From Conexibacter arvalis (lineage in GTDB: Bacteria; Actinomycetota; Thermoleophilia; Solirubrobacterales; Solirubrobacteraceae): a stretch of DNA of 64,000 nucleotides. The notes beneath the pieces were generated by a model. It saw only the letters and a list, made by a program, of their open reading frames with translations. It searched no databases and was not told where the DNA came from. Position numbers and translations under genes: made by a program. Where the stretch lies: contig NZ_JACHNU010000006.1 in assembly GCF_014199525.1 (NCBI RefSeq), positions 248,001-312,000 on the forward strand. The letters run 5' to 3'. How positions within the stretch are numbered: the stretch's first letter is position 1; the number at the start of each line of letters is the position of its first letter. Positions 1 to 64,000 of this stretch are shown here, piece by piece.

Positions 1-1
1 C

Positions 2-496
2 GACGGCCGCCCCGAGCCCAAGCCCGCGGCCCGCCCCGAGCCGCGAACTCCGGTCGTTTCTCCCCCTCAGCGGGGTACAAACGACCGGAGTTCGACCGGA
101 CGCCCGCGCTCGGAGCCGTCGGAGAGCCTCGGCGCGCCGCTCGACCCCGCGGCGCAGGCGCTCGCCGAGCGGCTCCGCGCGGCCGGGGCGCAACTGCTCT
201 CCGAAGCGCAGATGGCCGACGAGCGGGCGGCGCTGCGCGCGCTGCGGGAGGCCGGCGTGGCGGTGCGGGTCAGCGGACGGCTCTACGGCCACGCCGACGT
301 CGTCGCCGACATGCGCAACCGAATCGTCGCGCTGCTCGAGCGCGACGGCGAAACGACCCTGGCCAGCGTCCGCGACGCGCTCGGCATCTCGCGCAAGGGC
401 GCCCAAGCCTTCCTCGAGCACCTCGACGCCACCCGCGTCACCCGCCGCCTCCCCGACGACCGCCGCATCCTCTTCCAACCCCGAACCCGCACATGA
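2..496 (+). CDS. selB: Selenocysteine-specific elongation factor SelB, C-terminal part (5' end outside window)
   Basis: An open frame enters from the left edge and ends at TGA 494-496. The last 90 residues have the winged-helix pattern of the SelB C-terminus (VRDALGISRK, then AFLEHLDATRVTRR), the part that binds the SECIS hairpin of selenoprotein mRNAs. SelB is the GTPase that delivers Sec-tRNA to the ribosome; its GTPase domain lies outside the window. selA follows on the same strand after an 82-bp gap, which supports the call. Unusually, the coding sequence includes a perfect 16-bp inverted repeat (44-59/79-94) that codes for a Pro/Arg/Ser-rich linker ahead of the winged helices, as if a palindromic element had landed in a permissive inter-domain linker without shifting the frame. 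The first residues shown (Pro/Arg-rich) are also linker-like. Confidence 0.85.
   Translation, partial: DGRPEPKPAARPEPRTPVVSPPQRGTNDRSSTGRPRSEPSESLGAPLDPAAQALAERLRAAGAQLLSEAQMADERAALRALREAGVAVRVSGRLYGHADVVADMRNRIVALLERDGETTLASVRDALGISRKGAQAFLEHLDATRVTRRLPDDRRILFQPRTRT
44..94. repeat. Palindromic element inside selB coding sequence
   Basis: Arms 44-59 (CGAACTCCGGTCGTTT) and 79-94 are perfect reverse complements, separated by a 19-nt loop that has its own short CCCC/GGGG stem. The element stays in frame with selB. Its loop contains CTCAGC, as does the loop of the hairpin at 513-563. It looks REP-like; function unknown. Confidence 0.75.
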
Positions 497-512
497 CCGA
501 CCCCCGACACGC

Positions 513-563
513 GGCGCATTGGCTTTCTGCACGTACTCAGCACGCCCAGAAAGCCAATGCGCC
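513..563. repeat. Hairpin in the selB-selA gap
   Basis: Perfect 17-bp arms 513-529 (GGCGCATTGGCTTTCTG) and 547-563 enclose a 17-nt loop containing CTCAGC. It begins 16 nt after the selB stop and ends 15 nt before the selA start, so it would form in the mRNA between the two genes and could attenuate or end transcription, or occlude the selA start. No U tract follows it. It may belong to the same family as the element inside selB. Confidence 0.7.
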
Positions 564-578
564 ACAGCAGCACCCGCG

Positions 579-2294
579 ATGACCACCGACCCGGACCTCC
601 AAACCCGCCTCCGCGCCCTCCCCGCCGTCGACCGCCTCGCTGCCGCGATCGCCGGCGGCGCGACGGGCGCGGGCGGCGCGGTGGGCGCGGGCGGCGCGAC
701 GGGCGCGGGCGGCGCGACGGGCGCGGGCGGCGCGACGGGCGCGGGCGGCGCGACGGGCGCGGGCGGCGCGACGGGCGCGGGCGGCACGGTGGGCGCGACG
801 GGCGCGGACGGCGCGGTGGGCGCGACGGGCGAGGGCGGCGCGACGGGCGAGGGCGGCGCGACGGGCGCGGCGTCGATGGCCGAGGCGGTTGCGGCGGCGC
901 GGGCGGTGCTGGACGAGCGGCGGGCCGAGCTGATCGGCGGCGCGCGGGACGAGGTCGATCTCGTCGCGCGGGGGCGCGAGCGGCTGCGGCCGACGCTGCG
1001 GCGCGTGCTGAACGGGACCGGCGTGATCGTCCACACCAACCTCGGACGCGCGCCGCTCGCCGACACGGCCGCCGCCGCGGTCGCCGACGCGGCGCGCGGC
1101 TACGCGAACGTCGAGCTGGAGCTCGACGAGGGCCGGCGCGGCAGCCGCCACGACCACGTCACCGCGCTGCTGCGCGAGCTCACCGGCGCCGAAGACGCGA
1201 TCGCCGTCAACAACGGCGCCGGCGCCGCCCTCCTCGCCCTCGCCACCCTCGCCGCACCGCCCCACACCACTCCCCTCCCCAGCCCGACCGCACCCCCGTC
1301 CCACACCACCTCCCGGGCGGTCGCGGTCTCGCGGGGGCAGCTGGTCGAGATCGGCGGCGGGTTTCGGGTGCCTGACGTGCTCGCGCAGGCTGGGGTGCGG
1401 ATGGTCGAGGTCGGGACGACCAACCGCACCCGGCTCGCCGACTACGAGCAGGCGCTCGCGCCGGTCGCGGCCGGCGGCGGGGGCGCGAGCGCGATCCTGC
1501 GCGTCCACCAATCGAACTTCCGCACCGTCGGCTTCGTCGAGGAGGTCGCGATCGAGGCCCTCTGCGGGCTCGGGGTCCCGGTCGTCGACGACCTCGGCTC
1601 CGGCGCGCTCGCCACCGGTATCGACGCGCTCGCCGACGAGCCGCCGGTCGCCCGCTCGGTCGCCGCCGGCGCCGCGCTCGTCTGCTTCAGCGGCGACAAG
1701 CTGCTCGGCGGACCCCAGGCCGGCATCCTCCTCGGCAGAGCATGGGCGATCGACGCCTGCCGCCGCCACCCGCTCGCCCGCGCGCTGCGCATCGGCCGCC
1801 TCCCGCTCGCCGCGCTCGCCGCGACGCTCGCCCTCTACCGCGACCCCGCCCGCGCCCGCCGCGACGTCCCCGTCCTCGCGATGCTCGACCTCCCACCCAC
1901 CACCCTCCGCGCCCGCGCCGAACGCCTCGCCGCCGCCGCCCGCGAAGCCGGCGCGAGTGGCGCCTCCGACATCGAAGCGACCATCACGCGCCCCGACTCG
2001 CACCGCGCCCACACGACCGCCGCCGCACCCGCCGACCGCGTCGCGCTCGTCGAGGCGGAGGCCCGCGTCGGCGGCGGGGCGCTGCCGCTGCTCGCGCTGC
2101 GCGGCCCGGCGGTCGCGCTTGGCGCGCCCGGCGAGGACCCGGCGCCGCTCGCCCGCGCGCTGCGCAGCGCCGACCCGCCCCTGCTCGCACGCATCGCCGA
2201 CGGCCGCGTGCTCATCGACCCCCGCACGCTCGCCGACGACGAGCTCGACGACGCCGCCGCGACGATCGCCACGGCGCTGCGCTCGACGGCATGA
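579..2294 (+). CDS. selA: L-seryl-tRNA(Sec) selenium transferase SelA with an inserted low-complexity repeat
   Basis: SelA is a PLP enzyme that converts Ser-tRNA(Sec) to Sec-tRNA(Sec) using selenophosphate. The frame shows the family N-terminus (RLRALPAVDRL), the VIVHTNLGRAPL block, the NNGAGA and VEVGTTNRT segments, VVDDLGSGAL, and the PLP-lysine motif SGDKLLGGPQAG with the lysine near residue 374. ATG 579 is chosen because homology begins there (MTTDPDLQTRLRALP); an in-frame ATG at 519 would lie inside the upstream hairpin. The protein (571 aa) is roughly 100 residues longer than usual because residues 26-97 are a repeat of GGATGA-type hexapeptides (18-bp DNA unit), placed between the N-terminal helix and the next helix (MAEAVAAARAVLDERR). 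Catalytic regions appear intact, so the enzyme is probably functional. Confidence 0.92.
   Translation: MTTDPDLQTRLRALPAVDRLAAAIAGGATGAGGAVGAGGATGAGGATGAGGATGAGGATGAGGATGAGGTVGATGADGAVGATGEGGATGEGGATGAASMAEAVAAARAVLDERRAELIGGARDEVDLVARGRERLRPTLRRVLNGTGVIVHTNLGRAPLADTAAAAVADAARGYANVELELDEGRRGSRHDHVTALLRELTGAEDAIAVNNGAGAALLALATLAAPPHTTPLPSPTAPPSHTTSRAVAVSRGQLVEIGGGFRVPDVLAQAGVRMVEVGTTNRTRLADYEQALAPVAAGGGGASAILRVHQSNFRTVGFVEEVAIEALCGLGVPVVDDLGSGALATGIDALADEPPVARSVAAGAALVCFSGDKLLGGPQAGILLGRAWAIDACRRHPLARALRIGRLPLAALAATLALYRDPARARRDVPVLAMLDLPPTTLRARAERLAAAAREAGASGASDIEATITRPDSHRAHTTAAAPADRVALVEAEARVGGGALPLLALRGPAVALGAPGEDPAPLARALRSADPPLLARIADGRVLIDPRTLADDELDDAAATIATALRSTA
654..869 (+). repeat. 18-bp tandem repeat array within selA
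   Basis: About twelve imperfect copies of an 18-bp unit (GGCGCGACGGGCGCGGGC) encode Gly-Ala-Thr-Gly-Ala-Gly hexapeptides. Copies three to seven are nearly identical, while the later copies carry Glu or Asp substitutions, which suggests recent expansion by slippage at one end. The unit length keeps the frame. Confidence 0.85.
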
Positions 2295-2386
2295 CCGTGC
2301 GCGACCGGCCGCCGCGGCGCTCCGCTCGACCGCATGAGCCCTCCGCGCTCGGCCCGTTCGCCGCAGCGCTGCGCACCACGGCATGA
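2273..2386 (+). repeat. Three spaced copies of the selA 3' end
   Basis: A 22-bp segment ending in the selA stop (2273-2294) recurs imperfectly at 2316-2337 and 2365-2386, each ending in GCATGA. The spacing is 43 and 49 bp. It looks like a degenerate tandem duplication of the gene end. Confidence 0.55.
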
Positions 2387-2412
2387 GCCATCCTGCTCGG
2401 CCCGCGCATCGC

Positions 2413-2433
2413 GACCGCGGCCGGTCCGCGGTC
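2413..2433. terminator. Hairpin between convergent selA and hypothetical gene
   Basis: Arms GACCGCGG (2413-2420) and CCGCGGTC (2426-2433) flank a 5-nt loop. The hairpin overlaps the stop codon of the minus-strand gene and lies downstream of selA, so it could serve both as a terminator. No U tract is present. Confidence 0.4.
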
Positions 2434-3028
2434 AGCGGGCGGCCGCGGCGTGGCGTTCGAGGACGAGCGCGAGGCGTCCGAGCTGCTCGCGGTCGCACTG
2501 GTCCCAGCGCGCCTCCGGCGAGAGGGTCGCGAGGCCGGTGACGTGGCGGACGAGGTGGAGGTCGGCGTCGCGGAAGCAGCCGAGCAGGTGACCGATCGGC
2601 GCCCCGCCCCACGACTCGTGGGCGTCGGTGCAGCGCAACGTGGCAGCGAGCGCGGGGAAGCCGCTGTGTACCGGCAGGCAGCGGGCCAGCACCTCGGCGC
2701 GTTCGACGTCGGCGACGCCGGCCGACAGCGCCGCCTCGGCTTCGAGCTGCAGGGTCCGCAGCCGCAGCTCGAACGAACCGCGCCGGGTGCGGTCGGTCAG
2801 CGCCCCGATCTGCTCGACTCGGTCGCCCAGCTCGGCGACCGCGCCGCGCAGCTCGTCGACCTGCGCCTCGGCGACGGTGATCGCAGAGGTGGCGCTGAGA
2901 TCCGGGTCGATCCCGCGCACGAGCGCGAGGCAATGCAGGAGCGTCACCTCGGCGGCGCGCAGCCGCTCGGCGATCTCGACCCAGCGCAGCGTCGCGCCGA
3001 CGTCGTAGTGGGTCCCGTCGCTCAGCAT
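2432..3028 (-). CDS. Hypothetical protein, helical
   Basis: This 198-residue protein is not recognised. It is predominantly alpha-helical, with a leucine/alanine-rich middle section (AQVDELRGAVAELGDRVEQIGALTDRTRRG) that could form a coiled coil around residues 52-85. It has no signal peptide or membrane segment. It stands alone, convergent with selA and divergent from the PadR-like regulator. A plus-strand frame also spans this region, but the minus frame reads as a more ordinary protein composition with G/C third positions. No ribosome binding site is obvious before ATG 3028. Confidence 0.55.
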   Translation of the reverse strand: MLSDGTHYDVGATLRWVEIAERLRAAEVTLLHCLALVRGIDPDLSATSAITVAEAQVDELRGAVAELGDRVEQIGALTDRTRRGSFELRLRTLQLEAEAALSAGVADVERAEVLARCLPVHSGFPALAATLRCTDAHESWGGAPIGHLLGCFRDADLHLVRHVTGLATLSPEARWDQCDREQLGRLALVLERHAAAAR

Positions 3029-3214
3029 CGGCCGGTCTCGGCGGCAGCGGCGCAGCAGCGGCCGGACGGGTAAGGGGGTGCCCCGTCCGGTCCGCTGCTC
3101 GATGCGGCGGCCGCGGGCATGGCAGGTCCGTCAAGGGGAGTGAGGACGTGCCGAGCAGGCCGTTGCATCGGGTCACAGCGTGCCGCCGTCGGCACCGTCT
3201 GCCTAGTTCTGGAG

Positions 3215-3224
3215 CGGTATACCG
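3215..3224. promoter_or_regulatory. Palindrome CGGTATACCG, possible operator
   Basis: A perfect 10-bp palindrome lies 116 bp upstream of the PadR-like regulator and resembles the TGGTATACCA site at 13550. It may be an operator in this divergent promoter region; the binding protein is unknown. Confidence 0.35.
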
Positions 3225-3262
3225 AAGCAGTAGTTCGAGGCACCGGGAAGGCGGCTTGCCGG

Positions 3263-3292
3263 TTGCCAGCCCGCTGATCGGTGGTCTACGCT
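3263..3292 (+). promoter_or_regulatory. Candidate promoter for the PadR-ABC exporter operon
   Basis: TTGCCA (3263-3268) and TACGCT (3287-3292) are separated by 18 bp, fitting a housekeeping promoter with the actinobacterial TAnnnT -10. Transcription would begin about 40 nt upstream of ATG 3340. Confidence 0.4.
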
Positions 3293-3339
3293 CGGCCGGC
3301 TGGTCAATTCGGGGACGTCTGGGGAGTTTCTGGGGAGCG

Positions 3340-3900
3340 ATGCGAGGCGGGGTCGTTGCGAGAGTCACGTTGGCGACGGTCGTGCTCGCCCCCGAACCGC
3401 TCACGCGTTACGCCGTCGCCAAGGCGGTCGAGCAGCGCTACGGCGGCGACGACGGGATACTCCGGACCAAGCGCCAGCACGCCTACGACCTGGTCCCGGC
3501 GCTCGAGGCCAACGGACTGATCCGTGTCGTCGGAACGGCGCCGACGCGCACCAGCAGAGAGCCGACGAGCCTGTTCGGCGCCACCCAGGCCGGCGTCCAC
3601 GACTGGCGCGCGTGGCTGTCGAGCCCGATCGCGATGCCGGACGCGATGACCGGCGCGCTCGCCCGGCTCTACGCGGTGCGGCAGGGCGACTTCGCAACGA
3701 TGCTCGGGATCATCGACCGCTACGAGGCGATGCTGCGGCTGATGGTCCAGCGCGCCGAGGACCCCGTCGCGCCGGACCACATCGTCGAGCGGATCAGATC
3801 GGTGTGGAGCAGACGCGAGCTGGTCGCGCAGCTGCAGTGGTGCCAGCACTCGCGCGAGATCGTCACCGACGCGATGGCGGGAACCTCGCCGTGGCGGTGA
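3340..3900 (+). CDS. PadR-like winged-helix transcriptional regulator
   Basis: This 186-residue protein has a PadR-type layout: an N-terminal winged helix (TLATVVLAPEPLTRYAVAKAVEQRY), a YDLVPALEANGLI segment like the PadR recognition region, a wing ending in SLFGATQAGVHDWRAWL, then a C-terminal helical dimerisation part. Such regulators usually repress adjacent drug-exporter genes. ATG 3340 is preferred because GGGGAG lies just upstream. Its stop overlaps the GTG start of the following ABC ATPase, so it is probably co-transcribed with and regulates the exporter. Confidence 0.75.
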   Translation: MRGGVVARVTLATVVLAPEPLTRYAVAKAVEQRYGGDDGILRTKRQHAYDLVPALEANGLIRVVGTAPTRTSREPTSLFGATQAGVHDWRAWLSSPIAMPDAMTGALARLYAVRQGDFATMLGIIDRYEAMLRLMVQRAEDPVAPDHIVERIRSVWSRRELVAQLQWCQHSREIVTDAMAGTSPWR

Positions 3901-4613
3901 CGCTGCTCACGCTCGCGGGCGTGTCGGTGCGGTTCCGGAGCGCGACCGCGCTCGCCGACGTCTCGCTCGAGGTCGCGGCCGGCGAGCTGGTGATCGTCTG
4001 GGGCCCGGCGCGGTCCGGGCGCACGACGCTGCTGGAGGTCGCCTCGGGCGTGCGGCCGCCCGACGTCGGCACGGTCACGTTCGCCGGCCGGGCGCCGGGC
4101 GCCAGCCTCGGCCGGCAGGGCGGCTTCGCGCTCGTGACCGGCAGCAGCCGCGCGCTGCTGGGCCATGACGATCTCGTGATCGACCAGGTCGCCTATCCGG
4201 CGATCCGCACGATGTCCCGGTGGCGCGCGCAGGCGGCCGCCGACGGCGTGCTGCGACGGTGCGGCGTCGAGGAGCTGGCCCAGGAGCCGATCGACGCGCT
4301 CTCGGCCGCCGAGCGGATCCGCGTGCTGCTCGCCCGCAGCCTCGTGCGCGAGCCAAGGCTGGTGCTGCTCGACGAGCCGACCACCGGCCTCTCCCACCCC
4401 GAGAGCGAGCGCTTCCTGGAGCTGGTCCGCTCGCTCGTCCGCGACGACGGGCTCGCGGTGCTGATGACCGACGACGCCGAGGGCGCGGCGCTCGTCCCCG
4501 GCGCCCGCGTGCTGACGATGCAGCGTGGCACCGTGCGCGGCGCCGGGCCGTCCGTCCCGGCCGACGTCATCCCGCTCGACGGGCGACGCGCGGGGCCGGG
4601 GCGCGGGCTGTGA
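3891..4613 (+). CDS. Degenerate ABC transporter ATP-binding protein
   Basis: This 240-residue ABC nucleotide-binding protein has a Walker B (LVLLDEP, residues 157-163) and D-loop, but its Walker A at 38-45 reads GPARSGRT: the essential lysine is Arg44. The signature is LSAAE (137-141) instead of LSGGQ, and the switch histidine is replaced (MTDD, 192-195). One catalytic site of a heterodimer is therefore likely impaired, as in asymmetric ABC exporters. GTG 3891 overlaps the regulator end (a second GTG at 3897 is possible), and its stop overlaps the GTG of the next ATPase. It probably pairs with that canonical ATPase on the large permease downstream. Confidence 0.8.
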   Translation: MAVTLLTLAGVSVRFRSATALADVSLEVAAGELVIVWGPARSGRTTLLEVASGVRPPDVGTVTFAGRAPGASLGRQGGFALVTGSSRALLGHDDLVIDQVAYPAIRTMSRWRAQAAADGVLRRCGVEELAQEPIDALSAAERIRVLLARSLVREPRLVLLDEPTTGLSHPESERFLELVRSLVRDDGLAVLMTDDAEGAALVPGARVLTMQRGTVRGAGPSVPADVIPLDGRRAGPGRGL

Positions 4614-5311
4614 CGCTCAGGCTCGACCGCGTCTCGCGCCACTTCGACGTCGGCGGCGAGACCGTGCGCGCCGTCGACGGCGTCTCGCTGACGATCGAGC
4701 GCGGCGAGCTGATCGCCCTCTACGGCCCCAGCGGCTCCGGCAAGTCGACGCTGCTGCTGCTCGCCGCCGGCCTCGACCGCCCCGACAGCGGATCGGTGAG
4801 CTGGGACGGCGTCCCGGTCCCGCTGGGCGGACGGGCCGCCGACCGCTGGCGGCGCGACACGCTCGGCGTCCTCCTGCAGCAGCCGCAGCTCGTCGAGGGC
4901 GTGCCGCTCCATCGCAGCGCCGGCCTGCGCCTGGAGGCGCGCGGCATGCGCCGCTCGCAGGCCCGCCTCGCCGGCATCCGCGCGCTGAGAGAGGTCGGCC
5001 TCGGTCACCGGCTGGAGCATCGGCCCGATCAGCTCTCGATCGGGCAGCGCCAGCGTGCGGCGATCGCGAGAGCGCTCACGACCGACCCGGCGCTGATCCT
5101 CGCCGACGAGCCGACCGGCAGCCTCGACTCCCAGACCAGCGCGCAGATCGTCGACCTGCTCGACGCGCTCGCGCACGAGCGGGGGCGAGCGGTGCTGATC
5201 GTCACGCACGACCCGCAACTCGCGCACCGTGCCGACCGCGTGCTCCGCCTCGCCGACGGACGTCTGAGCGAGCCGGTGCACGACCCCGCCGACCTCTCGC
5301 CGCAGCCGTGA
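4610..5311 (+). CDS. ABC transporter ATP-binding protein, MacB/LolD type
   Basis: This 233-residue ATPase is canonical: Walker A GPSGSGKS (39-46), signature LSIGQRQRAAIARAL (from 142), Walker B ALILADEP (161-168), D-loop SLDSQTS and switch VTHD. The LADEPTGSLD block is typical of the LolD/MacB/FtsE group that drives FtsX-like permeases by mechanotransmission rather than classical transport. GTG 4610 overlaps the preceding stop and its own stop overlaps the permease GTG at 5308, so translation is tightly coupled. Confidence 0.88.
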   Translation: MTLRLDRVSRHFDVGGETVRAVDGVSLTIERGELIALYGPSGSGKSTLLLLAAGLDRPDSGSVSWDGVPVPLGGRAADRWRRDTLGVLLQQPQLVEGVPLHRSAGLRLEARGMRRSQARLAGIRALREVGLGHRLEHRPDQLSIGQRQRAAIARALTTDPALILADEPTGSLDSQTSAQIVDLLDALAHERGRAVLIVTHDPQLAHRADRVLRLADGRLSEPVHDPADLSPQP

Positions 5312-7905
5312 CGGGCGCGACCGCGCCGCCGACCGAGCCCGACCGCACCCGCGAGACGGCCCAGTGGGTGCGGATCGGCACGCTGCTGACGCTCTACGCC
5401 GGCCGCCTGCGACGCCAATGGCTGCAGGAGCTGCTCGCGGCCGCCGGCATCGCGACCGGCGTGATGCTCGTCTTCGCGGTGCTCGCCGCCAACACGAGCA
5501 TCAAGTCCTCGGCGCGCGAGATCGCGACCGCGATATCGGGACGGGCCGAGCTGCAGCTCGGCGCGCTCGGAGGCGGCGGCTTCGACGCGCGGCTGGTCGA
5601 GGAGGTCCGGGCCGCGCCGGGCGTCGAGACCGCCTCCGCCCTGCTCCAGACCCGCGCCAACCTGCGCCACCGCGACGACCGGGTCGGCGTCGACCTGGTC
5701 GGCGTCGACGGCTCCTACGCGCAGCTCGGCGGCGTCAGCGCCCGTCCGGCGCTGTTCGGGATCTTCTCGCTGCCGGGCATCTACCTGACCGCCGGCGCGG
5801 GAGACGCCCTCGGCTTGCCGCCCGGAAGCGCGCCGTCGGCGCCGGTCGCGATCGACGTCCGCGGACGCAACCGCGAGATCCCGGTGATCGGCGTGCTCGG
5901 CTCCCACGAGGTCGGACCCGTCGCCCCCGCGACGATCGCCTCGACGTCGCTCGAACGCGCGCAGGAGCTGAGCGGCATGCGCGGCAGAGCGACGCGGATC
6001 CTCGCCGTCGTCAGAGACGGCGAGGCGGAGGCCGCACGCACCTCGCTCGAACGGATCGCACGTGACAACGGCCTGCGGACGAGCACGGTCGACGACGAGC
6101 TGCGCGCGCTCTCGATCGCGACCGCGCCCAACGATCAGTCGACGATGCTGTTCGCGGCGATCGCCGCGATCGTCGGCCTGCTGCTGACCGCGATGGCGAT
6201 GCTGCTCACCGTGCCGGAGCGCCGGCGCGAGCTGGCGCGGATGCGGATCGTCGGGGGCTTCACCTCACGCCAGGCGACCCAGGTGCTGCTCTCGCAGGCG
6301 ATCATGCTCGGACTGGCGTCATCGGCCGCCGGCGTGCTCGCGGGATCGCTGCTGGCACGCAGCGCGGCGCAGGCGCCGCCCGGGTACCTGACGTTCGCGT
6401 TCCCGATCGGCTCCGGCGTCGACATCGAGCCGTGGATGGTCGTCGCCGCGCTGCTCGGCGGCACGCTCTTCACGTGCATCGCCGCCGCGACGCCGCTGGC
6501 CGACCTGCGCTCCGGCCGGGCGCTGAACGCGATCTACGGCACGGGCGGCCAGCCCGGACAGGGCATCTCGCCCCGGCTGCGATGGCAGCTCGCCGCGGTC
6601 GCCGTCGCGCTCGTCGCCGCGGCGTCGGTCGTCGTGGCGGTGTGGCCGGGCACGACGCTGCTGACGATCGGGATCCTGATCGTCGCGACGCTGCTGGCGA
6701 TGCCCGCGGTCCTCGCCGGCGTCGTCGCCGCGGCGACACGGCTCGAGCGGCTCGACCGCGCCCCGCCGCTCGTGATTCCCGTCGCCGCGCTGCGCTCGGC
6801 TCCGGTTCGCTCGGTCGCGCTCGCGGCGACCTGCGCGGTCGCGATCTGCGGCGCGCTCGCGATCGGCGGCGCACGCACCGACCTGTTCGACGGGATCGAA
6901 CAGGATCAGCGCGAGCACTACGGCACGACGGACATCTGGATCAGTCAACGCGGCGACGCGCTCGGTCTCCAGCCGTTCCGTGCGCCAGAGGGGCTCGCCG
7001 CCCTTCCCGGCGTGGCAGCCGTGCGCGAGTACATGGGCGGGCTGCTCGACATCGGCGACCGGCGCATGTGGGTGATCGGACGGCCGAGCGCGGACCGGAC
7101 GATGGTCCCGCCTTCCCAGATCCGCGACGGCAACTACGCGACGACCACCGCGCGGCTGCGCGCCGGCGGCTGGATCACCGTCTCCGATCAGCTCGCGCGC
7201 GAGCGAGGCATCGCGCCCGGCTCGAAGATCGAGCTGCCCACGCCGACCGGGCCCCGCACGTTCCGCGTCGCCGCGATCACGACCAACCTTGGCTGGGGGC
7301 CGGGCGCGATCGTCATGCGCGCCGAGGACTACCGCGAGGGGTGGTCGACCACCACGCCGACCGCGCTCGAGGTCGACGTCGCGCCCGGCGCCTCCCCGAC
7401 GCGCGTGCGCGACGCGATCCGCGCCGCGCTCGGTCCGGGAACGGGCCTCCAGGTCCAGACGACCGCCGAGAACGTCGCCGACGCCCGCGAGATCGTCAGC
7501 GACGGTCTCGCGCGCCTGCGCCAGATCGAGACGCTGCTGCTGATCGCCGCCGCCGTCGCGATCGCCGTCGCGATGATCGCCACCATCCGCGAGCGCCGCC
7601 CCCAGCTCGCCGCGTACGCGATCGAGGGCTGGAGCCGCTTCGCGCTCTGGCGCGCGCTGATGGGCGAGACGGCGATGATCCTGCTCGCCGGCTGCCTCGC
7701 CGGGATCGCCGCCGGCACCTACGGCCATTACCTCGGCGGACGCTGGCTCGAACAGACGACCTCGTTCCCCGCCCCCTGGACGTGGTCGCCGCTCGCGGCG
7801 CTGCCGGCCTGCGGCCTGCTCGCGGGCGTCGCGCTCCTCGTCACCGCCGTCCCCGGCTATCTCGCCGCGCATCCGCGCGGCCGCCTCGCCGTCGACCGCG
7901 CCTGA
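5308..7905 (+). CDS. FtsX/MacB-like ABC transporter permease
   Basis: This 865-residue membrane protein has the two-repeat layout of large FtsX-like permeases: an N-terminal membrane segment (LLAAAGIATGVMLVFAVLA), a large extracytoplasmic domain (about residues 60-265), three membrane helices (AAIAAIVGLLLTAMAMLL onward), a central hydrophobic pair, a second extracytoplasmic domain (about 530-740) and three final helices. Such permeases handle lipoproteins, peptides, antibiotics or cell-envelope signals; the substrate here is unknown. It ends the four-gene PadR-ABC operon. Confidence 0.85.
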   Translation: MTGATAPPTEPDRTRETAQWVRIGTLLTLYAGRLRRQWLQELLAAAGIATGVMLVFAVLAANTSIKSSAREIATAISGRAELQLGALGGGGFDARLVEEVRAAPGVETASALLQTRANLRHRDDRVGVDLVGVDGSYAQLGGVSARPALFGIFSLPGIYLTAGAGDALGLPPGSAPSAPVAIDVRGRNREIPVIGVLGSHEVGPVAPATIASTSLERAQELSGMRGRATRILAVVRDGEAEAARTSLERIARDNGLRTSTVDDELRALSIATAPNDQSTMLFAAIAAIVGLLLTAMAMLLTVPERRRELARMRIVGGFTSRQATQVLLSQAIMLGLASSAAGVLAGSLLARSAAQAPPGYLTFAFPIGSGVDIEPWMVVAALLGGTLFTCIAAATPLADLRSGRALNAIYGTGGQPGQGISPRLRWQLAAVAVALVAAASVVVAVWPGTTLLTIGILIVATLLAMPAVLAGVVAAATRLERLDRAPPLVIPVAALRSAPVRSVALAATCAVAICGALAIGGARTDLFDGIEQDQREHYGTTDIWISQRGDALGLQPFRAPEGLAALPGVAAVREYMGGLLDIGDRRMWVIGRPSADRTMVPPSQIRDGNYATTTARLRAGGWITVSDQLARERGIAPGSKIELPTPTGPRTFRVAAITTNLGWGPGAIVMRAEDYREGWSTTTPTALEVDVAPGASPTRVRDAIRAALGPGTGLQVQTTAENVADAREIVSDGLARLRQIETLLLIAAAVAIAVAMIATIRERRPQLAAYAIEGWSRFALWRALMGETAMILLAGCLAGIAAGTYGHYLGGRWLEQTTSFPAPWTWSPLAALPACGLLAGVALLVTAVPGYLAAHPRGRLAVDRA

Positions 7906-7975
7906 CGAGACCGCTGATCCGGGCACGAACGCAGGCCTCGAAGAGCCGCTTTTCCGCCCGTTTCCGTGGGCGATC

Positions 7976-9055
7976 ATGGCCGGCATGCTCGCCATGCTCA
8001 GGACCCTCCGGACGCTCGCGCTGTACGAGGGGTCGATCGTCCCGCAGGCACGTGCGGAGATCCGACGCTGGTCGACCGTCGCGGAGACGATCCCGGACCC
8101 GGTGCTGCGCGCGCATGCGACCGCCGCGATCGCGGCCGACACCGACAACGCCGAGGCCGTCACCGCCTTCGCCGCGTTCGCTTCCCGATCGCGTCGGCGC
8201 ACGACGATCGAGCTGCTGGTCGCCCACCAGCTCCTCGCCGACTACGTCGACGTGCTGGGCGAACGGGTCTGCTGCGATCGGCTCGCCGACGGGCTCCGGA
8301 TCGGCAGTGCCCTGCCGGCGGCCGTCGCCCGGCCTGGGGATCCGCTCGACCTCGATCCGCTCGGCGACGACGGCGGCTACCTCGCGGCGCTGGTCTCGGC
8401 CTGCCGCGATCGGCTCTGGCGGCTGCCCGCTGCAGCGACGGTCGCAGGACGAGCCCAAGCGGCCGCGGTCCGCTGGGGAGAGGGGCTCGCGCACAGCCAC
8501 ACCGCCGCGCACGGCGAGGCGCTCGCGCAGGTCGAAGCGTGGAGCGCCGAGCAGGACGGCTGCGCGGGCTATGCGTGGTGGGAGATCGCCGCCGGCTCCA
8601 ACTCCAACCTCGCGATCGCGGCGCTGCTCGCGGCGGCGGCCGACCCGGCGACGACCGCCCGCGACGCCGCGCGGATCGAAGCCGCGTACTGGCCGCACGT
8701 CTGCGCGATGTCGACGCTGCTCGACAGCCTCGTCGACTGCGAGCGCGACGCGGTCAGCGGCGACTTCTCGTTCGTCTCCCACTACGCCGGCGCCGACGCG
8801 GCTCGAGCCGGCATCGTCGCGGCGGCGAGTCGCTCGCTAGGCGCCGTCAGCACGCTGCGGCACAGCCACACGCACGCGATGATCGTCTGCGGCGTCGCCG
8901 CCTACTACGCCGCTGCCGCCGAGCGCGGCAGCCTCGCCGCGCAGGTCGCGCCGAGCGTCGTCGAGGCGCTGCGGCCGGCGGTGACGCCGATCGCCGCGGC
9001 GCTGCGGGCGCAGCGCCGCCTCGCCGGCCGTTCGTCGCCCGCCGCGCGCGCTTGA
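7976..9055 (+). CDS. DUF2600 family protein (YtpB-like terpene cyclase relative)
   Basis: This 359-residue protein carries the DUF2600 hallmarks: an N-terminal helical block with paired acidic residues (AIAADTDNAEAV), a central YAWWEIAAGSNSNLAIAALLAAA segment, then LLDSLVDCERDAVSGDFSFVSHY, matching the family's conserved LxDxxxDxxxDxxxGxxSxVxxY region. The characterised relative YtpB of Bacillus is a tetraprenyl-beta-curcumene synthase, so a role in isoprenoid metabolism is possible, but many actinobacterial members are uncharacterised. It starts 70 bp after the permease gene; ATG 7976 or 7985 could be the start. Whether it is co-transcribed with the exporter is unclear. Confidence 0.75.
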   Translation: MAGMLAMLRTLRTLALYEGSIVPQARAEIRRWSTVAETIPDPVLRAHATAAIAADTDNAEAVTAFAAFASRSRRRTTIELLVAHQLLADYVDVLGERVCCDRLADGLRIGSALPAAVARPGDPLDLDPLGDDGGYLAALVSACRDRLWRLPAAATVAGRAQAAAVRWGEGLAHSHTAAHGEALAQVEAWSAEQDGCAGYAWWEIAAGSNSNLAIAALLAAAADPATTARDAARIEAAYWPHVCAMSTLLDSLVDCERDAVSGDFSFVSHYAGADAARAGIVAAASRSLGAVSTLRHSHTHAMIVCGVAAYYAAAAERGSLAAQVAPSVVEALRPAVTPIAAALRAQRRLAGRSSPAARA

Positions 9056-9100
9056 GGCTCGAAGGACAAGAGCTAGTCGCGGTCGTCCACAAGCTCCGCT

Positions 9101-10384
9101 TCACGCTGCCCGAGCGGGCGGAGTAGGCCCGGGCGCGAACCGCCGGTCGAGCGCTCGCAGCGAGCGCAGCGCGCAGGCGAGCAGCGCGGCGGCGCCCGCG
9201 AGGACGCAGAAGGCGACGGTCAGGCTCGTCGTCGTGAGCAGGGCGGCGACCGCGAGCGGCGCCGCCGCCTTGCCGAGGTTGCGCGCGCTCTGGCTCGCGG
9301 CCGCCGGTTGGGCGCGCGCCCCCTCGGGCCACGTCCGCGTCACGTAGGCGTCCTGCATCACCGCGAGCACGCCGTCACCGACGCCGAACGCGACGGCGAC
9401 CGCGCAGGCGGCGGGCAGGTCGCCGGCCAGCGGGAAGGCCGCCAGGGCGCCCGCGACGACCAGCAGGGCGGCGCAGGTCATGCGCGCGGCCGGCAGGCGG
9501 CGCAGCGCGCGCGGCACGAACGCGGCCGCCACGCCGGCCGCGCCCGCGGCCAGCGCCAGCACCACGCCCGCGCCGGCCGCGTCGGCCGCGCCGCCGCGCA
9601 CGAGCAGCGCGGGCAGGTAGGCGAGCAGGGCGAACTTGAACAGCATGCGTGCGAACCCGACCGCCAGCACGGCCGTGCCGCAGGGCTGCGCGCGCACGGC
9701 CCGCCAGGTCGATCGCCCGTCCCCGCGCGCCGGTCGCGCGCTGCGCCGGTCGTCGAGCGTCACGAGCGCCGCCGCCGCGACGAGCGCGATCGCGGCCTGC
9801 GCGACGAACGGGCCGCGCCAGCTCAGCGCGACCAGCGCGATGCCGATCAGCGGCAGCGCGAACTCCGCCGCCGTCGAGACGACCTGGCGCGCCGCGAAGG
9901 CGCGCACCTGGGCCAGCCCGCGATAGGCGTCGCCGACGATCACGACCGTCAGCGGCATCGCCGCCGCGAAGGCGGCGCCCTGCAGCAGGCGCAGCGCGAG
10001 CAGCGTGCCGTAGTCGCCGGCGAGCGCCTGCGCCGCCCCCGCGGCGGCGTAGAGCGTCAGCGACCCGGCGACGGCGAGGCGGCGCGGCGCGCGGGCGAGG
10101 AGCGTCCCGAGCGGGATCGTCAGGAACACCCCCGGCAGCACGTACGCGAGCGTGAACCAGCCGGCGTCGCCGTCGTCGACGCCGAAGCGCCGCTGGATCT
10201 CCGGGACGGCCGGCGCGACCGCGTGGATCGTCATCGCGAGCGCGACCGTCATCGCGCACACGAGCAGCAGCGCCGAGCGCGTCCCGTCGGGCGGCGGCGC
10301 GGCGGGCGGCGTCCCGTCGGGCGGCGGCGCGGCGGACGGCGGCGCGGCGGACGGCGGCGCGGCGGACGGCGCGGCGCCGCTCAC
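9101..10384 (-). CDS. Major facilitator superfamily transporter
   Basis: About twelve hydrophobic helices are visible, with MFS features: a first helix followed by EIQRRFGVDDGDAGWFTLAYVL, then RAPRRLAVAG (loop 2-3 motif A region) and LRLLQGAAFAAAMPL. This is the layout of drug:H+ antiporter-like or metabolite carriers. I choose GTG 10384 (427 aa); an ATG at 10459 would overlap the dehydrogenase gene by 35 bp. The N-terminus is a repetitive AAPPSAAPP / PPDGT tail of about 34 residues before the first helix. It lies downstream of the dehydrogenase on the same strand and may export or import a pathway intermediate. Confidence 0.8.
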   Translation of the reverse strand: MSGAAPSAAPPSAAPPSAAPPPDGTPPAAPPPDGTRSALLLVCAMTVALAMTIHAVAPAVPEIQRRFGVDDGDAGWFTLAYVLPGVFLTIPLGTLLARAPRRLAVAGSLTLYAAAGAAQALAGDYGTLLALRLLQGAAFAAAMPLTVVIVGDAYRGLAQVRAFAARQVVSTAAEFALPLIGIALVALSWRGPFVAQAAIALVAAAALVTLDDRRSARPARGDGRSTWRAVRAQPCGTAVLAVGFARMLFKFALLAYLPALLVRGGAADAAGAGVVLALAAGAAGVAAAFVPRALRRLPAARMTCAALLVVAGALAAFPLAGDLPAACAVAVAFGVGDGVLAVMQDAYVTRTWPEGARAQPAAASQSARNLGKAAAPLAVAALLTTTSLTVAFCVLAGAAALLACALRSLRALDRRFAPGPTPPARAA

Positions 10385-10424
10385 ACGCGCTGCGCCGCCG
10401 TCGCCGCCCCGCGGCGGGCCGGTC

Positions 10425-11993
10425 TCAGCCCGCCGACGCGGGCGGCGCGATCGCCGCATCGGTGAGGCGCCCGTCGACGCGCCGCCACAGCCCGCGCGGG
10501 TTCTCGTCGCGCAGCGCGGCCGGCAGCAGCTCGGCGGGCGCTCCCTGCCAGCAGACCGGGCGCATGAAGCGGCGCGTCGCGGTCATCCCGACCGAGGTCT
10601 CCCCCGCCGCCGTCGTCGACGGGTACGGGCCGCCGTGCTGCATCGCCCACGTGACCGCGACGCCGGTCGGGAAGCCGTCGTAGACGACGCGCCCGCAGCG
10701 AGCCGCGAGCAGCTCAGTCAGCCGTCGCGCCCGCTCCGGCTCCGACGCGACGTCGATATGGAGCGCCGTCGCCAGCTGGCCGTCGAAGGCCGCGACCGCC
10801 GTCTCGAGCTGCTCGTCGGAGCCGTAGCGCGCCAGCAGCGCGAACGGGCCGAAGCGCTCCTCGCGCAGCTCCTTGGCGCTCGCGAGCGCCGACGCGCTCG
10901 TCTGGAAGGCCGCCGCGCTCACGCGGAAGCCGGGGCCGCTCGGAGCCGCCGGCGGGGTCAGCGGGTCGACGTCGTCGCGCGCGGACAGCTCGGCGAGCTG
11001 CGCGGCGAGCGCGTCGCGCATCCGCTCGGTCAGCATCACGAGCGGCTCGGCGGCGGCGAGGCGCGCGGCGACGTCGGCGCACCAGCGGTCGCCCTCCTCG
11101 CCGGCCGGGACGAGCACGACGCCCGGCTTGGTGCAGAGCTGGCCGGCCGCGCCGGTGATCGCGGCGACGAACGCGTCGGCGATCGCGCCGCCGCGCGCCC
11201 GCAGGGCGCCGACCGTCACGACCGCCGGGTTGACGCTGCCCATCTCCGCGAAGACGGGGATCGGCCGCTCCCGGCCCGCGGCGACGTCGAAGAGGGCGCG
11301 GCCACCGGCGGTCGATCCCGTGAAGGCGACCGCCGCGATCGGCTCGGCGCGCACGAGCGCGGCCCCGAGCTCGGCCGAGGCGCCCTGCACGTGCGCGAAC
11401 GCGCCGGCCGGCAGCCCGGCCTCCGCGACCGCCGCCGCGACGTGGCCGGCGACCGCGGCGTTGATCCCCGGCTGCGCCGGATGCCCCTTCACGACGACCG
11501 GGCAGCCGGCCGCGAGCGCCGCGGCCGTGTCGCCGCCGGCGACGCCGAAGGCGAGCGGGAAGTTGCTGGCGCCGAAGACCGCCACCGGTCCGATCGGCAC
11601 CAGCATCCGGCGCAGGTCGGGGCGCGGCGCCGGCCGGGCCGCCGGGTCGGCGCGGTCGACGATCGGCTCGAGGTGGGCGCCGGCGGCGACGACGTCGACG
11701 AGCGCCTCCAGCTGGAAGCAGGTGCGCTCGAGCTCTCCCTCCGCGCGCCCCGCCGGCAGGCCCGACTCGCGCTGGAAGAGCGCGCGCAGCGACTCGCCGT
11801 CGGCGCGCAGCCGCGCGGCGGCGCCGCGCAGCGCGGCGACGCGGCGGTCGGCGTCGCGCATCCGCTCGTCGGCGAAGGCGGCGGCGGCCTCGCCGGCGAT
11901 CGCCGGAAGCTCGGCGATCGCCGTCTCGCGGTGGGGCTCGAGCGTTCTGCCGCTGCTGGGGTCGGTGGCGCGGATCGTGGTGTCGGCGGTCAT
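10425..11993 (-). CDS. 2,5-dioxovalerate (2-oxoglutarate semialdehyde) dehydrogenase
   Basis: This 522-residue aldehyde dehydrogenase belongs to the KGSADH group, which oxidises 2-oxoglutarate semialdehyde to 2-oxoglutarate with NAD(P)+. Group signatures are GASNFPLAFGVAGGDTAAALAAGC, the VVKGHPAQP segment in place of the usual KPSE, FAEMGSVNP carrying the general base Glu, and GQLCTKPG with the nucleophile Cys287. Start ATG 11993 follows a GGAG motif. It diverges from a GntR/FCD regulator, and the nearby DapA-family gene makes a sugar-acid or hydroxyproline-type pathway ending in 2-oxoglutarate likely. Confidence 0.88.
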   Translation of the reverse strand: MTADTTIRATDPSSGRTLEPHRETAIAELPAIAGEAAAAFADERMRDADRRVAALRGAAARLRADGESLRALFQRESGLPAGRAEGELERTCFQLEALVDVVAAGAHLEPIVDRADPAARPAPRPDLRRMLVPIGPVAVFGASNFPLAFGVAGGDTAAALAAGCPVVVKGHPAQPGINAAVAGHVAAAVAEAGLPAGAFAHVQGASAELGAALVRAEPIAAVAFTGSTAGGRALFDVAAGRERPIPVFAEMGSVNPAVVTVGALRARGGAIADAFVAAITGAAGQLCTKPGVVLVPAGEEGDRWCADVAARLAAAEPLVMLTERMRDALAAQLAELSARDDVDPLTPPAAPSGPGFRVSAAAFQTSASALASAKELREERFGPFALLARYGSDEQLETAVAAFDGQLATALHIDVASEPERARRLTELLAARCGRVVYDGFPTGVAVTWAMQHGGPYPSTTAAGETSVGMTATRRFMRPVCWQGAPAELLPAALRDENPRGLWRRVDGRLTDAAIAPPASAG

Positions 11994-12046
11994 CGGACGG
12001 GTGCCTCTCCGGTTCGGTGATGCGGGCGGGCTGATATGACAGGAAG

Positions 12047-12778
12047 ATGGATGCGGACCCGATCGGCCTCGACGGCGTGCGGCTGGCGCCCGTCGACGAC
12101 GTACCGTCGCGCAGCGACCTCGTCGGCAGGACGCTGCGCGACGCGATCGTCGCCGGCCGGCTGCGCCCCGGCGCCACGCTCGTCGAGCGCAGGCTGGCCG
12201 AGCAGCTCGGCGTCTCCAAGACGCCGGTGCGCGAGGCGCTGATCCGCCTCGCGCGCGGCGGGCTGGTCGAGATCCTGCCCAACCGGCGCGCCGTCGTGGC
12301 GACGCTCGACCTGCCGGCGCTGGTCGCCGTCTACGAGGTCCGCGTGCAGCTGGAGCCGTGGGCGGTCGGGCGCTCGACCGCGGCCGCTCCCGCCGAGGTC
12401 CACGCCGCCGCGGCCGAGGCGCTGGAGCGCGGCGCCGACGCGATCGCACGCGCCGACCGTGTCGCGCTCAGCCTCGCCAACCGCGCCTTCCACCGCGCCC
12501 TCTACGCCCGCTGCGGCAACGAGATCGTCCTCGACGTGCTCGACAACCTGCAGGACCGGGTCGCGCTCGGCACCGTCTCGCTGCTGTGGACGCGCCATCC
12601 CACCTGGGAGGCGGAGGCCGCCGAGCACCGCGCCGTGCTGGAGGCGGTCGGCGAGGGCGACGGCGCGCTCGCGGCGCGCCTCGTCCACGACCACATCGCC
12701 GCCTCGCTCGAGCGCCTGCGCGGCGATCAAGGCGCCGACGCGGCCGACGCCGCCCCGTCGCCGCCGGCGGCCCGGTAG
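12047..12778 (+). CDS. GntR family regulator, FCD (FadR) subgroup
   Basis: This 243-residue protein has an N-terminal GntR winged helix (LRDAIVAGRLRPGATLVERRLAEQLGVSKTPVREAL) and a C-terminal all-helical FCD ligand domain with the expected metal-binding His residues (NRAFHRAL, AAEHRAV, VHDHI). FCD regulators sense small organic acids. It diverges from the dehydrogenase and is convergent with the RraA-like gene, with a 52-bp overlap of the two 3' ends. TATGAC ends 6 nt before ATG 12047, so the transcript may be leaderless, although AGGAAG could also act as a weak ribosome binding site. It is the obvious candidate to bind TGGTATACCA at 13550. Confidence 0.9.
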   Translation: MDADPIGLDGVRLAPVDDVPSRSDLVGRTLRDAIVAGRLRPGATLVERRLAEQLGVSKTPVREALIRLARGGLVEILPNRRAVVATLDLPALVAVYEVRVQLEPWAVGRSTAAAPAEVHAAAAEALERGADAIARADRVALSLANRAFHRALYARCGNEIVLDVLDNLQDRVALGTVSLLWTRHPTWEAEAAEHRAVLEAVGEGDGALAARLVHDHIAASLERLRGDQGADAADAAPSPPAAR

Positions 12779-13482
12779 CGCGCGAGCAGCTCCTCGCCGG
12801 GCGGGTAGGTGCCGCGCAGCGGCGCGCCGCCGTCGACCTCGGCGAGGATGAACTCCTCCAGCCGCTCCTGCTCCAGCGCCGCGGCGGCGACCTCGGCCGC
12901 CAGCTCGCGCGGCACGCAGACGACGCCCTCGGCGTCGCCGACGATCACGTCGCCGGGGTAGACCGCGACCTCGGCGCAGCCGATCGGGACCTGCATGTCG
13001 ACGGCGTGGTGCTGGGCGAGGTTGGTCATCGCCGAGGCGCCGGCGGCGAAGGCCGGCATCGCCAGCTCGGCGATCTCCGGGCTGTCGCGCAGCGACCCGT
13101 CGGTCACCAGGCCGGCCGCGCCGCGCCGCATCAGGCGCGTGGCGAGGATGTTGCCGGCCGACGCCGCGCGGCCCCGCCCGCGGCAGTCCATCACCAGCAC
13201 CTGGCCGGGGCCGACCGACTCGACCGCCCGCCGCTGCGGATGGTCGTAGTCCTTGAAGACCGCGAGCACGTCGAGGTCCTCGCGCGCCGGCACGTACCGC
13301 AGCGTGAAGGCGCTGCCGACCATCCGGGCGTTGCCGGGATTCAGCGGCCGGACGCCGTGCAGGAACGTGTTCCGCAGCCCGCGGGCGAACAGCTGCGTGG
13401 TGAGCGTCGCCGTGCTGATGCGCGAGAACGCGGCGATCAGGTCGTCGCCGAGCGGCTCGGCGGCGGGGGATTCGTGAGCCAT
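12727..13482 (-). CDS. RraA-like protein (HMG/CHA aldolase family)
   Basis: This 251-residue protein has the RraA fold signatures: ISTATLTTQLFARG, GPGQVLVMDCRGRGRAASAGNILATRLMRRGAAGLVTDGSLRD with the metal-binding GxxD/R region, and GDVIVGDAEGVVCVP. Despite frequent labels as dimethylmenaquinone methyltransferase, catalytic members are class II aldolases that cleave 4-hydroxy-4-methyl-2-oxoglutarate or 4-carboxy-4-hydroxy-2-oxoadipate; others are RNase E inhibitors. In this context an aldolase or oxoacid decarboxylase role is likelier. GGAAGGAAGG precedes ATG 13482. The gene diverges from the DapA-family gene across the operator at 13550. Confidence 0.8.
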   Translation of the reverse strand: MAHESPAAEPLGDDLIAAFSRISTATLTTQLFARGLRNTFLHGVRPLNPGNARMVGSAFTLRYVPAREDLDVLAVFKDYDHPQRRAVESVGPGQVLVMDCRGRGRAASAGNILATRLMRRGAAGLVTDGSLRDSPEIAELAMPAFAAGASAMTNLAQHHAVDMQVPIGCAEVAVYPGDVIVGDAEGVVCVPRELAAEVAAAALEQERLEEFILAEVDGGAPLRGTYPPGEELLARYRAAGGDGAASAASAP

Positions 13483-13549
13483 GCCTTCCTTCCAGCGACG
13501 GTCCGGCCGACCCGTTCGCGGGCCGGTCCGTTCGGACCGTCAGGTCGTT

Positions 13550-13559
13550 TGGTATACCA
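13550..13559. promoter_or_regulatory. GntR/FCD-type operator TGGTATACCA
   Basis: A perfect palindrome of the TGGTnnACCA class recognised by FadR/FCD-type GntR proteins sits in the gap between the divergent RraA-like and DapA-family genes. It overlaps TACCAT (13555-13560), a probable -10 that ends 8 nt before ATG 13569; TTCGGA at 13531 may be the -35. Binding would block that promoter. Confidence 0.6.
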
Positions 13560-13568
13560 TATCTCAAT

Positions 13569-14474
13569 ATGCCCAGATCTCAGCTCTCCGACCAGCTCGG
13601 CGGCGTCGTCGCCGTCCTTCCCACGCCGTTCGCGCACGACGGCGGCGCCGTCGACGCCGCGGCGCTGGAGCGCCTCTCCGCGACGCTCGACGCCGCCGGG
13701 ATCCACGCGCTGACCGCCCTCGGCAACACCGGCGAGGTCTTCCAGCTGACCGCCGAGGAGCGCCGCGCGGTGCTCGCCGCGACCGCGCGCGGGCGCACGA
13801 ACGCCGCGCTCGTCGCCGGGATCGCGGGCGCCGGCGCCGAGGCGCTCGAGCTGACCGCCGAGGCGGCGGAGATCGGGTACGACGCCGTCATGCTCCACGA
13901 CCCGCCCGACCCGCTCGCCGGCGAGCGCGGCATCGTCCGCTTCTACGGCGACTTCGCCGAGCGCTCGCCGCTGCCGGTCGTGCTCTACGTGCGAACGCCC
14001 CGCCTCGGCGGCGACGCGCTCGCCGAGCTGGCGCTCCACCCTCGGATCGCCGGCGTCAAGTACGCCCGTCACGATCTGCACGTGCTCGCCACCGTCCTGG
14101 AGCGCCCTGGCCTCCGCGACGCCTGCACCTGGACCTGCGGGCTCGCCGAGTCGATGGTCGCGCCGATGCGCGCGCTCGGGCTGGTCGGCTTCACCTCCGG
14201 CGTCGCGAACGTGCGCCCCGACCTCGCGCTCGCCGTCTGGCAGGCGAGCCGCGCCGGCGACTTCGACGCGCTCGCCGCCGCGATCGCGCCGCTGCTCCCG
14301 TTCGAGGCGCTGCGCACGCGCGCCGGCGGCCGCCACAACGTCGCCGTCGTGAAGGCGGCGATGGCACTGCTCGGCAGCGACGTCGGCGAGGTCCGCGCGC
14401 CCTGCGAGCCGCTCGACGAGGCGGCGGCCGCATCGCTCGCGACGATCGTGCGCGGATGGCCGGCGAGCCGCTGA
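13569..14474 (+). CDS. Dihydrodipicolinate synthase/N-acetylneuraminate lyase family protein
   Basis: This 301-residue class I lyase is a (beta/alpha)8 barrel with Schiff-base Lys164 (GVKYA), catalytic Tyr140 (VLYVRTP) and the ALGNTGE loop (family GTTGE, here with Asn). True DapA is unlikely given the context with 2-oxoglutarate-semialdehyde dehydrogenase. Family members fitting that neighbour are L-2-keto-3-deoxyarabonate dehydratase, 5-keto-4-deoxyglucarate dehydratase and pyrroline-hydroxycarboxylate deaminase, each of which yields 2-oxoglutarate semialdehyde. The exact substrate cannot be settled from sequence alone. It overlaps the TPP-enzyme gene by 19 bp. Confidence 0.85.
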   Translation: MPRSQLSDQLGGVVAVLPTPFAHDGGAVDAAALERLSATLDAAGIHALTALGNTGEVFQLTAEERRAVLAATARGRTNAALVAGIAGAGAEALELTAEAAEIGYDAVMLHDPPDPLAGERGIVRFYGDFAERSPLPVVLYVRTPRLGGDALAELALHPRIAGVKYARHDLHVLATVLERPGLRDACTWTCGLAESMVAPMRALGLVGFTSGVANVRPDLALAVWQASRAGDFDALAAAIAPLLPFEALRTRAGGRHNVAVVKAAMALLGSDVGEVRAPCEPLDEAAAASLATIVRGWPASR

Positions 14475-16102
14475 CGGCGGCGCAGGCGGCGTGCGACCTG
14501 CTCGCGCGGGCGGGCGTGCGCCGCTGCTACACCGTTCCCGGCGAGTCGTTCCTCGGGCTGCTGCTGGCACTCGACGCCGACCCGCGCCTCGACGTCGTCT
14601 CGACCCGCCACGAGAGCGGCGCCGCCTTCATGGCCGACGCCGACGCGCGGCTGACCGGGCAGGTCGCCGTCGCGCTGGCCAGCCGCGCGCCCGGCGGCTC
14701 CAACCTCGCGATCGGCGTGCAGACCGCGCACGAGGACGGCACGCCGCTGGTGGCGATCCTTGGCCAGGTCCCGTCCGACCGGCTCGGCACCGGGGCGCTG
14801 CAGGAGATCGACCTCGCCGCCTTCTACGCGCCGATCACGAAGTGGGCGGTCACCGCGCGCAGCGCCCGGGAGCTGCCCGGGCTGCTGGCGAGAGGCCTGC
14901 GGATCGCGCGCGAGGGCCGGCCGGGCCCGGTCGCGATCGCCGTCCCCGAGGACCTGTGGCGGGAGCCGGTCGAGCCGGTCGACGCGGCCGCGCTGGAGCC
15001 GGCCGCCCCGCCGCCTGCCGCCGCCGAGGCGCTCGAGCGCGCCGCGGCCGCGCTGGCGGCGGCCCGCCGGCCGGTGATGGTCGCCGGCGGCGGCGCGGCG
15101 CGGGCGCGCGAGCAGCTCGTCGCGCTCGCCGAGCGGGCCGGCCTCGGCGTCTACACCTCGTTCCGGCGCCAGAACGTCTTCCCCGACGAGCACCCCAACT
15201 GCCTCGGGCAGCTCGTGATCGGGACGCCGCCGGAGCTGCTGCGGGCGGCGCGCCACGCCGACCTGCTGCTGCTCGCCGGCACGCGGCTCGACGACATCAC
15301 CGGCCAGCAGGGGCTGCTCCCGCGGCCGGGCCAGCGGGTGCTGGCGATCGGCCCCGACGACGACCTGCCGGACGGCGCCGAGCTGATCGGGCGCGACGTG
15401 GCGGCGACGCTGCGGGCGCTCGCCGAGCGCCTGCCGACCGAGCCGGCGGCGCGCGACTGGTCGGCGGCCCACGGCGCCTACGCGGCGGCGGCCGCCACGC
15501 CGCCGCGCGCCGCGGACGCCGCGACGGCCGGCGTCGACCCCGCGCGGGCGGTCGCGGCGCTGCGCCGCGCCGTCGGCGGGGAGGCGATCGTCACCAACGA
15601 CGCCGGCAACTTCTCGGCGTTCCTGCACCGCCACTGGCGCTTCGCCCCCGGCGGCGCGCTGCTCGCGCCGGCCAACGGTGCGATGGGCTACGCCGTCCCG
15701 GCGGCGGTCGCCGCGAAGCTCGCGGCGCCGGCGGCGCGCGTCGTCGCCGTCGTCGGCGACGGCGGCGCGCTGATGACCGGGCAGGAGCTGGAGACGGCGG
15801 TGCGCCACGGCGCCGACGTGCTCGTCGTCGTCTTCCAGAACGGCCTCTACGGGACGATCGCGATGCACGAGGCGCGCGCCGCCGGACGTGTCGAGCCGGC
15901 CACGACGATCGGGCTGCCCGACCTCGGCGCCTGGGCGACGGCGCTCGGCGCGCGCGGCTGGACCGCGCGCGACGAGGAGGAGCTCGACGCCGCGCTCGAC
16001 GGCGCGCTGGCGCACGCCGGGCCGTCGCTGATCGCGATCCGGACCGATCCCGATCGGATCGCGCCCGGGTTGCGCCTCGCCGAGCTGACCGGCGAGGGCT
16101 GA
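14456..16102 (+). CDS. Thiamine pyrophosphate-dependent enzyme, acetolactate-synthase-like
   Basis: This 548-residue protein has the three-domain acetolactate synthase/benzoylformate decarboxylase layout: a pyrimidine-binding domain with catalytic Glu53 (RHESGAAF), a central domain from about residue 190 and a PP-binding domain with GDG (434-436) and the downstream Asn of the GDG-N motif (VVVFQNGLYG). The family GPG segment is changed to ASRAPGGSN. It probably decarboxylates or ligates a 2-oxo acid, but the substrate is unknown. ATG 14456 lies inside the end of the DapA-family gene, so the two are translationally coupled. A strong hairpin follows its stop. Confidence 0.8.
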   Translation: MAGEPLTAAQAACDLLARAGVRRCYTVPGESFLGLLLALDADPRLDVVSTRHESGAAFMADADARLTGQVAVALASRAPGGSNLAIGVQTAHEDGTPLVAILGQVPSDRLGTGALQEIDLAAFYAPITKWAVTARSARELPGLLARGLRIAREGRPGPVAIAVPEDLWREPVEPVDAAALEPAAPPPAAAEALERAAAALAAARRPVMVAGGGAARAREQLVALAERAGLGVYTSFRRQNVFPDEHPNCLGQLVIGTPPELLRAARHADLLLLAGTRLDDITGQQGLLPRPGQRVLAIGPDDDLPDGAELIGRDVAATLRALAERLPTEPAARDWSAAHGAYAAAAATPPRAADAATAGVDPARAVAALRRAVGGEAIVTNDAGNFSAFLHRHWRFAPGGALLAPANGAMGYAVPAAVAAKLAAPAARVVAVVGDGGALMTGQELETAVRHGADVLVVVFQNGLYGTIAMHEARAAGRVEPATTIGLPDLGAWATALGARGWTARDEEELDAALDGALAHAGPSLIAIRTDPDRIAPGLRLAELTGEG

Positions 16103-16112
16103 GCGCGGGCTC

Positions 16113-16143
16113 GGGGCGGGGCGCCGCCGCGGCGCCCCGCCCC
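16113..16143. terminator. Bidirectional GC hairpin between convergent genes
   Basis: Perfect 14-bp arms 16113-16126 and 16130-16143 with a 3-nt loop lie 10 nt after the TPP-enzyme stop and 15 nt after the end of the convergent cupin gene. It carries no U tract on either strand, but position and stability suit a terminator. Confidence 0.65.
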
Positions 16144-16158
16144 GCCCCTGCCCGACGA

Positions 16159-16953
16159 TCAGCCGAAGAAGGGGAATCTCGCCTGGTAGGCCGCGAGCAT
16201 CGCCGGCCAGCGCGGCTCGTCGACGTAGGTGACGGTGACCGTCCCGTCGAAGCCGCCGCCGGTGGCGCGGAAGAAGCGGAGGTTGCCGGTGTGGGTGTAC
16301 TTCGGCAGGTGGCGCGCGCTCTCCGGGCGCCAGTTGTAGGTGCCGACGACCATCTCGGCCGGCTCGCCGTCGGGGCCGAGCACGAGCATGTCGCCCCGCA
16401 GCATGAAGCCCTCGTCGGCCGGGTCGTGCCACTCGGCCGTCACCTGACCCATGCCGGCCGGCAGCGCGGAGAGGCCGGTGACGTCGCCGCTGACGGGGTC
16501 GCGGCGGAGGATCTTGACGACGTGGAGGATCGGCTCGGTGAAGCCGCTGTCGGTTCTCGCCTCGCTGACGCGGACCATCCACTGCATCGACTCGGGGTCG
16601 ACGACCGACCGCTCGCCGCCGCCGGCGCCGGGCGCGCCGATCACGGCCAGCAGGCGCGTCGCGCCCGTCGCCTCCAGCCGCGCGCTGTCGCCGTGGGGCA
16701 GGTAGGCGTAGCGGCCGGCGGCGACCTCGTCGCCGTCGATCGTGACGGCGCCGTCGAGCACGAGCAGCTCGCAGCCGGCGTCGAGCTGCTGGTCGACCGC
16801 GTAGCCGGCCGGCGCCTCGACCAGCGCCGTCATCGCGCCGGTCTCCTCGTCGCGCGACAGGACGCGCCACGGCGCGCCGGCGAACGGCCCGGCGGCCGCC
16901 TGCTCGAGCGGGACGTCGGTGTAGTGCAGGTCCTCCACGTGGGCGCGGGCCAT
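16159..16953 (-). CDS. Two-domain cupin-like protein (DUF4437-like)
   Basis: This 264-residue protein reads as two beta-rich halves: residues 30-105 (VEAPAGYAVDQQLDAGCELLVLDGAVTIDGDEVAAGRYAYLPHGD) and 145-245 (GMGQVTAEWHDPADEGFMLRGDMLVLG, then YTHTGNLRFF), resembling DUF4437/ChrR-type bicupins. It follows the fused ATPase gene with TGAATG, preceded by AAGGAG, so it is the last gene of the dipeptide-transport operon. Its role is unknown; cupins beside transporters often isomerise or oxygenate the imported compound. Confidence 0.65.
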   Translation of the reverse strand: MARAHVEDLHYTDVPLEQAAAGPFAGAPWRVLSRDEETGAMTALVEAPAGYAVDQQLDAGCELLVLDGAVTIDGDEVAAGRYAYLPHGDSARLEATGATRLLAVIGAPGAGGGERSVVDPESMQWMVRVSEARTDSGFTEPILHVVKILRRDPVSGDVTGLSALPAGMGQVTAEWHDPADEGFMLRGDMLVLGPDGEPAEMVVGTYNWRPESARHLPKYTHTGNLRFFRATGGGFDGTVTVTYVDEPRWPAMLAAYQARFPFFG

Positions 16954-19023
16954 TCAGGTCTCCTTCGGGTCAGGGGTGGGCGCCTCGACGGGCGCCTCGC
17001 GTTGCAGCCGCTCGAGCTCGGCGGCCGGGATGTGGCAGTGGATCTGGCGGCCGCCGGCGAGCTGCTGGCAGGGCGGCGCCTCGGTCTCGCAGATCGCGCC
17101 GACCTTGCGCGGGCAGCGCGTCTGGAAGACGCAGCCGCTCGGCGGGTCGGCGACGCTCGGCGGGTCGCCGTGGAGGCGCACGCGCGCCCGCGCCTCCGCC
17201 GCGAAGGCGTCGCGCGGCGCCGACAGCAGCGCCTCCGTGTAGGGGTGGTGCGGCGGCGAGAAGACGTCGGCGGCGGCGCCGACCTCCATCACGCGGCCGA
17301 GGTACATGACCATGATCCGGTCGGCGATGTACTGGACGATCGCGAGGTCGTGGGAGATGAAGACGAAGGCGGTGCCGTGCTCGCGCTGCAGCCAGACCAT
17401 CAGGTTGACGATCGCCGCCTGGACGGAGACGTCGAGCGCCGAGGTCGGCTCGTCGCAGACGACGACGCGCGGCTCGCCGGCGAAGGCGCGCGCGATCGCG
17501 ACGCGCTGCTTCATCCCGCCGGAGAGCCCGGCCGGGCGCGCGTCGAGCTGGGGCGCCGGCAGCCGCACCTCCTCGGCCAGCTCGGCGATCCGCTGCTCGC
17601 GGCGCTGCGGCGGGAGCGCGCTCAGCCTCCGCAGCGCCCGCCGCAGGATGCGGCGGATCGTGTGCCGCTGGTTGAGCGCCGAGTCGGGGTTCTGGAAGAC
17701 GATCTGGAGCGCCCGCACCTGCTCGTCGTCGCGCGCGGCGACGCCGGGGCGCAGCGGTCTGCCGTCGAGCCGCAGCGTCGCGCCCTCGTCGGCCGCTTCG
17801 AGGCCGAGCAGCACGCGCGCCAGCGTCGACTTGCCGCTGCCCGACTCGCCGACGATCCCGAGCGTCTCGCCGGCGGCGAGCGTGAACGAGATCTCCTGCA
17901 GGACTCTCACCGCGCGGGCGCCGTCGCCGAAGGTCTTCGCGACCCGCTCGACCTCCAGCAGCGGCGGCCGCTCCCCGGCCTCCCGCGCGGGGTCGGCCAC
18001 GGCGAGCGGCGCCTCGGTCGGGCGCGAGAGGGCGCCGGCCCGCTCCGGGTAGTGGCAGCGGAAGCCGCGGTCGTCCTCGCGGGTGAGCGGCGGCTCCTCG
18101 GCGGCGCAGCGCTCCTCCGCCGCCGGGCAGCGCGCTGCGAAGACGCAGCCGCGCTCGACCGAGCCGAGCGCCGGGAGCGCGCCGGGGATCGCGACGAGGC
18201 GGCCGTCCTCCTTCGACATGCCCGCTCTCGGGATGCAGCCGACGAGGCTGGCCGTGTAGGGATGGCGCGGGCGCCGGAAGACGTCGTCGACCGGCCCCTC
18301 CTCCGCCAGCCGTCCGGCGTAGAGCACGCCGACGCGGTCGCACATCCGCGCGATCACGCTGAGGTTGTGGGAGATGAACAGCACGCTCGTGCGCATCTCC
18401 GCGCGCAGCTCGGCGATCAGGTCGAGCACCTCCGCCTCGACGGTCGCGTCGAGGCCGGTGGTCGGCTCGTCGAGGATCAGCAGCTCCGGTCGCTTGGCCA
18501 GCGCCATCGCGATCACGACGCGCTGCTGCATCCCGCCCGACAGCTCGTGCGGGTAGCGGCGCATCACCAGATCGGGGTCGGCGATCTTGACCTTGCGCAG
18601 CATCTCGTGCGCCTGGGCGCGCCCCTCGTCCCAGCTGGCGGACTTGACGACGAACGACTCCGCGATCTGGTCGCCGACGCGCATCGTCGGGTTGAGCGCG
18701 CGGCCGGGCGACTGGTAGACCATCGCGACGACGTCGGTCCGCAGCCTCCGCAGCGCCTCGCCGCGGGCGGACGCGAGGTCGTGGCCGGCGACCTCGAGGC
18801 GCCCGCCGCTGACGCGCCCGTTCGACGGCAGCGCGCCGACGAGCGCGAGCGCCATCGTCGACTTGCCGCAGCCCGACTCGCCGACGAGCCCGTAGCTCTC
18901 CCCCGGCGCGATCGCGAGGTCGAGTCCGCGGATCACGAGCCGGTCGCGGCCGCGGACGCGATAGGTGACGTCGAGCTGCTCGGCCTGGACCGCCGCGGCC
19001 GGCGGTGCGATCGATGCGGTCAC
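16954..19023 (-). CDS. Fused dipeptide/oligopeptide ABC transporter ATPase (DppD-DppF fusion)
   Basis: This 689-residue protein contains two complete ABC ATPases. The first (about 10-335) has GESGCGKST, LSGGMQQR and LILDEPTTGLD and ends in the oligopeptide-type Cys cluster (GCVFAARCPAAEERC). The second (about 375-680) has GESGSGKST, LSGGMKQR and VVCDEPTSALD and ends in GCVFQTRCP. Separate DppD and DppF subunits are usual; a fusion fixes their 1:1 pairing. GTG 19023 overlaps the stop of the upstream permease gene. The protein would sit on the cytoplasmic face of the two adjacent permeases. Confidence 0.92.
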   Translation of the reverse strand: MTASIAPPAAAVQAEQLDVTYRVRGRDRLVIRGLDLAIAPGESYGLVGESGCGKSTMALALVGALPSNGRVSGGRLEVAGHDLASARGEALRRLRTDVVAMVYQSPGRALNPTMRVGDQIAESFVVKSASWDEGRAQAHEMLRKVKIADPDLVMRRYPHELSGGMQQRVVIAMALAKRPELLILDEPTTGLDATVEAEVLDLIAELRAEMRTSVLFISHNLSVIARMCDRVGVLYAGRLAEEGPVDDVFRRPRHPYTASLVGCIPRAGMSKEDGRLVAIPGALPALGSVERGCVFAARCPAAEERCAAEEPPLTREDDRGFRCHYPERAGALSRPTEAPLAVADPAREAGERPPLLEVERVAKTFGDGARAVRVLQEISFTLAAGETLGIVGESGSGKSTLARVLLGLEAADEGATLRLDGRPLRPGVAARDDEQVRALQIVFQNPDSALNQRHTIRRILRRALRRLSALPPQRREQRIAELAEEVRLPAPQLDARPAGLSGGMKQRVAIARAFAGEPRVVVCDEPTSALDVSVQAAIVNLMVWLQREHGTAFVFISHDLAIVQYIADRIMVMYLGRVMEVGAAADVFSPPHHPYTEALLSAPRDAFAAEARARVRLHGDPPSVADPPSGCVFQTRCPRKVGAICETEAPPCQQLAGGRQIHCHIPAAELERLQREAPVEAPTPDPKET

Positions 19024-19892
19024 TCGCTCAGAGCTCCTTGCACGTTGTCGGCGATCAGGAAGACGGAGACGACCAGCGACGCGATCGCCAGCGCCGGGAA
19101 GAGCGCCGTCCACCACGCGCCCGCGGAGAGCACGCCGTAGGAGTCGGCGATCTGCAGCCCCCAGTCGGGCGACGGCGGCTGGACGCCGAAGCCGAGGAAC
19201 GAGAGGCTCGCGACGCTGAAGACGGCCATGCCGACCCGCACCGTGAACTCGACGATCACGACCGGCACGACGTTCGGGAGGATCTCGCCGAACATGATGT
19301 AGGGCGAACGCTCGCCGCGGACGCGCGCCGCCGCGACGTACTCGGCGCCGCGCTCGGTCAGCACCGCGGCGCGGACCGTTCGGGCGATCACCCAGCTGTA
19401 GGCGAAGCCGACGACGACGACGAGCGTCAGGTTGGAGGGGCCGAGCGCCGTCAGCGCCAGCAGCGCGAGGATGACGCTCGGCAGCGCCATCACCGCTTCG
19501 GCGACGCGCGAGAGCGCCTCGTCGACGAGGCCGCCGAAGTAGCCCATCACGAGCCCGATCGTCGTGCCCAGCAGCGTCGCGAGGCCGGCGGCCAGCAGCG
19601 AGATCGTGAGGATCGCGCGGGAGCCGACGACGACGCGCGAGAAGACGTCGCGGCCGAGCGCGTCGGTCCCGAACCAGTGCGCTCCCGACGGCGACGCGAG
19701 CGCGTTGGCGGGGTCGGTCGCGTACGGGTCGTCGGGCACGATCGCCTGGCCGACGAGCGCGCAGAGGACCCAGAAGCAGAGCACGGCGGTGCCGATCACG
19801 AAGCTCGGCCGGCGCAGCAGCGCGCGGACGGTCGCGACGCGGCGGGCGCGGCGCGCCGACGGCGCCGCGAGCGGCGTGGAGGTCGCGGTCAT
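19020..19892 (-). CDS. Dipeptide-type ABC transporter permease (DppC-like)
   Basis: This 290-residue membrane protein has about six helices. The DppC-type N-terminal region (PSFVIGTAVLCFWVLCALVGQAI) is followed by AHWFGTDALGRDVFSRVV, characteristic of OppC/DppC, and the ATPase-coupling EAA-like loop EYVAAARVRGERSPYIMFGEILPN. Its ATG at 19892 overlaps the stop of the DppB-like gene. Confidence 0.92.
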   Translation of the reverse strand: MTATSTPLAAPSARRARRVATVRALLRRPSFVIGTAVLCFWVLCALVGQAIVPDDPYATDPANALASPSGAHWFGTDALGRDVFSRVVVGSRAILTISLLAAGLATLLGTTIGLVMGYFGGLVDEALSRVAEAVMALPSVILALLALTALGPSNLTLVVVVGFAYSWVIARTVRAAVLTERGAEYVAAARVRGERSPYIMFGEILPNVVPVVIVEFTVRVGMAVFSVASLSFLGFGVQPPSPDWGLQIADSYGVLSAGAWWTALFPALAIASLVVSVFLIADNVQGALSE

Positions 19893-20845
19893 CGGCTCGT
19901 CACCTGCGCTCGGACGCGGGGGTTGACGACCGCCTGCAGCACGTCGGCGAGCAGCGTCATCACGATGTAGATCGCGCCGACGACGAGGACGGCGCCCTGC
20001 AGCAGCGGGAAGTCCTTGCGCTGCGCCGCGTTGAACAGCAGCAGCCCAAGGCCCTGGTAGTTGAACAGCCGCTCGATCACGACCAGCCCGCCGACCATGT
20101 AGCCGATCTGCGTCGCGGTCACGGTGATGCTCGGCAGCAGCGCGTTGCGCAGCACGTGGCGGCGGATCACCTCCCGCCGCCGCAGCCCCTTCACGGTCGC
20201 CGTCCGGGTCGAGTCGGCGTCGAGCACGTCGATCGTCCCGGCGCGCGCGACGCGCGCGATGTAGCCGAACAGGCCCGCCATCAACGCCAGCGCCGGCAGG
20301 ATCAGATGGCGCAGCTCCTCCAGCGGGCCGGCGCCGGGCGGCGCCGTCGCGCTGATCGGCAGCACCGGCCACCAGATGCCGAGCGCGAGCAGCAGCACGA
20401 TGCCGGTCACGAACTCCGGCAGGACCGAGACGATCATGCCGCCGAACGTGACCGCCTTGTCGGCCAGCCTGCCGCGGTGCAGCGCGGCGAAGACGCCGCC
20501 CGCCAGCGACAGCGGCACGACGAGCACGACCGCGACGAGCCCGAGCTTGAGCGAGTTGCCCAGGGCCGTCGCGATCAGGTCGCCGGCCGATGACTGGTAC
20601 AGGTACGAGGTGCCGAAGTCGCCGGTGAGGACGCCTCCGAGCCAGTCGAAGTACCGCTCCAGCAGCGGCCGGTCGTAGCCGAGCTGGCTGTTGAGCTGGG
20701 CGACCGAGGCCGGCGCGGCGTCCTGCCCCAGGATCGCCCGCGCCGGGTTGCCCGGCAGCACCTGCGCGCCGAGGAAGACGATCACGCTCAGCAGCCAGAG
20801 CGTGATCAGCCCGAGCCCGGCGCGCCGGATCAGGAAACGCGACAT
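19889..20845 (-). CDS. Dipeptide-type ABC transporter permease (DppB-like)
   Basis: This 318-residue integral membrane protein is a standard OppB/DppB: N-terminal helix (RAGLGLITLWLLSVIVFLGAQVLPGNPA), the LGYDRPLLERYFDWLGGVLTGDFGTSYLYQ periplasmic stretch, and the coupling loop TRTATVKGLRRREVIRRHVLRNALLP. It follows the binding-protein gene after 23 bp. Confidence 0.92.
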   Translation of the reverse strand: MSRFLIRRAGLGLITLWLLSVIVFLGAQVLPGNPARAILGQDAAPASVAQLNSQLGYDRPLLERYFDWLGGVLTGDFGTSYLYQSSAGDLIATALGNSLKLGLVAVVLVVPLSLAGGVFAALHRGRLADKAVTFGGMIVSVLPEFVTGIVLLLALGIWWPVLPISATAPPGAGPLEELRHLILPALALMAGLFGYIARVARAGTIDVLDADSTRTATVKGLRRREVIRRHVLRNALLPSITVTATQIGYMVGGLVVIERLFNYQGLGLLLFNAAQRKDFPLLQGAVLVVGAIYIVMTLLADVLQAVVNPRVRAQVTSR

Positions 20846-20868
20846 CGTGGATCAGTCGGGGCGGGCCC

Positions 20869-22563
20869 TCAGGCTCTCGACGCCTGCGCGAGCAGCATGT
20901 GGCCCATCGCGGTCGGCACGATGCCCTGGACGCTGGTGGCCGCCGCCGTCAGGTAGTTGGGGAAGAAGGCGTAGATCACCGGCGTCTCCTCGAGCAGCAG
21001 CTCCTGGATTCTCCCCGCCGTCCGCCGCTGCGCCTGCAGGTCGGATTCGGCGACGTACGTTCTGAGCAGCCGCGCGTACTCGTCGTTTCTCCAGTGCGCG
21101 GCGTTGCGCACGCCGCTCGGCGACAGCTGGGCGGCGAGGTAGGCGTTGGGGATGCCGCGGCTGCCCCAGTCGCCGATCCCGGAGATCACGTCGAGCTGCG
21201 GCGAGCTGCCGAAGTCGCCCGTGCCGAGGAAGGTGGCGGTGTCCTGCATCGTCAGTCTCAGACGGATGCCGGCCGCTCTCGCGGCGTTCTGGGCCAGCTG
21301 CGCGTAGGCGGCGTTGACGCCGGTGTTCCAGACCGTCACCTCCAGCTCGAAGCCGTCGGGCAGGCCGGCCTGCGACAGCAGCGCCTTCGCCTGCTCGATG
21401 TCCTGCGCGCGCTGCGGCACGTCGGTGTTCGTCATCGGGAAGACCGGCGCGAAGGGGCTGTCGTTGCCGAGGTCGGCGTAGCCCTGCAGCAGCTCTCTCA
21501 CGAGCTCGTCGCGGTCGAGCGTCAGCGCCAGCGCCCGCCGCACGCGCGGGTCGTCGAGCGGTCTTCTGTCGGTCCGCAGCGTCCAGTTGGAATGGGCGGC
21601 CGAGCGGATCGCGTTGACGGTGAAGCGGCCTCTGTCTCCCAGCAGCGCGCGACCGGCGCCGACGCTGAAGTAGCCGATCAGGTCGACGTCGCCGGCCTGC
21701 AGCGCGAGCACCATCGCGACCTCGTCCTCGAACAGCGTGTACTCGAGGCGGTCGGCGAGCGTCGGCTCGCCCCAGTAGTCGTCGTTGCGCACGAACGCGG
21801 CGCGGACCTTCGGCGTGTAGGCCTCCAGTCTCCACGGCCCGGTGCCGATGAACGACTTCTCCCAGTCGCCGGAGTAGCCGGCCGGAAGGATGACCGCGCT
21901 GGAGTTGTCGGAGGAGACCAGCCACGGCCACGAGCCGTTCGGCTGGTCGAGCTCGAAGACGACCGTCGTCTCGTCGACCGCTCTCGTCCCGCCGGGCGAC
22001 AGGAAGCCGTCGAAGACCTCGAGCGCGTTCGTGCCGTTTCTCGGGTCGGCGAGGCGGTTGAACGTCTCCGCCACGTCTCTCGTCGTCATCGGCGTGCCGT
22101 CGTTGAATCTGACGCCCTGGCGGATCTTGAAGGTCCACACCGTCGCGTCGTCGTTCGGCTCCCAGCTCTCGGCGAGCATCGGTCTCAGCTCGGGCTCGCC
22201 GTAGGAGAGCGCGAGGTACTCGCCGGTCTGCGACAGCAGCGTCACCGAGCCGGTGTCGCCGAGCTTGAGCGGGTCGACCGCCCGGCCCGGCGTGATCGCG
22301 CCGGCGCGCAGCAGGCCGCCTCTCACGCCGCTGCCGGCGGCCGGCGCGGCGCCGGTCCCGGCCGCGGGGCCGTCGTCGCCGCAGGCGCTCAGGATCGTCG
22401 CGACCGCCGGCATCGACATCCCGAGCACGGTCGCCCGCCGCACGAAGGTGCGACGGTCGAGCCGCGCCGCGAGCAGCTCGTCGATCAGGTGGTTCTCCAG
22501 CTCGCTGTGCCGGCTACGCATCCGCGCCATCCGCAGGTCCTCTCGCACCATCGCCTCTCCCAT
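20869..22563 (-). CDS. Dipeptide-type ABC substrate-binding lipoprotein, Tat-type signal
   Basis: This is a family 5 solute-binding protein of up to 564 residues. The N-terminus has a twin-arginine motif (LDRRTFVRRA, residues 35-44), a hydrophobic run, and a lipobox ending at Cys61 (ILSAC), so it is probably exported folded through Tat and lipidated. The mature part shows SBP_bac_5 features such as VWTFKIRQGVRFNDGTPMTTRDV. The start is uncertain: ATG 22563, 22551 (after GGAGAGG) or 22530 (after GAGAGGA). About half of the arginines I checked use AGA, unlike neighbouring genes. It heads the ABC operon down to 16159; the ligand could be peptides, opines or other solutes. Confidence 0.88.
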   Translation of the reverse strand: MGEAMVREDLRMARMRSRHSELENHLIDELLAARLDRRTFVRRATVLGMSMPAVATILSACGDDGPAAGTGAAPAAGSGVRGGLLRAGAITPGRAVDPLKLGDTGSVTLLSQTGEYLALSYGEPELRPMLAESWEPNDDATVWTFKIRQGVRFNDGTPMTTRDVAETFNRLADPRNGTNALEVFDGFLSPGGTRAVDETTVVFELDQPNGSWPWLVSSDNSSAVILPAGYSGDWEKSFIGTGPWRLEAYTPKVRAAFVRNDDYWGEPTLADRLEYTLFEDEVAMVLALQAGDVDLIGYFSVGAGRALLGDRGRFTVNAIRSAAHSNWTLRTDRRPLDDPRVRRALALTLDRDELVRELLQGYADLGNDSPFAPVFPMTNTDVPQRAQDIEQAKALLSQAGLPDGFELEVTVWNTGVNAAYAQLAQNAARAAGIRLRLTMQDTATFLGTGDFGSSPQLDVISGIGDWGSRGIPNAYLAAQLSPSGVRNAAHWRNDEYARLLRTYVAESDLQAQRRTAGRIQELLLEETPVIYAFFPNYLTAAATSVQGIVPTAMGHMLLAQASRA

Positions 22564-22678
22564 GAGTCATCCGCTCGTTTGACGGGCCATCTCCTGCCGG
22601 CCTGACGGGGGGCCGACCTCCGCCGGACGACCGTGCCGTCCTCCGACAAGGCGGCGAGTCTAGGCCGGCAACGCGATC

Positions 22679-22701
22679 GATGCCAATCGACGGATTGCAT
22701 C
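22679..22701. promoter_or_regulatory. Near-perfect 23-bp dyad in divergent promoter region
   Basis: GATGC (22679-22683) plus AATC pairs with GATTGCATC (22693-22701) with one bulged C on the left. The dyad lies between the divergent dipeptide-transport operon and the DUF6265-LysR pair, where the LysR protein could bind. Confidence 0.45.
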
Positions 22702-22729
22702 CCTTCCATCGACGAGATCGAGATCATCG

Positions 22730-22757
22730 TTGCGTGCACCTGCCGACGCGGTACGCT
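22730..22757 (+). promoter_or_regulatory. Candidate leaderless promoter of the DUF6265-LysR pair
   Basis: TTGCGT (22730-22735) and TACGCT (22752-22757) have a 16-bp spacer. The -10 ends 6 nt before GTG 22764, so transcription would begin at or next to the start codon. The same arrangement recurs at 39602-39630. Confidence 0.5.
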
Positions 22758-22763
22758 GGCGCC

Positions 22764-23249
22764 GTGACCACAGGGGAGAAGCAATCGGCGCTTGACGCGT
22801 TGGCGTTCATGATCGGCCGCTGGGTCGGCGTACGCTCGCACGACGCGATCGAGGAGACCTGGACGCGCGTCTCGCGCGACGTGATGATGGGGATGTACTG
22901 CTGGTCGAGCCCGGGCGGCGTGCAGCTGTTCGAGTTCCTGACGATCGAGCAGAGCGCCAGCGGCGTGATGCTCTCGCTGCGGGCGTTCGGGCCGCACGGC
23001 CTGATGCCGCGGCAGGCGGGGCGGCCCGTCCGCTGGCTGCTCGTCCGCTCGCGCGACGACGAGGCGGTCTTCGAGGGCCAGGAGGACGGCCGGCTGGCGC
23101 GCATCACCTACCGCCGCACCCATCGCGACCGGCTGTACACCTCGCTCGAGCGCGAGGCCGACGGGCGGATGGAGATCTTCCCGGCGCAGCACCGGGCGGC
23201 GCCGCTGGAGGCCCCGTCGCCGGCCACCCCGACCGCGCCCGACCGATGA
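22764..23249 (+). CDS. DUF6265-like protein
   Basis: This 161-residue protein matches the small DUF6265 pattern: FMIGRWVG, then EETWTRVSRDVMMGMYCWSS and LFEFLTIEQSASGVMLSLRAFGP, a lipocalin-like beta structure that may bind a small ligand. GTG 22764 is chosen because the promoter reads straight into it. The next gene (LysR regulator) starts within its stop codon, so the pair is co-translated. Its function is not known. Confidence 0.65.
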   Translation: MTTGEKQSALDALAFMIGRWVGVRSHDAIEETWTRVSRDVMMGMYCWSSPGGVQLFEFLTIEQSASGVMLSLRAFGPHGLMPRQAGRPVRWLLVRSRDDEAVFEGQEDGRLARITYRRTHRDRLYTSLEREADGRMEIFPAQHRAAPLEAPSPATPTAPDR

Positions 23250-24169
23250 TCAGCAGCAACCACCTGCGCGTCTTCGAGGCCGTCGCCCGCGAGGGCTCCT
23301 TCGGCGGCGCCGCCCACGTGCTCGGGCACAGCCAGTCGACGGTCTCGCACCATCTCGCGGCGCTCGAGGACCAGCTCGGCACGGTCCTCTTCGTGCGCAG
23401 CCGCAAGGGGGTCGAGCTGACCGACCGCGGCCGCGTGCTGCTCGACCACGCCGAGCTGATCCTGAGCCAGCTCGTGGCGGCCGAGCGCGCCGTGCAGGAC
23501 TCGGCCTCGCTGCGCGAGGGGATGTTGCGGATGTCGACCTTCGGGACCGCCGGCATGACCTTCGTGCCGCGCGTCCTGCGCGCCTTCCGGCGCGAGCACC
23601 CGGGCGTCGGGATAACGGTCGAGCAGTGCGACATCCCGGCGACGGCGGTCGACGACGTGCGCGAGCGCAGGCTCGACGTCGCGGTCGTCTACACGACGCC
23701 CGACTACTGGGTCCGCCCCGTCCCGGGCCTCTCGGTCGTGCGGCTCTTCTCCGATCCGTTCGTGCTGCTGCTGCCGGCCAGCCACCCGTGCGCCGGCCGC
23801 GACGCGATCGGGATCGCCGAGCTGGCCGGCGAGGCGTGGATCACCGCCGGCTCCGACGAGCACCCCTGCCACCGCCTGCTGGTGCGCGCCGGCCAGAGCG
23901 CCGGCTTCGAGCCGCGCATCGCCGGCCGCACCGACAGCTACACGGTCATCGCCGACTGGGTCGCCGCCGAGCTCGGCGTCGCGCTGATCCCGCAGCTGGC
24001 GGTGCCGAGACTGCGCGGCGACCTCGCGCTGGTGCCGCTGCAAGGCGAGCCGGTCACGCGCGACGTCTCGGCGATCGTGCTCGGCGACGGCAGCTCCGTG
24101 ACGGCGACCGCGGTGATGCGCCATCTGCGCGCGATCACGTCGTGGGAGGACGCGGTCCGCTACGCCTGA
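23246..24169 (+). CDS. LysR family transcriptional regulator
   Basis: This 307-residue protein has an N-terminal LysR helix-turn-helix (HLRVFEAVAREGSFGGAAHVLGHSQSTVSHHLAALEDQLG) and a periplasmic-binding-like effector domain (TFGTAGMTFVPRVLRAFRREHPGV onward). It overlaps the DUF6265 gene. Candidate targets are the divergent dipeptide-transport operon (dyad at 22679) and the downstream agmatinase-family gene (dyad at 24178). Confidence 0.92.
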   Translation: MISSNHLRVFEAVAREGSFGGAAHVLGHSQSTVSHHLAALEDQLGTVLFVRSRKGVELTDRGRVLLDHAELILSQLVAAERAVQDSASLREGMLRMSTFGTAGMTFVPRVLRAFRREHPGVGITVEQCDIPATAVDDVRERRLDVAVVYTTPDYWVRPVPGLSVVRLFSDPFVLLLPASHPCAGRDAIGIAELAGEAWITAGSDEHPCHRLLVRAGQSAGFEPRIAGRTDSYTVIADWVAAELGVALIPQLAVPRLRGDLALVPLQGEPVTRDVSAIVLGDGSSVTATAVMRHLRAITSWEDAVRYA

Positions 24170-24177
24170 CATCGATC

Positions 24178-24208
24178 TTCTCGATCCATCAGAGCAAGAG
24201 ATCGAGAA
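24178..24208. promoter_or_regulatory. 9-bp inverted repeat upstream of the agmatinase gene
   Basis: TTCTCGATC (24178-24186) and GATCGAGAA (24200-24208) are perfect arms with a 13-nt centre. They lie 8 nt after the LysR stop and just upstream of TAGCAT (24220-24225), a possible -10. It could be a LysR binding site (T-N11-A type) or, less likely, a terminator. Confidence 0.45.
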
Positions 24209-24272
24209 CTTCGCAGCGTTAGCATCGCCGCCCCGCACTCGCGGGCATTCCCGAACGCGACAAGGAGCAGGT

Positions 24273-25226
24273 GTGGCTGAGGCTTCGTTCTCAGGATCGG
24301 CGGCGGCGACGTGCCGACTGAGCTTGATCGGCTTCCCGTGGGACGGCGGCGCGTCGCTCGGCGCGCCCGGCGGCCGCTACGGGCCGGAGGCGGTGCGCGG
24401 CGCGATCGGCTGGTGGCTCGACCGCGTCCGCGGCGACCGCGTCTGGGACGTCGAGGCGGGGGACGTCGTCGACCTCGGCGGCCTGCGGCTGCGCGACCGC
24501 GGCGACGTCGCGATCGCCGGCCACGACGCCGAGGCGACCTTCGCCGCCGCGGCCGACGCGATCGGCGCCGCGCACGACGCCGGCGAGGTCCCGATCGTGC
24601 TCGGCGGCGACCACTCGATCACGATCCCGGCGGTGCGCGCGCTCGCCGCCCGCTCGGAGCGGTTCGGCGTCGTCCAGCTCGACGCCCATCTCGACCTCGT
24701 CGACGAGTCGCCGGCGCAGGGGCGGCTGTCGCAGAGCAGCCCGATGCGACGGGCGATCGAGCTGGAGCAGGGCTCGCCGCGGCGGCTCGTGCAGGTCGGG
24801 CTGCGGAGCTTCAACTACCCCGACTTCCGCGACTGGTGCCGCGAGCGCGGGATCACGCAGCTGACCGCGGCCGAGGCGCTGCGGCGCGGCGCCGAGCAGG
24901 TCGCCGACGAGGCGCTCGCGACGGCGACCGCCGACGGCGCGCGCCTCTACCTGACGGTCGATCTCGACTGCCTCGACCCGAGCGTCGCGCCGGGCGTCGG
25001 GCACCAGGAGCCGGGCGGGCTGCCGTTCGCCTTCGTCAGCACCGTCGTGCGCCGGCTCGCGCCGCATGTCGCCGCCTTCGACGTCGCCGAGCTCAACCCG
25101 ATGCGCGACCCGCTCGGGGTGACCGCCGGCGTCGCGGCGCGCCTGGTGCTCGACTTCGTCGTCGCGGCCGCGCGGGCGGCCGCGACCCAGCCGGTCAGCG
25201 ACCGCGTCGCAGCGCCGGTGCGTTGA
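24273..25226 (+). CDS. Agmatinase/arginase (ureohydrolase) family protein
   Basis: This 317-residue ureohydrolase carries the dinuclear Mn ligand motifs GGDHS (111-115), LDAHLDLVD and DLDCLDPS, and the late AFDVAELNP block. Members hydrolyse agmatine, guanidinobutyrate, arginine or formiminoglutamate to urea or formamide plus an amine. The convergent decarboxylase gene supports agmatinase (agmatine to putrescine plus urea). GTG 24273 follows AAGGAG by 5 nt. Its 3' end overlaps the decarboxylase 3' end by 32 bp. Confidence 0.85.
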   Translation: MAEASFSGSAAATCRLSLIGFPWDGGASLGAPGGRYGPEAVRGAIGWWLDRVRGDRVWDVEAGDVVDLGGLRLRDRGDVAIAGHDAEATFAAAADAIGAAHDAGEVPIVLGGDHSITIPAVRALAARSERFGVVQLDAHLDLVDESPAQGRLSQSSPMRRAIELEQGSPRRLVQVGLRSFNYPDFRDWCRERGITQLTAAEALRRGAEQVADEALATATADGARLYLTVDLDCLDPSVAPGVGHQEPGGLPFAFVSTVVRRLAPHVAAFDVAELNPMRDPLGVTAGVAARLVLDFVVAAARAAATQPVSDRVAAPVR

Positions 25227-26790
25227 GCGGCCGGCGCCCCTCGGCGACGACGCGCAGCGTCGTCAGCGCCGGATCGGCGCAGCCGGTCATGCGGACGCCG
25301 GCCGCGGCGAGCGCGCGCAGCGACGCGACCGTCTCGGCGGCGACCAGCTCGCCGGGCACGATCGCCGCGACGCCGGGCGGGTACGGCGCCACCAGCTCGC
25401 CGGCGACGCGCCCCGCGGCGGCCGCCAGCGGGACGGTCTCGTGCGGCGCCGTGAAGGCGTCGCGCGGGGTCAGCACGGCCGGCGGCGGGTCGAGCGCGAA
25501 GAGGCTCGCCGCGGCGGTGGCGGCGCCGCCGGTCGCGGCGTGCGCGCCGGCGCCTGCGGCGGCCGCGGCGCCCCCGCCGGCGCCGACGCCTCCCCCACCG
25601 GCGCCTGCGCCTGCCGCGCCGCCCCCGCCCGCGCCTCCGCCGAGCGCCGCCGCGAGCGCCTCGACGAGGCGGTCGGCGGCGCGCGCCTCGTCGGCGACCG
25701 TCAGCAGCACGACGAGCTGCCGCGGCGCCGCCATCGAGACCTGCACCCCGGCGGCGCGCAGCCGCCGGTCGAGCTCGAGGCCGTCGACGCCGCTGGAGGC
25801 GACGTCGATCACGAGTTTCAGCGGGTCGCTCCAGCGCGCGCCGGGCGGCGGCGAGGCCGGGTCGTCGCAGCGCACGCCCGGCAGCGCCGCGATGCGCGTC
25901 CGCAGCGACGCCGCCAGCGCCAGCGCCTCCCCCAGCCTGGCGCTCCCCTCCCGCTCCATGAAGGCCCGCGCGCGGTCGGCGCTCGCGAGCACCGCCGCCG
26001 ACGGGCTGGTCGTGTGGAGCGCGTCGAAGGCCAGCTCGACCCGCCGGCGGTCGAGCGCGCCGGAGGGCCCGCCAAGGATCGCCGCCGCCGGCGTGAAGGC
26101 GGGCAGCGTCTTGTGCAGGCTGACGACGGCGACGTCGGCGCCGAGCGACAGCGCCGACGGCGGCAGCGCCGGGTGGAAGCCAAGGTGGGCGCCCCACGCC
26201 TGGTCGACGAGCAGCGGGACGCCCCGCACCCGGGCCGCCGCCCGCAGCGCCTCCAGGTCGGAGATGCCACCGGTGTACGCGGGGTCGACGACGAGCGCGC
26301 CGACCGGGTCCTCCGCCGCGGCGAGCGCCGCGGCGAGGCGATCGGGCGCGATCCCGCCGACGACGCCGTCGGCGCCGACCTCCGGCATCACCCAGCGCGG
26401 CGTCAGGCCCGAGACGACCAGCCCGGCGAGCACCGACTTGTGCGCGTGCCGCGCGACGACCAGCTCGCCGCCCGGGCGGGCGAGCGCGAGGCAGAGCGCG
26501 GTGTTGGCGTGGGTCGAGCCCTGCACCGAGAGCCGGGCCCACGCCGCGCCCCACGCGTCGGCGAGCGCCCGCTCGGCGTCGCTCAGGAGCCCGCGCGACA
26601 GCCGCTGGTCCTCGACGCCGTTGAGCAGCTGGATGTCGTGGCGCAGCAGCTCGGCGCCGGGCAGCGCGGCGGCGCGCTTGTGGCCGGGCGGCGCGAAGTG
26701 GGCGAGGTCGGCGGCCAGCGCCTCCTCCAGCGCGTCGGCGAGCCGCGTCGGCGCGCTCGCGGCCGGCGGCCGCGGGATCGTCGTTCTCAT
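25195..26790 (-). CDS. Orn/Lys/Arg decarboxylase family (fold-type-I PLP enzyme) with Gly/Ala linker
   Basis: This 531-residue protein is an ornithine/lysine/arginine decarboxylase of the short SpeA/Cad-like group: FAPPGHKR at the N-terminus, VQGSTHANTA, LLVDQAWGAHLGF, and the PLP lysine Lys227 in SLHKTLPAF. Opposite an agmatinase-family gene, arginine decarboxylase is the best guess. An approximately 45-residue glycine/alanine tract (roughly 25510-25645) separates the catalytic domain from the C-terminal domain (PPGVAAIVPGE), longer than the usual linker. TAGCGT ends 7 nt before ATG 26790, which suggests a leaderless transcript; the flanking GGCCGAA/TTCGGCC dyad could control it. Confidence 0.83.
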   Translation of the reverse strand: MRTTIPRPPAASAPTRLADALEEALAADLAHFAPPGHKRAAALPGAELLRHDIQLLNGVEDQRLSRGLLSDAERALADAWGAAWARLSVQGSTHANTALCLALARPGGELVVARHAHKSVLAGLVVSGLTPRWVMPEVGADGVVGGIAPDRLAAALAAAEDPVGALVVDPAYTGGISDLEALRAAARVRGVPLLVDQAWGAHLGFHPALPPSALSLGADVAVVSLHKTLPAFTPAAAILGGPSGALDRRRVELAFDALHTTSPSAAVLASADRARAFMEREGSARLGEALALAASLRTRIAALPGVRCDDPASPPPGARWSDPLKLVIDVASSGVDGLELDRRLRAAGVQVSMAAPRQLVVLLTVADEARAADRLVEALAAALGGGAGGGGAAGAGAGGGGVGAGGGAAAAAGAGAHAATGGAATAAASLFALDPPPAVLTPRDAFTAPHETVPLAAAAGRVAGELVAPYPPGVAAIVPGELVAAETVASLRALAAAGVRMTGCADPALTTLRVVAEGRRPLNAPALRRGR

Positions 26791-26812
26791 GGCCGAAACG
26801 CTACGTTCGGCC
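26791..26812. promoter_or_regulatory. 7-8-7 dyad, possible Lrp operator
   Basis: GGCCGAA (26791-26797) and TTCGGCC (26806-26812) have an 8-nt centre containing the -10 TAGCGT of the decarboxylase gene on the minus strand. A dyad of identical geometry lies in front of the Lrp gene at 39637. The divergent Lrp gene starts at 26911. Confidence 0.45.
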
Positions 26813-26828
26813 GGCCTCGCCGCCCACG

Positions 26829-26868
26829 GCGTTCGTCCGGTTCCGGCGACCTTCGACCGGACGAACGC
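26829..26868. promoter_or_regulatory. 13-bp inverted repeat in the decarboxylase/Lrp gap
   Basis: GCGTTCGTCCGGT (26829-26841) and ACCGGACGAACGC (26856-26868) are perfect arms with a 14-nt centre, midway between the divergent decarboxylase and Lrp genes. This is a strong candidate operator for the adjacent Lrp protein. Confidence 0.6.
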
Positions 26869-26910
26869 ACGGCCGCTCGGCGGCCGCCCGGACACCCGAC
26901 CGCGACGCCG

Positions 26911-27342
26911 ATGGACGAGCTCGACTGGCTGATCGTCGAGGCGCTCCAACGCGACGGGCGGATGTCGATGCGGGCGCTCGCGCGGCAGGTCGGGCTGAGC
27001 GCGAGCGCGACGATCGACCGCGTCGGGCGGCTGCGCGACCGCGGCGTCATCACCGGCTTCGGCGCGCGCGTCGACCACGCCGCGCTGGGCCGGCCGATCG
27101 TCGCGTTCATCCGGCTGCAGACGCGCGCCCGCGGCTTTGGGCAGGCGGCGCTCGACCACCCGGAGATCGTCGAGTGCCACCGCCTGACCGGCGGCGACGC
27201 CTTCATCGTCAAGGTCCGCGTCGCCTCGATCGAGGCGCTCGAGGCGCTGATCGACGAGCTGATGCGCTACGGCGAGCCGACGACCTCGATCGTGCTGTCG
27301 ACCGCCTTCGAGGAGCGGCCGGCCGCGCGTCCCGACCGCTGA
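26911..27342 (+). CDS. Lrp/AsnC family transcriptional regulator
   Basis: This 143-residue protein has the Lrp helix-turn-helix (DWLIVEALQRDGRMSMRALARQVGLSASATIDRVGRLRDRGVITGF) followed by a RAM ligand-binding domain (VAFIRLQTRA, then VECHRLTGGDAFIVKVRV). It diverges from the decarboxylase gene, with two inverted repeats in the gap, and its stop is 2 bp from the convergent carbamoyl hydrolase. It likely senses an amino acid and controls the decarboxylase and itself. Confidence 0.88.
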   Translation: MDELDWLIVEALQRDGRMSMRALARQVGLSASATIDRVGRLRDRGVITGFGARVDHAALGRPIVAFIRLQTRARGFGQAALDHPEIVECHRLTGGDAFIVKVRVASIEALEALIDELMRYGEPTTSIVLSTAFEERPAARPDR

Positions 27343-27344
27343 GG

Positions 27345-28604
27345 TCAGGAGGCGCGGCGCGCGACCCGCTCGGCCAGCGCGGCGAGCGCGCGGGTGCCGG
27401 CGACGAGGTCGGCCTCGGCGCTGTCCTCCGCGGCGCTGTGGCTGACGCCGCCGGCGCTGCGGACGAACAGCATCGCGACCGGGACGCCGGCGTGCGCGAG
27501 CGCGACCGCGTCGTGGAGCGCGCCGGAGACGAGCTCGATTCCGCCGGCCGCCGGGTCCGCGGCAGCCGCGGCGGTTGCGGCGAGCGCGACCAGCTCGCCG
27601 TCGAACGCGACCGCCGGGAACGACCACACCTCCTCGATGCGCAGCTCGACGCGCTCCTCGACGGCGATCTCGCGCGCGGCCGCCTCGATCGCCGCGACGA
27701 TCGCCGCCAGCCGCCGGTCGTCGCGATGGCGCGCGTCGACCGTCAGCGTCGCCGTCGCGGCGACCGCCGTCGGCACGCCGGGAGCGAGCGCGACGCTGCC
27801 GCAGGTCGCCAGCCCGTCGTGCTCGCGGGCGATTGCGCGCGCCGCCAGCGTCAGCCGAGCGGCCGCCACGCCGGCGTCGCGGCGCAGCGCCATCGGCGTC
27901 GTCCCGGCGTGGCCGGCGGCGCCGGAGAAGGCGAAGCGGCGACGCGAGATCGCGACCGAGCCGGCCGGCGCGGCGAGCGCCGCGCCGGCCTCCTCGAGCA
28001 CGGGCCCCTGCTCGATGTGCAGCTCCAGATAGGCGTCGAGGTCGGCGATCCGCGCCGACGCGCGGCCCATCTCCCGCAGCTCGACCCCGTCGGCGCGGAG
28101 CGCGTCGGCGAGCGCGACGCCGTCGCGGTCGCGCAGGCGCCCGGCGGCCTCGGCGTCGAGCAGGCCGGACGCGGCGCTCGATCCCAGCAGGCTGTGGCCG
28201 AAGCGGGCGCCCTCCTCGTCGGCCCAGTCGACGACGCGCAGCGTCGCCCCGTCCCAGCGCGCGGCGCAGGCGGCGCGCAGCAGCTCCAGCCCCGCGACGA
28301 CGCCGAGCGCGCCGTCGAGCCAGCCGCCGTCCGGCACCGAGTCGAGGTGGCTGCCGACGGCGACGACCGGCGCGCCGGGCGGTCCGGTCAGCTCGGCCCA
28401 GAGGTTGCCGGCATCGTCGCGGTCGACCGCGATCGGCAGGCCGGCGAGCCGCTCGCGCAGCCAGTCGCGGGCATCCCGCCACGGGTCGGTCCAGGCGACG
28501 CGCTGCGCGCCGCCCGGCGACGAGGTCCGCGCCGCCAGCGCGCGCAGGTCGTCGACGACCCGCGCGCCGTCGACGAGGCCGTCGAGCCGCTCACTCCGCG
28601 GCAT
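27345..28604 (-). CDS. N-carbamoyl-L-amino-acid hydrolase / allantoate amidohydrolase-like (M20 family)
   Basis: This 419-residue metalloenzyme shows the M20 carbamoylase metal ligands: GSHLDSVPDGGWLDGALG, DWADEEGARFGHSLLGS, and the His of ELHIEQGPVLE, plus the GAAGHAGTTPM dimerisation region and a late SGALHDAVALA. Such enzymes cleave ureido groups from N-carbamoyl amino acids, ureidoglycolate or allantoate, releasing CO2 and NH3. Its ATG at 28604 lies 14 bp inside the end of the arginine-deiminase-fold gene, so the two are translationally coupled and probably act in sequence. Confidence 0.87.
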   Translation of the reverse strand: MPRSERLDGLVDGARVVDDLRALAARTSSPGGAQRVAWTDPWRDARDWLRERLAGLPIAVDRDDAGNLWAELTGPPGAPVVAVGSHLDSVPDGGWLDGALGVVAGLELLRAACAARWDGATLRVVDWADEEGARFGHSLLGSSAASGLLDAEAAGRLRDRDGVALADALRADGVELREMGRASARIADLDAYLELHIEQGPVLEEAGAALAAPAGSVAISRRRFAFSGAAGHAGTTPMALRRDAGVAAARLTLAARAIAREHDGLATCGSVALAPGVPTAVAATATLTVDARHRDDRRLAAIVAAIEAAAREIAVEERVELRIEEVWSFPAVAFDGELVALAATAAAAADPAAGGIELVSGALHDAVALAHAGVPVAMLFVRSAGGVSHSAAEDSAEADLVAGTRALAALAERVARRAS

Positions 28605-29619
28605 CGCGCAGCAGCTCCTGTGTCGAGCAGTGGACGCCGCCGCCGTTCTTGTGCGCCTCGTCGTAGGGGATCGCGATCACCTCGACGCCGCGGGCGCGCA
28701 GCAGCTCGGCGGTGCGGGGCGCGCTCTCGGAGGTCAGCACGCGCCCGGGCGCGAGCGTCAGCAGGTTCAGTGCCCACGGCTCGTCCGGATGGGCCCAGAT
28801 GCACTCGACGCCCCGCCGCGCCAGCTCCTCCATGAAGGTGTACGGCAGCCCGTTCGCGTTGACGAGCGCGCGGTCGCGGTCGACCATCGCGAAGTGGATG
28901 TCGAGGTGGACGACGAAGCCCGGCAGCGGGACGACGAGCAGCTCCCATCCGATCCGCCGCAGCAGCTCGCGCAGCTGCTCGGCGCCGGCGTCGTTGCAGC
29001 GGACCGACGTGCCGAGCACCGCGAGGCCGGGCCGCAGCTTCGCGAACGACCCGCCCTCGAGCGTCCCGCTGCCGACGACGGTGCCGAGGATCGGCATGCC
29101 GAGCGCGGCCGCCTCGCGCGTCAGCGCCGCCTCCTCGCCGCGCCGCATGCGCGGCGCCAGCCGCCCGACGATCGCGCCGCCGCGGACGGTCACGAGCGGG
29201 TCGCGCACGTACATCGCCTTCGTGAAGCGGGGCGCGAGCGGCTCGGCGACGACGACCTCCACCCCTTCGCCGCGCAGCGCCGCGACGAGGCCGGCGTGCT
29301 GCGCGTGCAGGCGCGCGAGGTCGGGCGGCTCGCTGCCGGTCCAGTGCCATGCGCCGCCCTCGTCGACGAAGGCGTCGAAGCCCGGCCGGTAGGCGTCGGC
29401 CCGCACGGCGGCCAGCTCGTCGCCGGGCTGGCGCACGAGCACCTTGCGCAGCCGCGAGACCTCGTCGTCGGCGCCCCACCGGCATCCCCACGTCCGCTCG
29501 AGCTCCCCGACGTCGTGGAACGGCGGCTCCGGCTCGGGCGGCGTCAGCAGCTGGTGGAAGCCGTCGGGAAGCCGGTCGTAGCCGTCCAGCTCCGCGAGCG
29601 AGGGGATCAATCTGGGCAT
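28591..29619 (-). CDS. Arginine deiminase/amidinotransferase superfamily enzyme
   Basis: This 342-residue protein has the guanidino-modifying fold and catalytic residues: the FTKAMYVRDPLVTV region, the LEGGSF loop with acidic residue, His238 (HLDIHF) and Cys331 in GGGVHCST. Family members convert arginine, methylarginines or agmatine to ureido products, or transfer amidino groups; the sequence does not settle which. ATG 29619 is the plausible start. The overlapping carbamoyl hydrolase suggests that the ureido product is then cleaved. An NMT1/SsuA-type importer lies upstream on the same strand. Confidence 0.82.
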   Translation of the reverse strand: MPRLIPSLAELDGYDRLPDGFHQLLTPPEPEPPFHDVGELERTWGCRWGADDEVSRLRKVLVRQPGDELAAVRADAYRPGFDAFVDEGGAWHWTGSEPPDLARLHAQHAGLVAALRGEGVEVVVAEPLAPRFTKAMYVRDPLVTVRGGAIVGRLAPRMRRGEEAALTREAAALGMPILGTVVGSGTLEGGSFAKLRPGLAVLGTSVRCNDAGAEQLRELLRRIGWELLVVPLPGFVVHLDIHFAMVDRDRALVNANGLPYTFMEELARRGVECIWAHPDEPWALNLLTLAPGRVLTSESAPRTAELLRARGVEVIAIPYDEAHKNGGGVHCSTQELLRDAAE

Positions 29620-29841
29620 CGAGAGGACCTGCGATTCGGTGAGGAGGCCGCGGCGGTCGCCGCGCCGCGCCCGGCCCGGCGCCGGGCGCGCGCCCAATCT
29701 GGCGCAGCGCCCCGCGCGGATCAATCGCGGGAGGGGGAACTCGGATCGGCCTGGTCGATCGTCGGTCGCGAAGCCGTGCGAACCTCCAGCGCGCCCCGCC
29801 CAGCCGCCGCGGCGCCCCCGGCGCGGCGGCGGCTCCGCGAC

Positions 29842-29867
29842 GCCGCGGCCGCGCGCGCGGCCGCGGC
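29842..29867. terminator. 26-bp perfect palindrome after the binding-protein gene
   Basis: A continuous perfect palindrome of C/G lies 9 nt downstream of the substrate-binding-protein stop (29876) on the minus strand. It could form a 10-12-bp stem and end the transporter operon. It has no U tract. Confidence 0.55.
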
Positions 29868-29875
29868 CGATCGGC

Positions 29876-30955
29876 CTAGCTCTCGCCGAGCACGCCCCAG
29901 AGGGTCGTGTCGACGTAGTCGCCGGTGTCGAACTCCTCGTCGAACAGTCTGAATCTCTTCATCGTGTCGACGGTCGCGTCGATCGCGTCCATGTCGAGTC
30001 TCATCAGCTCGGCGTCGCTCATGCCGTCGCGCTTGATCAGCTTCAGCGTCTCGGCGACGTCGATCGCCTGGTCTCTCGCGTTGCTCGAGCCCTTCGGCAG
30101 GAAGGCCATCACGTCTCTGACCGCCGCGTCCGGGTCGGCGACGGCCGCCTCCCAGCCCTTCTTGCCGGCGCGCAGCAGGCAGGCGACGGCCTGGCGGTTG
30201 TCGGCGAGGTAGTCGTCGTTGACCGCGACGCCGTGATCGACGAGGTCGATGCCGAAGTCGTCGGGGTTGAGGACGTTGACGCCGTCCGGGTAGTCGTAGC
30301 CGGCGCTCTCCAACTGCGCGATGTGGAAGAAGACGCGGGCCGGGATCACGTCGGCCTTGCCGGCGAGCAGGTCCTCGATCCCGAAGCCGACCGGCACCTT
30401 CTCGACCGCGTCGGTGCCCAGCCCCGCTCTCTGCAGCAGCAGCACGACCAGCGGGTTGAGGCCGTCGATCGATGCCGAGACGCGCTGGACGCCGAGCTTT
30501 CTCCCCTCGAGGTCCTCCGGTCTCTCGATCCCGCTTCTCTTCAGCGAGACGTACGCGACCGAGTTGCGGTGGTAGACCTGCGCGACGTAGGTGATCGGCG
30601 CGCCTCTCTGCCGCGCCGTCGCGCCGGCGGTGAAGTCGATCAGCCCGACGTCGACGCTGCCGTCGGCGAGCGCCAGCTCGACCTGCGTCTGCGGGCCGCC
30701 GGGCACCAGCTCGACGTCGAGCCCCTCCTCGGCGAAGAAGCCCTGTCTGTCGGCGACGAGCCAGCCGGCGAACTGCGCGTTCGGGAAGAACGACAGCTGG
30801 AACTTGACCTTCTCGCCGGTGCATCTGCCGCTCAGGTCCTCCGCGCGCGCTGTCGTGCCCGAGCCGCCGCCGCCGTCGTCGTCGCTCGAGGAGCCGCAGG
30901 CGGCCAGCCCGAGCGACAGCAGCACGACGACCACGGCCCAATGGAGCCGCTTCAT
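29876..30955 (-). CDS. ABC transporter substrate-binding lipoprotein, NMT1/SsuA type
   Basis: This 359-residue protein has a lipoprotein signal peptide with lipobox LAAC (Cys20) and an acidic Gly/Ser-rich tether. The mature domain is of the NMT1/THI5/SsuA class (VKFQLSFFPNAQFAGWLVADRQGFFAEEGLDVELVPGGPQTQVELALADGSVDVGLIDF). Ligands of this class include sulfonates, pyrimidines and aromatic or ureido compounds. It is the last gene of an ATPase-permease-permease-binding-protein operon. GGAGGAATGAG precedes ATG 30955. By my reading about 12 of 21 arginines are AGA, against one in the neighbouring permease. Confidence 0.88.
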   Translation of the reverse strand: MKRLHWAVVVVLLSLGLAACGSSSDDDGGGGSGTTARAEDLSGRCTGEKVKFQLSFFPNAQFAGWLVADRQGFFAEEGLDVELVPGGPQTQVELALADGSVDVGLIDFTAGATARQRGAPITYVAQVYHRNSVAYVSLKRSGIERPEDLEGRKLGVQRVSASIDGLNPLVVLLLQRAGLGTDAVEKVPVGFGIEDLLAGKADVIPARVFFHIAQLESAGYDYPDGVNVLNPDDFGIDLVDHGVAVNDDYLADNRQAVACLLRAGKKGWEAAVADPDAAVRDVMAFLPKGSSNARDQAIDVAETLKLIKRDGMSDAELMRLDMDAIDATVDTMKRFRLFDEEFDTGDYVDTTLWGVLGES

Positions 30956-30982
30956 CTCATTCCTCCGGTGTTGCGGGTTTGC

Positions 30983-31807
30983 TCAACGGCCCGGTCTGCG
31001 GGCCGTCTTCCATGGCGCGACCAGCCCCTCGACGAGGCCGACCGCCGCGTACCAGGCGATGCCGATCGCCGACAGCGTCACGAGCGCGGCCCAGGCGAGC
31101 GGCGCGTCGAAGCCGGCGAGCTGCTCGATCATCATGTAGCCGAGGCCGTTGCGGCCCTTCAACGTCTCGCAGACGATCGCGCCGATCAGCGCCAGCACGG
31201 TCGTGTACTGCAGCGCCGTGAACATGTACGGCACGGCCGCCGGGAAGCGCAGCTTGCGGAAGACCTGGCGGCGGGTCGCCTCCATCGAGTCCATGTACTC
31301 CAGCGCCGAGGTCTCGACGCTCGTGAAGCCGGCCTGCGAGTAGACGACCATCGACGGGAAGCACATGATCGCGACGATCGTCGCCTTGAAGGCGGTGCCG
31401 GCGCCGATGTACAGCGAGACGACCGGCGCCAGCGCCACCAGCGGCGTCGCCTGCACCGCGACCAGCGACGCGCTCAGCCGCGCCGCCGTCGGCCGCGGCA
31501 GCGACGTCAGCGCCATCCCGGCCAGCACGCCCAGCCCGTTGCCGATCGCGTAGCCGAGCATCGCCGGGCCGAGCGTCACGAGCGTGTTGCTGAGCAGCTC
31601 GTCGCCGCTCTCGCCGAACGCATCCCAGATCGCGCTCGGCGCCGGCAGCGTGAACGACTTGACGCCGAGCAGGTCGTTCCAGACGCCGGCCTGCCACGTC
31701 CACAGCAGCAGCGCCAGCAGCACCAGCGGGGCGCCGACGGCGAGCGCCGTCTCCCGGTCGAGCCGCTTCCGGCTCCGCCGGCGCCGGGCGGAGGTCACGC
31801 CGCTCAT
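30983..31807 (-). CDS. ABC transporter permease, SsuC/TauC type (first of two)
   Basis: This 274-residue membrane protein has about six helices and the family coupling loop (EYMDSMEATRRQVFRKLRFPAAVPYMFTAL). LPAPSAIWDAF near residue 55 is a hallmark of SsuC/TauC/ThiX permeases. Its ATG at 31807 overlaps the stop of the other permease, so the two probably form a heterodimeric channel. Confidence 0.9.
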   Translation of the reverse strand: MSGVTSARRRRSRKRLDRETALAVGAPLVLLALLLWTWQAGVWNDLLGVKSFTLPAPSAIWDAFGESGDELLSNTLVTLGPAMLGYAIGNGLGVLAGMALTSLPRPTAARLSASLVAVQATPLVALAPVVSLYIGAGTAFKATIVAIMCFPSMVVYSQAGFTSVETSALEYMDSMEATRRQVFRKLRFPAAVPYMFTALQYTTVLALIGAIVCETLKGRNGLGYMMIEQLAGFDAPLAWAALVTLSAIGIAWYAAVGLVEGLVAPWKTARRPGR

Positions 31808-32601
31808 CAGCGTCCCCCCTCGCCGCGGAAGCGCATCTGCCAGGGCGTCAGCAGCCGCTCGGCGATCCCGACCGCGCGCGACAGCGCGAGGCCCATCGCG
31901 AGCGTCACCAGCATCGCCGCCCACAGCATCGGCGCCTGGGCCGGCCCGAAGGTGAGCGCGGAGAGCATCAGGAAGCCGAGGCCGCTGCGGGCGTTCATCA
32001 GCTCGACGACGATCGCGCCGACGAGGCTCAGCGGCGCCGCCAGCTTCAGACCGCTGAAGATGTAGGGCATCGCCGACGGGAAGCGCAGATGGCGCAGCCG
32101 CTTCAGCCGCCCGATGTCGTAGGCGCGGAACAGCTCGTCGGCCGCCGGCGCGTAGTCCTTCAGGCCTCGGAGCGCCGACAGCGTGACGATGAAGAAGGTC
32201 ACGAACGCCGCCATCAGCAGGCGCGTGAGGCTGTCGCTCTTGACGATCGAGCGGATCAACGGCACCAGCGCGATCAGCGGCATCATCTGCGCCAGCAGCA
32301 GGTACGGCAGCGTCGCCGCCTCGATCCACCGCGCCTGGGCCATCACGACGCTCAGCACGATCCCGATCGCCCCGCCGACGACGAAGCCGAGCAGCGCCGT
32401 GGAGAGCGTTGCCCAGGCGGCGTCGAAGAGCGTGCCGGGGTTCTCGAGCACCGGCCGCACGACGCTGTGCGGATAGGGCAGCTTCGACGACGCCAGCTCG
32501 TCGCCGCTGGCGTCCATCAGCCCGGCGAGCGGGTACCAGACGCCGAGCACGAGCAGGAGCGTCGCGGCGATCGTCGCGGCGCGGCGGCTGCGGCCGCCCA
32601 T
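31807..32601 (-). CDS. ABC transporter permease, SsuC/TauC type (second of two)
   Basis: This 264-residue paralogue of the adjacent permease has LPYPHSVVRPVLENPGTLF and the coupling loop RAYDIGRLKRLRHLRFPSAMPYIFSGL. It overlaps the ATPase stop at its start (ATGA) and the other permease at its end. Two distinct permeases of this class in one operon are less common than a single homodimeric one. Confidence 0.9.
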   Translation of the reverse strand: MGGRSRRAATIAATLLLVLGVWYPLAGLMDASGDELASSKLPYPHSVVRPVLENPGTLFDAAWATLSTALLGFVVGGAIGIVLSVVMAQARWIEAATLPYLLLAQMMPLIALVPLIRSIVKSDSLTRLLMAAFVTFFIVTLSALRGLKDYAPAADELFRAYDIGRLKRLRHLRFPSAMPYIFSGLKLAAPLSLVGAIVVELMNARSGLGFLMLSALTFGPAQAPMLWAAMLVTLAMGLALSRAVGIAERLLTPWQMRFRGEGGR

Positions 32602-33431
32602 CACGCCTGCTCCGCCGCGAGCAGCTGGCGGCGCAGCTCGCTTTCCAGGGCGAAGAACTCCGGCGTCTCGCGCACCTCGGCGCTGCGCGGCCGCGGCAGG
32701 TCGATCTCGACCGTCGCGGCGACGCGGCCGGGGCGGGCGCTCAGGACGACGACGCGGTCGGAGAGCAGCACCGCCTCCGGGATGCTGTGGGTGATGAAGA
32801 GGACGGTCGTGTCGATCTCCTCCGACCAGATCCGCAGCAGCTCGTCGGCCATCCGGTCGCGCGTGATCATGTCGAGCGCGCCGAACGGCTCGTCCATCAG
32901 CAGGTAGGGCGGCGCGAGGGTCAGCGCGCGGGCGATCGAGACGCGCTGCTGCATGCCGCCCGACAGCTCCCACGGCCGATGGTCGGCGAAGTCGGCGAGG
33001 CCGACGAGCCCGAGCAGCTCGGTGACGCGCGCGTCGATCTCCGCGCGCGATCGGCCGAGCAGCTCCATCGGCAGCCCGACGTTCTGCGCGACGGTGCGCC
33101 AGTCGAACAGGATCGGCTGCTGGAAGACGATCCCGAACTGCCGCTTGCGACGCGCCTCGCGCGGCGCGATCCCGCCGACCGCGATCTCGCCTCCGCTGGC
33201 CGGCAGCAGGCCTGCGACGAGCCGCAGCAGCGTCGACTTGCCGCAGCCCGACGGGCCGATCAACGAGACGAAGCCGCCGCGCGGGACCTCGAACGAGACA
33301 TCCTCCAGCGCGGTGACCGAACGGTCGCCACCGTCGAAGACCTTCGTGACGCGATCGACCGTGATCGCGGCCGGGCCGGCCACCGGGACGGCGACCATTC
33401 CGGCGCCGGATCTGTCCGGCACATCATCCAT
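32601..33431 (-). CDS. ABC transporter ATPase, SsuB/TauB type
   Basis: This 276-residue ATPase has Walker A GPSGCGKS, the Q-loop FQQPILFDWRTVAQNVGLPMELLG typical of SsuB/TauB, signature LSGGMQQR, Walker B LLMDEPFGALD and switch ITHS. ATG 33431 is chosen because GGAGAGGTGG lies 4 nt upstream. It is the first gene of the importer operon, behind the symmetrical operator at 33493. Confidence 0.9.
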   Translation of the reverse strand: MDDVPDRSGAGMVAVPVAGPAAITVDRVTKVFDGGDRSVTALEDVSFEVPRGGFVSLIGPSGCGKSTLLRLVAGLLPASGGEIAVGGIAPREARRKRQFGIVFQQPILFDWRTVAQNVGLPMELLGRSRAEIDARVTELLGLVGLADFADHRPWELSGGMQQRVSIARALTLAPPYLLMDEPFGALDMITRDRMADELLRIWSEEIDTTVLFITHSIPEAVLLSDRVVVLSARPGRVAATVEIDLPRPRSAEVRETPEFFALESELRRQLLAAEQA

Positions 33432-33492
33432 CGAACCACCTCTCCAAAGCCGGTGGCCACGGGGAGCGCCCCGTGGCCGACACATCTCATTT

Positions 33493-33512
33493 GGCGACTG
33501 TACACAGTAGCC
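33493..33512. promoter_or_regulatory. 20-bp operator-like dyad upstream of the SsuB-type gene
   Basis: GGCGACTGT and ACAGTAGCC form 9-bp arms with one mismatch around a 2-bp centre. The site lies 61 bp upstream of ATG 33431. The word GGCTACTGT (one arm on the opposite strand) recurs at 34780-34788, just ahead of the M20D gene. Confidence 0.6.
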
Positions 33513-33514
33513 AG

Positions 33515-33538
33515 GACGCTGTCCATGAGGACAGCGTC
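33515..33538 (-). terminator. Hairpin between the amidohydrolase gene and the ABC operon
   Basis: Perfect 10-bp arms 33515-33524 (GACGCTGTCC) and 33529-33538 close on a 4-nt loop. It lies 17 nt after the M20D gene stop on the minus strand and just before the ABC operon operator. No U tract follows, so it may be a terminator or part of the operon leader. Confidence 0.55.
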
Positions 33539-33555
33539 AGGCCCGGCCCGCTCGC

Positions 33556-34746
33556 TCAGCCGCCGACGGCGACGCGGTGCTCGGCGCGCGCACGCTCGAG
33601 CAGCTCCGGATCGGCGAGCACGTCGCAGACGCTCAGCGCGAGCACCTTCGCCGCGTTGACCATCGCCTCGCCGCCGAACGGGGAGGCCGCCGCCTCACGC
33701 CACTCGACGCTGTGGCCGGCGATCGGGTGGTCGGCGATCGCGAGCGTGACGCCGAGGTGCGGGATCGCGTGGCTGACGTTGCCGCCGTCGCCCGACGCCT
33801 TCGGCGATCTGGCGTCGAGCGGGTCCTCCGCGAGGCCGACCAGCGCGAAGTTCGCGCGCGCGACCTCGCCGAGGCTGGGGCAGTGGCGCGCGTCGAAGTA
33901 GGTCAGGCCGCGGTCGACCTCGACCGTGCAGCCGGTCATCAGCGCCGCCCCCCTGGCGACGTCGAGCACCCGCCCGACCAGCTCCTCCATGTACTCGCGC
34001 CGGTCGGCGCGGACCATGAACTCGACGACCGAGAGCTCCGGGACGATGTTCGGCTTGTCGCCGGCCTGCGCGATCACCCCGTGCATCCGCACGTCGGAGG
34101 TGACGTGCTGGCGCAGCGCGTTGACGCCCGCGAACAGCAGCATCGCCGCATCGGCGGCGTTGACGCCGAGATGGGGGTGGACGGCGCTGTGGGCCGGCTT
34201 GCCGTGGAAGCGGAAGGTGAGGTTGCCGGCCGCGAGGCTCGGCGTGTTGATCTGGTTGAGGTAGCTGGGGTGGAACATCATGCTGAGGTCGACGCCGTCG
34301 AAGGCGCCGCGCTCGAGCATCAGGATCTTCCCGCCGCCGCCCTCCTCGGCCGGCGTCCCCATCACCGCGACCGTCCCCGGCGCCTCCGGCCACTCCTCGC
34401 CGACGGCGATCGCCGCCGCGCAGGAGGCCGTCCCGATCAGGTTGTGGCCGCAGCCGTGGCCCAGCCCCGGCAGCGCGTCGTACTCGGCCAGCAGCCCGAC
34501 CGTCGGCCCGTCGCCGCCGCGCCGCTCGGCGCGGAAGGCGGTCGGCAGCTCGGCGACGCCGCGGTCGACCGTGAAGCCGTGGTCGGCGAGGAACGACGAC
34601 AGCCACCCGCTCGCCTTCACCTCCTCGAAGCCCAGCTCCGGATTGGCGTGGATGTCCGCGCTGATGCGCTCCATCTCCGGCCGCAGCCCGTCGATCCGCC
34701 GCAGCACTCGTCGCTTCAGCTCGTCCAGCTCCACCACACCGGCCAT
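33556..34746 (-). CDS. M20D family amidohydrolase (AbgB-like)
   Basis: This 396-residue peptidase-family protein has the M20D metal-site motifs GLGHGCGHNLIGT, TPAEEGGGGK and MMFHPS. The family includes p-aminobenzoyl-glutamate hydrolase AbgB and N-acyl-amino-acid amidohydrolases. The insertion domain begins around FRFHGKPAHSAVHPHLGVNA. AAAGGTGG precedes ATG 34746. It sits 28 bp downstream of the indolepyruvate oxidoreductase gene and may release amino acids from acylated or conjugated forms to feed that pathway. Confidence 0.87.
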   Translation of the reverse strand: MAGVVELDELKRRVLRRIDGLRPEMERISADIHANPELGFEEVKASGWLSSFLADHGFTVDRGVAELPTAFRAERRGGDGPTVGLLAEYDALPGLGHGCGHNLIGTASCAAAIAVGEEWPEAPGTVAVMGTPAEEGGGGKILMLERGAFDGVDLSMMFHPSYLNQINTPSLAAGNLTFRFHGKPAHSAVHPHLGVNAADAAMLLFAGVNALRQHVTSDVRMHGVIAQAGDKPNIVPELSVVEFMVRADRREYMEELVGRVLDVARGAALMTGCTVEVDRGLTYFDARHCPSLGEVARANFALVGLAEDPLDARSPKASGDGGNVSHAIPHLGVTLAIADHPIAGHSVEWREAAASPFGGEAMVNAAKVLALSVCDVLADPELLERARAEHRVAVGG

Positions 34747-34774
34747 GCGATGCCACCTTTCTCTCCGTAGGTGT

Positions 34775-37700
34775 CTACAGGCTACTGTCTCCAGAACGCG
34801 GGCGGGCATCGATTTGTCTCAGCAGCTCGGCGGCGCGGGTGCGGAAGCGCTCGACGTTGCGAAGCTTCACCTCCTCGTAGCCGCGCACGAGGTCGGGCAG
34901 GTCGGCCAGCTCGGCGACGAGCGCGGCGTTGCCGGCGTCGAGGCGCTCCAGCGTGCCGCGCACGAGCTGGTCGTACTCGCCGACCAGCCGGCGCTCGACC
35001 CTGCGCACGTGGGCGTAGCCGAACGGGTCCAGCCGCGTGCCGCGCAGCCGCTTCGCCGCGGCGAGCGTGCGCATCAGCGGGACGGCGCCGGTGCCGATCG
35101 CCAGCTTCCTTCTCATCCCGAGCGCCCGCAGCAGCGGCGGGTGGAGCATCAGCTTGACCTTCGCGCCCTCCCCCAGCTCGTGCTCGCGGCGGGCGCGGTC
35201 GGCGACGTCGAGGTGGAGGCGCGCGACCTCGTACTCGTCCTTGTAGGCCATCAGCTTGAAGAGGCCGCGCGCGTACGCCTTGGCGACCGCCGTCGAGGCA
35301 CCGCCGGTCCGCTCCCGCTCGATCGCCGCGACCTCGCCGACGGCCTCGGCGTAGCGGCTCGCGTACGCGAGGTCCTGGTAGGCGACCAGCTCCGGCACCC
35401 GCACCTCCAGCAGCCGCCGCAGCTCGCTGCCGGGCGCGGCCGGCAGCTCGATCGCGGCGGCCTGCGCCTGCGCCCGTGCGGCCGCGCGGGCCGGACCGCC
35501 CGGGAGCCGGGGAGCGCCGGCCGCCGCGGCGTCGCCGGTCCCGGCCGGCCCGCCGCCGCCGGTCGCTGCGCGATGGTCGCCCTCGCTCGCCTGCGCCAGC
35601 GCCCGCTCCAGCGCCGCCGGGTCGGCGACCGCGGCGCGCCCCCAGCGGAAGGCGGCGAGGTTGGCCTTCACGGCGGCGCCGTTGAGCTCGATCGCGCGTT
35701 CGATCGCCGCGGCGGCGATCGGCAGGCAGCCGTGCTGGAAGGCGGCGCCGACGAGCAGCATGTTCGCCGGCAGGTGGTCGCCGAACAGCCGCTCGGCGAG
35801 CTGCTCGACGTCGAGGAAGAGCGCCTGGCCCTCCTTCGTCGCGCGCTCGATCCGCCTGCGCGGGCCGCGCGCGGCCGGGAACGAGACGGTCGTGTCGGTG
35901 ACCATCTGCGCCGTCGGCGTCGCCGCGGTGTTGACGACCGCGATCGTCCGCTCGGGGTCGGCGACGGCGAGCGTCTCGGGCGCGGCGGCGCCGAGCAGGT
36001 CGAAGCCGATCAGCGCGTCGGCGCTGCCGGCGCCGGCGCGCAGCTGGCCCTCGACCGGCCGGTCGGAGATGCGGATGTCGGAGATCACCGGGCCGCCCTT
36101 CTGCGCCAGCCCGATCTGCTCCAGCCCGGCGGCCCAGCGGCCGTCGAGGTGGGCGGCCATCTGCACGATCGCCGAGACGGTCACGACGCCGGTCCCGCCG
36201 ACGCCCGGCATCCGCAGCAGCGCGTCGCGGCCGACCCGCATCACGGGCGCGGGCAGGACGGCCGGCGGCTCCGGCGGCGTCCCTCTCGCGCTCCCGCGCC
36301 CGCCCCCGCCTCCGCCCTGCGCCTTCGGCGGCACCACCGTCAGGAACGACGGGCAGTCGCCCTTCAGGCAGGTGAAGTCCTGGTTGCAGGAGGATTGGTG
36401 GATCTGCGTCTTGCGGCCGAACTCGGTCTCGGTCGGCACGACCGAGAGGCAGGTCGACTGCTCGCCGCAGTCACCGCAGCCCTCGCAGACGCGCTCGTTG
36501 ATCCAGATCCGCTCGGCCGGCGCCTCCAGCCTGCCGCGCTTGCGCAGCCGCCGCTTCTCGGTCGCGCAGCGGTCGTCGTGGATCAGCACCGTCACGCCGT
36601 CGACCGCGCCCAGCTCGCGCTCGACCGCGGCCAGCTCGTCGCGGTGGCGGACGGTCGCGATCGGGTCGAGCGAGACGCCGCGGTAGCGGTGCGGCTCCGG
36701 CGTCGTGACGACGATCCGTCTGACGCCCTCCAGCGCCAGCCAGCGCGTCAGCTCGGGGATCTGCAGGCGGCCGGTCGCGTCCTGGCCGCCGGTCATCGCG
36801 ACCGCGTCGTTGTAGAGCAGCTTGTAGGTGATCCGCGCGCCGGCGGCGGCCGCGGCGCGGATCGCCAGCGAGCCGGAGTGGTGGAAGGTGCCGTCGCCGA
36901 CGTTCTGGATGAAGTGCTCGTCGTCGGTGAACGGCTCCAGCCCGATCCACTGCGCGCCCTCGCCGCCCATCTGCGGCATCCCGAGCAGCCTGCCGCGGCG
37001 GTCGCCGTCGTCGATCGCGACCATGATGTGGCAGCCGATCCCGACGCCGACGAGCTGCTCGGCGTCGGCGCGGGTCGAGACGTTGTGCGGACAGCCGGAG
37101 CAGAAGTACGGCGTGCGCTTCGGCAGCGGGACCAGCCTCCCGGTCGCGTCGCGCCGCTGCTCGATCCGCCCCAGCCGTGCGCGCGCCCGCTCGCCGAGCG
37201 CGTCGGCGCCGAGCACCCGGCCGATCGCCCTGGCGACGTCGTCGGAGGAGAGCGCACCGCGCGCGCTCAGCAGCGGCGCGCCTTCCGCGTCCTCCTTGCC
37301 GAGCACGCGCGGCGCTTCCGGCAGGCGGTAGAGCGCGTCGCGCACGAGCTGCTCCAGGAACGGCAGCTTGTCCTCGACGACGAGCACCGTCTCGACGCCG
37401 CCGAGCAGCCGGCGCAGCTCGTCGCGCTCCAGCGGCCACGGCATCGACAGCTTCACCAGCCGCAGCCCGATCGCCTCGCACGCGGCGCGGTCGATCCCGA
37501 GGTCGTCGAGCGCCCGCACGATCGCCTGGAAGCCCAACCCCGCGGCGATCAGCGCGACGCGCGGCCGGCGCGGCTCGAAGACGATCCGGTTCAGCTCGGC
37601 CGTGCGCGCATACTCGGAGGCGCGCGCCAGCCGCGCGACCATCAGGTCGTGCTCGGCGTCGAGGTTGCCGGGCGGCAGCAGCACCGGCGGTCTCTGAGCG

Positions 37701-38401
37701 GCGCGCGGCGGCAGCTGCGGGATCGCGTCGAGCAGCCCGTCCAGCTCGACGACGGCGCTCGCGTCGGCGATGTCGGCGACGACCTTCAACCCGCTCCAGA
37801 GGCCGGCATGGCGTGACAGCGCGACCGCGTGGAGGCCCAGCTCCAGCTGCTCGCGCACGTCGCCGGGCGCCAGCAGCGGCACGAACAGGCTGCGGCAGAT
37901 CGGCTCCGAGGAGCTGGGAACCGTCGAGGACTTGCTCGCCGGGTCGTCGCCGATCCACGCCACCGCCCCGCCGAGCGGCGCGGTGCCGCTGAGGTTGCCG
38001 TGGCGGATCGCGTCCGCCGCCCGGTCGAGGCCGGGGCTCTTGCCGAACCAGAAGCCGGTGACGCCGTCGACGCGCCGCCGCTCCAGCTCGCCGATCAGCT
38101 GCGTGCCGGAGACCGCCGTCGCGGCCAGCTCCTCGTTGAGGCCCGGCCGGAAGACGACGCCGGCGGCGGCGAGCCGTCTGCGCTCGCGCTGCAGCTCGCG
38201 GTCGACGCCGCCGAGCGGCGAGCCGGGGTAGCCGCTGACGAAGATCCCGGTCCTGCGGCCGGCGCGCACGTCGAGCCGGCGCTGGTCGAGCGCGATCCGC
38301 ACCAGCGCCTGGATCCCGCTCAGCAGGATCGCGCCCGACTCCGCCGCGTACTTGTCCTCCAGCGAGACGTCCGCTCGCGGGAGCGTGGCGAGCGCGCTCA
38401 T
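34775..38401 (-). CDS. Indolepyruvate:ferredoxin oxidoreductase, fused IorA-IorB type
   Basis: This 1208-residue protein combines an N-terminal 2-oxoacid:ferredoxin oxidoreductase alpha part (GYPGSPLGGVDRELQ), a TPP-binding part (CSGCPHNVSTRADAEQLVGVGIGCHIMVAIDD), a cysteine cluster around residue 640 (CEGCGDCGEQSTC) for an iron-sulfur centre, the gamma domain (GVGGTGVVTVSAIVQMAAHLDGRWAAGLEQIGLAQKGGPVISDI), and a C-terminal extension typical of the bacterial fused form. It oxidatively decarboxylates aryl- or branched-chain 2-oxo acids to acyl-CoA, reducing ferredoxin. Its ATG overlaps the stop of the leucine-type dehydrogenase, which can supply the 2-oxo acids. Confidence 0.93.
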   Translation of the reverse strand: MSALATLPRADVSLEDKYAAESGAILLSGIQALVRIALDQRRLDVRAGRRTGIFVSGYPGSPLGGVDRELQRERRRLAAAGVVFRPGLNEELAATAVSGTQLIGELERRRVDGVTGFWFGKSPGLDRAADAIRHGNLSGTAPLGGAVAWIGDDPASKSSTVPSSSEPICRSLFVPLLAPGDVREQLELGLHAVALSRHAGLWSGLKVVADIADASAVVELDGLLDAIPQLPPRAAQRPPVLLPPGNLDAEHDLMVARLARASEYARTAELNRIVFEPRRPRVALIAAGLGFQAIVRALDDLGIDRAACEAIGLRLVKLSMPWPLERDELRRLLGGVETVLVVEDKLPFLEQLVRDALYRLPEAPRVLGKEDAEGAPLLSARGALSSDDVARAIGRVLGADALGERARARLGRIEQRRDATGRLVPLPKRTPYFCSGCPHNVSTRADAEQLVGVGIGCHIMVAIDDGDRRGRLLGMPQMGGEGAQWIGLEPFTDDEHFIQNVGDGTFHHSGSLAIRAAAAAGARITYKLLYNDAVAMTGGQDATGRLQIPELTRWLALEGVRRIVVTTPEPHRYRGVSLDPIATVRHRDELAAVERELGAVDGVTVLIHDDRCATEKRRLRKRGRLEAPAERIWINERVCEGCGDCGEQSTCLSVVPTETEFGRKTQIHQSSCNQDFTCLKGDCPSFLTVVPPKAQGGGGGGRGSARGTPPEPPAVLPAPVMRVGRDALLRMPGVGGTGVVTVSAIVQMAAHLDGRWAAGLEQIGLAQKGGPVISDIRISDRPVEGQLRAGAGSADALIGFDLLGAAAPETLAVADPERTIAVVNTAATPTAQMVTDTTVSFPAARGPRRRIERATKEGQALFLDVEQLAERLFGDHLPANMLLVGAAFQHGCLPIAAAAIERAIELNGAAVKANLAAFRWGRAAVADPAALERALAQASEGDHRAATGGGGPAGTGDAAAAGAPRLPGGPARAAARAQAQAAAIELPAAPGSELRRLLEVRVPELVAYQDLAYASRYAEAVGEVAAIERERTGGASTAVAKAYARGLFKLMAYKDEYEVARLHLDVADRARREHELGEGAKVKLMLHPPLLRALGMRRKLAIGTGAVPLMRTLAAAKRLRGTRLDPFGYAHVRRVERRLVGEYDQLVRGTLERLDAGNAALVAELADLPDLVRGYEEVKLRNVERFRTRAAELLRQIDARPRSGDSSL

Positions 38402-39468
38402 GCGAGCGCTCCGGCAGCAGCCTCGGCCCGGCGCCGGGCGCGGGCGTCCCGGAGGATGCGGGCGGCGCGCCGCTCGGCGACCGTCAGCGCCGTCTCGCCC
38501 TCCGCCGTGGCGTCGGCCAGCAGCTCGCGGACGCGCTCACCGATCTCGAGCACGTCGGCGCGCAGCCGCGCCTCGTCGTGGCCGCTGCGCAGCGCGTGGA
38601 TCTGCACGACGCCGCCGGCGTTGGCGACGAAGTCGGGGATGTAGGCGATCCCGCGCGCGGCGAGCCGCTCGGCGTCGGCGCGGGTCGCGAGCGTGTCGTT
38701 CGCAGCGCCCGCGACGACGCGGCAGGCGAGGCGATCGACGGTCCGTTCGGAGACGACGCGCGCGACGGCGCACGGCGCGAGCACGTCGCAGGGCGTCGTC
38801 AGCGCCTCCTTGGCGGCGACGACCGCGCCGTCGACGGCGCTCGCGAGCGCCTCGGCGCGGCCGGCGTCGACGTCGGCGACCAGCAGCCGCGCCCCTCTGC
38901 CGGCGAGGTCCCGCGCGAGCGCGCCCCCGACGTGGCCGGCCCCCTGGACGAGCACGGTCGCGCCCTCGATCCCCTCGCGGCCGTCGAGCTGCTCGACCGC
39001 CGCGACGATCGAGGCCGCGACGCCGAGCGCCGTCCACGGCGACGGGTCCTCGTCGGCGCACGACACCTCGACGCCGGCCGAGCGGACGACGGCGAGGTCG
39101 CCGACGGTCGTGCCCATGTCGACGCCGGGAAGGTAGGCGCCGGCGGTGCGCGCGACGAACTGGCCGAAGCGGCGCATCAGCGCCTCGCGGTCGGGGACCG
39201 GGCCGTCGTCGAGGATCACCGCCTTCGCGCCGCCGAACGGCAGCTCCGCGACCGCGTTCTTGAGCGTCATCGCGGCGGCGAGCCGACGGCACTCGAAGAT
39301 CGCCTCGGCGTCGTCGGCGTAGGCGCGGTTGCGGACCCCGCCGAGGCCCGGCCCGAGCGTCGTGTCGTCGATCGCGATCACGGCCCGCAGGCCGGTCTCC
39401 TCGTCCCGGCAGAGCACGAGCTGCTCGCTCGCCCAGGTCCCGCCCTCCTGCGTCAACGCCCTCTCCAC
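38398..39468 (-). CDS. Leucine/phenylalanine-type (Glu/Leu/Phe/Val) dehydrogenase
   Basis: This 356-residue amino acid dehydrogenase shows the family substrate-domain motif LGGVRNRAY, the catalytic-lysine block TLKNAVAELPFGGAKAVI, DMGTTVGDL, a Rossmann motif VLVQGAGHVGGALARDLAGRG and the GAANDTLA, IAYIPDFVANAGGVV region. It deaminates branched-chain or aromatic amino acids to 2-oxo acids with NAD+. The start is GTG 39468 after AAGGAG. It begins the minus-strand amino-acid degradation block and diverges from an Lrp gene. Confidence 0.92.
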   Translation of the reverse strand: MERALTQEGGTWASEQLVLCRDEETGLRAVIAIDDTTLGPGLGGVRNRAYADDAEAIFECRRLAAAMTLKNAVAELPFGGAKAVILDDGPVPDREALMRRFGQFVARTAGAYLPGVDMGTTVGDLAVVRSAGVEVSCADEDPSPWTALGVAASIVAAVEQLDGREGIEGATVLVQGAGHVGGALARDLAGRGARLLVADVDAGRAEALASAVDGAVVAAKEALTTPCDVLAPCAVARVVSERTVDRLACRVVAGAANDTLATRADAERLAARGIAYIPDFVANAGGVVQIHALRSGHDEARLRADVLEIGERVRELLADATAEGETALTVAERRAARILRDARARRRAEAAAGALA

Positions 39469-39540
39469 GACCGCTCTCCTTCACCGTTCGGCTGACGGGC
39501 GGGAGCACAGCCGACGCGGCCGTCGTCACGCAACTGACAC

Positions 39541-39562
39541 GCGCGTTTCTTGCCGAACGCGC
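39541..39562. promoter_or_regulatory. 7-8-7 dyad, possible Lrp operator
   Basis: GCGCGTT (39541-39547) and AACGCGC (39556-39562) flank an 8-nt centre between the divergent dehydrogenase and Lrp genes. The geometry equals that of the dyad at 26791-26812. Confidence 0.5.
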
Positions 39563-39601
39563 AATTTTCGCGATGCCCACTCGCACATCGCTTCATGCTT
39601 C

Positions 39602-39630
39602 TTGCGCTTTCGCAGCGGCGGACGTACGGT
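39602..39630 (+). promoter_or_regulatory. Candidate leaderless promoter of the Lrp gene
   Basis: TTGCGC (39602-39607), a 17-bp spacer and TACGGT (39625-39630) end 6 nt before ATG 39637, so transcription would start at or next to the start codon. Confidence 0.55.
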
Positions 39631-39636
39631 GGTCCG

Positions 39637-40209
39637 ATGAGCGAGCGCGTGCAGATCGACGAGACCGACCGGCGGATCCTGGCGCTGCTGGAGGAGGACG
39701 CCCGGCGGACGATCGCCGACATCGCCGGGCACGTGAACCTGTCGCCGGCGCCGGTCAAGCGGCGCGTCGACCGGCTCGAGCAGCTGGGCGTGATCGCCGG
39801 CTACACGGTCCTCGTCGACCACGGCAAGCTCGGCGCCGAGATCGAGGCCTTCACCGAGGTCCGCCTCGACGGCGACGCCGACGCCGACGTCGTCGCCGAC
39901 GAGATGGCGCGGCGGCCGGAGGTGCGCGAGGTCTTCACGATGGCCGGCGACCCCGACGCGCTGGTCCGCATCCGCGTCGCCGACGTCGCCCATCTCAAGC
40001 AGGTCGTCAACGAGCTGCGTCGCAGCCGCAACGTCACGGGCACGAAGTCGCTGATCGTGCTCGACCGCAGGGGCAGCTCGGCGCGGCGGCGCCCTCAGCG
40101 CTCGCCGGCGTCGTCGTCGCCGGACGCCGCTTCCTCGCCCTCGGCCCCCTCGTCGGGGCGCTCGCCGCTCGCCGGCGGATCGGTGTCGGGATCCTCGGCG
40201 GGGTCGTAG
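39637..40209 (+). CDS. Lrp/AsnC family regulator with Ser/Pro-rich tail
   Basis: This 190-residue protein has an Lrp helix-turn-helix (DRRILALLEEDARRTIADIAGHVNLSPAPVKRRVDRLEQLGVIAGY) and a RAM domain (FTEVRLDGDADADVV, then VREVFTMAGDPDALVRIRV). About 38 residues past the normal Lrp end (near LIVLDRRG) form a Ser/Pro/Ala tail that is antisense to a small acidic ORF on the other strand. It probably regulates the divergent leucine-dehydrogenase/IOR genes. Confidence 0.88.
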   Translation: MSERVQIDETDRRILALLEEDARRTIADIAGHVNLSPAPVKRRVDRLEQLGVIAGYTVLVDHGKLGAEIEAFTEVRLDGDADADVVADEMARRPEVREVFTMAGDPDALVRIRVADVAHLKQVVNELRRSRNVTGTKSLIVLDRRGSSARRRPQRSPASSSPDAASSPSAPSSGRSPLAGGSVSGSSAGS

Positions 40210-40250
40210 TCGCCGGGTCTGCGCTCCGGACGTCTCTCGCTCTCGGTCAT
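40095..40250 (-). CDS. Small acidic protein, hypothetical
   Basis: A 51-codon frame (ATG 40248-40250, TGA 40095-40097) encodes a very acidic, disordered peptide beginning MTESERRPERRPGDYDPAED and ending GDDDAGER. It resembles short acidic ORFs annotated in many actinobacteria. It overlaps the 3' tail of the Lrp gene antisense by 115 bp, so either this ORF or the Lrp tail may be non-functional. No clear ribosome binding site precedes it. Confidence 0.4.
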   Translation of the reverse strand: MTESERRPERRPGDYDPAEDPDTDPPASGERPDEGAEGEEAASGDDDAGER

Positions 40251-40325
40251 GGGGCACAGCTACCCGGACGCACCGTGGCGAAGCGGCGGCGTTCGCGCCC
40301 GCGCACACGGGTAGCTGACGCGGAG

Positions 40326-41078
40326 ATGCTCGCCACGGACGTCGCACCGGGAATCCACCGCGTCGAGGACGCCCACGTCAACTGGTACGTGGCCGAGGCC
40401 GACGGCGCGCTGCTGCTGATCGACGCCGGCCTGCCGGCCTCCCGCCGGTCGCTCGCGCGGGCACTGCGCCAGCTCGGCCGCCGCGTCGACCAGATCGCCG
40501 CGCTGGTGCTGACGCACGCCCACTTCGACCACGTCGGCTTCGCCGAGTTCGCGCGCACCCGCCTCGGCGTCGAGGTCTGGGTCCACGACGACGACGTCCC
40601 GCTCGCGCGCAAGCCGCGCCAGTACACGCGCGAGGGCAGCACGCTGCGGTGCCTCGCGACCCACCCCGACGGCGCCCGGATCGTCGCCGAGATGGGCCTC
40701 CGCGGCGCCTTCCTCGCGCCCGGCGTGCGGGTCGTCCGCCGCTTCGGATCGGAGCCGGAGCCGCTGCCGCTGCCGCTGCCGGGAGCGCCGGTTCCCGTCT
40801 TCACCCCCGGGCACACGCTCGGCCACGTCGCGCTCCACTTCCCCGACCGCGACGCGGTGATCGCCGGCGACGCGCTCGTCACGCTCGACCCCTACACCGG
40901 CGCGACCGGCCCGCGGATCGTCGCGCGCGCCGCCACCGCCGACAGCGAGCGGGCGCTGCGCTCGCTCGACGCGCTCGCCGCCACCGGCGCGACCGTCCTC
41001 CTCCCCGGCCACGGCGAGCCGTGGCGCGACGGCGCCGCCGCGGCGGTCGCGCAGGCGCGCGCGGCGGGCGTCGCCTGA
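40326..41078 (+). CDS. Metallo-beta-lactamase fold hydrolase
   Basis: This 250-residue protein has the MBL metal motif THAHFDH (63-69) and later ligands in FTPGHTLGHVALHF, VIAGDAL and LLPGHGEP. It is a soluble hydrolase, probably a glyoxalase-II-like or lactonase-type thioesterase; substrate unknown. It stands alone, with a strong hairpin 42 nt after its stop. Confidence 0.85.
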   Translation: MLATDVAPGIHRVEDAHVNWYVAEADGALLLIDAGLPASRRSLARALRQLGRRVDQIAALVLTHAHFDHVGFAEFARTRLGVEVWVHDDDVPLARKPRQYTREGSTLRCLATHPDGARIVAEMGLRGAFLAPGVRVVRRFGSEPEPLPLPLPGAPVPVFTPGHTLGHVALHFPDRDAVIAGDALVTLDPYTGATGPRIVARAATADSERALRSLDALAATGATVLLPGHGEPWRDGAAAAVAQARAAGVA

Positions 41079-41119
41079 GCCGCCGCCGTTCGGCGCGGAC
41101 CGCCGCGCGCCGCTGCCGA

Positions 41120-41159
41120 GCGGACGGCGCGCGAACGCCGCCGCGGGCGCGCCGTCCGC
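41120..41159. terminator. 13-bp-stem hairpin after the metallo-beta-lactamase gene
   Basis: GCGGACGGCGCGC (41120-41132) and GCGCGCCGTCCGC (41147-41159) are perfect arms with a 14-nt loop, 42 nt past the stop at 41078. No U tract follows. Confidence 0.5.
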
Positions 41160-41231
41160 GCCCCGACACGCGGCCGCGCCGGGCCGGCGTGCCGCGGTTT
41201 GCCGCCGCTCCGGCGCGGAGAGAGTGGATCC

Positions 41232-42146
41232 ATGCGCCTGGCGCTCGGGCTGGCGGCGTTCGGCGGCGGCATCTGGCTGCTGGTCGAGTCGGTCGAGGGG
41301 CTCGTCAGAACGCTGCGCGCCTGGGCGCTCGCGGCGGGGCTGTCCGGCGTGCTGCTCGGCGCGCTCGTGCTCAGCCTCGACGTCGAGTCGACGGCGGCCG
41401 GGATCGCGGCCACGCTCGACGACCTGCCCGGCACCGCGCTCGGCACCTCGATCGGCGCGAGCATCTTCCTCGTCACGGTCGGCCTCGGCGTCGCCGCGCT
41501 CGTCGCGCCGTTCGCCGTCAGACCGCCGGCGGCGCTGCTGGCGGTCGCCGCGATCGCGACCGCGCTGGCGATCGCGCTCGCCGCCGACGGGCGCCTGTCG
41601 CGCGTCGACGGCGCGATCCTGCTGGCCGCGTTCCTCCCGCTCGCGGCCGCCGTGTTCCTGCGCCGTCGCGGACACGAGCCGCCGCGGACCGAGGCGACGC
41701 CCCTCCCCCGGCTGCTCGTGCCGCGGATCGCCGGCGGCGTCGCCGGGCTGGTGATCGGCGCCGAGCTGCTCGTCTTCGGCACGCGCCGGGTCGTCTCCCA
41801 GCTCGGGTTGTCCGAGACGGTCTTCGGGCTGCTCGTCGTCGCCGCCGCGGTCTCGTTCGAGGAGATCGTGCTGGAGGCGCTGCCGGCATTCCGCGGCTTC
41901 CCCGAGCTGAGCGTCGGCAACGCGCTCGGCACGCTCGTCTTCCTGCTCACCGGCTCGCTCGGCGCGATCGTGCTCGTGCGTCCGATCGACGTGCCGGCGA
42001 CCGTCGTCCACTACCACCTCCCCGCGCTCGCCGTCACCGCCCTGCTGGCCGGCGCGCTGCTCGCCCGCGGACGGCTCGGCCGCCCCGAGGGCGCGCTGCT
42101 CGTCGCCGCGTACGCGCTCTACGCCGCCGGCGCGCTCGCCGCCTGA
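41232..42146 (+). CDS. CaCA family (YrbG-like) sodium/calcium-type antiporter
   Basis: This 304-residue protein has about ten hydrophobic helices and two alpha-repeats: LSGVLLGALVLSLDVESTAAGIAATLDDLPGTALGTSIGASIFLVTVGLG (about 37-87) and VFGLLVVAAAVSFEEIVLEALPAFRGFPELSVGNALGTLVFLLTG (about 196-241). The acidic residue in each repeat (DVEST and SFEE) is kept, though the usual GTS(L/I)PE word is altered. It probably exchanges a divalent cation for Na+ or H+. It lies upstream of a truncated metal transporter and the arsenic genes. Confidence 0.82.
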   Translation: MRLALGLAAFGGGIWLLVESVEGLVRTLRAWALAAGLSGVLLGALVLSLDVESTAAGIAATLDDLPGTALGTSIGASIFLVTVGLGVAALVAPFAVRPPAALLAVAAIATALAIALAADGRLSRVDGAILLAAFLPLAAAVFLRRRGHEPPRTEATPLPRLLVPRIAGGVAGLVIGAELLVFGTRRVVSQLGLSETVFGLLVVAAAVSFEEIVLEALPAFRGFPELSVGNALGTLVFLLTGSLGAIVLVRPIDVPATVVHYHLPALAVTALLAGALLARGRLGRPEGALLVAAYALYAAGALAA

Positions 42147-42205
42147 CGGGGAGCTCCGACCCGTTCGAGCAGCTCGCCGCCCGACCGGAAGTAGGCTTGC
42201 CGCCG

Positions 42206-42346
42206 ATGGGCGAAGGCCACCAGCATGCGAGCGCGGTCACGGCGGGCGGCCGGCACAAGCGCGCGCTGGCGCTGGCGTTCGGCCTGACCGCGGCGTTCAT
42301 GGTCGTGGAGGCGGCCGTCGCGCTGGCGACCGGGTCGCTGGCGCTG
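42206..42346 (+). pseudogene. Truncated cation diffusion facilitator (CzcD/ZitB-like) gene, N-terminus only
   Basis: From ATG 42206 the frame reads as the start of a CDF transporter: a His-bearing N-terminus (GEGHQHAS), then the first membrane helix LALAFGLTAAFMVVEAAVALATGSLAL. In intact CDF proteins this is followed at once by LADAAHMLTD; here homology stops at 42346 and the frame runs into unrelated Arg-rich sequence and the antisense of arsM. A promoter-like TAGGCT (42192-42197) still sits 8 nt before the start. The rest of the gene is not in this window. The break lies within 30 bp of the end of arsM, which suggests deletion or replacement by the arsenic island. Confidence 0.75.
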
Positions 42347-42374
42347 CGCCAGCCTCGGTTCGGGACGTGGCTTG

Positions 42375-43193
42375 TCAGGCGACGCCGTGCCGCCGCGGTC
42401 CCGCGGGCTTGCGGGCACGGACGATCGCGGCGGCGGCGTGCTCGTGGACGCGATGGGTCTCCCTGATCTCGACCTCGGCGAGGCCGGCGTCGGCGAGCGC
42501 CCGCTCGAGCTCGGCGCGGGTCAGGGCGCCTGCGACGCAGCCGGTCCACTGCCGCATGTCGGCGCGGGTGGCGTCGTCCATCTGCTCGTCGGCGATCACG
42601 TCGGAGATCGCGAAGCGGCCGCCGTCGCGCAGCACGCGCGCCGCCTCGGCGAGCACCTTCGGCTTGTCGCCGGAGAGGTTGAGGACGCAGTTGGAGATGA
42701 CGACGTCGACGGAGGCGTCCGCGAGCGGGATCGCCTCGATGTAGCCCTTGACGAACTCGACGTTGTCGAGGCCGGCGTCGGCGGCGTTGCGTCGCGCGAG
42801 GACGAGCATCTCGTCGGTCATGTCGAGCCCGATCGCCTTCCCGCTCGGGCCGACGCGGCGGGCGGCGATCAGCACGTCGGCGCCGGCCCCGGAGCCGAGG
42901 TCGAGCACGGTCTCGCCGTCGTGCAGGTCGGCGACGGCGGTCGGCACGCCGCAGCCCAGCGAGGCGGCGACGGCCGCCTCGGGCGCATCCGCGCCGGCGT
43001 CGCCGTAGAGGGCGGCGCCGAAGACCTCGCAGCCGCGCGCGTCGGTCGTGGACACGGCCCCGCCCACCGTCGGCCCGCAGCAGCCGGCCGACTCGACGGG
43101 GCTGCCGGCGGCGAGCGCGGCGGCGGCGTAGCGCTCGCGCACGACCTCGCGCACGTCGCTCGTCTCGGTGGTGGTGGTGGTCTTCTCGGCCAT
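42375..43193 (-). CDS. arsM: Arsenite S-adenosylmethionine methyltransferase
   Basis: This 272-residue enzyme has SAM motif [10 protein letters not shown] (97-106) and the arsenic-binding cysteines expected of ArsM: Cys38/39 (AGCCGP), Cys169 (ISNCVLNLS) and Cys219 (QWTGCV). It methylates As(III) to methylated and volatile arsenicals. AAGGAGG precedes ATG 43193. It lies 32 bp after arsR on the same strand, so the arsR promoter controls both. Confidence 0.93.
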
Positions 43194-43225
43194 CGCGATC
43201 GGCCTCCTTCGGGTGCTCGGGTCGG

Positions 43226-43579
43226 TCAGCTCAGCCACGCGGAGAGCGCGCCGAGCGCATCGGGCCGGACGTAGTAGTAGGCCCACAGTCCTCGACGTTC
43301 GGAGTCGACGATTCCGGCCGCGCGCAGCTTCTTGAGGTGATGGGAGAGCGTCGGCTGGCTGACGTCGAAGAGCGGCACCAGCTCGCAGACGCAGACCTTG
43401 CCGGCGTGCTTGCGCAGCACGTCGACCAGCTGCAGCCGGATCGGGTCGCCGAGCGCCTTCGCGACCTCCGCGAGCTGGATCGCCTGCTCCCGGTCGACGT
43501 CGGGATAGACGACCGGCTCGCAGCACGGCTCCCCGGGCGGGCGCTTCGTCTTCGGGGCGAGCTCCAGATCGACGCTCAT
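43226..43579 (-). CDS. arsR: ArsR-type arsenic-responsive repressor
   Basis: This 117-residue winged-helix repressor has the As(III) motif CVCEL (Cys63, Cys65) and recognition helix VSQPTLSHHLKKLRAAGIVDSERRG. An N-terminal CC pair (Cys19/20, GEPCCEP) could be a further thiol ligand, as in ArsR variants with alternative sites. It diverges from acr3-arsC, and the shared 29-bp gap holds its promoter and a dyad. Release on arsenite binding would induce both directions. Confidence 0.93.
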   Translation of the reverse strand: MSVDLELAPKTKRPPGEPCCEPVVYPDVDREQAIQLAEVAKALGDPIRLQLVDVLRKHAGKVCVCELVPLFDVSQPTLSHHLKKLRAAGIVDSERRGLWAYYYVRPDALGALSAWLS

Positions 43580-43586
43580 CTATCTA

Positions 43587-43615
43587 CGAATATCGATTGA
43601 AGTGATGAATGTCAA
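43587..43615 (-). promoter_or_regulatory. arsR promoter, near-consensus and leaderless
   Basis: On the minus strand TTGACA (43615-43610), a 17-bp spacer and TATTCG (43592-43587) end 7 nt before the arsR ATG at 43579, so the transcript would be leaderless or nearly so. The -35 overlaps the acr3 start codon region. Confidence 0.65.
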
Positions 43616-43616
43616 T
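43596..43616. promoter_or_regulatory. Dyad in the arsR-acr3 gap, candidate ArsR operator
   Basis: ATTGA (43596-43600) and TCAAT (43612-43616) flank an 11-nt centre (dyad TTGA-N-TCAA). It overlaps the arsR -35 and the acr3 start, where ArsR binding would repress both genes. Confidence 0.5.
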
Positions 43617-44775
43617 GGATAGCCTCCGTGCCGTGACCGCCGCCACCCCGCACGCCGAGGAGCCAGCCGTCATCGGCCGCCTCTCGACGTTGGACCGCTT
43701 CCTCCCGCTCTGGATCGCCGTCGCGATGGCCGCCGGCCTCGGCCTCGGCGCGCTGATCCCCGGCTTCGACGACGCGCTCGACTCGCTCCAGATCGGCACC
43801 GTCTCGCTGCCGATCGCGCTGGGCCTGCTGCTGATGATGTACCCCGTGCTGGCGAAGGTCCGCTACGAGGAGCTGGGCCGGCTCGGCGGGGGCACCGCCG
43901 GCGAAGCCGGTGGTCGGAAGCTGATCGTCAGCTCGCTCGTCCTCAACTGGATCGTCGGTCCGCTGCTGATGTTCGCCGTCGCGTGGATCTTCCTCGCCGA
44001 CCAGCCCGAGTACCGCACCGGCCTGATCGTCGTCGGCCTCGCGCGCTGCATCGCGATGGTCCTGATCTGGACCGACCTCGCCTGCGCCGACCGCGAGGCG
44101 ACCGCGCTGCTCGTCGCGATCAACTCGCTCTTCCAGATCGTCGCCTACTCCCTGCTGGGCTGGGTCTACCTGACCGGCCTGCCCGACCTGCTCGGCCTCG
44201 ACTCCCAGGGCTTCGAGGTCTCGATGTGGGAGGTCGCGCGCACCGTGCTGATCTTCCTCGGCATCCCGCTGCTCGCCGGGTATGCCACACGCGTGATCGG
44301 CCTGCGGCGACGCGGCGCGCAGTGGTACGAGCAGAGGTTCCTGCCCCGGATCGGTCCGGTCGCGCTCTACGGGCTGCTGTTCACGATCGTGATGCTGTTC
44401 GCGCTCCAGGGCGACGCGATCACGAGCGAACCGCTCGACGTGATCCGCATCGCGATCCCGCTGCTCGTCTACTTCGCGGTCATGTTCGCCGTCTCGTTCG
44501 CCGCCGGCGCCTGGCTGCGGCTCGGCTACCCGCACACGAGCACGCTCGCCTTCACCGCCGCCTCCAACAACTTCGAGCTGGCGATCGCCGTCGCCGTCGG
44601 CGTCTGGGGCGCGACCTCCGGCCAGGCGCTCGCGGGCGTCGTCGGCCCGCTGATCGAGGTCCCCGTCCTCGTCGCGCTCGTCTACGTCGCGCTGTGGCTG
44701 CGACGCCGCTGGTTCACCACCGACCACGACGCGCGCCCCGACCGCCGCGCCCGCCTCGCCGAGGAGACCAGCTGA
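43609..44775 (+). CDS. acr3: ACR3 family arsenite efflux transporter
   Basis: This 388-residue, ten-helix carrier has ACR3 landmarks: MMYPVLAKVRYEELGRL, the cysteine in GLARCIAMVLIWTDLACADRE and the FTAASNNFELAIAVAVGVWG block. It extrudes arsenite using the proton motive force. ATG 43609 or 43615 may be used. Its stop overlaps arsC (TGATG). Confidence 0.94.
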   Translation: MSMDSLRAVTAATPHAEEPAVIGRLSTLDRFLPLWIAVAMAAGLGLGALIPGFDDALDSLQIGTVSLPIALGLLLMMYPVLAKVRYEELGRLGGGTAGEAGGRKLIVSSLVLNWIVGPLLMFAVAWIFLADQPEYRTGLIVVGLARCIAMVLIWTDLACADREATALLVAINSLFQIVAYSLLGWVYLTGLPDLLGLDSQGFEVSMWEVARTVLIFLGIPLLAGYATRVIGLRRRGAQWYEQRFLPRIGPVALYGLLFTIVMLFALQGDAITSEPLDVIRIAIPLLVYFAVMFAVSFAAGAWLRLGYPHTSTLAFTAASNNFELAIAVAVGVWGATSGQALAGVVGPLIEVPVLVALVYVALWLRRRWFTTDHDARPDRRARLAEETS

Positions 44776-45170
44776 TGGCCAACGTCCTCTTCGTCTGCCT
44801 CCAGAACGCCGGCCGCTCCCAGATGAGCCACGCCCTCTTCGAGCGCGCCGCCGCCGACACCGGCCACGCCGCCCGCTCCGCCGGCACGTCCCCGGCCGAG
44901 CACGTCCATCCCGAGGTCGTGGCCGTCATGCGCGAGCTGGGCGTCGACCTCGCCGACCGCACCCCGAGGCGGCTGACCGAGGACGACGCCCGCTGGGCCG
45001 ACGTGGTCGTCACGATGGGCTGCGGCGACAGCTGCCCCTACATCCCCGGCCGCCGCTACCTCGACTGGGACCTCACCGATCCCCACGGCCGAGACCTCGA
45101 CGCCGTCCGCGCCATCCGCGACGAGATCGCTCGCCGCGTCAGAACGCTGCTCGCGGAGCTCGAGCGCTAA
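44775..45170 (+). CDS. arsC: Arsenate reductase, low-molecular-weight phosphatase type
   Basis: This 131-residue reductase has the phosphatase P-loop CLQNAGRS with nucleophile Cys8, and Cys83/Cys87 in TMGCGDSCP. Actinobacterial members of this clade recycle through mycothiol/mycoredoxin or thioredoxin; the sequence alone does not decide. It turns arsenate into arsenite for Acr3 and ArsM. Its start overlaps acr3 and its stop overlaps the convergent second carrier gene by 4 bp. Confidence 0.92.
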   Translation: MANVLFVCLQNAGRSQMSHALFERAAADTGHAARSAGTSPAEHVHPEVVAVMRELGVDLADRTPRRLTEDDARWADVVVTMGCGDSCPYIPGRRYLDWDLTDPHGRDLDAVRAIRDEIARRVRTLLAELER

Positions 45171-46186
45171 CGCCGTCGGCGCGTCGCGCGCGCGGCGTCG
45201 GGAACGAGCAGCGGCACGACGCGGACGTAGGCGACCATGCCGAGCACCTCGACCAGCGTCTGCGTGACGACGACGGCCGCGGCGAGCGCGTACCGGTCGC
45301 CGAGCGCGAGCGCGAGCGGCAGCACGACGAGCGAGTTGCGGGTCGCCCCGGTGAAGACCAGCGCGCGGGCGGCGCCGGCGTCGAAGCGGAGCCGGCGGCC
45401 GAGCGCGACGCCGACGGCGGCCATGACGATCAGGAACGCGACGTAGATCGGGACGACGCCGGCGACGTCGCCGAGGTCGTCCTGCACGCGCGGCCACTGC
45501 GAGGCGACGACGACCAGCAGCGTCAGCGCCATCAGCGCGACCGGCGTCAGGTCTGCGGCCGCTCTGACGCGGGTGCCGAGCCCTCCGCGCGCGGCCCACA
45601 GCTCGGTCGCCCACGCGAGTGCCAGCGGCAGGACGATCAGCACGAGGAAGGCCTCGACGAACGGCACTGGGTCGATCACGTCGGCGAGGTCGGGGCCGAC
45701 GAACAGGTAGAGGAAGGCCGGCAGCAGGACCATCTGCGCGAGCATCAGCAGCGGCGCGGCGGCGAGCAGCCGCCGCTCGCTGCCGCCGGCCAGCCGCGTG
45801 AAGACGATCACGTAGTCGATGCACGGCGTCAGCAGCACCATCAGCACCCCGACCTCGACCGCCGTCCCGCCCGGCGCGAAGCGGCTCAGCAGGAACGCGA
45901 CCGGCGGCACGATCACGAAGTTCGACCCGAGCGCGGCCAGCAGGAACCGCCGGTCGCGCAGCGCCTCCCGCAGCCGGTCGAACGGCACCTGCAGGAACGT
46001 GACGTACAGCAGCGCGCCGAGCACCGGGTAGATCGCCGCCTCGAACGCCCCCTCGGCCGCCGGCGCCGCGGCGCCGATCAGCCCGCCCGCGACGAGCGCG
46101 CCGAGGTAGACGGGGACCTGCCGACGTTCGAGGCGCTCGGCGACGCGGCGCCCCCGCGCCGCAGGTGAGGTCCGGAGGTCCGCCAC
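45167..46186 (-). CDS. ACR3/BASS superfamily arsenic-resistance-type carrier
   Basis: This 339-residue, roughly ten-helix protein belongs to the bile acid/ACR3 fold. It shares LLYVTFLQVPFDRLREALRDRRFLLAALGSNFVIVP and the cysteine of LLTPCIDYVIVFTRLAGG with proteins labelled arsenic resistance protein, and ends with the FTGATRNSLVVLPLALALG block. It is diverged from the ACR3 at 43609 and may export arsenite, antimonite or a methylated arsenical. The start is GTG 46186, with TACCGT ending 7 nt before it, again leaderless. Its convergent position beside arsC supports an arsenic role. Confidence 0.8.
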   Translation of the reverse strand: MADLRTSPAARGRRVAERLERRQVPVYLGALVAGGLIGAAAPAAEGAFEAAIYPVLGALLYVTFLQVPFDRLREALRDRRFLLAALGSNFVIVPPVAFLLSRFAPGGTAVEVGVLMVLLTPCIDYVIVFTRLAGGSERRLLAAAPLLMLAQMVLLPAFLYLFVGPDLADVIDPVPFVEAFLVLIVLPLALAWATELWAARGGLGTRVRAAADLTPVALMALTLLVVVASQWPRVQDDLGDVAGVVPIYVAFLIVMAAVGVALGRRLRFDAGAARALVFTGATRNSLVVLPLALALGDRYALAAAVVVTQTLVEVLGMVAYVRVVPLLVPDAARATRRRR

Positions 46187-46241
46187 GACCGCAACGGTAG
46201 AGCGTGCGGCCAGGTGCGCGGTCGCTCGTCCCGCGCGCCGT

Positions 46242-47429
46242 TCAGACGCGCACGATCAGCGCGTCGCCCTGGCCGCCGGCCGAGCAGATCGCGGCGACGC
46301 CGAGGCCGCCGCCGCGGCGGCGCAGCTCGTGCACGAGCGCGCCGACGATGCGGGCGCCGGAGGCGCCGACGGGATGGCCGAGCGCCACCGCCCCGCCGTT
46401 GACGTTGACCCGCTCGGGGTCGATGCCGAGCGCGTCGGTCGAGTGGACGGTCACCGACGCGAACGCCTCGTTGATCTCCCACAGGTCGACGTCGGCAGCG
46501 GCGATGCCGGCGCGCGCAAGCGCCTTCGCCGCCGCCTCGGCCGGGACCGTCGCGATCACGCCGGTGTCGCCGGCGACCTGCGCGTGGCCGACCACGGTCG
46601 CGAGCGGCTCGCGGCCGTTGGCGCGCGCCCAGCGGTCGCTGGCGAGCACCAGCGCGGCGGCGCCGTCGTTGACGCCGGGCGAGTTGCCGGCGGTGTGCGA
46701 GCCGTCGCGGCCGACGAGCCCCGGCAGCGCCGACAGCGCGGCGAGGCTGGTGTCGCGGCGCGGCGACTCGTCGCGCTCGACGACCGTCTCGCCCAGGCGC
46801 GCCGGAACGGCGACCGGGACGATCTCCTCCGCGGTCGCGCCGGCGTCGGCGGCGGCGATCGCGCGCTCGTGCGAGCGCAGCGCCCAGGCGTCGAGACGGG
46901 CGCGCTCGATGCCGAGGCGGTCGGCGACGGCGGTCGCCTCCTCGTACATCGTGCGGCCGCTCCACGGGCTGCGGAGCGCGTCGCGCAGCAGCGCGTCGAG
47001 CACCTCGGCATCGCCCTTGCGCAGGCCGAAGCGCATGTCGGGCAGCAGGTGCGGAGCGCGCGACATCGACTCCATCCCGGCCGCCACGACCACATCCGCG
47101 TCCGCTCCCCGGATCGCCTGGTCGGCGATCGCGGCGGCGCGCAACCCGGAGGCGCACGCCTTGTTGACCGTCTCGGAGGAGACGGCGTCGGGGATCCCGG
47201 CGGCGAGCTGGGCTTGGCGCGACGGGACCGATCCCTGCCCCGCCTGCACGACGGTGCCAGCGACGACGTGCTCGACCTGCCCGGGCGCGACCCCGGCGCG
47301 ATCGAGCGCGCCCCTGATCGCGACGGCGCCGAGCTGCGGCGCCGGCACCGCGGCGAGCGCGCCGCCGAGCCTGCCGATCGCGGTGCGGGCGCAGCCGAGG
47401 ACGACGGTGCGGCGGTCGGCGGCGCTCAT
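46242..47429 (-). CDS. Thiolase (acetyl-CoA acetyltransferase family)
   Basis: This 395-residue thiolase has the nucleophile Cys92 (VNKACASGLRA), the His in VALGHPVGASG and the second Cys in CSAGGQGDA. It cleaves 3-oxoacyl-CoA with CoA. It overlaps the SDR gene by 4 bp and follows the acyl-CoA dehydrogenase, so the trio resembles the final steps of isoleucine or short-chain acyl-CoA degradation. Confidence 0.92.
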   Translation of the reverse strand: MSAADRRTVVLGCARTAIGRLGGALAAVPAPQLGAVAIRGALDRAGVAPGQVEHVVAGTVVQAGQGSVPSRQAQLAAGIPDAVSSETVNKACASGLRAAAIADQAIRGADADVVVAAGMESMSRAPHLLPDMRFGLRKGDAEVLDALLRDALRSPWSGRTMYEEATAVADRLGIERARLDAWALRSHERAIAAADAGATAEEIVPVAVPARLGETVVERDESPRRDTSLAALSALPGLVGRDGSHTAGNSPGVNDGAAALVLASDRWARANGREPLATVVGHAQVAGDTGVIATVPAEAAAKALARAGIAAADVDLWEINEAFASVTVHSTDALGIDPERVNVNGGAVALGHPVGASGARIVGALVHELRRRGGGLGVAAICSAGGQGDALIVRV

Positions 47430-48187
47430 CGCGGCGCCATCCGCAGCGCGCCGTCGAGCCGGATCACGGTGCCGTTGAGCATCTGGTTGGCGGCCGCGTA
47501 CGCGACGAGGCTCGCGTACTCCTCCGGCTCGCCGAGGCGCGCCGGGAACGGGACGGTGCCGGCGAGCGAGTCGCGCGCCGCCTGCGGCAGGCCGGCCAGC
47601 AGCGGCGTGTCGAAGAGGCCCGGCGCGATCGTCACCAGCCGGATCCCGCGCGGCGCCAGCTCGCGCGCGATCGGCAGCGTCAGGCCGACGACGCCGCCCT
47701 TCGACGCCGCGTAGGCGACCTGCCCGACCTGGCCCTCGTAGGCGGCGATCGACGCGGTCGCGACGAGCAGTCCGCGCTCGCCGCGGGCGTCGGGCTCGTT
47801 GCCGGCCATCGCCGCGGCCGCGACGCGCAGCGCGTTGATCGTGCCGAGCAGGTTGACCTCGATCACGCGCGCGAAGGCGTCCAGCGGCGTCGCGCCGTCG
47901 CGGCCGACGAGCTTCGCCGGCGTGCCGAGCCCGGCGCTGACGACCGCGATCCGCAGGCCGCCGTCGGCCGCGTGCGCAGCCGCGACCGCCGCCTCGACCG
48001 CCGCCGGGTCGGTCACGTCGGTCGCGACGGCGCGGCCGCCGATCTCGCCCGCGACCGCCTCGGCGCGCTCCGCGGCCAGGTCGGCGACGACGACCTGCGC
48101 GCCGTCTGCCGCGAGCCGCCGCGCGGCCGCCTCGCCCAGTCCCGACGCGCCGCCGAAGACGATCGCGCTCATCCCGTCAACCGACAT
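47426..48187 (-). CDS. SDR family 3-hydroxyacyl-CoA dehydrogenase (HSD10-like)
   Basis: This 253-residue short-chain dehydrogenase has the NAD motif GGASGLGEAAARRL, an acidic residue after beta-2 (VADLAAERA) indicating NAD preference, and the catalytic YAASK. The FDTPLLAGLP stretch and the length match type II 3-hydroxyacyl-CoA dehydrogenases, which oxidise 2-methyl-3-hydroxybutyryl-CoA. AAGGAG precedes ATG 48187. Confidence 0.85.
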   Translation of the reverse strand: MSVDGMSAIVFGGASGLGEAAARRLAADGAQVVVADLAAERAEAVAGEIGGRAVATDVTDPAAVEAAVAAAHAADGGLRIAVVSAGLGTPAKLVGRDGATPLDAFARVIEVNLLGTINALRVAAAAMAGNEPDARGERGLLVATASIAAYEGQVGQVAYAASKGGVVGLTLPIARELAPRGIRLVTIAPGLFDTPLLAGLPQAARDSLAGTVPFPARLGEPEEYASLVAYAAANQMLNGTVIRLDGALRMAPR

Positions 48188-48199
48188 CTGCTCTCCTTC

Positions 48200-49354
48200 T
48201 CAACGCCCGGCGCCGCGCGCGAGGTGGCGGGCGATCACGAGCCGCTGGATCTGATTGGTTCCCTCGAAGATCTGCATCACCTTCGCCTCGCGCATCAGCC
48301 GCTCGACCGGGAACTCCTTCGTGTAGCCGTAGCCGCCGAGCACCTGGACGGCGTCGGTCGTGACCTTCATCGCCGTGTCGGTCGCGACCAGCTTGGCGAT
48401 CGACGCCTGCTGGGAGAACGGCAGGCCGCGGTCGCGGCGGCGGGCGGCGTCGAGCATCACGCCGCGCGCGCAGGCGGTCGCGGCGGCCATGTCGGCGAGC
48501 AGGAAGCCGAGCCCCTGATGGTCGATGATCGCCTTGCCGAAGGTTCTGCGCTCTCTCGCGTACGCGACGGCGTGGTCGAGCGCCGCCTGCGCGACCCCGA
48601 CCGCGACGGCGGCGATCCCGAGCCGGCCGCTGTCGAGCGCCTGCAGCGCGATCGACAGGCCGTCGCCCTCGGCGCCGATCACGCGGTCGGCGTCGAGGGC
48701 GACCGCGTCGAGGTCGACCGTCGCCGTCGTCGAGCCGGTCAGGCCCATCTTGCGCTCGGGCGCCTGCGCGGCGAGGCCGGGCGCGTCGCCCGGGACGAGG
48801 AAGCACGAGATCCCGCGCGCGCGGTCCTTGGAGGTGCGGGCGAAGAGCGTGTAGAAGTCGGCCTCGCCGCCGTGCGTGACCCACGCCTTCGAGCCGTCGA
48901 GGCGATAGCCGTCCGCGACGCGGGTCGCGCGGGCGCGCATCGCGCCGGGATCGGAGCCGGCCTCTGCCTCCGACAGCGCATAGGCGCCGAGCAGGTCGCC
49001 GGCGAGCAGCTCCCCCAGCCACCGCTCGCGCTGCTCGTCGCTGCCCCACGTCGCGAGCGGATAGCACGACATCACGTGGACGCTGACGCCGACCCCGACG
49101 CTCGCCCACGCGCCGCCCAGCTCCTCGAGCGCCTGCAGGTAGACCTCGTAGGACTGCCCACCGCCTCCCAGCTCCTCCGGGTAGGGCATGCCAAGGATCC
49201 CGAGCCTCCCGAGCTCGCGGAAGAGCTCGCGCGGGAAGGCGCCGGCCTCCTCCGCCGCCGCGGCGCGCGGCGCCAGCTCGGCGGCGGCGAAGTCGCGCGC
49301 CAGCGCGACGATCGCGGCCGACTCGTCATCTGGGAGCAAGCGATCTGCGGGCAT
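48200..49354 (-). CDS. Acyl-CoA dehydrogenase
   Basis: This 384-residue flavoprotein has the family blocks YALSEAEAGSDPGAMRARAT, VTHGGEAD (FAD and substrate), RRTFGKAI, QVLGGYGYTKEFPVERLMREAK and the catalytic Glu in MQIFEGTNQIQR (short/branched-chain position). It dehydrogenates acyl-CoA to enoyl-CoA. TACTGT ends 7 nt before ATG 49354, suggesting a leaderless transcript. It leads the operon with the SDR and thiolase. Confidence 0.92.
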   Translation of the reverse strand: MPADRLLPDDESAAIVALARDFAAAELAPRAAAAEEAGAFPRELFRELGRLGILGMPYPEELGGGGQSYEVYLQALEELGGAWASVGVGVSVHVMSCYPLATWGSDEQRERWLGELLAGDLLGAYALSEAEAGSDPGAMRARATRVADGYRLDGSKAWVTHGGEADFYTLFARTSKDRARGISCFLVPGDAPGLAAQAPERKMGLTGSTTATVDLDAVALDADRVIGAEGDGLSIALQALDSGRLGIAAVAVGVAQAALDHAVAYARERRTFGKAIIDHQGLGFLLADMAAATACARGVMLDAARRRDRGLPFSQQASIAKLVATDTAMKVTTDAVQVLGGYGYTKEFPVERLMREAKVMQIFEGTNQIQRLVIARHLARGAGR

Positions 49355-49364
49355 GCCCGGCACA

Positions 49365-49388
49365 GTACCAGCCGAGATACCAGGGTAC
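49365..49388. promoter_or_regulatory. GTACC/GGTAC dyad at the acyl-CoA dehydrogenase promoter
   Basis: GTACC (49365-49369) and GGTAC (49384-49388) flank a 14-nt centre and overlap the putative -10 (ACAGTA on the plus strand, 49362-49367). It may be an operator for an unidentified repressor. Confidence 0.35.
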
Positions 49389-49406
49389 GATTGACGGCAT
49401 CGGGGC

Positions 49407-49435
49407 GCGGCCCGGGCGCGCCGCGCCCGGGCCGC
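49407..49435. terminator. GC hairpin downstream of the cupin gene
   Basis: Perfect 14-bp arms 49407-49420 and 49422-49435 form a 29-nt palindrome 5 nt after the cupin stop (49441) on the minus strand. It probably ends the enolase-cupin transcript. Confidence 0.6.
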
Positions 49436-49440
49436 CGCGC

Positions 49441-49785
49441 TCAGCCGCTCTGCACGATCGTGTAGCTCTTCACGATCGTCTCGCGGATCTCCCACGTCCC
49501 TCTGGCGCCGGCCGGCATCACGACGAGCGCGCCGGGGGTCAGCTCGTGGCGGGTGCCGTCCTCCTCGATCAGCGTCCCCTCGCCCGAGATCACGTGGATC
49601 GACTCGGTGCGGCCGTCCCAGTGGGAGGTGAACGAGCCGGGCGTGCACTCCCACACGCCGACCTCGACGCGCTCGTCCTCGTACAGCGCGGTCCACGCCT
49701 CGACGGGGTCGCCGGCGATCGTCGTCGCCTTTCTGCCGGCCGGCGTCAACGCGGCCCCGGCGGTCTCCATGCGGTGCATCGCCAT
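49441..49785 (-). CDS. Small cupin domain protein
   Basis: This 114-residue single-cupin protein (ALYEDERVEVGVWECTPGSFTSHWDGRTESIHVISGEGTLIEEDGTRHELTPGALVVMPAGARGTWE) resembles the DUF861/EutQ-like cupins, with metal-ligand candidates His and Glu in the HWDGRTE region. CAGGAG precedes ATG 49785. It follows the enolase-superfamily gene and may act on the same substrate. Confidence 0.78.
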   Translation of the reverse strand: MAMHRMETAGAALTPAGRKATTIAGDPVEAWTALYEDERVEVGVWECTPGSFTSHWDGRTESIHVISGEGTLIEEDGTRHELTPGALVVMPAGARGTWEIRETIVKSYTIVQSG

Positions 49786-49864
49786 GTCAGTGCTCCTGTT
49801 CGTGGTCGGTCGACGGCGAAGGCTCACGCCGCCGACGGGTGGATGCGGACGGTCCTTCCGCGCG

Positions 49865-51001
49865 TCAGCGGCTCCGGGCGCCGCGGCGCAGCGTGTAGCA
49901 CTCGACCGCCTCGCCGTCGAGCAGCACGCCGGTCCCCGGCGTCTGGTCGAGGACGATCTGACCGCCCTCGACGCGCAGCGGATTGGCGACGACGCGCTCG
50001 AAGTTGTAGACGTCCTCCTCCAGCGCGAAGTACTCGACGACGACGCAGTTGGCGCTGGCGGCGGCGAGTTGGGCGTGGAGGTTGGCGTGCCAATGCGGCG
50101 CGACGGAACGGTCGACCGCCTGCGCCGCGTGGACGATCTTGCTCCACTCGGTGACGCCGCCGGCGACGCAGACGTCGGGCTGGAGGATCTCGCACGCCTC
50201 GACCCGCAGCAGCTCGGCGAAGCCCCAGCGGGTCGCCTCGATCTCGCCGGTCGCGATCGTGATCGGCGAGCGGCGCGACAGCCGCGCGTGACCGGCGACG
50301 TCGTCGGGCAGCAGCGGCTCCTCCAGCCACCAGATGTCGTGCGGCGCGAAGGCGCGGGCGGCGTGCAGCGCCTCCTCGCTCGTGCGCCACGCGTTGTTGG
50401 CGTCGAGCGCCAGCCAGCCGTCCGGGCCGAGCGTCTCGCGCGCCGCCGCGACGCGCGCGACGTCCTCGGCGAGCGGCAGGCCGCCGACCTTCATCTTGTA
50501 TCTGGTGAAGCCGAGCGCCTGGTAGCGGCGCACCTCCGCGACGACGTTCTCGACCGCGTCGCCGGCTCGGTAGTAGCCGCCGCTGGCGTAGGCGTCGACG
50601 CGGTCGCCGGAGCTCCCGCCGCCGCCCAGCAGCGTCCGCAGCGGCAGCCCGGCGCAGCGGCCGAGCAGGTCCCAGGCGGCGATGTCGACGGCGCTGAGCG
50701 CCCGCACGACGGCGCCGCGGCGGCCGGCGAGCAGCAGCTCGCGGTGGACGAGGTCCCAGTTCTCCTCGATCGCGAGCGCGTCGCGGCCGACCAGCGCCGG
50801 CGCGATCAGCTGCTCGATCGCCTCGGCGACCCACAGGCCGCCGTCGTTGCCGGCGTAGGTGTAGCCGACGCCCTCGCGGCCGTCGTCGGCCCGCACGCGC
50901 GCGAGCACGTAGTCGCGGTGCTCGACGCGGCGCGTCGAGAACGACGTCGTCTGGCGAAGCGGGATCCGCAGCGCGGTCGCCTCGATCGCTTCAATCCTCA
51001 T
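49865..51001 (-). CDS. Enolase superfamily enzyme (mandelate racemase/muconate cycloisomerase type)
   Basis: This 378-residue protein has the capping domain (to about residue 130) and barrel. Catalytic features are the K169-M-K171 motif, metal ligands Asp200 (ALDANN), Glu227 (WWLEEP) and Glu253 (ATGE), and a late His in HWHANLH. The KxK with His pattern fits the mandelate-racemase subgroup (sugar-acid dehydratases, racemases), but the substrate cannot be named. AAGGGAGAG precedes ATG 51001. Confidence 0.85.
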   Translation of the reverse strand: MRIEAIEATALRIPLRQTTSFSTRRVEHRDYVLARVRADDGREGVGYTYAGNDGGLWVAEAIEQLIAPALVGRDALAIEENWDLVHRELLLAGRRGAVVRALSAVDIAAWDLLGRCAGLPLRTLLGGGGSSGDRVDAYASGGYYRAGDAVENVVAEVRRYQALGFTRYKMKVGGLPLAEDVARVAAARETLGPDGWLALDANNAWRTSEEALHAARAFAPHDIWWLEEPLLPDDVAGHARLSRRSPITIATGEIEATRWGFAELLRVEACEILQPDVCVAGGVTEWSKIVHAAQAVDRSVAPHWHANLHAQLAAASANCVVVEYFALEEDVYNFERVVANPLRVEGGQIVLDQTPGTGVLLDGEAVECYTLRRGARSR

Positions 51002-51101
51002 CGCTCTCCCTTCCCGACCCGACCGGCGGCAGCCCGCGCGCGGCGTCGCCGCGCGCAGGCGGCGACGGGACGGCGCGCGGGCGCCGTCGTCGACTCCGGT
51101 G

Positions 51102-51130
51102 CGGCCGGCGGCGCGCGGCGCCGCCGGCCG
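51102..51130. terminator. GC hairpin after the Lrp gene
   Basis: 13-bp arms 51102-51114 and 51118-51130 with a 3-nt loop lie 2 nt downstream of the Lrp stop (51133) on the minus strand. This is a likely terminator without a U tract. Confidence 0.6.
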
Positions 51131-51132
51131 GA

Positions 51133-51654
51133 TCACTCGGAGGTCGGTCTCCAGTCGTAGGTCTGCTTGATCATGTCGAGATAGACGAAGGTCTCCGTCG
51201 AGGTGACCTCGTCGATCGCGCGCACGCGGTTGATCAGCTCCAGCAGGTGCTGGCGGTCTCTGCAGACGACTTCGACGATCACGTCGTGGTGGCCGGCGGT
51301 CATCACGACCAGGCTCGACTCGGCCCACGAGGCGATCTCCTTGCCGACCTTGTCCGACACGCCGGTCGTCGAGATCGCCAGCATCGCCATCGACTCGTAG
51401 CCGAGCCCGCTCGGGTTGGCGATCGCCGTGACCTGCATCGCGTCGGCCTCGACCATCGCCCCGAAGCGGTTGCGGATCGTCGCCTCGGAGACACCGAGCG
51501 CGTTCGCGACGTTGCGGATCGACTCGCGCCCGTTGCGGTGGAGCGCGTCGAAGATGTCGCGGTCGAGCTGATCGAGCGTCGGCGCGACGTCGCCGCGCAC
51601 TGCGCGGCGACGTTGCGTGGCACCGTTGTGGCCGTTCTGGCCGTTGTCCCCCAT
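51133..51654 (-). CDS. Lrp/AsnC family transcriptional regulator
   Basis: This 173-residue protein has an Asn/Gly-rich start (MGDNGQNGHNG), then an Lrp helix-turn-helix (LDRDIFDALHRNGRESIRNVANALGVSEATIRNRFGAMVEADAMQV) and a RAM domain (VVMTAGHHDVIVEVVCRDRQHLLELINRVRAIDEVTSTETFVYLD). ATG 51654 follows AGGTG; GTG 51663 is an alternative. It lies between the hydantoinase operon and the enolase/cupin pair, on the same strand, and could control either. Confidence 0.85.
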   Translation of the reverse strand: MGDNGQNGHNGATQRRRAVRGDVAPTLDQLDRDIFDALHRNGRESIRNVANALGVSEATIRNRFGAMVEADAMQVTAIANPSGLGYESMAMLAISTTGVSDKVGKEIASWAESSLVVMTAGHHDVIVEVVCRDRQHLLELINRVRAIDEVTSTETFVYLDMIKQTYDWRPTSE

Positions 51655-51769
51655 CGAAGGCACCTAACGATCGTCCGCGTGGTGGGATCGAACGGTATCA
51701 AGGTGCGATGGGCTGGGCGCCAAGATCGCGGCGTGCGGAGACGTGTCTGCGGAAGCTGTCCGCCGGGCG

Positions 51770-53641
51770 TCAGTCATCGTCTCCTACCACGACCCCCTTC
51801 GGGTTCACGAGGTAGCGGTCGCCCTCGCGCCGGGTCTCCTCCAGCCACGTCGCCGCGCCCGGCTCCTGCGGGTCGACCAGCGGCCGCTCGACCGCCGCCA
51901 GCTCCGCCCGGAGCGCCGCCGTCGCCTCCGCGTCGAGCACCGGATCGGGGTCGTCGGAGAGCACGACGCCGAACAGCGCCCGCGCCGCCGTGCGGCTGAC
52001 GAGCCCGTCGCGCACGTCGCGGCGCACGCGCTCGGCATCGCGCTCGATCGGGTTGCCGTACCCGCCGCCGCCGGTCGAGACGCCGACGAGCAGGTCGCCC
52101 TCGCGCACGACCACGTGCGCGGTCGCGGTGAAGAAGGCGCGGCTGCCGTCCGCCGCCTGCTCGACGTACATGCCGCCGCCGATGCCGGGCGTCCCGCCGA
52201 GCACGCCGTGGGGCGGGTTGGCGTAGTTGTCGCCGAAGGTGATGCACTCCATCTCGCCGGCGATCGGGCGCACCTCGCAGCGCACGCCCGGGCCGCCGTT
52301 GAAGGCGCCGAAGCCCATCGAGTCGGTCTCGATCTCCATCCGCTCGATCCGGATCGGGTAGAGCAGCTCCAGCTGCTCGACCGGCTGCGCCTTGACGCCG
52401 CCGGCCGCGCCGATCGACTCGACCAGCGGCCAGCCGTCGGCGCCCTCGGTGCCGCCGGCCCCGCCGGTGCCGTTGAACAGCATCACGCCCCACGGCTCGC
52501 CGGTGCGCGCGTCGACGCCGGCGAGCTGCGGCGTGTTGCCGCAGCGGGCGCCGCCGGCCGGCACGCGCGACGGCAGCGCCGCCGCCATCGCCTTGTTGAC
52601 GGTGTCCTGGATCGCGTCCGACGGCACGATCGTCGCCGCCGAGGTGGCCGCGGGGAAGCGCGCGTTGACGATCGTCCCCTCCGGCGCGTAGCACTCGATG
52701 TGGCGCAGGCAGCCGTCGTTGTGCGGGATGTCGGGATCGATGTACTGCATGAACGGGATCGAGGCCGCGGCCTGGGTGGTCGCGTAGGAGCCGTTGACAC
52801 CGCCCCTCGCCTGCGCGCCGCTGCCGTCGAGGTCGATCCTCACCTGCTCGCCGTCGACCGTCACCTTCACCTTGATCGGGATGTCGAAGGCGTCGTAGCC
52901 GTCGGTGTCGACCCAGCCCTCGCCGAGGTACTCGCCGTCCGGCACGGCCGCGATCTCCTCGCTCATGCGGCGGTCGGAGTAGGCGAGCATCTGCTCCGCG
53001 TAGGAGGTGACGACGTCGGCGCCGAACTCGCGCACCAGCTCGACCAGCCGCTCGCGGCCCTTCTCGACCGAGCCGAGCTGGGCCAGCAGGTCGCCCTCGG
53101 AGTGCTCGCGGTAGCGGACGTTGGAGAGGTAGAGGTCGAAGACGTCGTCGCGCTTGACCCCTCTGTCGTACAGCTTCAGCGGCGGGATGTGCAGGCCCTC
53201 CTGCCAGACGTTCTGCACGACCGCGCTGACGCTGGAGGGGACGGTCGCGCCGGTGTCCATCTGGTGGCCCTTCGTGACCGACCAGAAGAGGTGGCGGCCG
53301 TCGACGAAGACCGGCGCGACGGTGACGAGGTCGCCGACGTGCGAGTTCCACCGGTACGGCGAGTTGCACGCGAAGACGTCGCCCTCGTGGATGTCGCCCT
53401 CGAAGGTGCGGGCGATCTCGCGCAGCACGAGCTGCAGCGAGGCGGTGTGCGACGGCAGCGCGTCGTACATGCAGAGCTGGCGCGGCTCGGCGTCGTAGAT
53501 CGCGCACGAGAAGTCGCGGTTGAGCGCGAGGATCGACGTCCACGCCGAGTACTCGAGCGTCAGCGTCATCTCGTTGACGATGCTGTTGAAGCGACCGAGC
53601 AGGACGCTGAAGAGGACCGGGTCGGTCTGGGTGGCGCTCAT
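51770..53641 (-). CDS. hyuB: Hydantoinase B/oxoprolinase-type subunit
   Basis: This 623-residue protein has HyuB features: NSPYRWNSHVGDLVTVAPVFVDGRHLFW, GVNGSYATTQAA and the late GPGVRCEVRPIAGEM and GGGGYGNPIERDAERV. With HyuA it forms an ATP-dependent amidase that opens hydantoin, N-methylhydantoin or 5-oxoproline rings, or an acetone/acetophenone-carboxylase-like enzyme. Its ATG overlaps the HyuA stop. It is the last gene of the polyamine-type importer operon. Confidence 0.9.
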   Translation of the reverse strand: MSATQTDPVLFSVLLGRFNSIVNEMTLTLEYSAWTSILALNRDFSCAIYDAEPRQLCMYDALPSHTASLQLVLREIARTFEGDIHEGDVFACNSPYRWNSHVGDLVTVAPVFVDGRHLFWSVTKGHQMDTGATVPSSVSAVVQNVWQEGLHIPPLKLYDRGVKRDDVFDLYLSNVRYREHSEGDLLAQLGSVEKGRERLVELVREFGADVVTSYAEQMLAYSDRRMSEEIAAVPDGEYLGEGWVDTDGYDAFDIPIKVKVTVDGEQVRIDLDGSGAQARGGVNGSYATTQAAASIPFMQYIDPDIPHNDGCLRHIECYAPEGTIVNARFPAATSAATIVPSDAIQDTVNKAMAAALPSRVPAGGARCGNTPQLAGVDARTGEPWGVMLFNGTGGAGGTEGADGWPLVESIGAAGGVKAQPVEQLELLYPIRIERMEIETDSMGFGAFNGGPGVRCEVRPIAGEMECITFGDNYANPPHGVLGGTPGIGGGMYVEQAADGSRAFFTATAHVVVREGDLLVGVSTGGGGYGNPIERDAERVRRDVRDGLVSRTAARALFGVVLSDDPDPVLDAEATAALRAELAAVERPLVDPQEPGAATWLEETRREGDRYLVNPKGVVVGDDD

Positions 53642-55800
53642 CTGTTCGCTCCCGTCGTGGTCGTCGTGGTCAGCTGGGCGGCGGCGGCGCTCTCGATGTC
53701 GACGTCGATCGCGTAGCTGCCGTTGTCGAGCACCGACAGCACGTCGCCGGGGTTGACGGCGATCGTCGTCGTTGACGACTGGACGATCGCCGGGCCGCTG
53801 ATGCGGTCGCCGGGCGACAGCGCCTCCATCCAGTGGACGGCCGTCTCGACGACGGCGTCGACCTCCTCGAACCAGACGCCGCGCGTCCCGGCCGGCACGA
53901 GCGCTCTCCCGTCGCCGCGCGCCGGCGCCGGCTGTCTCGTCTCCGGGATCCGCCCGACGCCGGTGACGCGCCAGTGCAGGAACTCGATCGGCAGCCCCTC
54001 GCGGGCGTAGGTGAAGTGGCGTCTGTGCTCGGCGTTGAAGCGCTCCTCGATCTCGCGCATCTGCGTCGGGCCGTACGCCTCCGCAGGCGGGACCGGGATC
54101 GTGATCTCGTGCACCTGGCCGACGTAGCGGGCGTCGACCGAGCGCTGGATCTCGATCTGGTCGGGGCCGAAGCCGCTGGCCTCCAGCCGCTCGCGCGCCT
54201 CGGCCTCCATCTCGGCGAAGGCGGCGTCGACCTCCTCGAAGCGCTCGTCGGAGGAGACGGCGTGGAGCGCCCGCGAGTGGTCGTGGCGGACGTCGGTGAC
54301 GGTCATGCCGAAGGCGCAGAAGGTGCCGGCCTCGCGCGGTATCAGCACCCGCTTCATGCCGATCGCGCGGGCGAGGCTGGCGGCGTGCAGGCCGCCGGCG
54401 CCGCCGCCGCAGACGAGCGTGAAGCCGCGCGGGTCGATGCCGCGCTCGACCGAGACGGCGCGCACGGCGCCGACCATGTTGGCGTTGACGACGCGCAGGA
54501 TGCCGCCCGCGGCGGCGATCAGGTCGAGGCCGAGCGGCTCGCCGACGGCGCGCTCGACGGCGTCGCGCGAGCGGTCGTCGTGGAGCTTTCGCTGCCCGCC
54601 GAGGAATGCCTCGGGCGCGAGCCGGCCGAGCGCGACGTGCGCGTCGGTCACGGTCGGCTCCGTGCCGCCGGCGCCGTAGGCCGCCGGGCCCGGGGTCGCG
54701 CCGGCGCTGCGCGGGCCGACACGGAGCGCGCCGCCGTTGTCGACCCATGCGATCGAGCCGCCGCCGGCGCCGATCGAGTGGACGTCGACGCCGGGGACGC
54801 CGATCGGCTGCGACTCGACCTGGAGCTTGCGCGACATGCCGGCCTGGCCGCCGACGATCACGCAGACGTCGAGGCTGGTGCCGCCCATGTCGACGGTGAT
54901 GAGGTCGTCCTCGCCCAGCTCCCGCGCGTACCACGCGGCCGCCGCGGGGGCGGCGGCGGGGCCGGAGTGGACGGCGTTGACCGGCCGCCGCAGCACCTCG
55001 TCGACCGAGGCGCAGCCGCCGTTGATCTGCATGATCAGCAGCGGGTGGGCGAGGCCGAGGCCGCTGAGGTGGTCCTCGACCTTGCGCATGTACGCCTTGA
55101 TCACCGGGAGGATGTAGGCGCTCAGGACCGTCGAGGAGGTCCGCTCCCACTCGCCGACCTCGGGCAGGATGTCCGAGGAGCAGAGCACGTCGACGTCGCC
55201 CAGCTCCTCGCGCAGGATCTCGGCCGCGCGGCGCTCGTGCGCGGGGTTGACGACCGACCACAGGAAGGCGACCGCGACCGCCCTCACGCCCTCGGCGCGG
55301 AAGGTCTCGGCGGCCGCCCGCACCGACGCCTCGTCGAGCGGCGTGACGACCTCGCCGTCGGGCGCGATCCGCTCGACGGCGCCGAGCCGCAGGTTGCGCT
55401 CGACGAAGCCGCCGGGATGCTCGAGGTGGATGTTGAACCGCTCCGGCTTGAAGGCGTCGCGGAAGTAGAGGATGTCGCGGAAGCCCTCGGTCGCCAGCAG
55501 GCCGACCTTCGGCCCGTTGCGCTGGATCACCGCGTTGGTGCCGGCCGTGGTGCCGTGCACGAGCAGCGAGACGCGCTCGAGGAACTCGGGCGTCTTGAGT
55601 CTCAGCCCGGCGGCGACCCACTCCAGCCCCTCCGCGATCGCGCGCGACGGGTCGTCGCTGGTCGTCGCCTGCTTCCACAGGCTGACCGAGCCGTCGTCGC
55701 CGATCACGGTGAAGTCGGTGAAGGTGCCGCCGATGTCGATGCCGACACGGAACGTGCCGGGAGAGCTGCCGTCCACAGCGTCTTCCTTTCTGCCAGTCAT
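53638..55800 (-). CDS. hyuA: Hydantoinase A/oxoprolinase-type ATPase subunit
   Basis: This 720-residue subunit has the N-terminal ATP-binding domain (RVGIDIGGTFTDFTVI, then LVHGTTAGTNAVIQRNGPKVGLLATEGFRDIL) and the ASKHA-type block LITVDMGGTSLDVCVI, with the GGIDPRGFTLV-like segment ERGIDPRGFTLVCGGGAGGLHA. It phosphorylates the amide or keto substrate for ring opening with HyuB. Only 2 bp separate it from the upstream permease gene, so transporter and enzyme share a transcript. Confidence 0.9.
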   Translation of the reverse strand: MTGRKEDAVDGSSPGTFRVGIDIGGTFTDFTVIGDDGSVSLWKQATTSDDPSRAIAEGLEWVAAGLRLKTPEFLERVSLLVHGTTAGTNAVIQRNGPKVGLLATEGFRDILYFRDAFKPERFNIHLEHPGGFVERNLRLGAVERIAPDGEVVTPLDEASVRAAAETFRAEGVRAVAVAFLWSVVNPAHERRAAEILREELGDVDVLCSSDILPEVGEWERTSSTVLSAYILPVIKAYMRKVEDHLSGLGLAHPLLIMQINGGCASVDEVLRRPVNAVHSGPAAAPAAAAWYARELGEDDLITVDMGGTSLDVCVIVGGQAGMSRKLQVESQPIGVPGVDVHSIGAGGGSIAWVDNGGALRVGPRSAGATPGPAAYGAGGTEPTVTDAHVALGRLAPEAFLGGQRKLHDDRSRDAVERAVGEPLGLDLIAAAGGILRVVNANMVGAVRAVSVERGIDPRGFTLVCGGGAGGLHAASLARAIGMKRVLIPREAGTFCAFGMTVTDVRHDHSRALHAVSSDERFEEVDAAFAEMEAEARERLEASGFGPDQIEIQRSVDARYVGQVHEITIPVPPAEAYGPTQMREIEERFNAEHRRHFTYAREGLPIEFLHWRVTGVGRIPETRQPAPARGDGRALVPAGTRGVWFEEVDAVVETAVHWMEALSPGDRISGPAIVQSSTTTIAVNPGDVLSVLDNGSYAIDVDIESAAAAQLTTTTTTGANR

Positions 55801-55802
55801 GT

Positions 55803-56678
55803 TCAGAGGGGTGTCGCGCCGCGCTTGCGGAACAGCAGCGACCAGATCAGGAGGCCCAGCAGCGAGATCCCGATGATCGTCGTGCCGATCGCGTTGATCG
55901 CCGGGCTCAGCTCGGTTCTGAGGCGCGACATCACGACCATCGGGAGCGTGTTGTCGGTGCCGGTGACGAAGAAGGTGCGGGTGATCTCGTCGAGCGAGAC
56001 CGTCAGGCCCAGGAGCGCGGCGCCGATCAGCGCGCTCTTCATGTTCGGGAGCACGACGAACCAGAAGGTCCGCAGCTCGTTGGCGCCGAGGTCCATCGCC
56101 GCCTGCTCGTAGGAGCGGTCCCAGCGCTGGAGCGTGACGACCGTGAGGATCACGAAGACGCCGAGCAGCATCGTCGTGTGGGTGATCACGACGGTCGTCA
56201 GCGACAGTCTCACGTCGAGCTCGAGGAACAGCGACAGCAGCGCCATGCCCGAGACGACGCCCGGCACCAGGAACGGCGCCATCAGCATGCGCTGGAAGAG
56301 CGCCTTGCCGGGGAAGTCGAAGCGGTCGAGCGCGAAGCCGGCCGGGACGCCGAGCAGCAGCGCCGCGACCGTGCTGATCGAGGCGACCTTGAGCGTGTTG
56401 CGCAGGCCCTCCATCAGGCCGTCGTCGCTGTAGGCCGTCTCGAACCAGCTCAGCGTCAGGCCGTCGATCGGCCAGCTCATCGTTCTGCCGGCGCTGAAGG
56501 CGTAGACCGCGATCACGATCGCCGGCAGGTAGAGGAACAGGTAGATCAGCGCGACGGTGCCGTCGAGCGCGAGGCCCGGCAGCCGTCCGCGCAGCGCCAG
56601 GGCGGCGCGGCGGGCGCCGGAGGGGCGGGCCGGCCCGGCCGGCCGCGCCGGCGCCGGCGACTCGATCGTCGTGCTCAT
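55803..56678 (-). CDS. Polyamine-type ABC transporter permease (PotC-like)
   Basis: This 291-residue permease has an Ala/Pro-rich cytoplasmic tail, about six membrane helices and the coupling loop YEQAAMDLGANELRTFWFVVLPNMKSALIG. SWFETAYSDDGLMEGLRNTLKVA is a typical PotC stretch. Its ATG overlaps the PotB-like stop. Confidence 0.9.
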   Translation of the reverse strand: MSTTIESPAPARPAGPARPSGARRAALALRGRLPGLALDGTVALIYLFLYLPAIVIAVYAFSAGRTMSWPIDGLTLSWFETAYSDDGLMEGLRNTLKVASISTVAALLLGVPAGFALDRFDFPGKALFQRMLMAPFLVPGVVSGMALLSLFLELDVRLSLTTVVITHTTMLLGVFVILTVVTLQRWDRSYEQAAMDLGANELRTFWFVVLPNMKSALIGAALLGLTVSLDEITRTFFVTGTDNTLPMVVMSRLRTELSPAINAIGTTIIGISLLGLLIWSLLFRKRGATPL

Positions 56679-57595
56679 GCGAGCGCTCCCTCGTCGGTCG
56701 TGTCAGGGGCCGCCGCGTCGCGGCGACGGCGGCCGGCCGGGCGCCACAGGCGCGTCGCGAGCGCCGGCAGCGTCAGCACGAGCAGGATCGCGAGCATCAT
56801 GATCGTGCCCAGCGCCGCGCCCATCGGCCAGTTGATCGTGGCGCGGAAGTTGTCGGCGACCTGGTTGCCGATCGTCTGCGTCGCCGACGGCGGCCCGACG
56901 AACGAGGTCGCGAAGTAGTCGCCGAAGGCGAGGATGAAGGCGAAGGTCGCGCCGATCACCAGCGCCGGGGCGATCAACGGCAGCTCGACGCTGACGAACT
57001 GGCGCCAGCGGCGCGCGCCGAGGTCGCCGGCGGCCTGCAGCAGGCTTGGCTGGACCCGCTCCAGCGCGGCGTAGATCGGGATGAAGGCGAACGGCATCGC
57101 CAGCTGCGTCTGCGTCAGCACGATCGCGAAGCGGCTGAAGATCAGGAACGACAGCGGCTCCTGCGTGATGCCGACGTCCATCAGGAAGGTGTTGAGGACG
57201 CCGTTGGCGCCGAACAGCACCCGCCAGCCGAAGACGCGCAGCAGGTAGCCGAGCCACAGCGCCACCACGACGGCGCCGATGAAGAGCGTCTTGTGGCGTC
57301 TGACGCGGAAGCGGATGAAGTGCGCGAGCGGCAGGCTGAGCGCGACGGCGAGCGCCGCCGCCATCGCGCCGTTCTGCAGCGCGTTGAGCAACCCCCGCCA
57401 GTAGATGTCGCCCTCCAGGAACGTCGAGTAGTTGTCGAGGTTCCACTCCTTGACGAGGCGGAAGTCCCGCATCTTCCAGAAGCTCATGCAGACGGCCAGC
57501 ACCGTCGGGACGACGATGAAGGCGAGCGCCCAGGCTGCGGCGGGGCCGAGCAGGATCGCTCCCTGCAGCCAGCGATGGCGGCGGATCAGTGACAT
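56675..57595 (-). CDS. Polyamine-type ABC transporter permease (PotB-like)
   Basis: This 306-residue permease has WNLDNYSTFLEGDIYWRGLLNALQNGAM, a typical PotB/PotH region, and the loop LLQAAGDLGARRWRQFVSVELPLIAPALVIG. It starts 24 bp after the binding-protein gene and overlaps the PotC-like gene. Confidence 0.9.
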   Translation of the reverse strand: MSLIRRHRWLQGAILLGPAAAWALAFIVVPTVLAVCMSFWKMRDFRLVKEWNLDNYSTFLEGDIYWRGLLNALQNGAMAAALAVALSLPLAHFIRFRVRRHKTLFIGAVVVALWLGYLLRVFGWRVLFGANGVLNTFLMDVGITQEPLSFLIFSRFAIVLTQTQLAMPFAFIPIYAALERVQPSLLQAAGDLGARRWRQFVSVELPLIAPALVIGATFAFILAFGDYFATSFVGPPSATQTIGNQVADNFRATINWPMGAALGTIMMLAILLVLTLPALATRLWRPAGRRRRDAAAPDTTDEGALA

Positions 57596-57619
57596 GGCGA
57601 GGGTTGCTCCGGTCGCGAT

Positions 57620-58786
57620 CTAGCGGAAGCCCGCCACGATCTCGTCGGTGTAGCGCTGGTAGACGTCCGGGCGGGCCGGGTCGACGCGCACGATGCCCTT
57701 TCTCAGCAGCTCCTCGGCTCTCGTCGCGCCGCTCTCCTCCGCCAGCTCTCTGGAGAGGAATCTGGCGGCCTCGGGCTGCGCCGGGCCGTAGCCGGTCTCT
57801 CTGACCAGCGTCGCCTGCATCTCCGGATCGGTCATCCAGTTGATCCAGGCGTAGGCCGCCTCCTTGCACGGCTCGGAGATGTCGGCGCCGATGCCGAGGC
57901 CGTCGACCCACGCGTTCGCGCCCGAGTCCTCGAAGACGGCCTGCGCGAATCTGCCGCCGCCCTCTCTCGCCAGCTGCGTGTAGATCGACGCCCAGCCCGG
58001 CGACGCGGCGACCTCGCCGTTGGTGAACAGCTGCACCAGCTCGCCGCCGGAGTTCCACGTCGTGCGCACCTGCGGCGCGAGCGTCAGCATTCTCTCCTTG
58101 ATCTGGTCGAGCTGCTCGTCGCTGAGGTCGAAGACGTCGTCGTTGAAGCCGAGGACGGTCGCGCCGATGTACAGCAGCGAGACCTCGTTCCAGAGCGAGA
58201 CCTTGCCTCTCAGCGCCGGGTTCCAGAGCACGTCGTAGCCGGTCACCTCGTCGGCTCTCAGGACGCTGCTGTCGTAGATGAAGGGGTTGACGCCCCAGTT
58301 CTGCGGCGTGCCCCACGTCTCGCCGTCGATCACGAGCGCGTCGCGCAGCTGCTGCGGCGCGCCGTCGTAGTGCTCGAGCTTGGAGACGTCGAGCGGCTGG
58401 ATCGCGCCCGCGGCCGCCTGCCGCCCGCGCACGGCGCCGTTGACGCTGACGACCGGGAAGGCGCCTCTCTGCGTCGCCGCCTTCGCGACCAGCTCGGTGT
58501 CGGAGGAGGCGTAGGTCGGCTTGACCTCGATCCCGTATCTCTCCTCGAACGGTCTGACGTACGCGTCGTTGGCGTAGCCCTCCCACGTGATGATGTTCAG
58601 CACGGGGCACTGCCTGATCGTCTCCATCGAGGCGTTCGCGCTCGCGCCCGTCGTCGTGCCGCCGTCGGCGGCGGCCGACGTCGCCGCGCCGTCGTCGTCG
58701 CTGCCGCCGCACGCGGCGAGCGTCAGCGCGGTCAGCGAGAGCGCCGCCAGCGTCGAGGCAGCTCTCAGCTTGCTGGGAACCTTCAC
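57620..58786 (-). CDS. Polyamine-type ABC substrate-binding lipoprotein (PotD-like)
   Basis: This 388-residue lipoprotein has a signal with lipobox LAAC (Cys26) and a mature PotD-like domain (LNIITWEGYANDAYVRPFEERYGIEVKPTYASSDTELVAKA, then PEMQATLVRETGYGPAQPEA). The true ligand may be a polyamine, an amine-linked ureide or another cation. GTG 58786 follows AAAGGAC. By hand count about 14 of 23 arginines are AGA, unlike the CGC/CGG of most other genes. The gene lies between the ATPase and the permeases. Confidence 0.9.
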   Translation of the reverse strand: MKVPSKLRAASTLAALSLTALTLAACGGSDDDGAATSAAADGGTTTGASANASMETIRQCPVLNIITWEGYANDAYVRPFEERYGIEVKPTYASSDTELVAKAATQRGAFPVVSVNGAVRGRQAAAGAIQPLDVSKLEHYDGAPQQLRDALVIDGETWGTPQNWGVNPFIYDSSVLRADEVTGYDVLWNPALRGKVSLWNEVSLLYIGATVLGFNDDVFDLSDEQLDQIKERMLTLAPQVRTTWNSGGELVQLFTNGEVAASPGWASIYTQLAREGGGRFAQAVFEDSGANAWVDGLGIGADISEPCKEAAYAWINWMTDPEMQATLVRETGYGPAQPEAARFLSRELAEESGATRAEELLRKGIVRVDPARPDVYQRYTDEIVAGFR

Positions 58787-58840
58787 CCTGCGTCCTTTCC
58801 TCGTTGCATCACCTGATCTCCTCCTGCCGCCTCTCGCGCG

Positions 58841-58891
58841 CGGGCGGCCGCCGGCGCTGCGCCGGTGCGCGCAGCGGCCGGCGGCGGCCCG
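58841..58891 (-). terminator. GC-rich intercistronic hairpin between ATPase and binding-protein genes
   Basis: GCCGCCGGCGCTGCGC on the left pairs with GCGCAGCGGCCGGCGGC on the right with one bulge, immediately downstream of the ATPase stop (58896). It may partly terminate or set the relative levels of the ATPase and the binding protein. Confidence 0.4.
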
Positions 58892-58895
58892 CGCC

Positions 58896-60077
58896 CTATG
58901 CGTCAGGCGCGATCGCGACCGTCGCCGCGACCGCGAAGCGCGCGCAGACGCGGTCGCCGACCGCGTACGTCGACACGCCATGCCCCTGCCCGGGGTCCAT
59001 CGCGACCCGCGCCTTCAGCGTCCCGCCGGGGGCGAGCAGCTCGTAGACGGTGTCGCTGCCGCCGTAGACGGCCGAGGTGACGACGCCGGTCACGGCGTTC
59101 TCCTCGGCGCTGCCGGCGTCGTCGTCGCCGGCCGCCGCCAGCCGGACCTTCTCCGGCCGGATCGCGACGGTGACGGCGCTGCCGCGCGGGCGCGCGCCGC
59201 CGACGCCGCAGACGACGGCGCCGCCCGCGAGCTCGACCTCGACGCGATCGTCGCCGCGCATGCCGAGCGCGGTCGCCTCGAGGAAGCTCGACTCGCCGAT
59301 GAAGTCGGCGACGAAGCGGTTCTCGGGGCGCTCGTAGATGCTGACCGGGTCGCCGATCTGCATCACGCGGCCGCCGTGCATGACGGCGATCCGATCGGCC
59401 ATCGTCAGCGCCTCCGACTGGTCGTGCGTGACGTAGACGAAGGCGATGCCGGCGTCGTGCTGGATCTGCTTCAGCTCGCTCTGCATCGCCTGGCGCAGCT
59501 TCAGGTCGAGCGCGCCGAGCGGCTCGTCGAGCAGCAGCACCGCCGGCCGGTTGACGAGCGCGCGGGCGACCGCGATCCGCTGCTGCTCGCCGCCGGAGAG
59601 GCCGGGGACCGGGCGGCGGCCGTAGCCCTTCAGCCCGACGCGCTCGAGCGCCTCCTCGGCGGTCTTCGCACGCTCGCGGCGTCCGACGCCCTTCATCCGC
59701 AGCCCGAAGGCGACGTTGTCGCGCACCGAGAGATGCGGGAACAGCGCGTAGTTCTGGAAGACGGTGTTGACGTCGCGCTTGAACGGGGGCTCGCCGTTGG
59801 CGACGCGGCCCGCGATCGCGATCTCCCCGCTGGTCGGCTGCTCGAAGCCGGCGATCATCTTCAGCGTCGTCGTCTTGCCGCAGCCGGAGGGGCCGAGCAT
59901 CGCGAAGAACTCGGTTCTGCCGACGTCGAAGCTGACGCCGCGCACGGCCTGGTGGCCCTCGAAGGCCTTCGTCACGTCGCGGACCGAGACGGCCGGCGCC
60001 GCGCCCTCGCGGGCCGTCGCGGCAGCAGCGGGGCGGTCGGTCGGCGTCGATCCGGTGGCGGCTCTCGCAGCACTCAT
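58896..60077 (-). CDS. Polyamine-type ABC transporter ATPase (PotA-like)
   Basis: This 393-residue ATPase has Walker A GPSGCGKT, the Q-loop FQNYALFPHLSVRDNVAFGL, signature LSGGEQQR, Walker B LLLDEPLGALDLKLR and switch THDQSEALTMADRI, then a C-terminal TOBE regulatory domain (from about residue 290). ATG 60077 follows AGGAC; upstream ATGs at 60116 and beyond are less likely. It is the first gene of the importer-hydantoinase operon (60077 to 51770), behind the operator-rich gap. Confidence 0.9.
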   Translation of the reverse strand: MSAARAATGSTPTDRPAAAATAREGAAPAVSVRDVTKAFEGHQAVRGVSFDVGRTEFFAMLGPSGCGKTTTLKMIAGFEQPTSGEIAIAGRVANGEPPFKRDVNTVFQNYALFPHLSVRDNVAFGLRMKGVGRRERAKTAEEALERVGLKGYGRRPVPGLSGGEQQRIAVARALVNRPAVLLLDEPLGALDLKLRQAMQSELKQIQHDAGIAFVYVTHDQSEALTMADRIAVMHGGRVMQIGDPVSIYERPENRFVADFIGESSFLEATALGMRGDDRVEVELAGGAVVCGVGGARPRGSAVTVAIRPEKVRLAAAGDDDAGSAEENAVTGVVTSAVYGGSDTVYELLAPGGTLKARVAMDPGQGHGVSTYAVGDRVCARFAVAATVAIAPDA

Positions 60078-60143
60078 CGCGTCGCGTCCTGCTCTCTCCT
60101 GGTGGGCGGTTCGCATTTGCCCGGTGAACCCTAAACACGGTTG

Positions 60144-60184
60144 CGCATATTCGTCAAGAACTTGAGTTTGACTATGCATATGCG
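60144..60184. promoter_or_regulatory. Nested dyads in the divergent promoter gap
   Basis: CGCATAT (60144-60150) and ATATGCG (60178-60184) enclose TCAAG-AA-CTTGA (60154-60165) and GTCAA/TTGAC (60153-60157 and 60168-60172), plus TATGCATA (60173-60180). This AT-rich island in a GC-rich genome is probably the control region of the importer operon or the ALDH gene. Confidence 0.5.
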
Positions 60185-60201
60185 AAACTGAACCTCGCCT
60201 T

Positions 60202-60226
60202 TTGGCCGTTTTACGCAAACGGCCAA
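60202..60226. promoter_or_regulatory. 25-bp perfect operator-like dyad
   Basis: TTGGCCGTTT (60202-60211) and AAACGGCCAA (60217-60226) are perfect 10-bp arms around a 5-nt centre, 37 bp upstream of GTG 60263. Symmetry and position suggest a dimeric repressor site; no regulator gene lies next to it in the window except the Lrp gene at 51133. Confidence 0.6.
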
Positions 60227-60262
60227 GTTCGTTCGACGCCACGACACGGAGGGAGAGCGCGG

Positions 60263-61729
60263 GTGCAGCCAGCGCACACCGAATCGCCGGCTTTGCAGGG
60301 ACTCACCTCGCCGGGACTGCTGATCGACGGCCGCTGGATCGGCGCGTCCGAGCGCGACCGCTTCGCCGTCGAGGACCCGTCCGGCGGCGCGCCGGTCGCC
60401 CACCTGCCGCGGGCGACGACCGCCGACCTCGACGCCGCGCTTGGCGCGGCCGCGCTCGGCTTCGAGCGATGGCGCGCCACCGACGCGTGGCGGCGCAGCG
60501 AGGTGCTGCGCGGGGTCGCCGCGATCATGCGCCGCGACGTCGAGCTGTTCGCGCTGACGATGACGCTCGAGCAGGGCAAGCCGCTCGCCGAGAGCCGCGC
60601 CGAGACGCTCGCGACCGCCGACCAATTCGACTGGTACGCGGACGAGACCCGCCGCATCTACGGCCGGCTGCTCGACGGCCGCAGCGACGGCCGGCGGCTG
60701 CTGACGCGGCGTGAGCCGATCGGCCCGATCGCCGCCTTCACCGCCTGGAACTTCCCGCTGCTGCTGCCCGGCCGCAAGCTCGCGGCGGCGCTCGCGGCCG
60801 GCTGCTCGGTCGTGCTGAAGCCGGCCGAGGAGGCGCCGCTGTCGGCGCTGCGGCTCGCGCAGGCGTGCGTGGAGGCCGGCCTCCCCGACGGCGCGTTGAA
60901 CGTCGTGATGGGCGACCCGGCGGCGATCAGCGCCCACCTGATCGCCTCGCCGACGATCCGCAAGGTGTCGCTGACCGGCTCGGTGCCGGTCGGCCGCACG
61001 CTGCTGCACCATGCCGCCGAGGCGGTCAAGCCGAGCGCGATGGAGCTGGGCGGCCACGCGCCGGTGCTCGTCTTCGCCGACGCGGACCCGCGCGCGGTCG
61101 CGCAGGCGGCCGTCGCGGCGAAGTTCCGCAACGCCGGCCAGGTCTGCGCCTCCCCCACCCGCTTCCTCGTCGAGGCGCCGATCGCCGAGGCGTTCCAGGA
61201 GGCGTTCGTCGAGGCGGCGAGCGGGTTGACGGTCGGCCCCGGCGCCGACCCGGCGACCGAGGTCGGGCCGCTGACGACGCGCCGGCAGCTGGAGGCCGTC
61301 CACGGGCTGGTCGAGGACGCGGTCGGCCACGGCGCGACCGTCCGGCTCGGCGGCGCCGCGCTCGACCGCCCCGGCAACTTCTACGCCCCGTCGGTGCTGA
61401 CCGGCGTGACGTCGGAGATGGCGATCATGACGACCGAGCCGTTCGGGCCGGTCGCGCCGATCGCGACCTTCGACACGCTCGACGACGCGATCGCGCAGGC
61501 CAACGCGACGCCGTTCGGTCTGGCCAGCTACGTGTTCACGACGAGCACCCGCACGGCGTTCCTCGCGTCCGAGCGGCTGGAGGCCGGCATGGTCGGAGTC
61601 GGGACGTTCGCGATCGCGACGGCCGAGGCGCCGTTCGGCGGCGTCAAGGACTCGGGCTTCGGGCGCGAGGGCGGGCCCGAGGGCATCGAGGACTATCTCG
61701 TCACCAAGTACATGGCGATCGAGCTGTGA
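60263..61729 (+). CDS. Aldehyde dehydrogenase family protein (succinate-semialdehyde-type)
   Basis: This 488-residue dehydrogenase has the standard motifs FTAWNFPLLLPGRK, SVVLKPAEEAPLSA, SLTGSVPVGR, MELGGHAPV (general base Glu) and NAGQVCASPTRF (nucleophile Cys), plus the late EPFGPVAPI. Members in this group oxidise succinate semialdehyde or 2-oxoglutarate semialdehyde. Its stop overlaps the IlvD/Edd gene, so the two are co-translated. With that dehydratase, a sugar-acid route is likely. GTG 60263 follows GGAGGGAGAG. Confidence 0.87.
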   Translation: MQPAHTESPALQGLTSPGLLIDGRWIGASERDRFAVEDPSGGAPVAHLPRATTADLDAALGAAALGFERWRATDAWRRSEVLRGVAAIMRRDVELFALTMTLEQGKPLAESRAETLATADQFDWYADETRRIYGRLLDGRSDGRRLLTRREPIGPIAAFTAWNFPLLLPGRKLAAALAAGCSVVLKPAEEAPLSALRLAQACVEAGLPDGALNVVMGDPAAISAHLIASPTIRKVSLTGSVPVGRTLLHHAAEAVKPSAMELGGHAPVLVFADADPRAVAQAAVAAKFRNAGQVCASPTRFLVEAPIAEAFQEAFVEAASGLTVGPGADPATEVGPLTTRRQLEAVHGLVEDAVGHGATVRLGGAALDRPGNFYAPSVLTGVTSEMAIMTTEPFGPVAPIATFDTLDDAIAQANATPFGLASYVFTTSTRTAFLASERLEAGMVGVGTFAIATAEAPFGGVKDSGFGREGGPEGIEDYLVTKYMAIEL

Positions 61730-63444
61730 GCGGCGGCGTCTTCAAGAACCTGACGAGCTACGGCGACGACGGCTTCAGCCGCTTCCTGCGCCGCTCGTTC
61801 CTGGCAAGCGCGGGGATCGACCGCGAGGACCTCGACCGGCCGGTCGTCGGGATCGTCGACACCTCCTCGGACTACACGACCTGCCACCGCGACATGCCGA
61901 AGCTGGTCGAGGCGGTCAGACGCGGCGTGCTGCAGGCCGGCGGGATGCCGTTCGTCTTCCCGGCGATGTCGCTCGCCGAGATCCAGACCTCGCCGAGCGC
62001 GATGCTCTTCCGCAACCTGATGGCGATGCAGGTCGAGGAGTCGATCCGCTCCCAGCCGATGGACGCGGTCGTGCTGCTCGGCGGCTGCGACAAGACCGTT
62101 CCCGCCGAGGTGATGGCGGCGGCGTCGGCCGACGTGCCGGCGGTGCTCGTCGTGACCGGGCCGATGATGGCCGGCAGCTGGCGCGGCCAGCGCGTCGGCG
62201 CCTGCACCGACTGCCGTCGGCTGTGGAGCTCCCACCGCGGCGGCGAGATCGACGCGGGCCAGATCGAGGAGGTCGAGCAGGCGCTCTGCCCGACCGCCGG
62301 CACGTGCATGGTGATGGGGACGGCGTCGACGATGGCCTGCGTCGTCGAGGCGCTCGGCCTGATGCCGCCCGGCTCTGCGACCGCCCCGGCGCCGAGCGCC
62401 GACCGGCTGCGGATCGGCGTCGCCAGCGGCCGCCGCGCCGTCGAGCAGGCGGCCGCCGACCTGCGCCCGAAGCGGATCCTCACGCGGCCGGCGTTCGAGA
62501 ACGCGATCGCCGTCCTGAACGCGATCGGCGGCTCGACCAACGCGATCGTCCACCTGCTCGCGATCGCGCGGCGGGCCGGCGTCGACCTGACGCTCGACGA
62601 CTTCGAGCGGATCGCCGCGCGCGTGCCGCTGCTGGTCGACTGCAAGCCGTCGGGCGCCGGCTACCTGGAGGACATGCACAAGGCCGGCGGGGTGCCGGCG
62701 CTGCTGTCGATCCTCGAACCGCTGCTCGACACCTCCGTCGTCGACGTGACCGGCACGACGCTCGCGGAGCGGATCGCCGCCTTCCGCGCCCGCGACGGCT
62801 ACGTCGACCACCGCGTGATCCGGCCGCTGGAGGATCCGCTCGGCCCGACCGGGGCGCTCGCGATCGTGCGCGGCAACCTCGCGCCCGACGGCGCGGTCGT
62901 GAAGGTCGCGGCCGCGAGCGAGCGGCTGCTCGTCCACCAGGGCCCGGCGATCGTCGTCGACTCGCCGGCCGAGGCGACCGCGAAGCTCGACGACCCCGAC
63001 CTCGACGTCACGCCCGACCACGTGCTCGTGCTGCGCAACGCCGGGCCGGTCGGCGCCGGCATGCCCGAGGCCGGCTCGCTGCCGATCCCGCGCAGGCTCG
63101 CGCTCCAGGGCGTGCGCGACATGGTCCGCGTCTCCGACGCGCGCATGAGCGGGACCGCCTACGGCACGACCGTGCTGCACTGCAGCCCGGAGGCAGCGAT
63201 CGGCGGCCCGCTGGCGCTGCTGCGCGACGGCGACGTGATCTCGCTCGACGTCCCGAGCGGCCGCGTCGACGTGCTGCTCGACGACGCCGAGCTGGAGGCC
63301 CGCCGCGCCGCGCTCACGCTGCCGCCGCCGCCGGAGCGCGGCTGGCGACGCCTCTACCACCAGCACGTCGAGCAGGCCCATCTCGGCGCCGACCTCGACT
63401 TCCTCGCCGGCGGGGAGGTGGAGCCGAGCGCCGCCGGCAGCTGA
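61726..63444 (+). CDS. IlvD/Edd family dehydratase
   Basis: This 572-residue dehydratase carries the iron-sulfur and metal motifs LLGGCDKTVPAEVMAAAS, CPTAGTCMVMGTASTMA and the GYLEDMHKAGGVPALL, GAGMPE and VRVSDARMSGT blocks. The family contains dihydroxy-acid dehydratase, 6-phosphogluconate dehydratase and sugar-acid (xylonate, arabonate, gluconate) dehydratases. The partner ALDH argues for a sugar-acid dehydratase rather than branched-chain amino acid synthesis. Confidence 0.88.
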   Translation: MSGGVFKNLTSYGDDGFSRFLRRSFLASAGIDREDLDRPVVGIVDTSSDYTTCHRDMPKLVEAVRRGVLQAGGMPFVFPAMSLAEIQTSPSAMLFRNLMAMQVEESIRSQPMDAVVLLGGCDKTVPAEVMAAASADVPAVLVVTGPMMAGSWRGQRVGACTDCRRLWSSHRGGEIDAGQIEEVEQALCPTAGTCMVMGTASTMACVVEALGLMPPGSATAPAPSADRLRIGVASGRRAVEQAAADLRPKRILTRPAFENAIAVLNAIGGSTNAIVHLLAIARRAGVDLTLDDFERIAARVPLLVDCKPSGAGYLEDMHKAGGVPALLSILEPLLDTSVVDVTGTTLAERIAAFRARDGYVDHRVIRPLEDPLGPTGALAIVRGNLAPDGAVVKVAAASERLLVHQGPAIVVDSPAEATAKLDDPDLDVTPDHVLVLRNAGPVGAGMPEAGSLPIPRRLALQGVRDMVRVSDARMSGTAYGTTVLHCSPEAAIGGPLALLRDGDVISLDVPSGRVDVLLDDAELEARRAALTLPPPPERGWRRLYHQHVEQAHLGADLDFLAGGEVEPSAAGS

Positions 63445-63534
63445 CAGCGGCCGGCGACCGACCGGACGCCGCGCCCGGCGCACCAGCCGGGCGCGTTCCG
63501 TCGCTCCGTCGTCACATCGCCTGCTCGCCGTTCG

Positions 63535-63564
63535 TCATCGAAGTGAGCCCACGTCATTCGATGA
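63535..63564. promoter_or_regulatory. TCATCGAA/TTCGATGA dyad beside a ribosome binding site
   Basis: Arms TCATCGAA (63535-63542) and TTCGATGA (63557-63564) have a 14-nt centre. The right arm joins the ribosome binding site AAGGAGG (63564-63570), so it may be an operator or an RNA hairpin controlling the small membrane protein and the exporter. Confidence 0.45.
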
Positions 63565-63576
63565 AGGAGGCGGACG

Positions 63577-63879
63577 GTGCAGCAGGCACTCGAACTCCCC
63601 CGTCACACCGCGGTCGCCGCCGGGCCGCCACAGCCGGCAGCGCCTGTAGAGCCCGAACAGCGACAGTCCCCACTGGAGATGGTCGGGGACGTCCTCGACC
63701 TGATCGCCGGCGCCGTCGCAGTGGGGCTGCCGTTCCTGGTGCTCTCGCTGCCCGGGATCGTGCTGTTCGTGCTGCTCCCGCTGCTGCTGCTGGCGATCCC
63801 GGCGGCGGTCGTCGCGCTGCTGCTGGCGCCGCCGATCCTGCTGGTGCGCGCGGCGCGGCGACTGGGGCGCGCACGATGA
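63577..63879 (+). CDS. Small membrane protein, hypothetical
   Basis: This 100-residue protein has a polar N-terminus of about 40 residues (Pro/Ala/Gln-rich), then a long hydrophobic stretch that could form two membrane helices (GAVAVGLPFLVLSLPGIVLFVLL and PLLLLAIPAAVVALLLAPPILLV), and an Arg-rich end. GTG 63577 follows AAGGAGG by 6 nt. Its stop overlaps the ATG of the MFS exporter (ATGA), so it may assist or co-assemble with that exporter. I do not recognise the family. Confidence 0.7.
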   Translation: MQQALELPRHTAVAAGPPQPAAPVEPEQRQSPLEMVGDVLDLIAGAVAVGLPFLVLSLPGIVLFVLLPLLLLAIPAAVVALLLAPPILLVRAARRLGRAR

Positions 63880-64000
63880 CCGCGCACGCTCACGACACCG
63901 GCCGCGAGCGGCGCTGGTGGATCCTCGCGATCGTCGCGACGGCGCAGCTGCTGGTCGTGCTCGACGTGACGATCGTCAACATCGCGCTGCCGTCGGCGCA
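63876..64000 (+). CDS. MFS multidrug exporter, DHA2 (EmrB/QacA) type, N-terminus only
   Basis: The gene runs off the right edge. The visible 41 residues contain the first helix with the EmrB/QacA family motif (WWILAIVATAQLLVVLDVTIVNIALPSA), matching the LDxTIVNVALP signature of 14-helix drug/H+ antiporters. ATG 63876 overlaps the stop of the small membrane protein gene. Confidence 0.75.
   Translation, partial: MTAHAHDTGRERRWWILAIVATAQLLVVLDVTIVNIALPSA

What the first reader, a model, noticed from the sequence alone, without database searches (positions are those of the whole stretch)
3340..7905. Asymmetric ABC system: degenerate ATPase, canonical ATPase and one 865-residue FtsX permease
In the first ATPase the Walker A lysine is Arg, the signature is LSAAE and the switch His is missing, while the second is intact. 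A two-ATPase, one-permease mechanotransmission complex with a dead site and its own PadR-like regulator is unusual for the MacB/FtsX class, where the ATPase is normally a homodimer.
Basis: partly seen in the sequence, partly recalled or inferred. Interest (0 to 1): 0.62.

Follow-up and report, generated by a model that had tools for sequence, protein, structure and literature searches.

The report
Terpene-synthase-linked asymmetric type VII ABC transporter
A soil bacterium carries many copies of a small gene set in which a membrane machine is served by one normal and one crippled motor protein and mostly sits beside a terpene-making enzyme, suggesting a lopsided pump that takes large terpenes out of the membrane.

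Summary
The window (Conexibacter-like actinomycete) holds PadR-type regulator, degenerate ATPase, canonical ATPase and 865-residue double-FtsX permease, joined by 4-bp GTGA overlaps. The order recurs in 11 loci of this genome and in 86 systems collected. In those 86 the downstream ATPase is canonical for Walker A, signature, Walker B and H-loop in all; the upstream one keeps the H-loop His in 1, Walker A Lys in 55, catalytic Glu in 50, a normal signature in 17. The 100 degenerate ATPases in the tree are one clade, under purifying selection. Lower-scoring permeases mostly have one canonical ATPase (38 of 45). The permease folds like E. coli YbbP. As the defects lie in one protein, a heterodimer would have two hybrid sites, not one dead and one intact.

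All 9 DUF2600 genes of the genome lie within 5 kb of such a permease; in the order 26 of 30 DUF2600 genomes have it. Best reading: an asymmetric type VII ABC machine handling a large terpene. Heterodimer and cargo are inferred.

The parts
3340..3900 (+). PadR-type transcription regulator (ATG 3340), overlapping ATPase 1 by 4 bp
   Evidence: family alignment; PF03551 hit in 13 of 16 members, not in this one
3897..4613 (+). degenerate ATPase (238 aa): Walker A GPARSGRTT, no Q-loop Gln, signature LSAAE, Walker B DEPT kept, no H-loop His
   Evidence: clade of 100 with support 0.999
4610..5311 (+). canonical LolD/MacB-like ATPase (233 aa), all motifs intact
5308..7905 (+). double-FtsX, double-MacB_PCD permease (865 aa), YbbP-like fold; predicted coupling helices near residues 302-314 and 764-772
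7976..9055 (+). DUF2600 (PF10776), class IB terpene synthase family protein, 70 bp after the permease

Best explanation
The five genes make one unit: a class IB terpene synthase (DUF2600) and a type VII (mechanotransmission) ABC machine with a single double-FtsX permease of the YbbP kind. The permease carries one degenerate and one canonical ATPase, most likely as a heterodimer, the canonical one on the N-terminal half and the degenerate one on the C-terminal half. ATP bound between them clamps the two halves; hydrolysis happens only with the catalytic residues of the canonical ATPase, so the stroke is one-sided. The machine draws the large, membrane-lodged terpene made by its own synthase out of the cytoplasmic membrane towards the cell surface, and the PadR-type protein decides when the set is expressed. 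Shown here: gene order, degeneracy pattern, monophyly, purifying selection, predicted permease fold, distinct coupling helices, linkage to DUF2600. Inferred: heterodimer, which half binds which ATPase, one-sided hydrolysis, terpene as cargo, direction, regulation.
For: 86 two-ATPase systems, canonical ATPase intact in 86 of 86 for K, S/G, DE and H; upstream one without His in 85 of 86. The 100 degenerate ATPases in the tree are one clade, 0.999. dN/dS against one ortholog set: 0.353 degenerate ATPase, 0.317 permease, 0.382 regulator, 0.202 canonical ATPase. Distances of the degenerate ATPase follow the permease halves (r 0.75, 0.74) at least as well as those of the canonical one (0.70, 0.63), n 83; partial correlation ties the canonical ATPase to the N half (0.34 against 0.12), positive difference in 500 of 500 subsamples. 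N and C coupling helices carry separate signatures (identity 0.42, n 111) unlike the outgroup (0.60, n 35). Permease model pLDDT 91.8, best match YbbP. DUF2600: 9 of 9 in this genome within 5 kb of a clade permease; of 232 genomes 26 have both, 6 only the permease, 4 only DUF2600, 196 neither, Fisher p 1.2e-24 without correction for relatedness; 1 of 396 genomes in a phylum sample; DUF2600-permease distance correlation 0.70, n 37, and 0.84 among 9 paralogous pairs of this genome; synthase motifs kept.
Against: No complex was modelled: the fused-chain model of the two ATPases has pTM 0.50, so their mutual placement is not resolved. Column-level covariation showed no preference of either coupling helix for either ATPase. 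The degenerate-ATPase/C-half preference is not resolved (difference 0.02, 65% of subsamples). Of 117 clade permease rows, 9 have only a degenerate ATPase, 14 only a canonical one (8 with at least 2.2 kb upstream) and 7 none, and these largely keep both coupling-helix signatures; only the ATPase-less ones score lower, in the N half. The halves of the clade permease are also more diverged overall (0.29 against 0.36), which explains part of the coupling-helix difference. Two of the 11 systems here have no DUF2600 neighbour, and six permease genomes have no DUF2600. By a strict rule (same strand, directly downstream) only 23 of 43 clade systems have DUF2600, the window's own being missed by that rule. 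Cargo is inferred from linkage only.
Confidence: 0.45

Rival explanations
1. The canonical ATPase alone forms the usual homodimer on the permease; the degenerate ATPase is a pseudo-ATPase that regulates or caps the complex, or exchanges with one canonical subunit only at times.
For: Canonical-only systems exist (8 with at least 2.2 kb upstream and no second ATPase). In B. subtilis the ytr operon, once drawn as one transporter with two ATPases, has newer proposals of two separate homodimeric ones (PMC12772383, passages). All defects lie in one protein, so a heterodimer would have no fully canonical site.
Against: The degenerate ATPase follows the permease at least as closely as the canonical one, is encoded in the same tight unit in 86 systems, and 9 systems have it as the only ATPase gene.
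Confidence: 0.25
2. ATPase subunits are shared between the paralogous systems of a genome: permeases lacking one ATPase gene borrow it from another locus.
For: Degenerate-only and canonical-only permeases keep both coupling-helix signatures; orphan degenerate ATPases exist (L041, L047, L049, L051, L057); the wider flanks of 13 exceptions hold no partner of the missing kind, only a few other ABC ATPases, one of them directly beyond the regulator of L061.
Against: Most systems are complete and their parts co-diverge.
Confidence: 0.15
3. The transporter does not export the terpene; it handles polyprenyl diphosphates or envelope stress and the synthase drains or supplies the same pool.
For: In B. 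subtilis ytpB loss with reduced MenA makes heptaprenyl diphosphate accumulate, which was reported to sensitise to bacitracin (PMC7038271, passages). BceB and YbbP are the nearest folds.
Against: Several synthase-transporter pairs per genome that co-diverge fit a private product better than one shared pool.
Confidence: 0.25
4. The degenerate ATPase is a decaying duplicate.
For: Lower conservation than its partner (mean identity 0.37 against 0.52) and motif losses; one apparently broken copy (L092).
Against: 86 systems with the gene found in a single open frame, dN/dS 0.353, one clade across the six genera that hold the permease.
Confidence: 0.03

Closest known systems
E. coli YbbAP-TesA (type VII ABC; PMC12646458, passages read)
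   Same: One permease with two duplicated FtsX halves and two MacB-like extracytoplasmic domains, coupling helices between TM2-3 and TM8-9 (predicted at the like places here), LolD-like ATPase, an enzyme partner acting on hydrophobic compounds; best Foldseek match (TM 0.61/0.65); Z 23.1 and 25.0, with BceB at 23.7 in the same range.
   Different: YbbAP has two copies of one ATPase and a hydrolase; here two different ATPases and a terpene synthase gene; 14% identity over the Foldseek alignment.
MacB, LolCDE, BceAB, YtrEF, FtsEX (type VII)
   Same: FtsX-type helices and, for several, MacB-like domains.
   Different: B. subtilis type VII models all have two copies of one ATPase (PMC11466899, passages).
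ABC exporters with a degenerate site (Pdr5, ABCB2/B3, ABCC7, ABCG5/G8; PMC7756269, passages)
   Same: One ATPase half has lost catalytic residues; Walker A Lys to Arg occurs in ABCG5/G8.
   Different: There the deviations are spread over both domains and cluster in one composite site; here they are all in one protein.
RbsA/NupO of type II importers (PMC11466899, passages)
   Same: Paired domains, the second Walker A lacking its Lys.
   Different: Fused domains of an importer of another type.
B. subtilis YtpB / BalTS, class IB terpene synthases (PMC7839719, PMC11708026, passages)
   Same: DUF2600; only PDB match by sequence 5YO8, E 1.1e-24; both Asp-rich motifs essentially kept.
   Different: No linked FtsX transporter is mentioned in the passages read.

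Membership tests
type VII ABC (MacB/FtsX) transporter | FtsX permease domain and MacB-like extracytoplasmic domain | tested here: met
   PF02687 60.6 bits and PF12704 43.2 bits, two stretches each
type VII ABC (MacB/FtsX) transporter | type VII fold with coupling helices after TM2 and TM8 | tested here: met
   AlphaFold2 model pLDDT 91.8, pTM 0.88; YbbP, BceB, MacB, LolE head the structural list; helices 302-314 and 764-772 are predicted, not proven to couple
type VII ABC (MacB/FtsX) transporter | LolD/MacB-type ATPase | tested here: met
   ATPase 2 matches LolD best (173.7 bits, below the equivalog cut-off of 307.75); ATPase 1 is not specifically LolD-like (80.6 bits, others higher)
type VII ABC (MacB/FtsX) transporter | homodimeric ATPase | tested here: inconclusive
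   two unlike ATPase genes per permease in 86 systems; the assembly itself could not be seen
ABC exporter with one degenerate composite site | deviating motifs split between the two domains so that one site stays canonical | tested here: not met
   canonical partner intact for K, S/G, DE and H in 86 of 86, all other losses in the upstream protein; applies only if the two form a heterodimer
PadR regulator family | PF03551 domain | tested here: met
   13 of 16 aligned members match; the window member does not match on its own
class IB terpene synthase (YtpB/BalTS, DUF2600) | PF10776 domain and two Asp-rich motifs | tested here: met
   182.4 bits against a cut-off of 25; first motif: Asp 40 and 46 of 46, last position Glu instead of Asp in 46 of 46; second motif: Asp 43, 46 and 46 of 46
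class IB terpene synthase (YtpB/BalTS, DUF2600) | makes a cyclic terpene from a long prenyl diphosphate | not testable with these tools
   needs an enzyme assay

The most novel reading that the evidence does not exclude
A clade of type VII ABC machines has fixed a heterodimer in which every catalytic defect sits in one ATPase, so that neither composite site is canonical, and uses this lopsided motor to extract large terpenes made by a dedicated, co-diverging class IB terpene synthase; this genome carries nine such private synthase-exporter pairs.
Probability: 0.33. Interest if true: 0.85.

Novelty: new variant of a known kind. Interest (0 to 1): 0.72.

Why it matters
Type VII ABC machines are modelled with two equal ATPases. 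A natural clade with a fixed unequal pair, plus natural degenerate-only and canonical-only relatives, gives a ready set for asking whether such machines need one or two hydrolysis events per stroke. The tight link to class IB terpene synthases gives a testable cargo for an orphan transporter family and a possible exporter for large terpenes. How such a product reaches and holds to the cell surface is open even in B. subtilis, where the attachment site of tetraprenyl curcumene on spores is not known (PMC11708026, passages).

Tried and rejected
Pseudogene: rejected (dN/dS 0.353, open frames, one clade across genera). Chance neighbourhood of unrelated genes: rejected by 86 repeats of the order.

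Walker A Lys to Arg as the key trait: rejected; only 30 of 86, three parsimony changes on the tree, while His loss is near universal. Catalytic Glu loss arose repeatedly (nine parsimony changes).

Two separate homodimers could not be rejected. The fused-chain prediction did not settle the dimer (pTM 0.50; twin-domain PDB chains among the best matches only at about 18-27 A rmsd). Mutual information between coupling helices and ATPases gave no preference among the four blocks. A first dN/dS run for the canonical ATPase used a wrong frame (aa identity 0.34) and was redone. My first coupling-helix profile was shifted by one column at its end; one search replaces it.

A further conserved neighbour, such as a prenyl diphosphate synthase or cyclase: 85 of 128 listed flanking ORFs scanned; no Pfam family in more than 2 of 85 (the list itself was cut by a residue limit). 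Promoters and terminators: none by consensus scan, uninformative at this GC.

Counting notes: the 117 clade rows include one permease twice (L057 and L080); the 47 lower-scoring rows include two truncated clade members (L076, L092) and seven rows with no ATPase found, hence 38 of 45; L096 (545 bits, one canonical ATPase) is intermediate. Permease lists behind one search were capped per genome, so 10 of 13 later inspected 'distant' DUF2600 genes in permease genomes proved adjacent; four more were not inspected, and L228 was held for only 4.1 kb.

In print: no paper held all of 'terpene synthase', 'FtsX', 'permease', 'gene cluster'; in the listings I saw no title or abstract start that describes this set. 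Most subscription papers are not in the library.
Full report
What is there. The window holds a compact + strand unit: regulator 3340-3900, ATPase 1 3897-4613, ATPase 2 4610-5311, permease 5308-7905, each overlapping the next by four bases. ATPase 1 has Arg for the Walker A Lys, no Q-loop Gln, LSAAE as signature and no H-loop His, but keeps the Walker B Glu; ATPase 2 is canonical. The permease has two FtsX and two MacB_PCD stretches. 70 bp further on lies a fifth gene, 7976-9055, of family DUF2600.

Not a one-off. The genome (5.2 Mb) has 31 FtsX stretches, and 11 loci, the window's included, show the same order of degenerate ATPase, canonical ATPase and permease. The named collection returned relatives from Conexibacter, Solirubrobacterales and unnamed Actinomycetota MAGs, plus one contig labelled Sorangium; that the window is Conexibacter-like is inferred, because the same-genus genome G003 has a contig of the same length (32,882 bases) as Conexibacter sp. 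RYN_242. In the order, 32 of 232 genomes and 6 of 54 genera hold the permease clade at E up to 1e-100. In class (120 genomes) and phylum (197 genomes) samples, outside the window's own genome only the f4 genus (G122, G125) exceeds 293 bits.

Systematic motif count. From 164 distinct permease rows, 117 score 600 bits or more against the clade profile. Of these 86 have a degenerate ATPase followed by a canonical one (78 with the regulator found next to it), 14 only a canonical one, 9 only a degenerate one, one has two scored as degenerate because the second has Ala for the signature Ser, and 7 none; one permease is counted twice (L057/L080) and several are cut by contig ends. In the 86, the downstream ATPase keeps Walker A Lys, signature Ser/Gly, Walker B Asp-Glu and H-loop His in 86 of 86 and the Q-loop Gln in 84; the upstream one keeps them in 55, 17, 50, 1 and, for the Gln, 7. 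In the 47 lower-scoring rows, 38 have one canonical ATPase, 7 none found, and 2 are truncated clade members. Wider flanks of 13 exceptions and one complete control system held no partner of the missing kind; a few other ABC ATPases were there, one just beyond the regulator of L061, which falls outside the clade of canonical partners in the tree.

Evolution. The 100 degenerate ATPases in the tree, 5 orphans included, form one clade (0.999); the 98 canonical ones of the clade another (0.932). Arg for Lys needs 3 changes (shuffles 30.6 on average), Glu loss 9 (shuffles 32.9). So the degenerate lineage most likely arose once, lost its His early, and lost other residues later in different ways. Against the closest orthologous set (L045) dN/dS is 0.353 for the degenerate ATPase, 0.317 for the permease, 0.382 for the regulator and 0.202 for the canonical ATPase.

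Evidence for a joint complex. Over 83 systems, pairwise distances correlate 0.63 between the ATPases, 0.75 and 0.74 between the degenerate ATPase and the permease halves, 0.70 and 0.63 for the canonical one. Partial correlations link the canonical ATPase with the N half rather than the C half (0.34, 0.12; sign stable in 500 of 500 subsamples); for the degenerate ATPase the halves are not separable (0.33, 0.36; 65%). In the clade the two coupling-helix segments have separate signatures: Pro, Glu/Gln, Arg-Arg-Arg, then Asp/Glu before Leu-Arg in the N half; Trp-Gln-Arg-Arg and Leu-Lys/Arg in the C half; in the outgroup both halves look more alike (identity 0.42 in 111 against 0.60 in 35; whole FtsX domains 0.29 against 0.36). 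Against a simple reading, permeases with only one ATPase gene keep both signatures, while the 5 ATPase-less ones score lower in the N half: either a missing partner comes from another locus or the signatures do not report on the partner. Column covariation was uninformative, and the fused-chain model folds both ATPases well but does not place them (pLDDT 82.4, pTM 0.50).

What kind of machine. The permease model is confident (pLDDT 91.8, pTM 0.88). Its best solved match is YbbP (TM 0.61/0.65; Z 23.1 and 25.0); BceB (Z 23.7 for its best entry) is in the same range, then MacB and LolE. YbbAP-TesA is described as extracting hydrophobic compounds from the inner membrane for its hydrolase partner (PMC12646458, passages). 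By sequence only MacB, LolE, LolC and LolF chains are found.

The neighbour that suggests a job. DUF2600 is the family of B. subtilis YtpB (the family rings in B. subtilis among 14 control genomes; the name YtpB for it is from the papers and from recall); the window protein matches the solved tetraprenyl-beta-curcumene synthase (5YO8) with E 1.1e-24. The two Asp-rich motifs described for this class (PMC7839719, passage) are essentially kept in 46 aligned members. This genome has 9 DUF2600 genes and all 9 lie within 5 kb of one of the 11 permeases. In the order, 26 genomes have both, 6 only the permease, 4 only DUF2600, 196 neither (Fisher p 1.2e-24; this ignores relatedness of genomes). Of 99 DUF2600 genes 78 lie within 5 kb of a listed clade permease (median 148 bp), and 10 of 13 inspected others in permease genomes proved adjacent too; the four DUF2600-only genomes showed no permease in the stretch held. 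Seen from the other side, 77 of 120 listed permeases have DUF2600 within 5 kb, and by the strict rule of same strand and directly downstream 23 of 43 clade systems do, against 0 of 22 lower-scoring permeases. In a sample of 396 genomes of the phylum DUF2600 occurs only in the window's genome. DUF2600 distances follow the permease (r 0.70, 37 pairs, none of 5000 permutations as high; 0.84 among the 9 pairs of this genome, where species history plays no part). Orientation is the same as the permease in 28 of 37.

Mechanism, with steps marked. Shown: gene set, pairing, motif pattern, linkage; predicted: fold. Inferred: (1) both ATPases sit on the one permease; (2) ATP at the site with the canonical Walker motifs is hydrolysed although the opposing signature is altered; (3) the other site, facing a normal signature but lacking His, holds ATP as a clamp or stays empty; (4) the two halves move unequally; (5) the terpene is lifted from the membrane. 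Point 2 is the weakest: unlike Pdr5 or ABCC7, where deviations gather in one composite site (PMC7756269, passages), no site here would be fully canonical, which keeps the canonical-homodimer rival alive.

Verdict. Observation confirmed, interpretation partly supported. New variant of a known kind: type VII ABC by fold and family, with an unequal ATPase pair fixed across a clade and an unexpected terpene synthase partner.

Noticed in passing
window 650-870: An 18-base repeat array (12.3 copies) lies inside the N-terminal part of the selA reading frame (Gly-Ala-Thr-rich insert), beside a reading frame with a SelB winged-helix domain at 212-496.
   Followed up: partly
L075: A complete set sits on a 7 kb contig of a MAG labelled Sorangium; binning error or transfer.
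   Followed up: no
L041 7618-8310, L047 9015-9719, L049 4162-4857, L051 9200-9892, L057 10024-10722: Orphan degenerate ATPases without their own adjacent permease; those of L041, L047 and L051 stand convergent to a complete set.
   Followed up: partly
L142, L148, L149, L164: Canonical-only systems in which DUF2600 stands upstream, where the degenerate ATPase would be.
   Followed up: partly
L225-L228 (genus g211): Four genomes have DUF2600 without a clade permease in the stretch held.
   Followed up: partly
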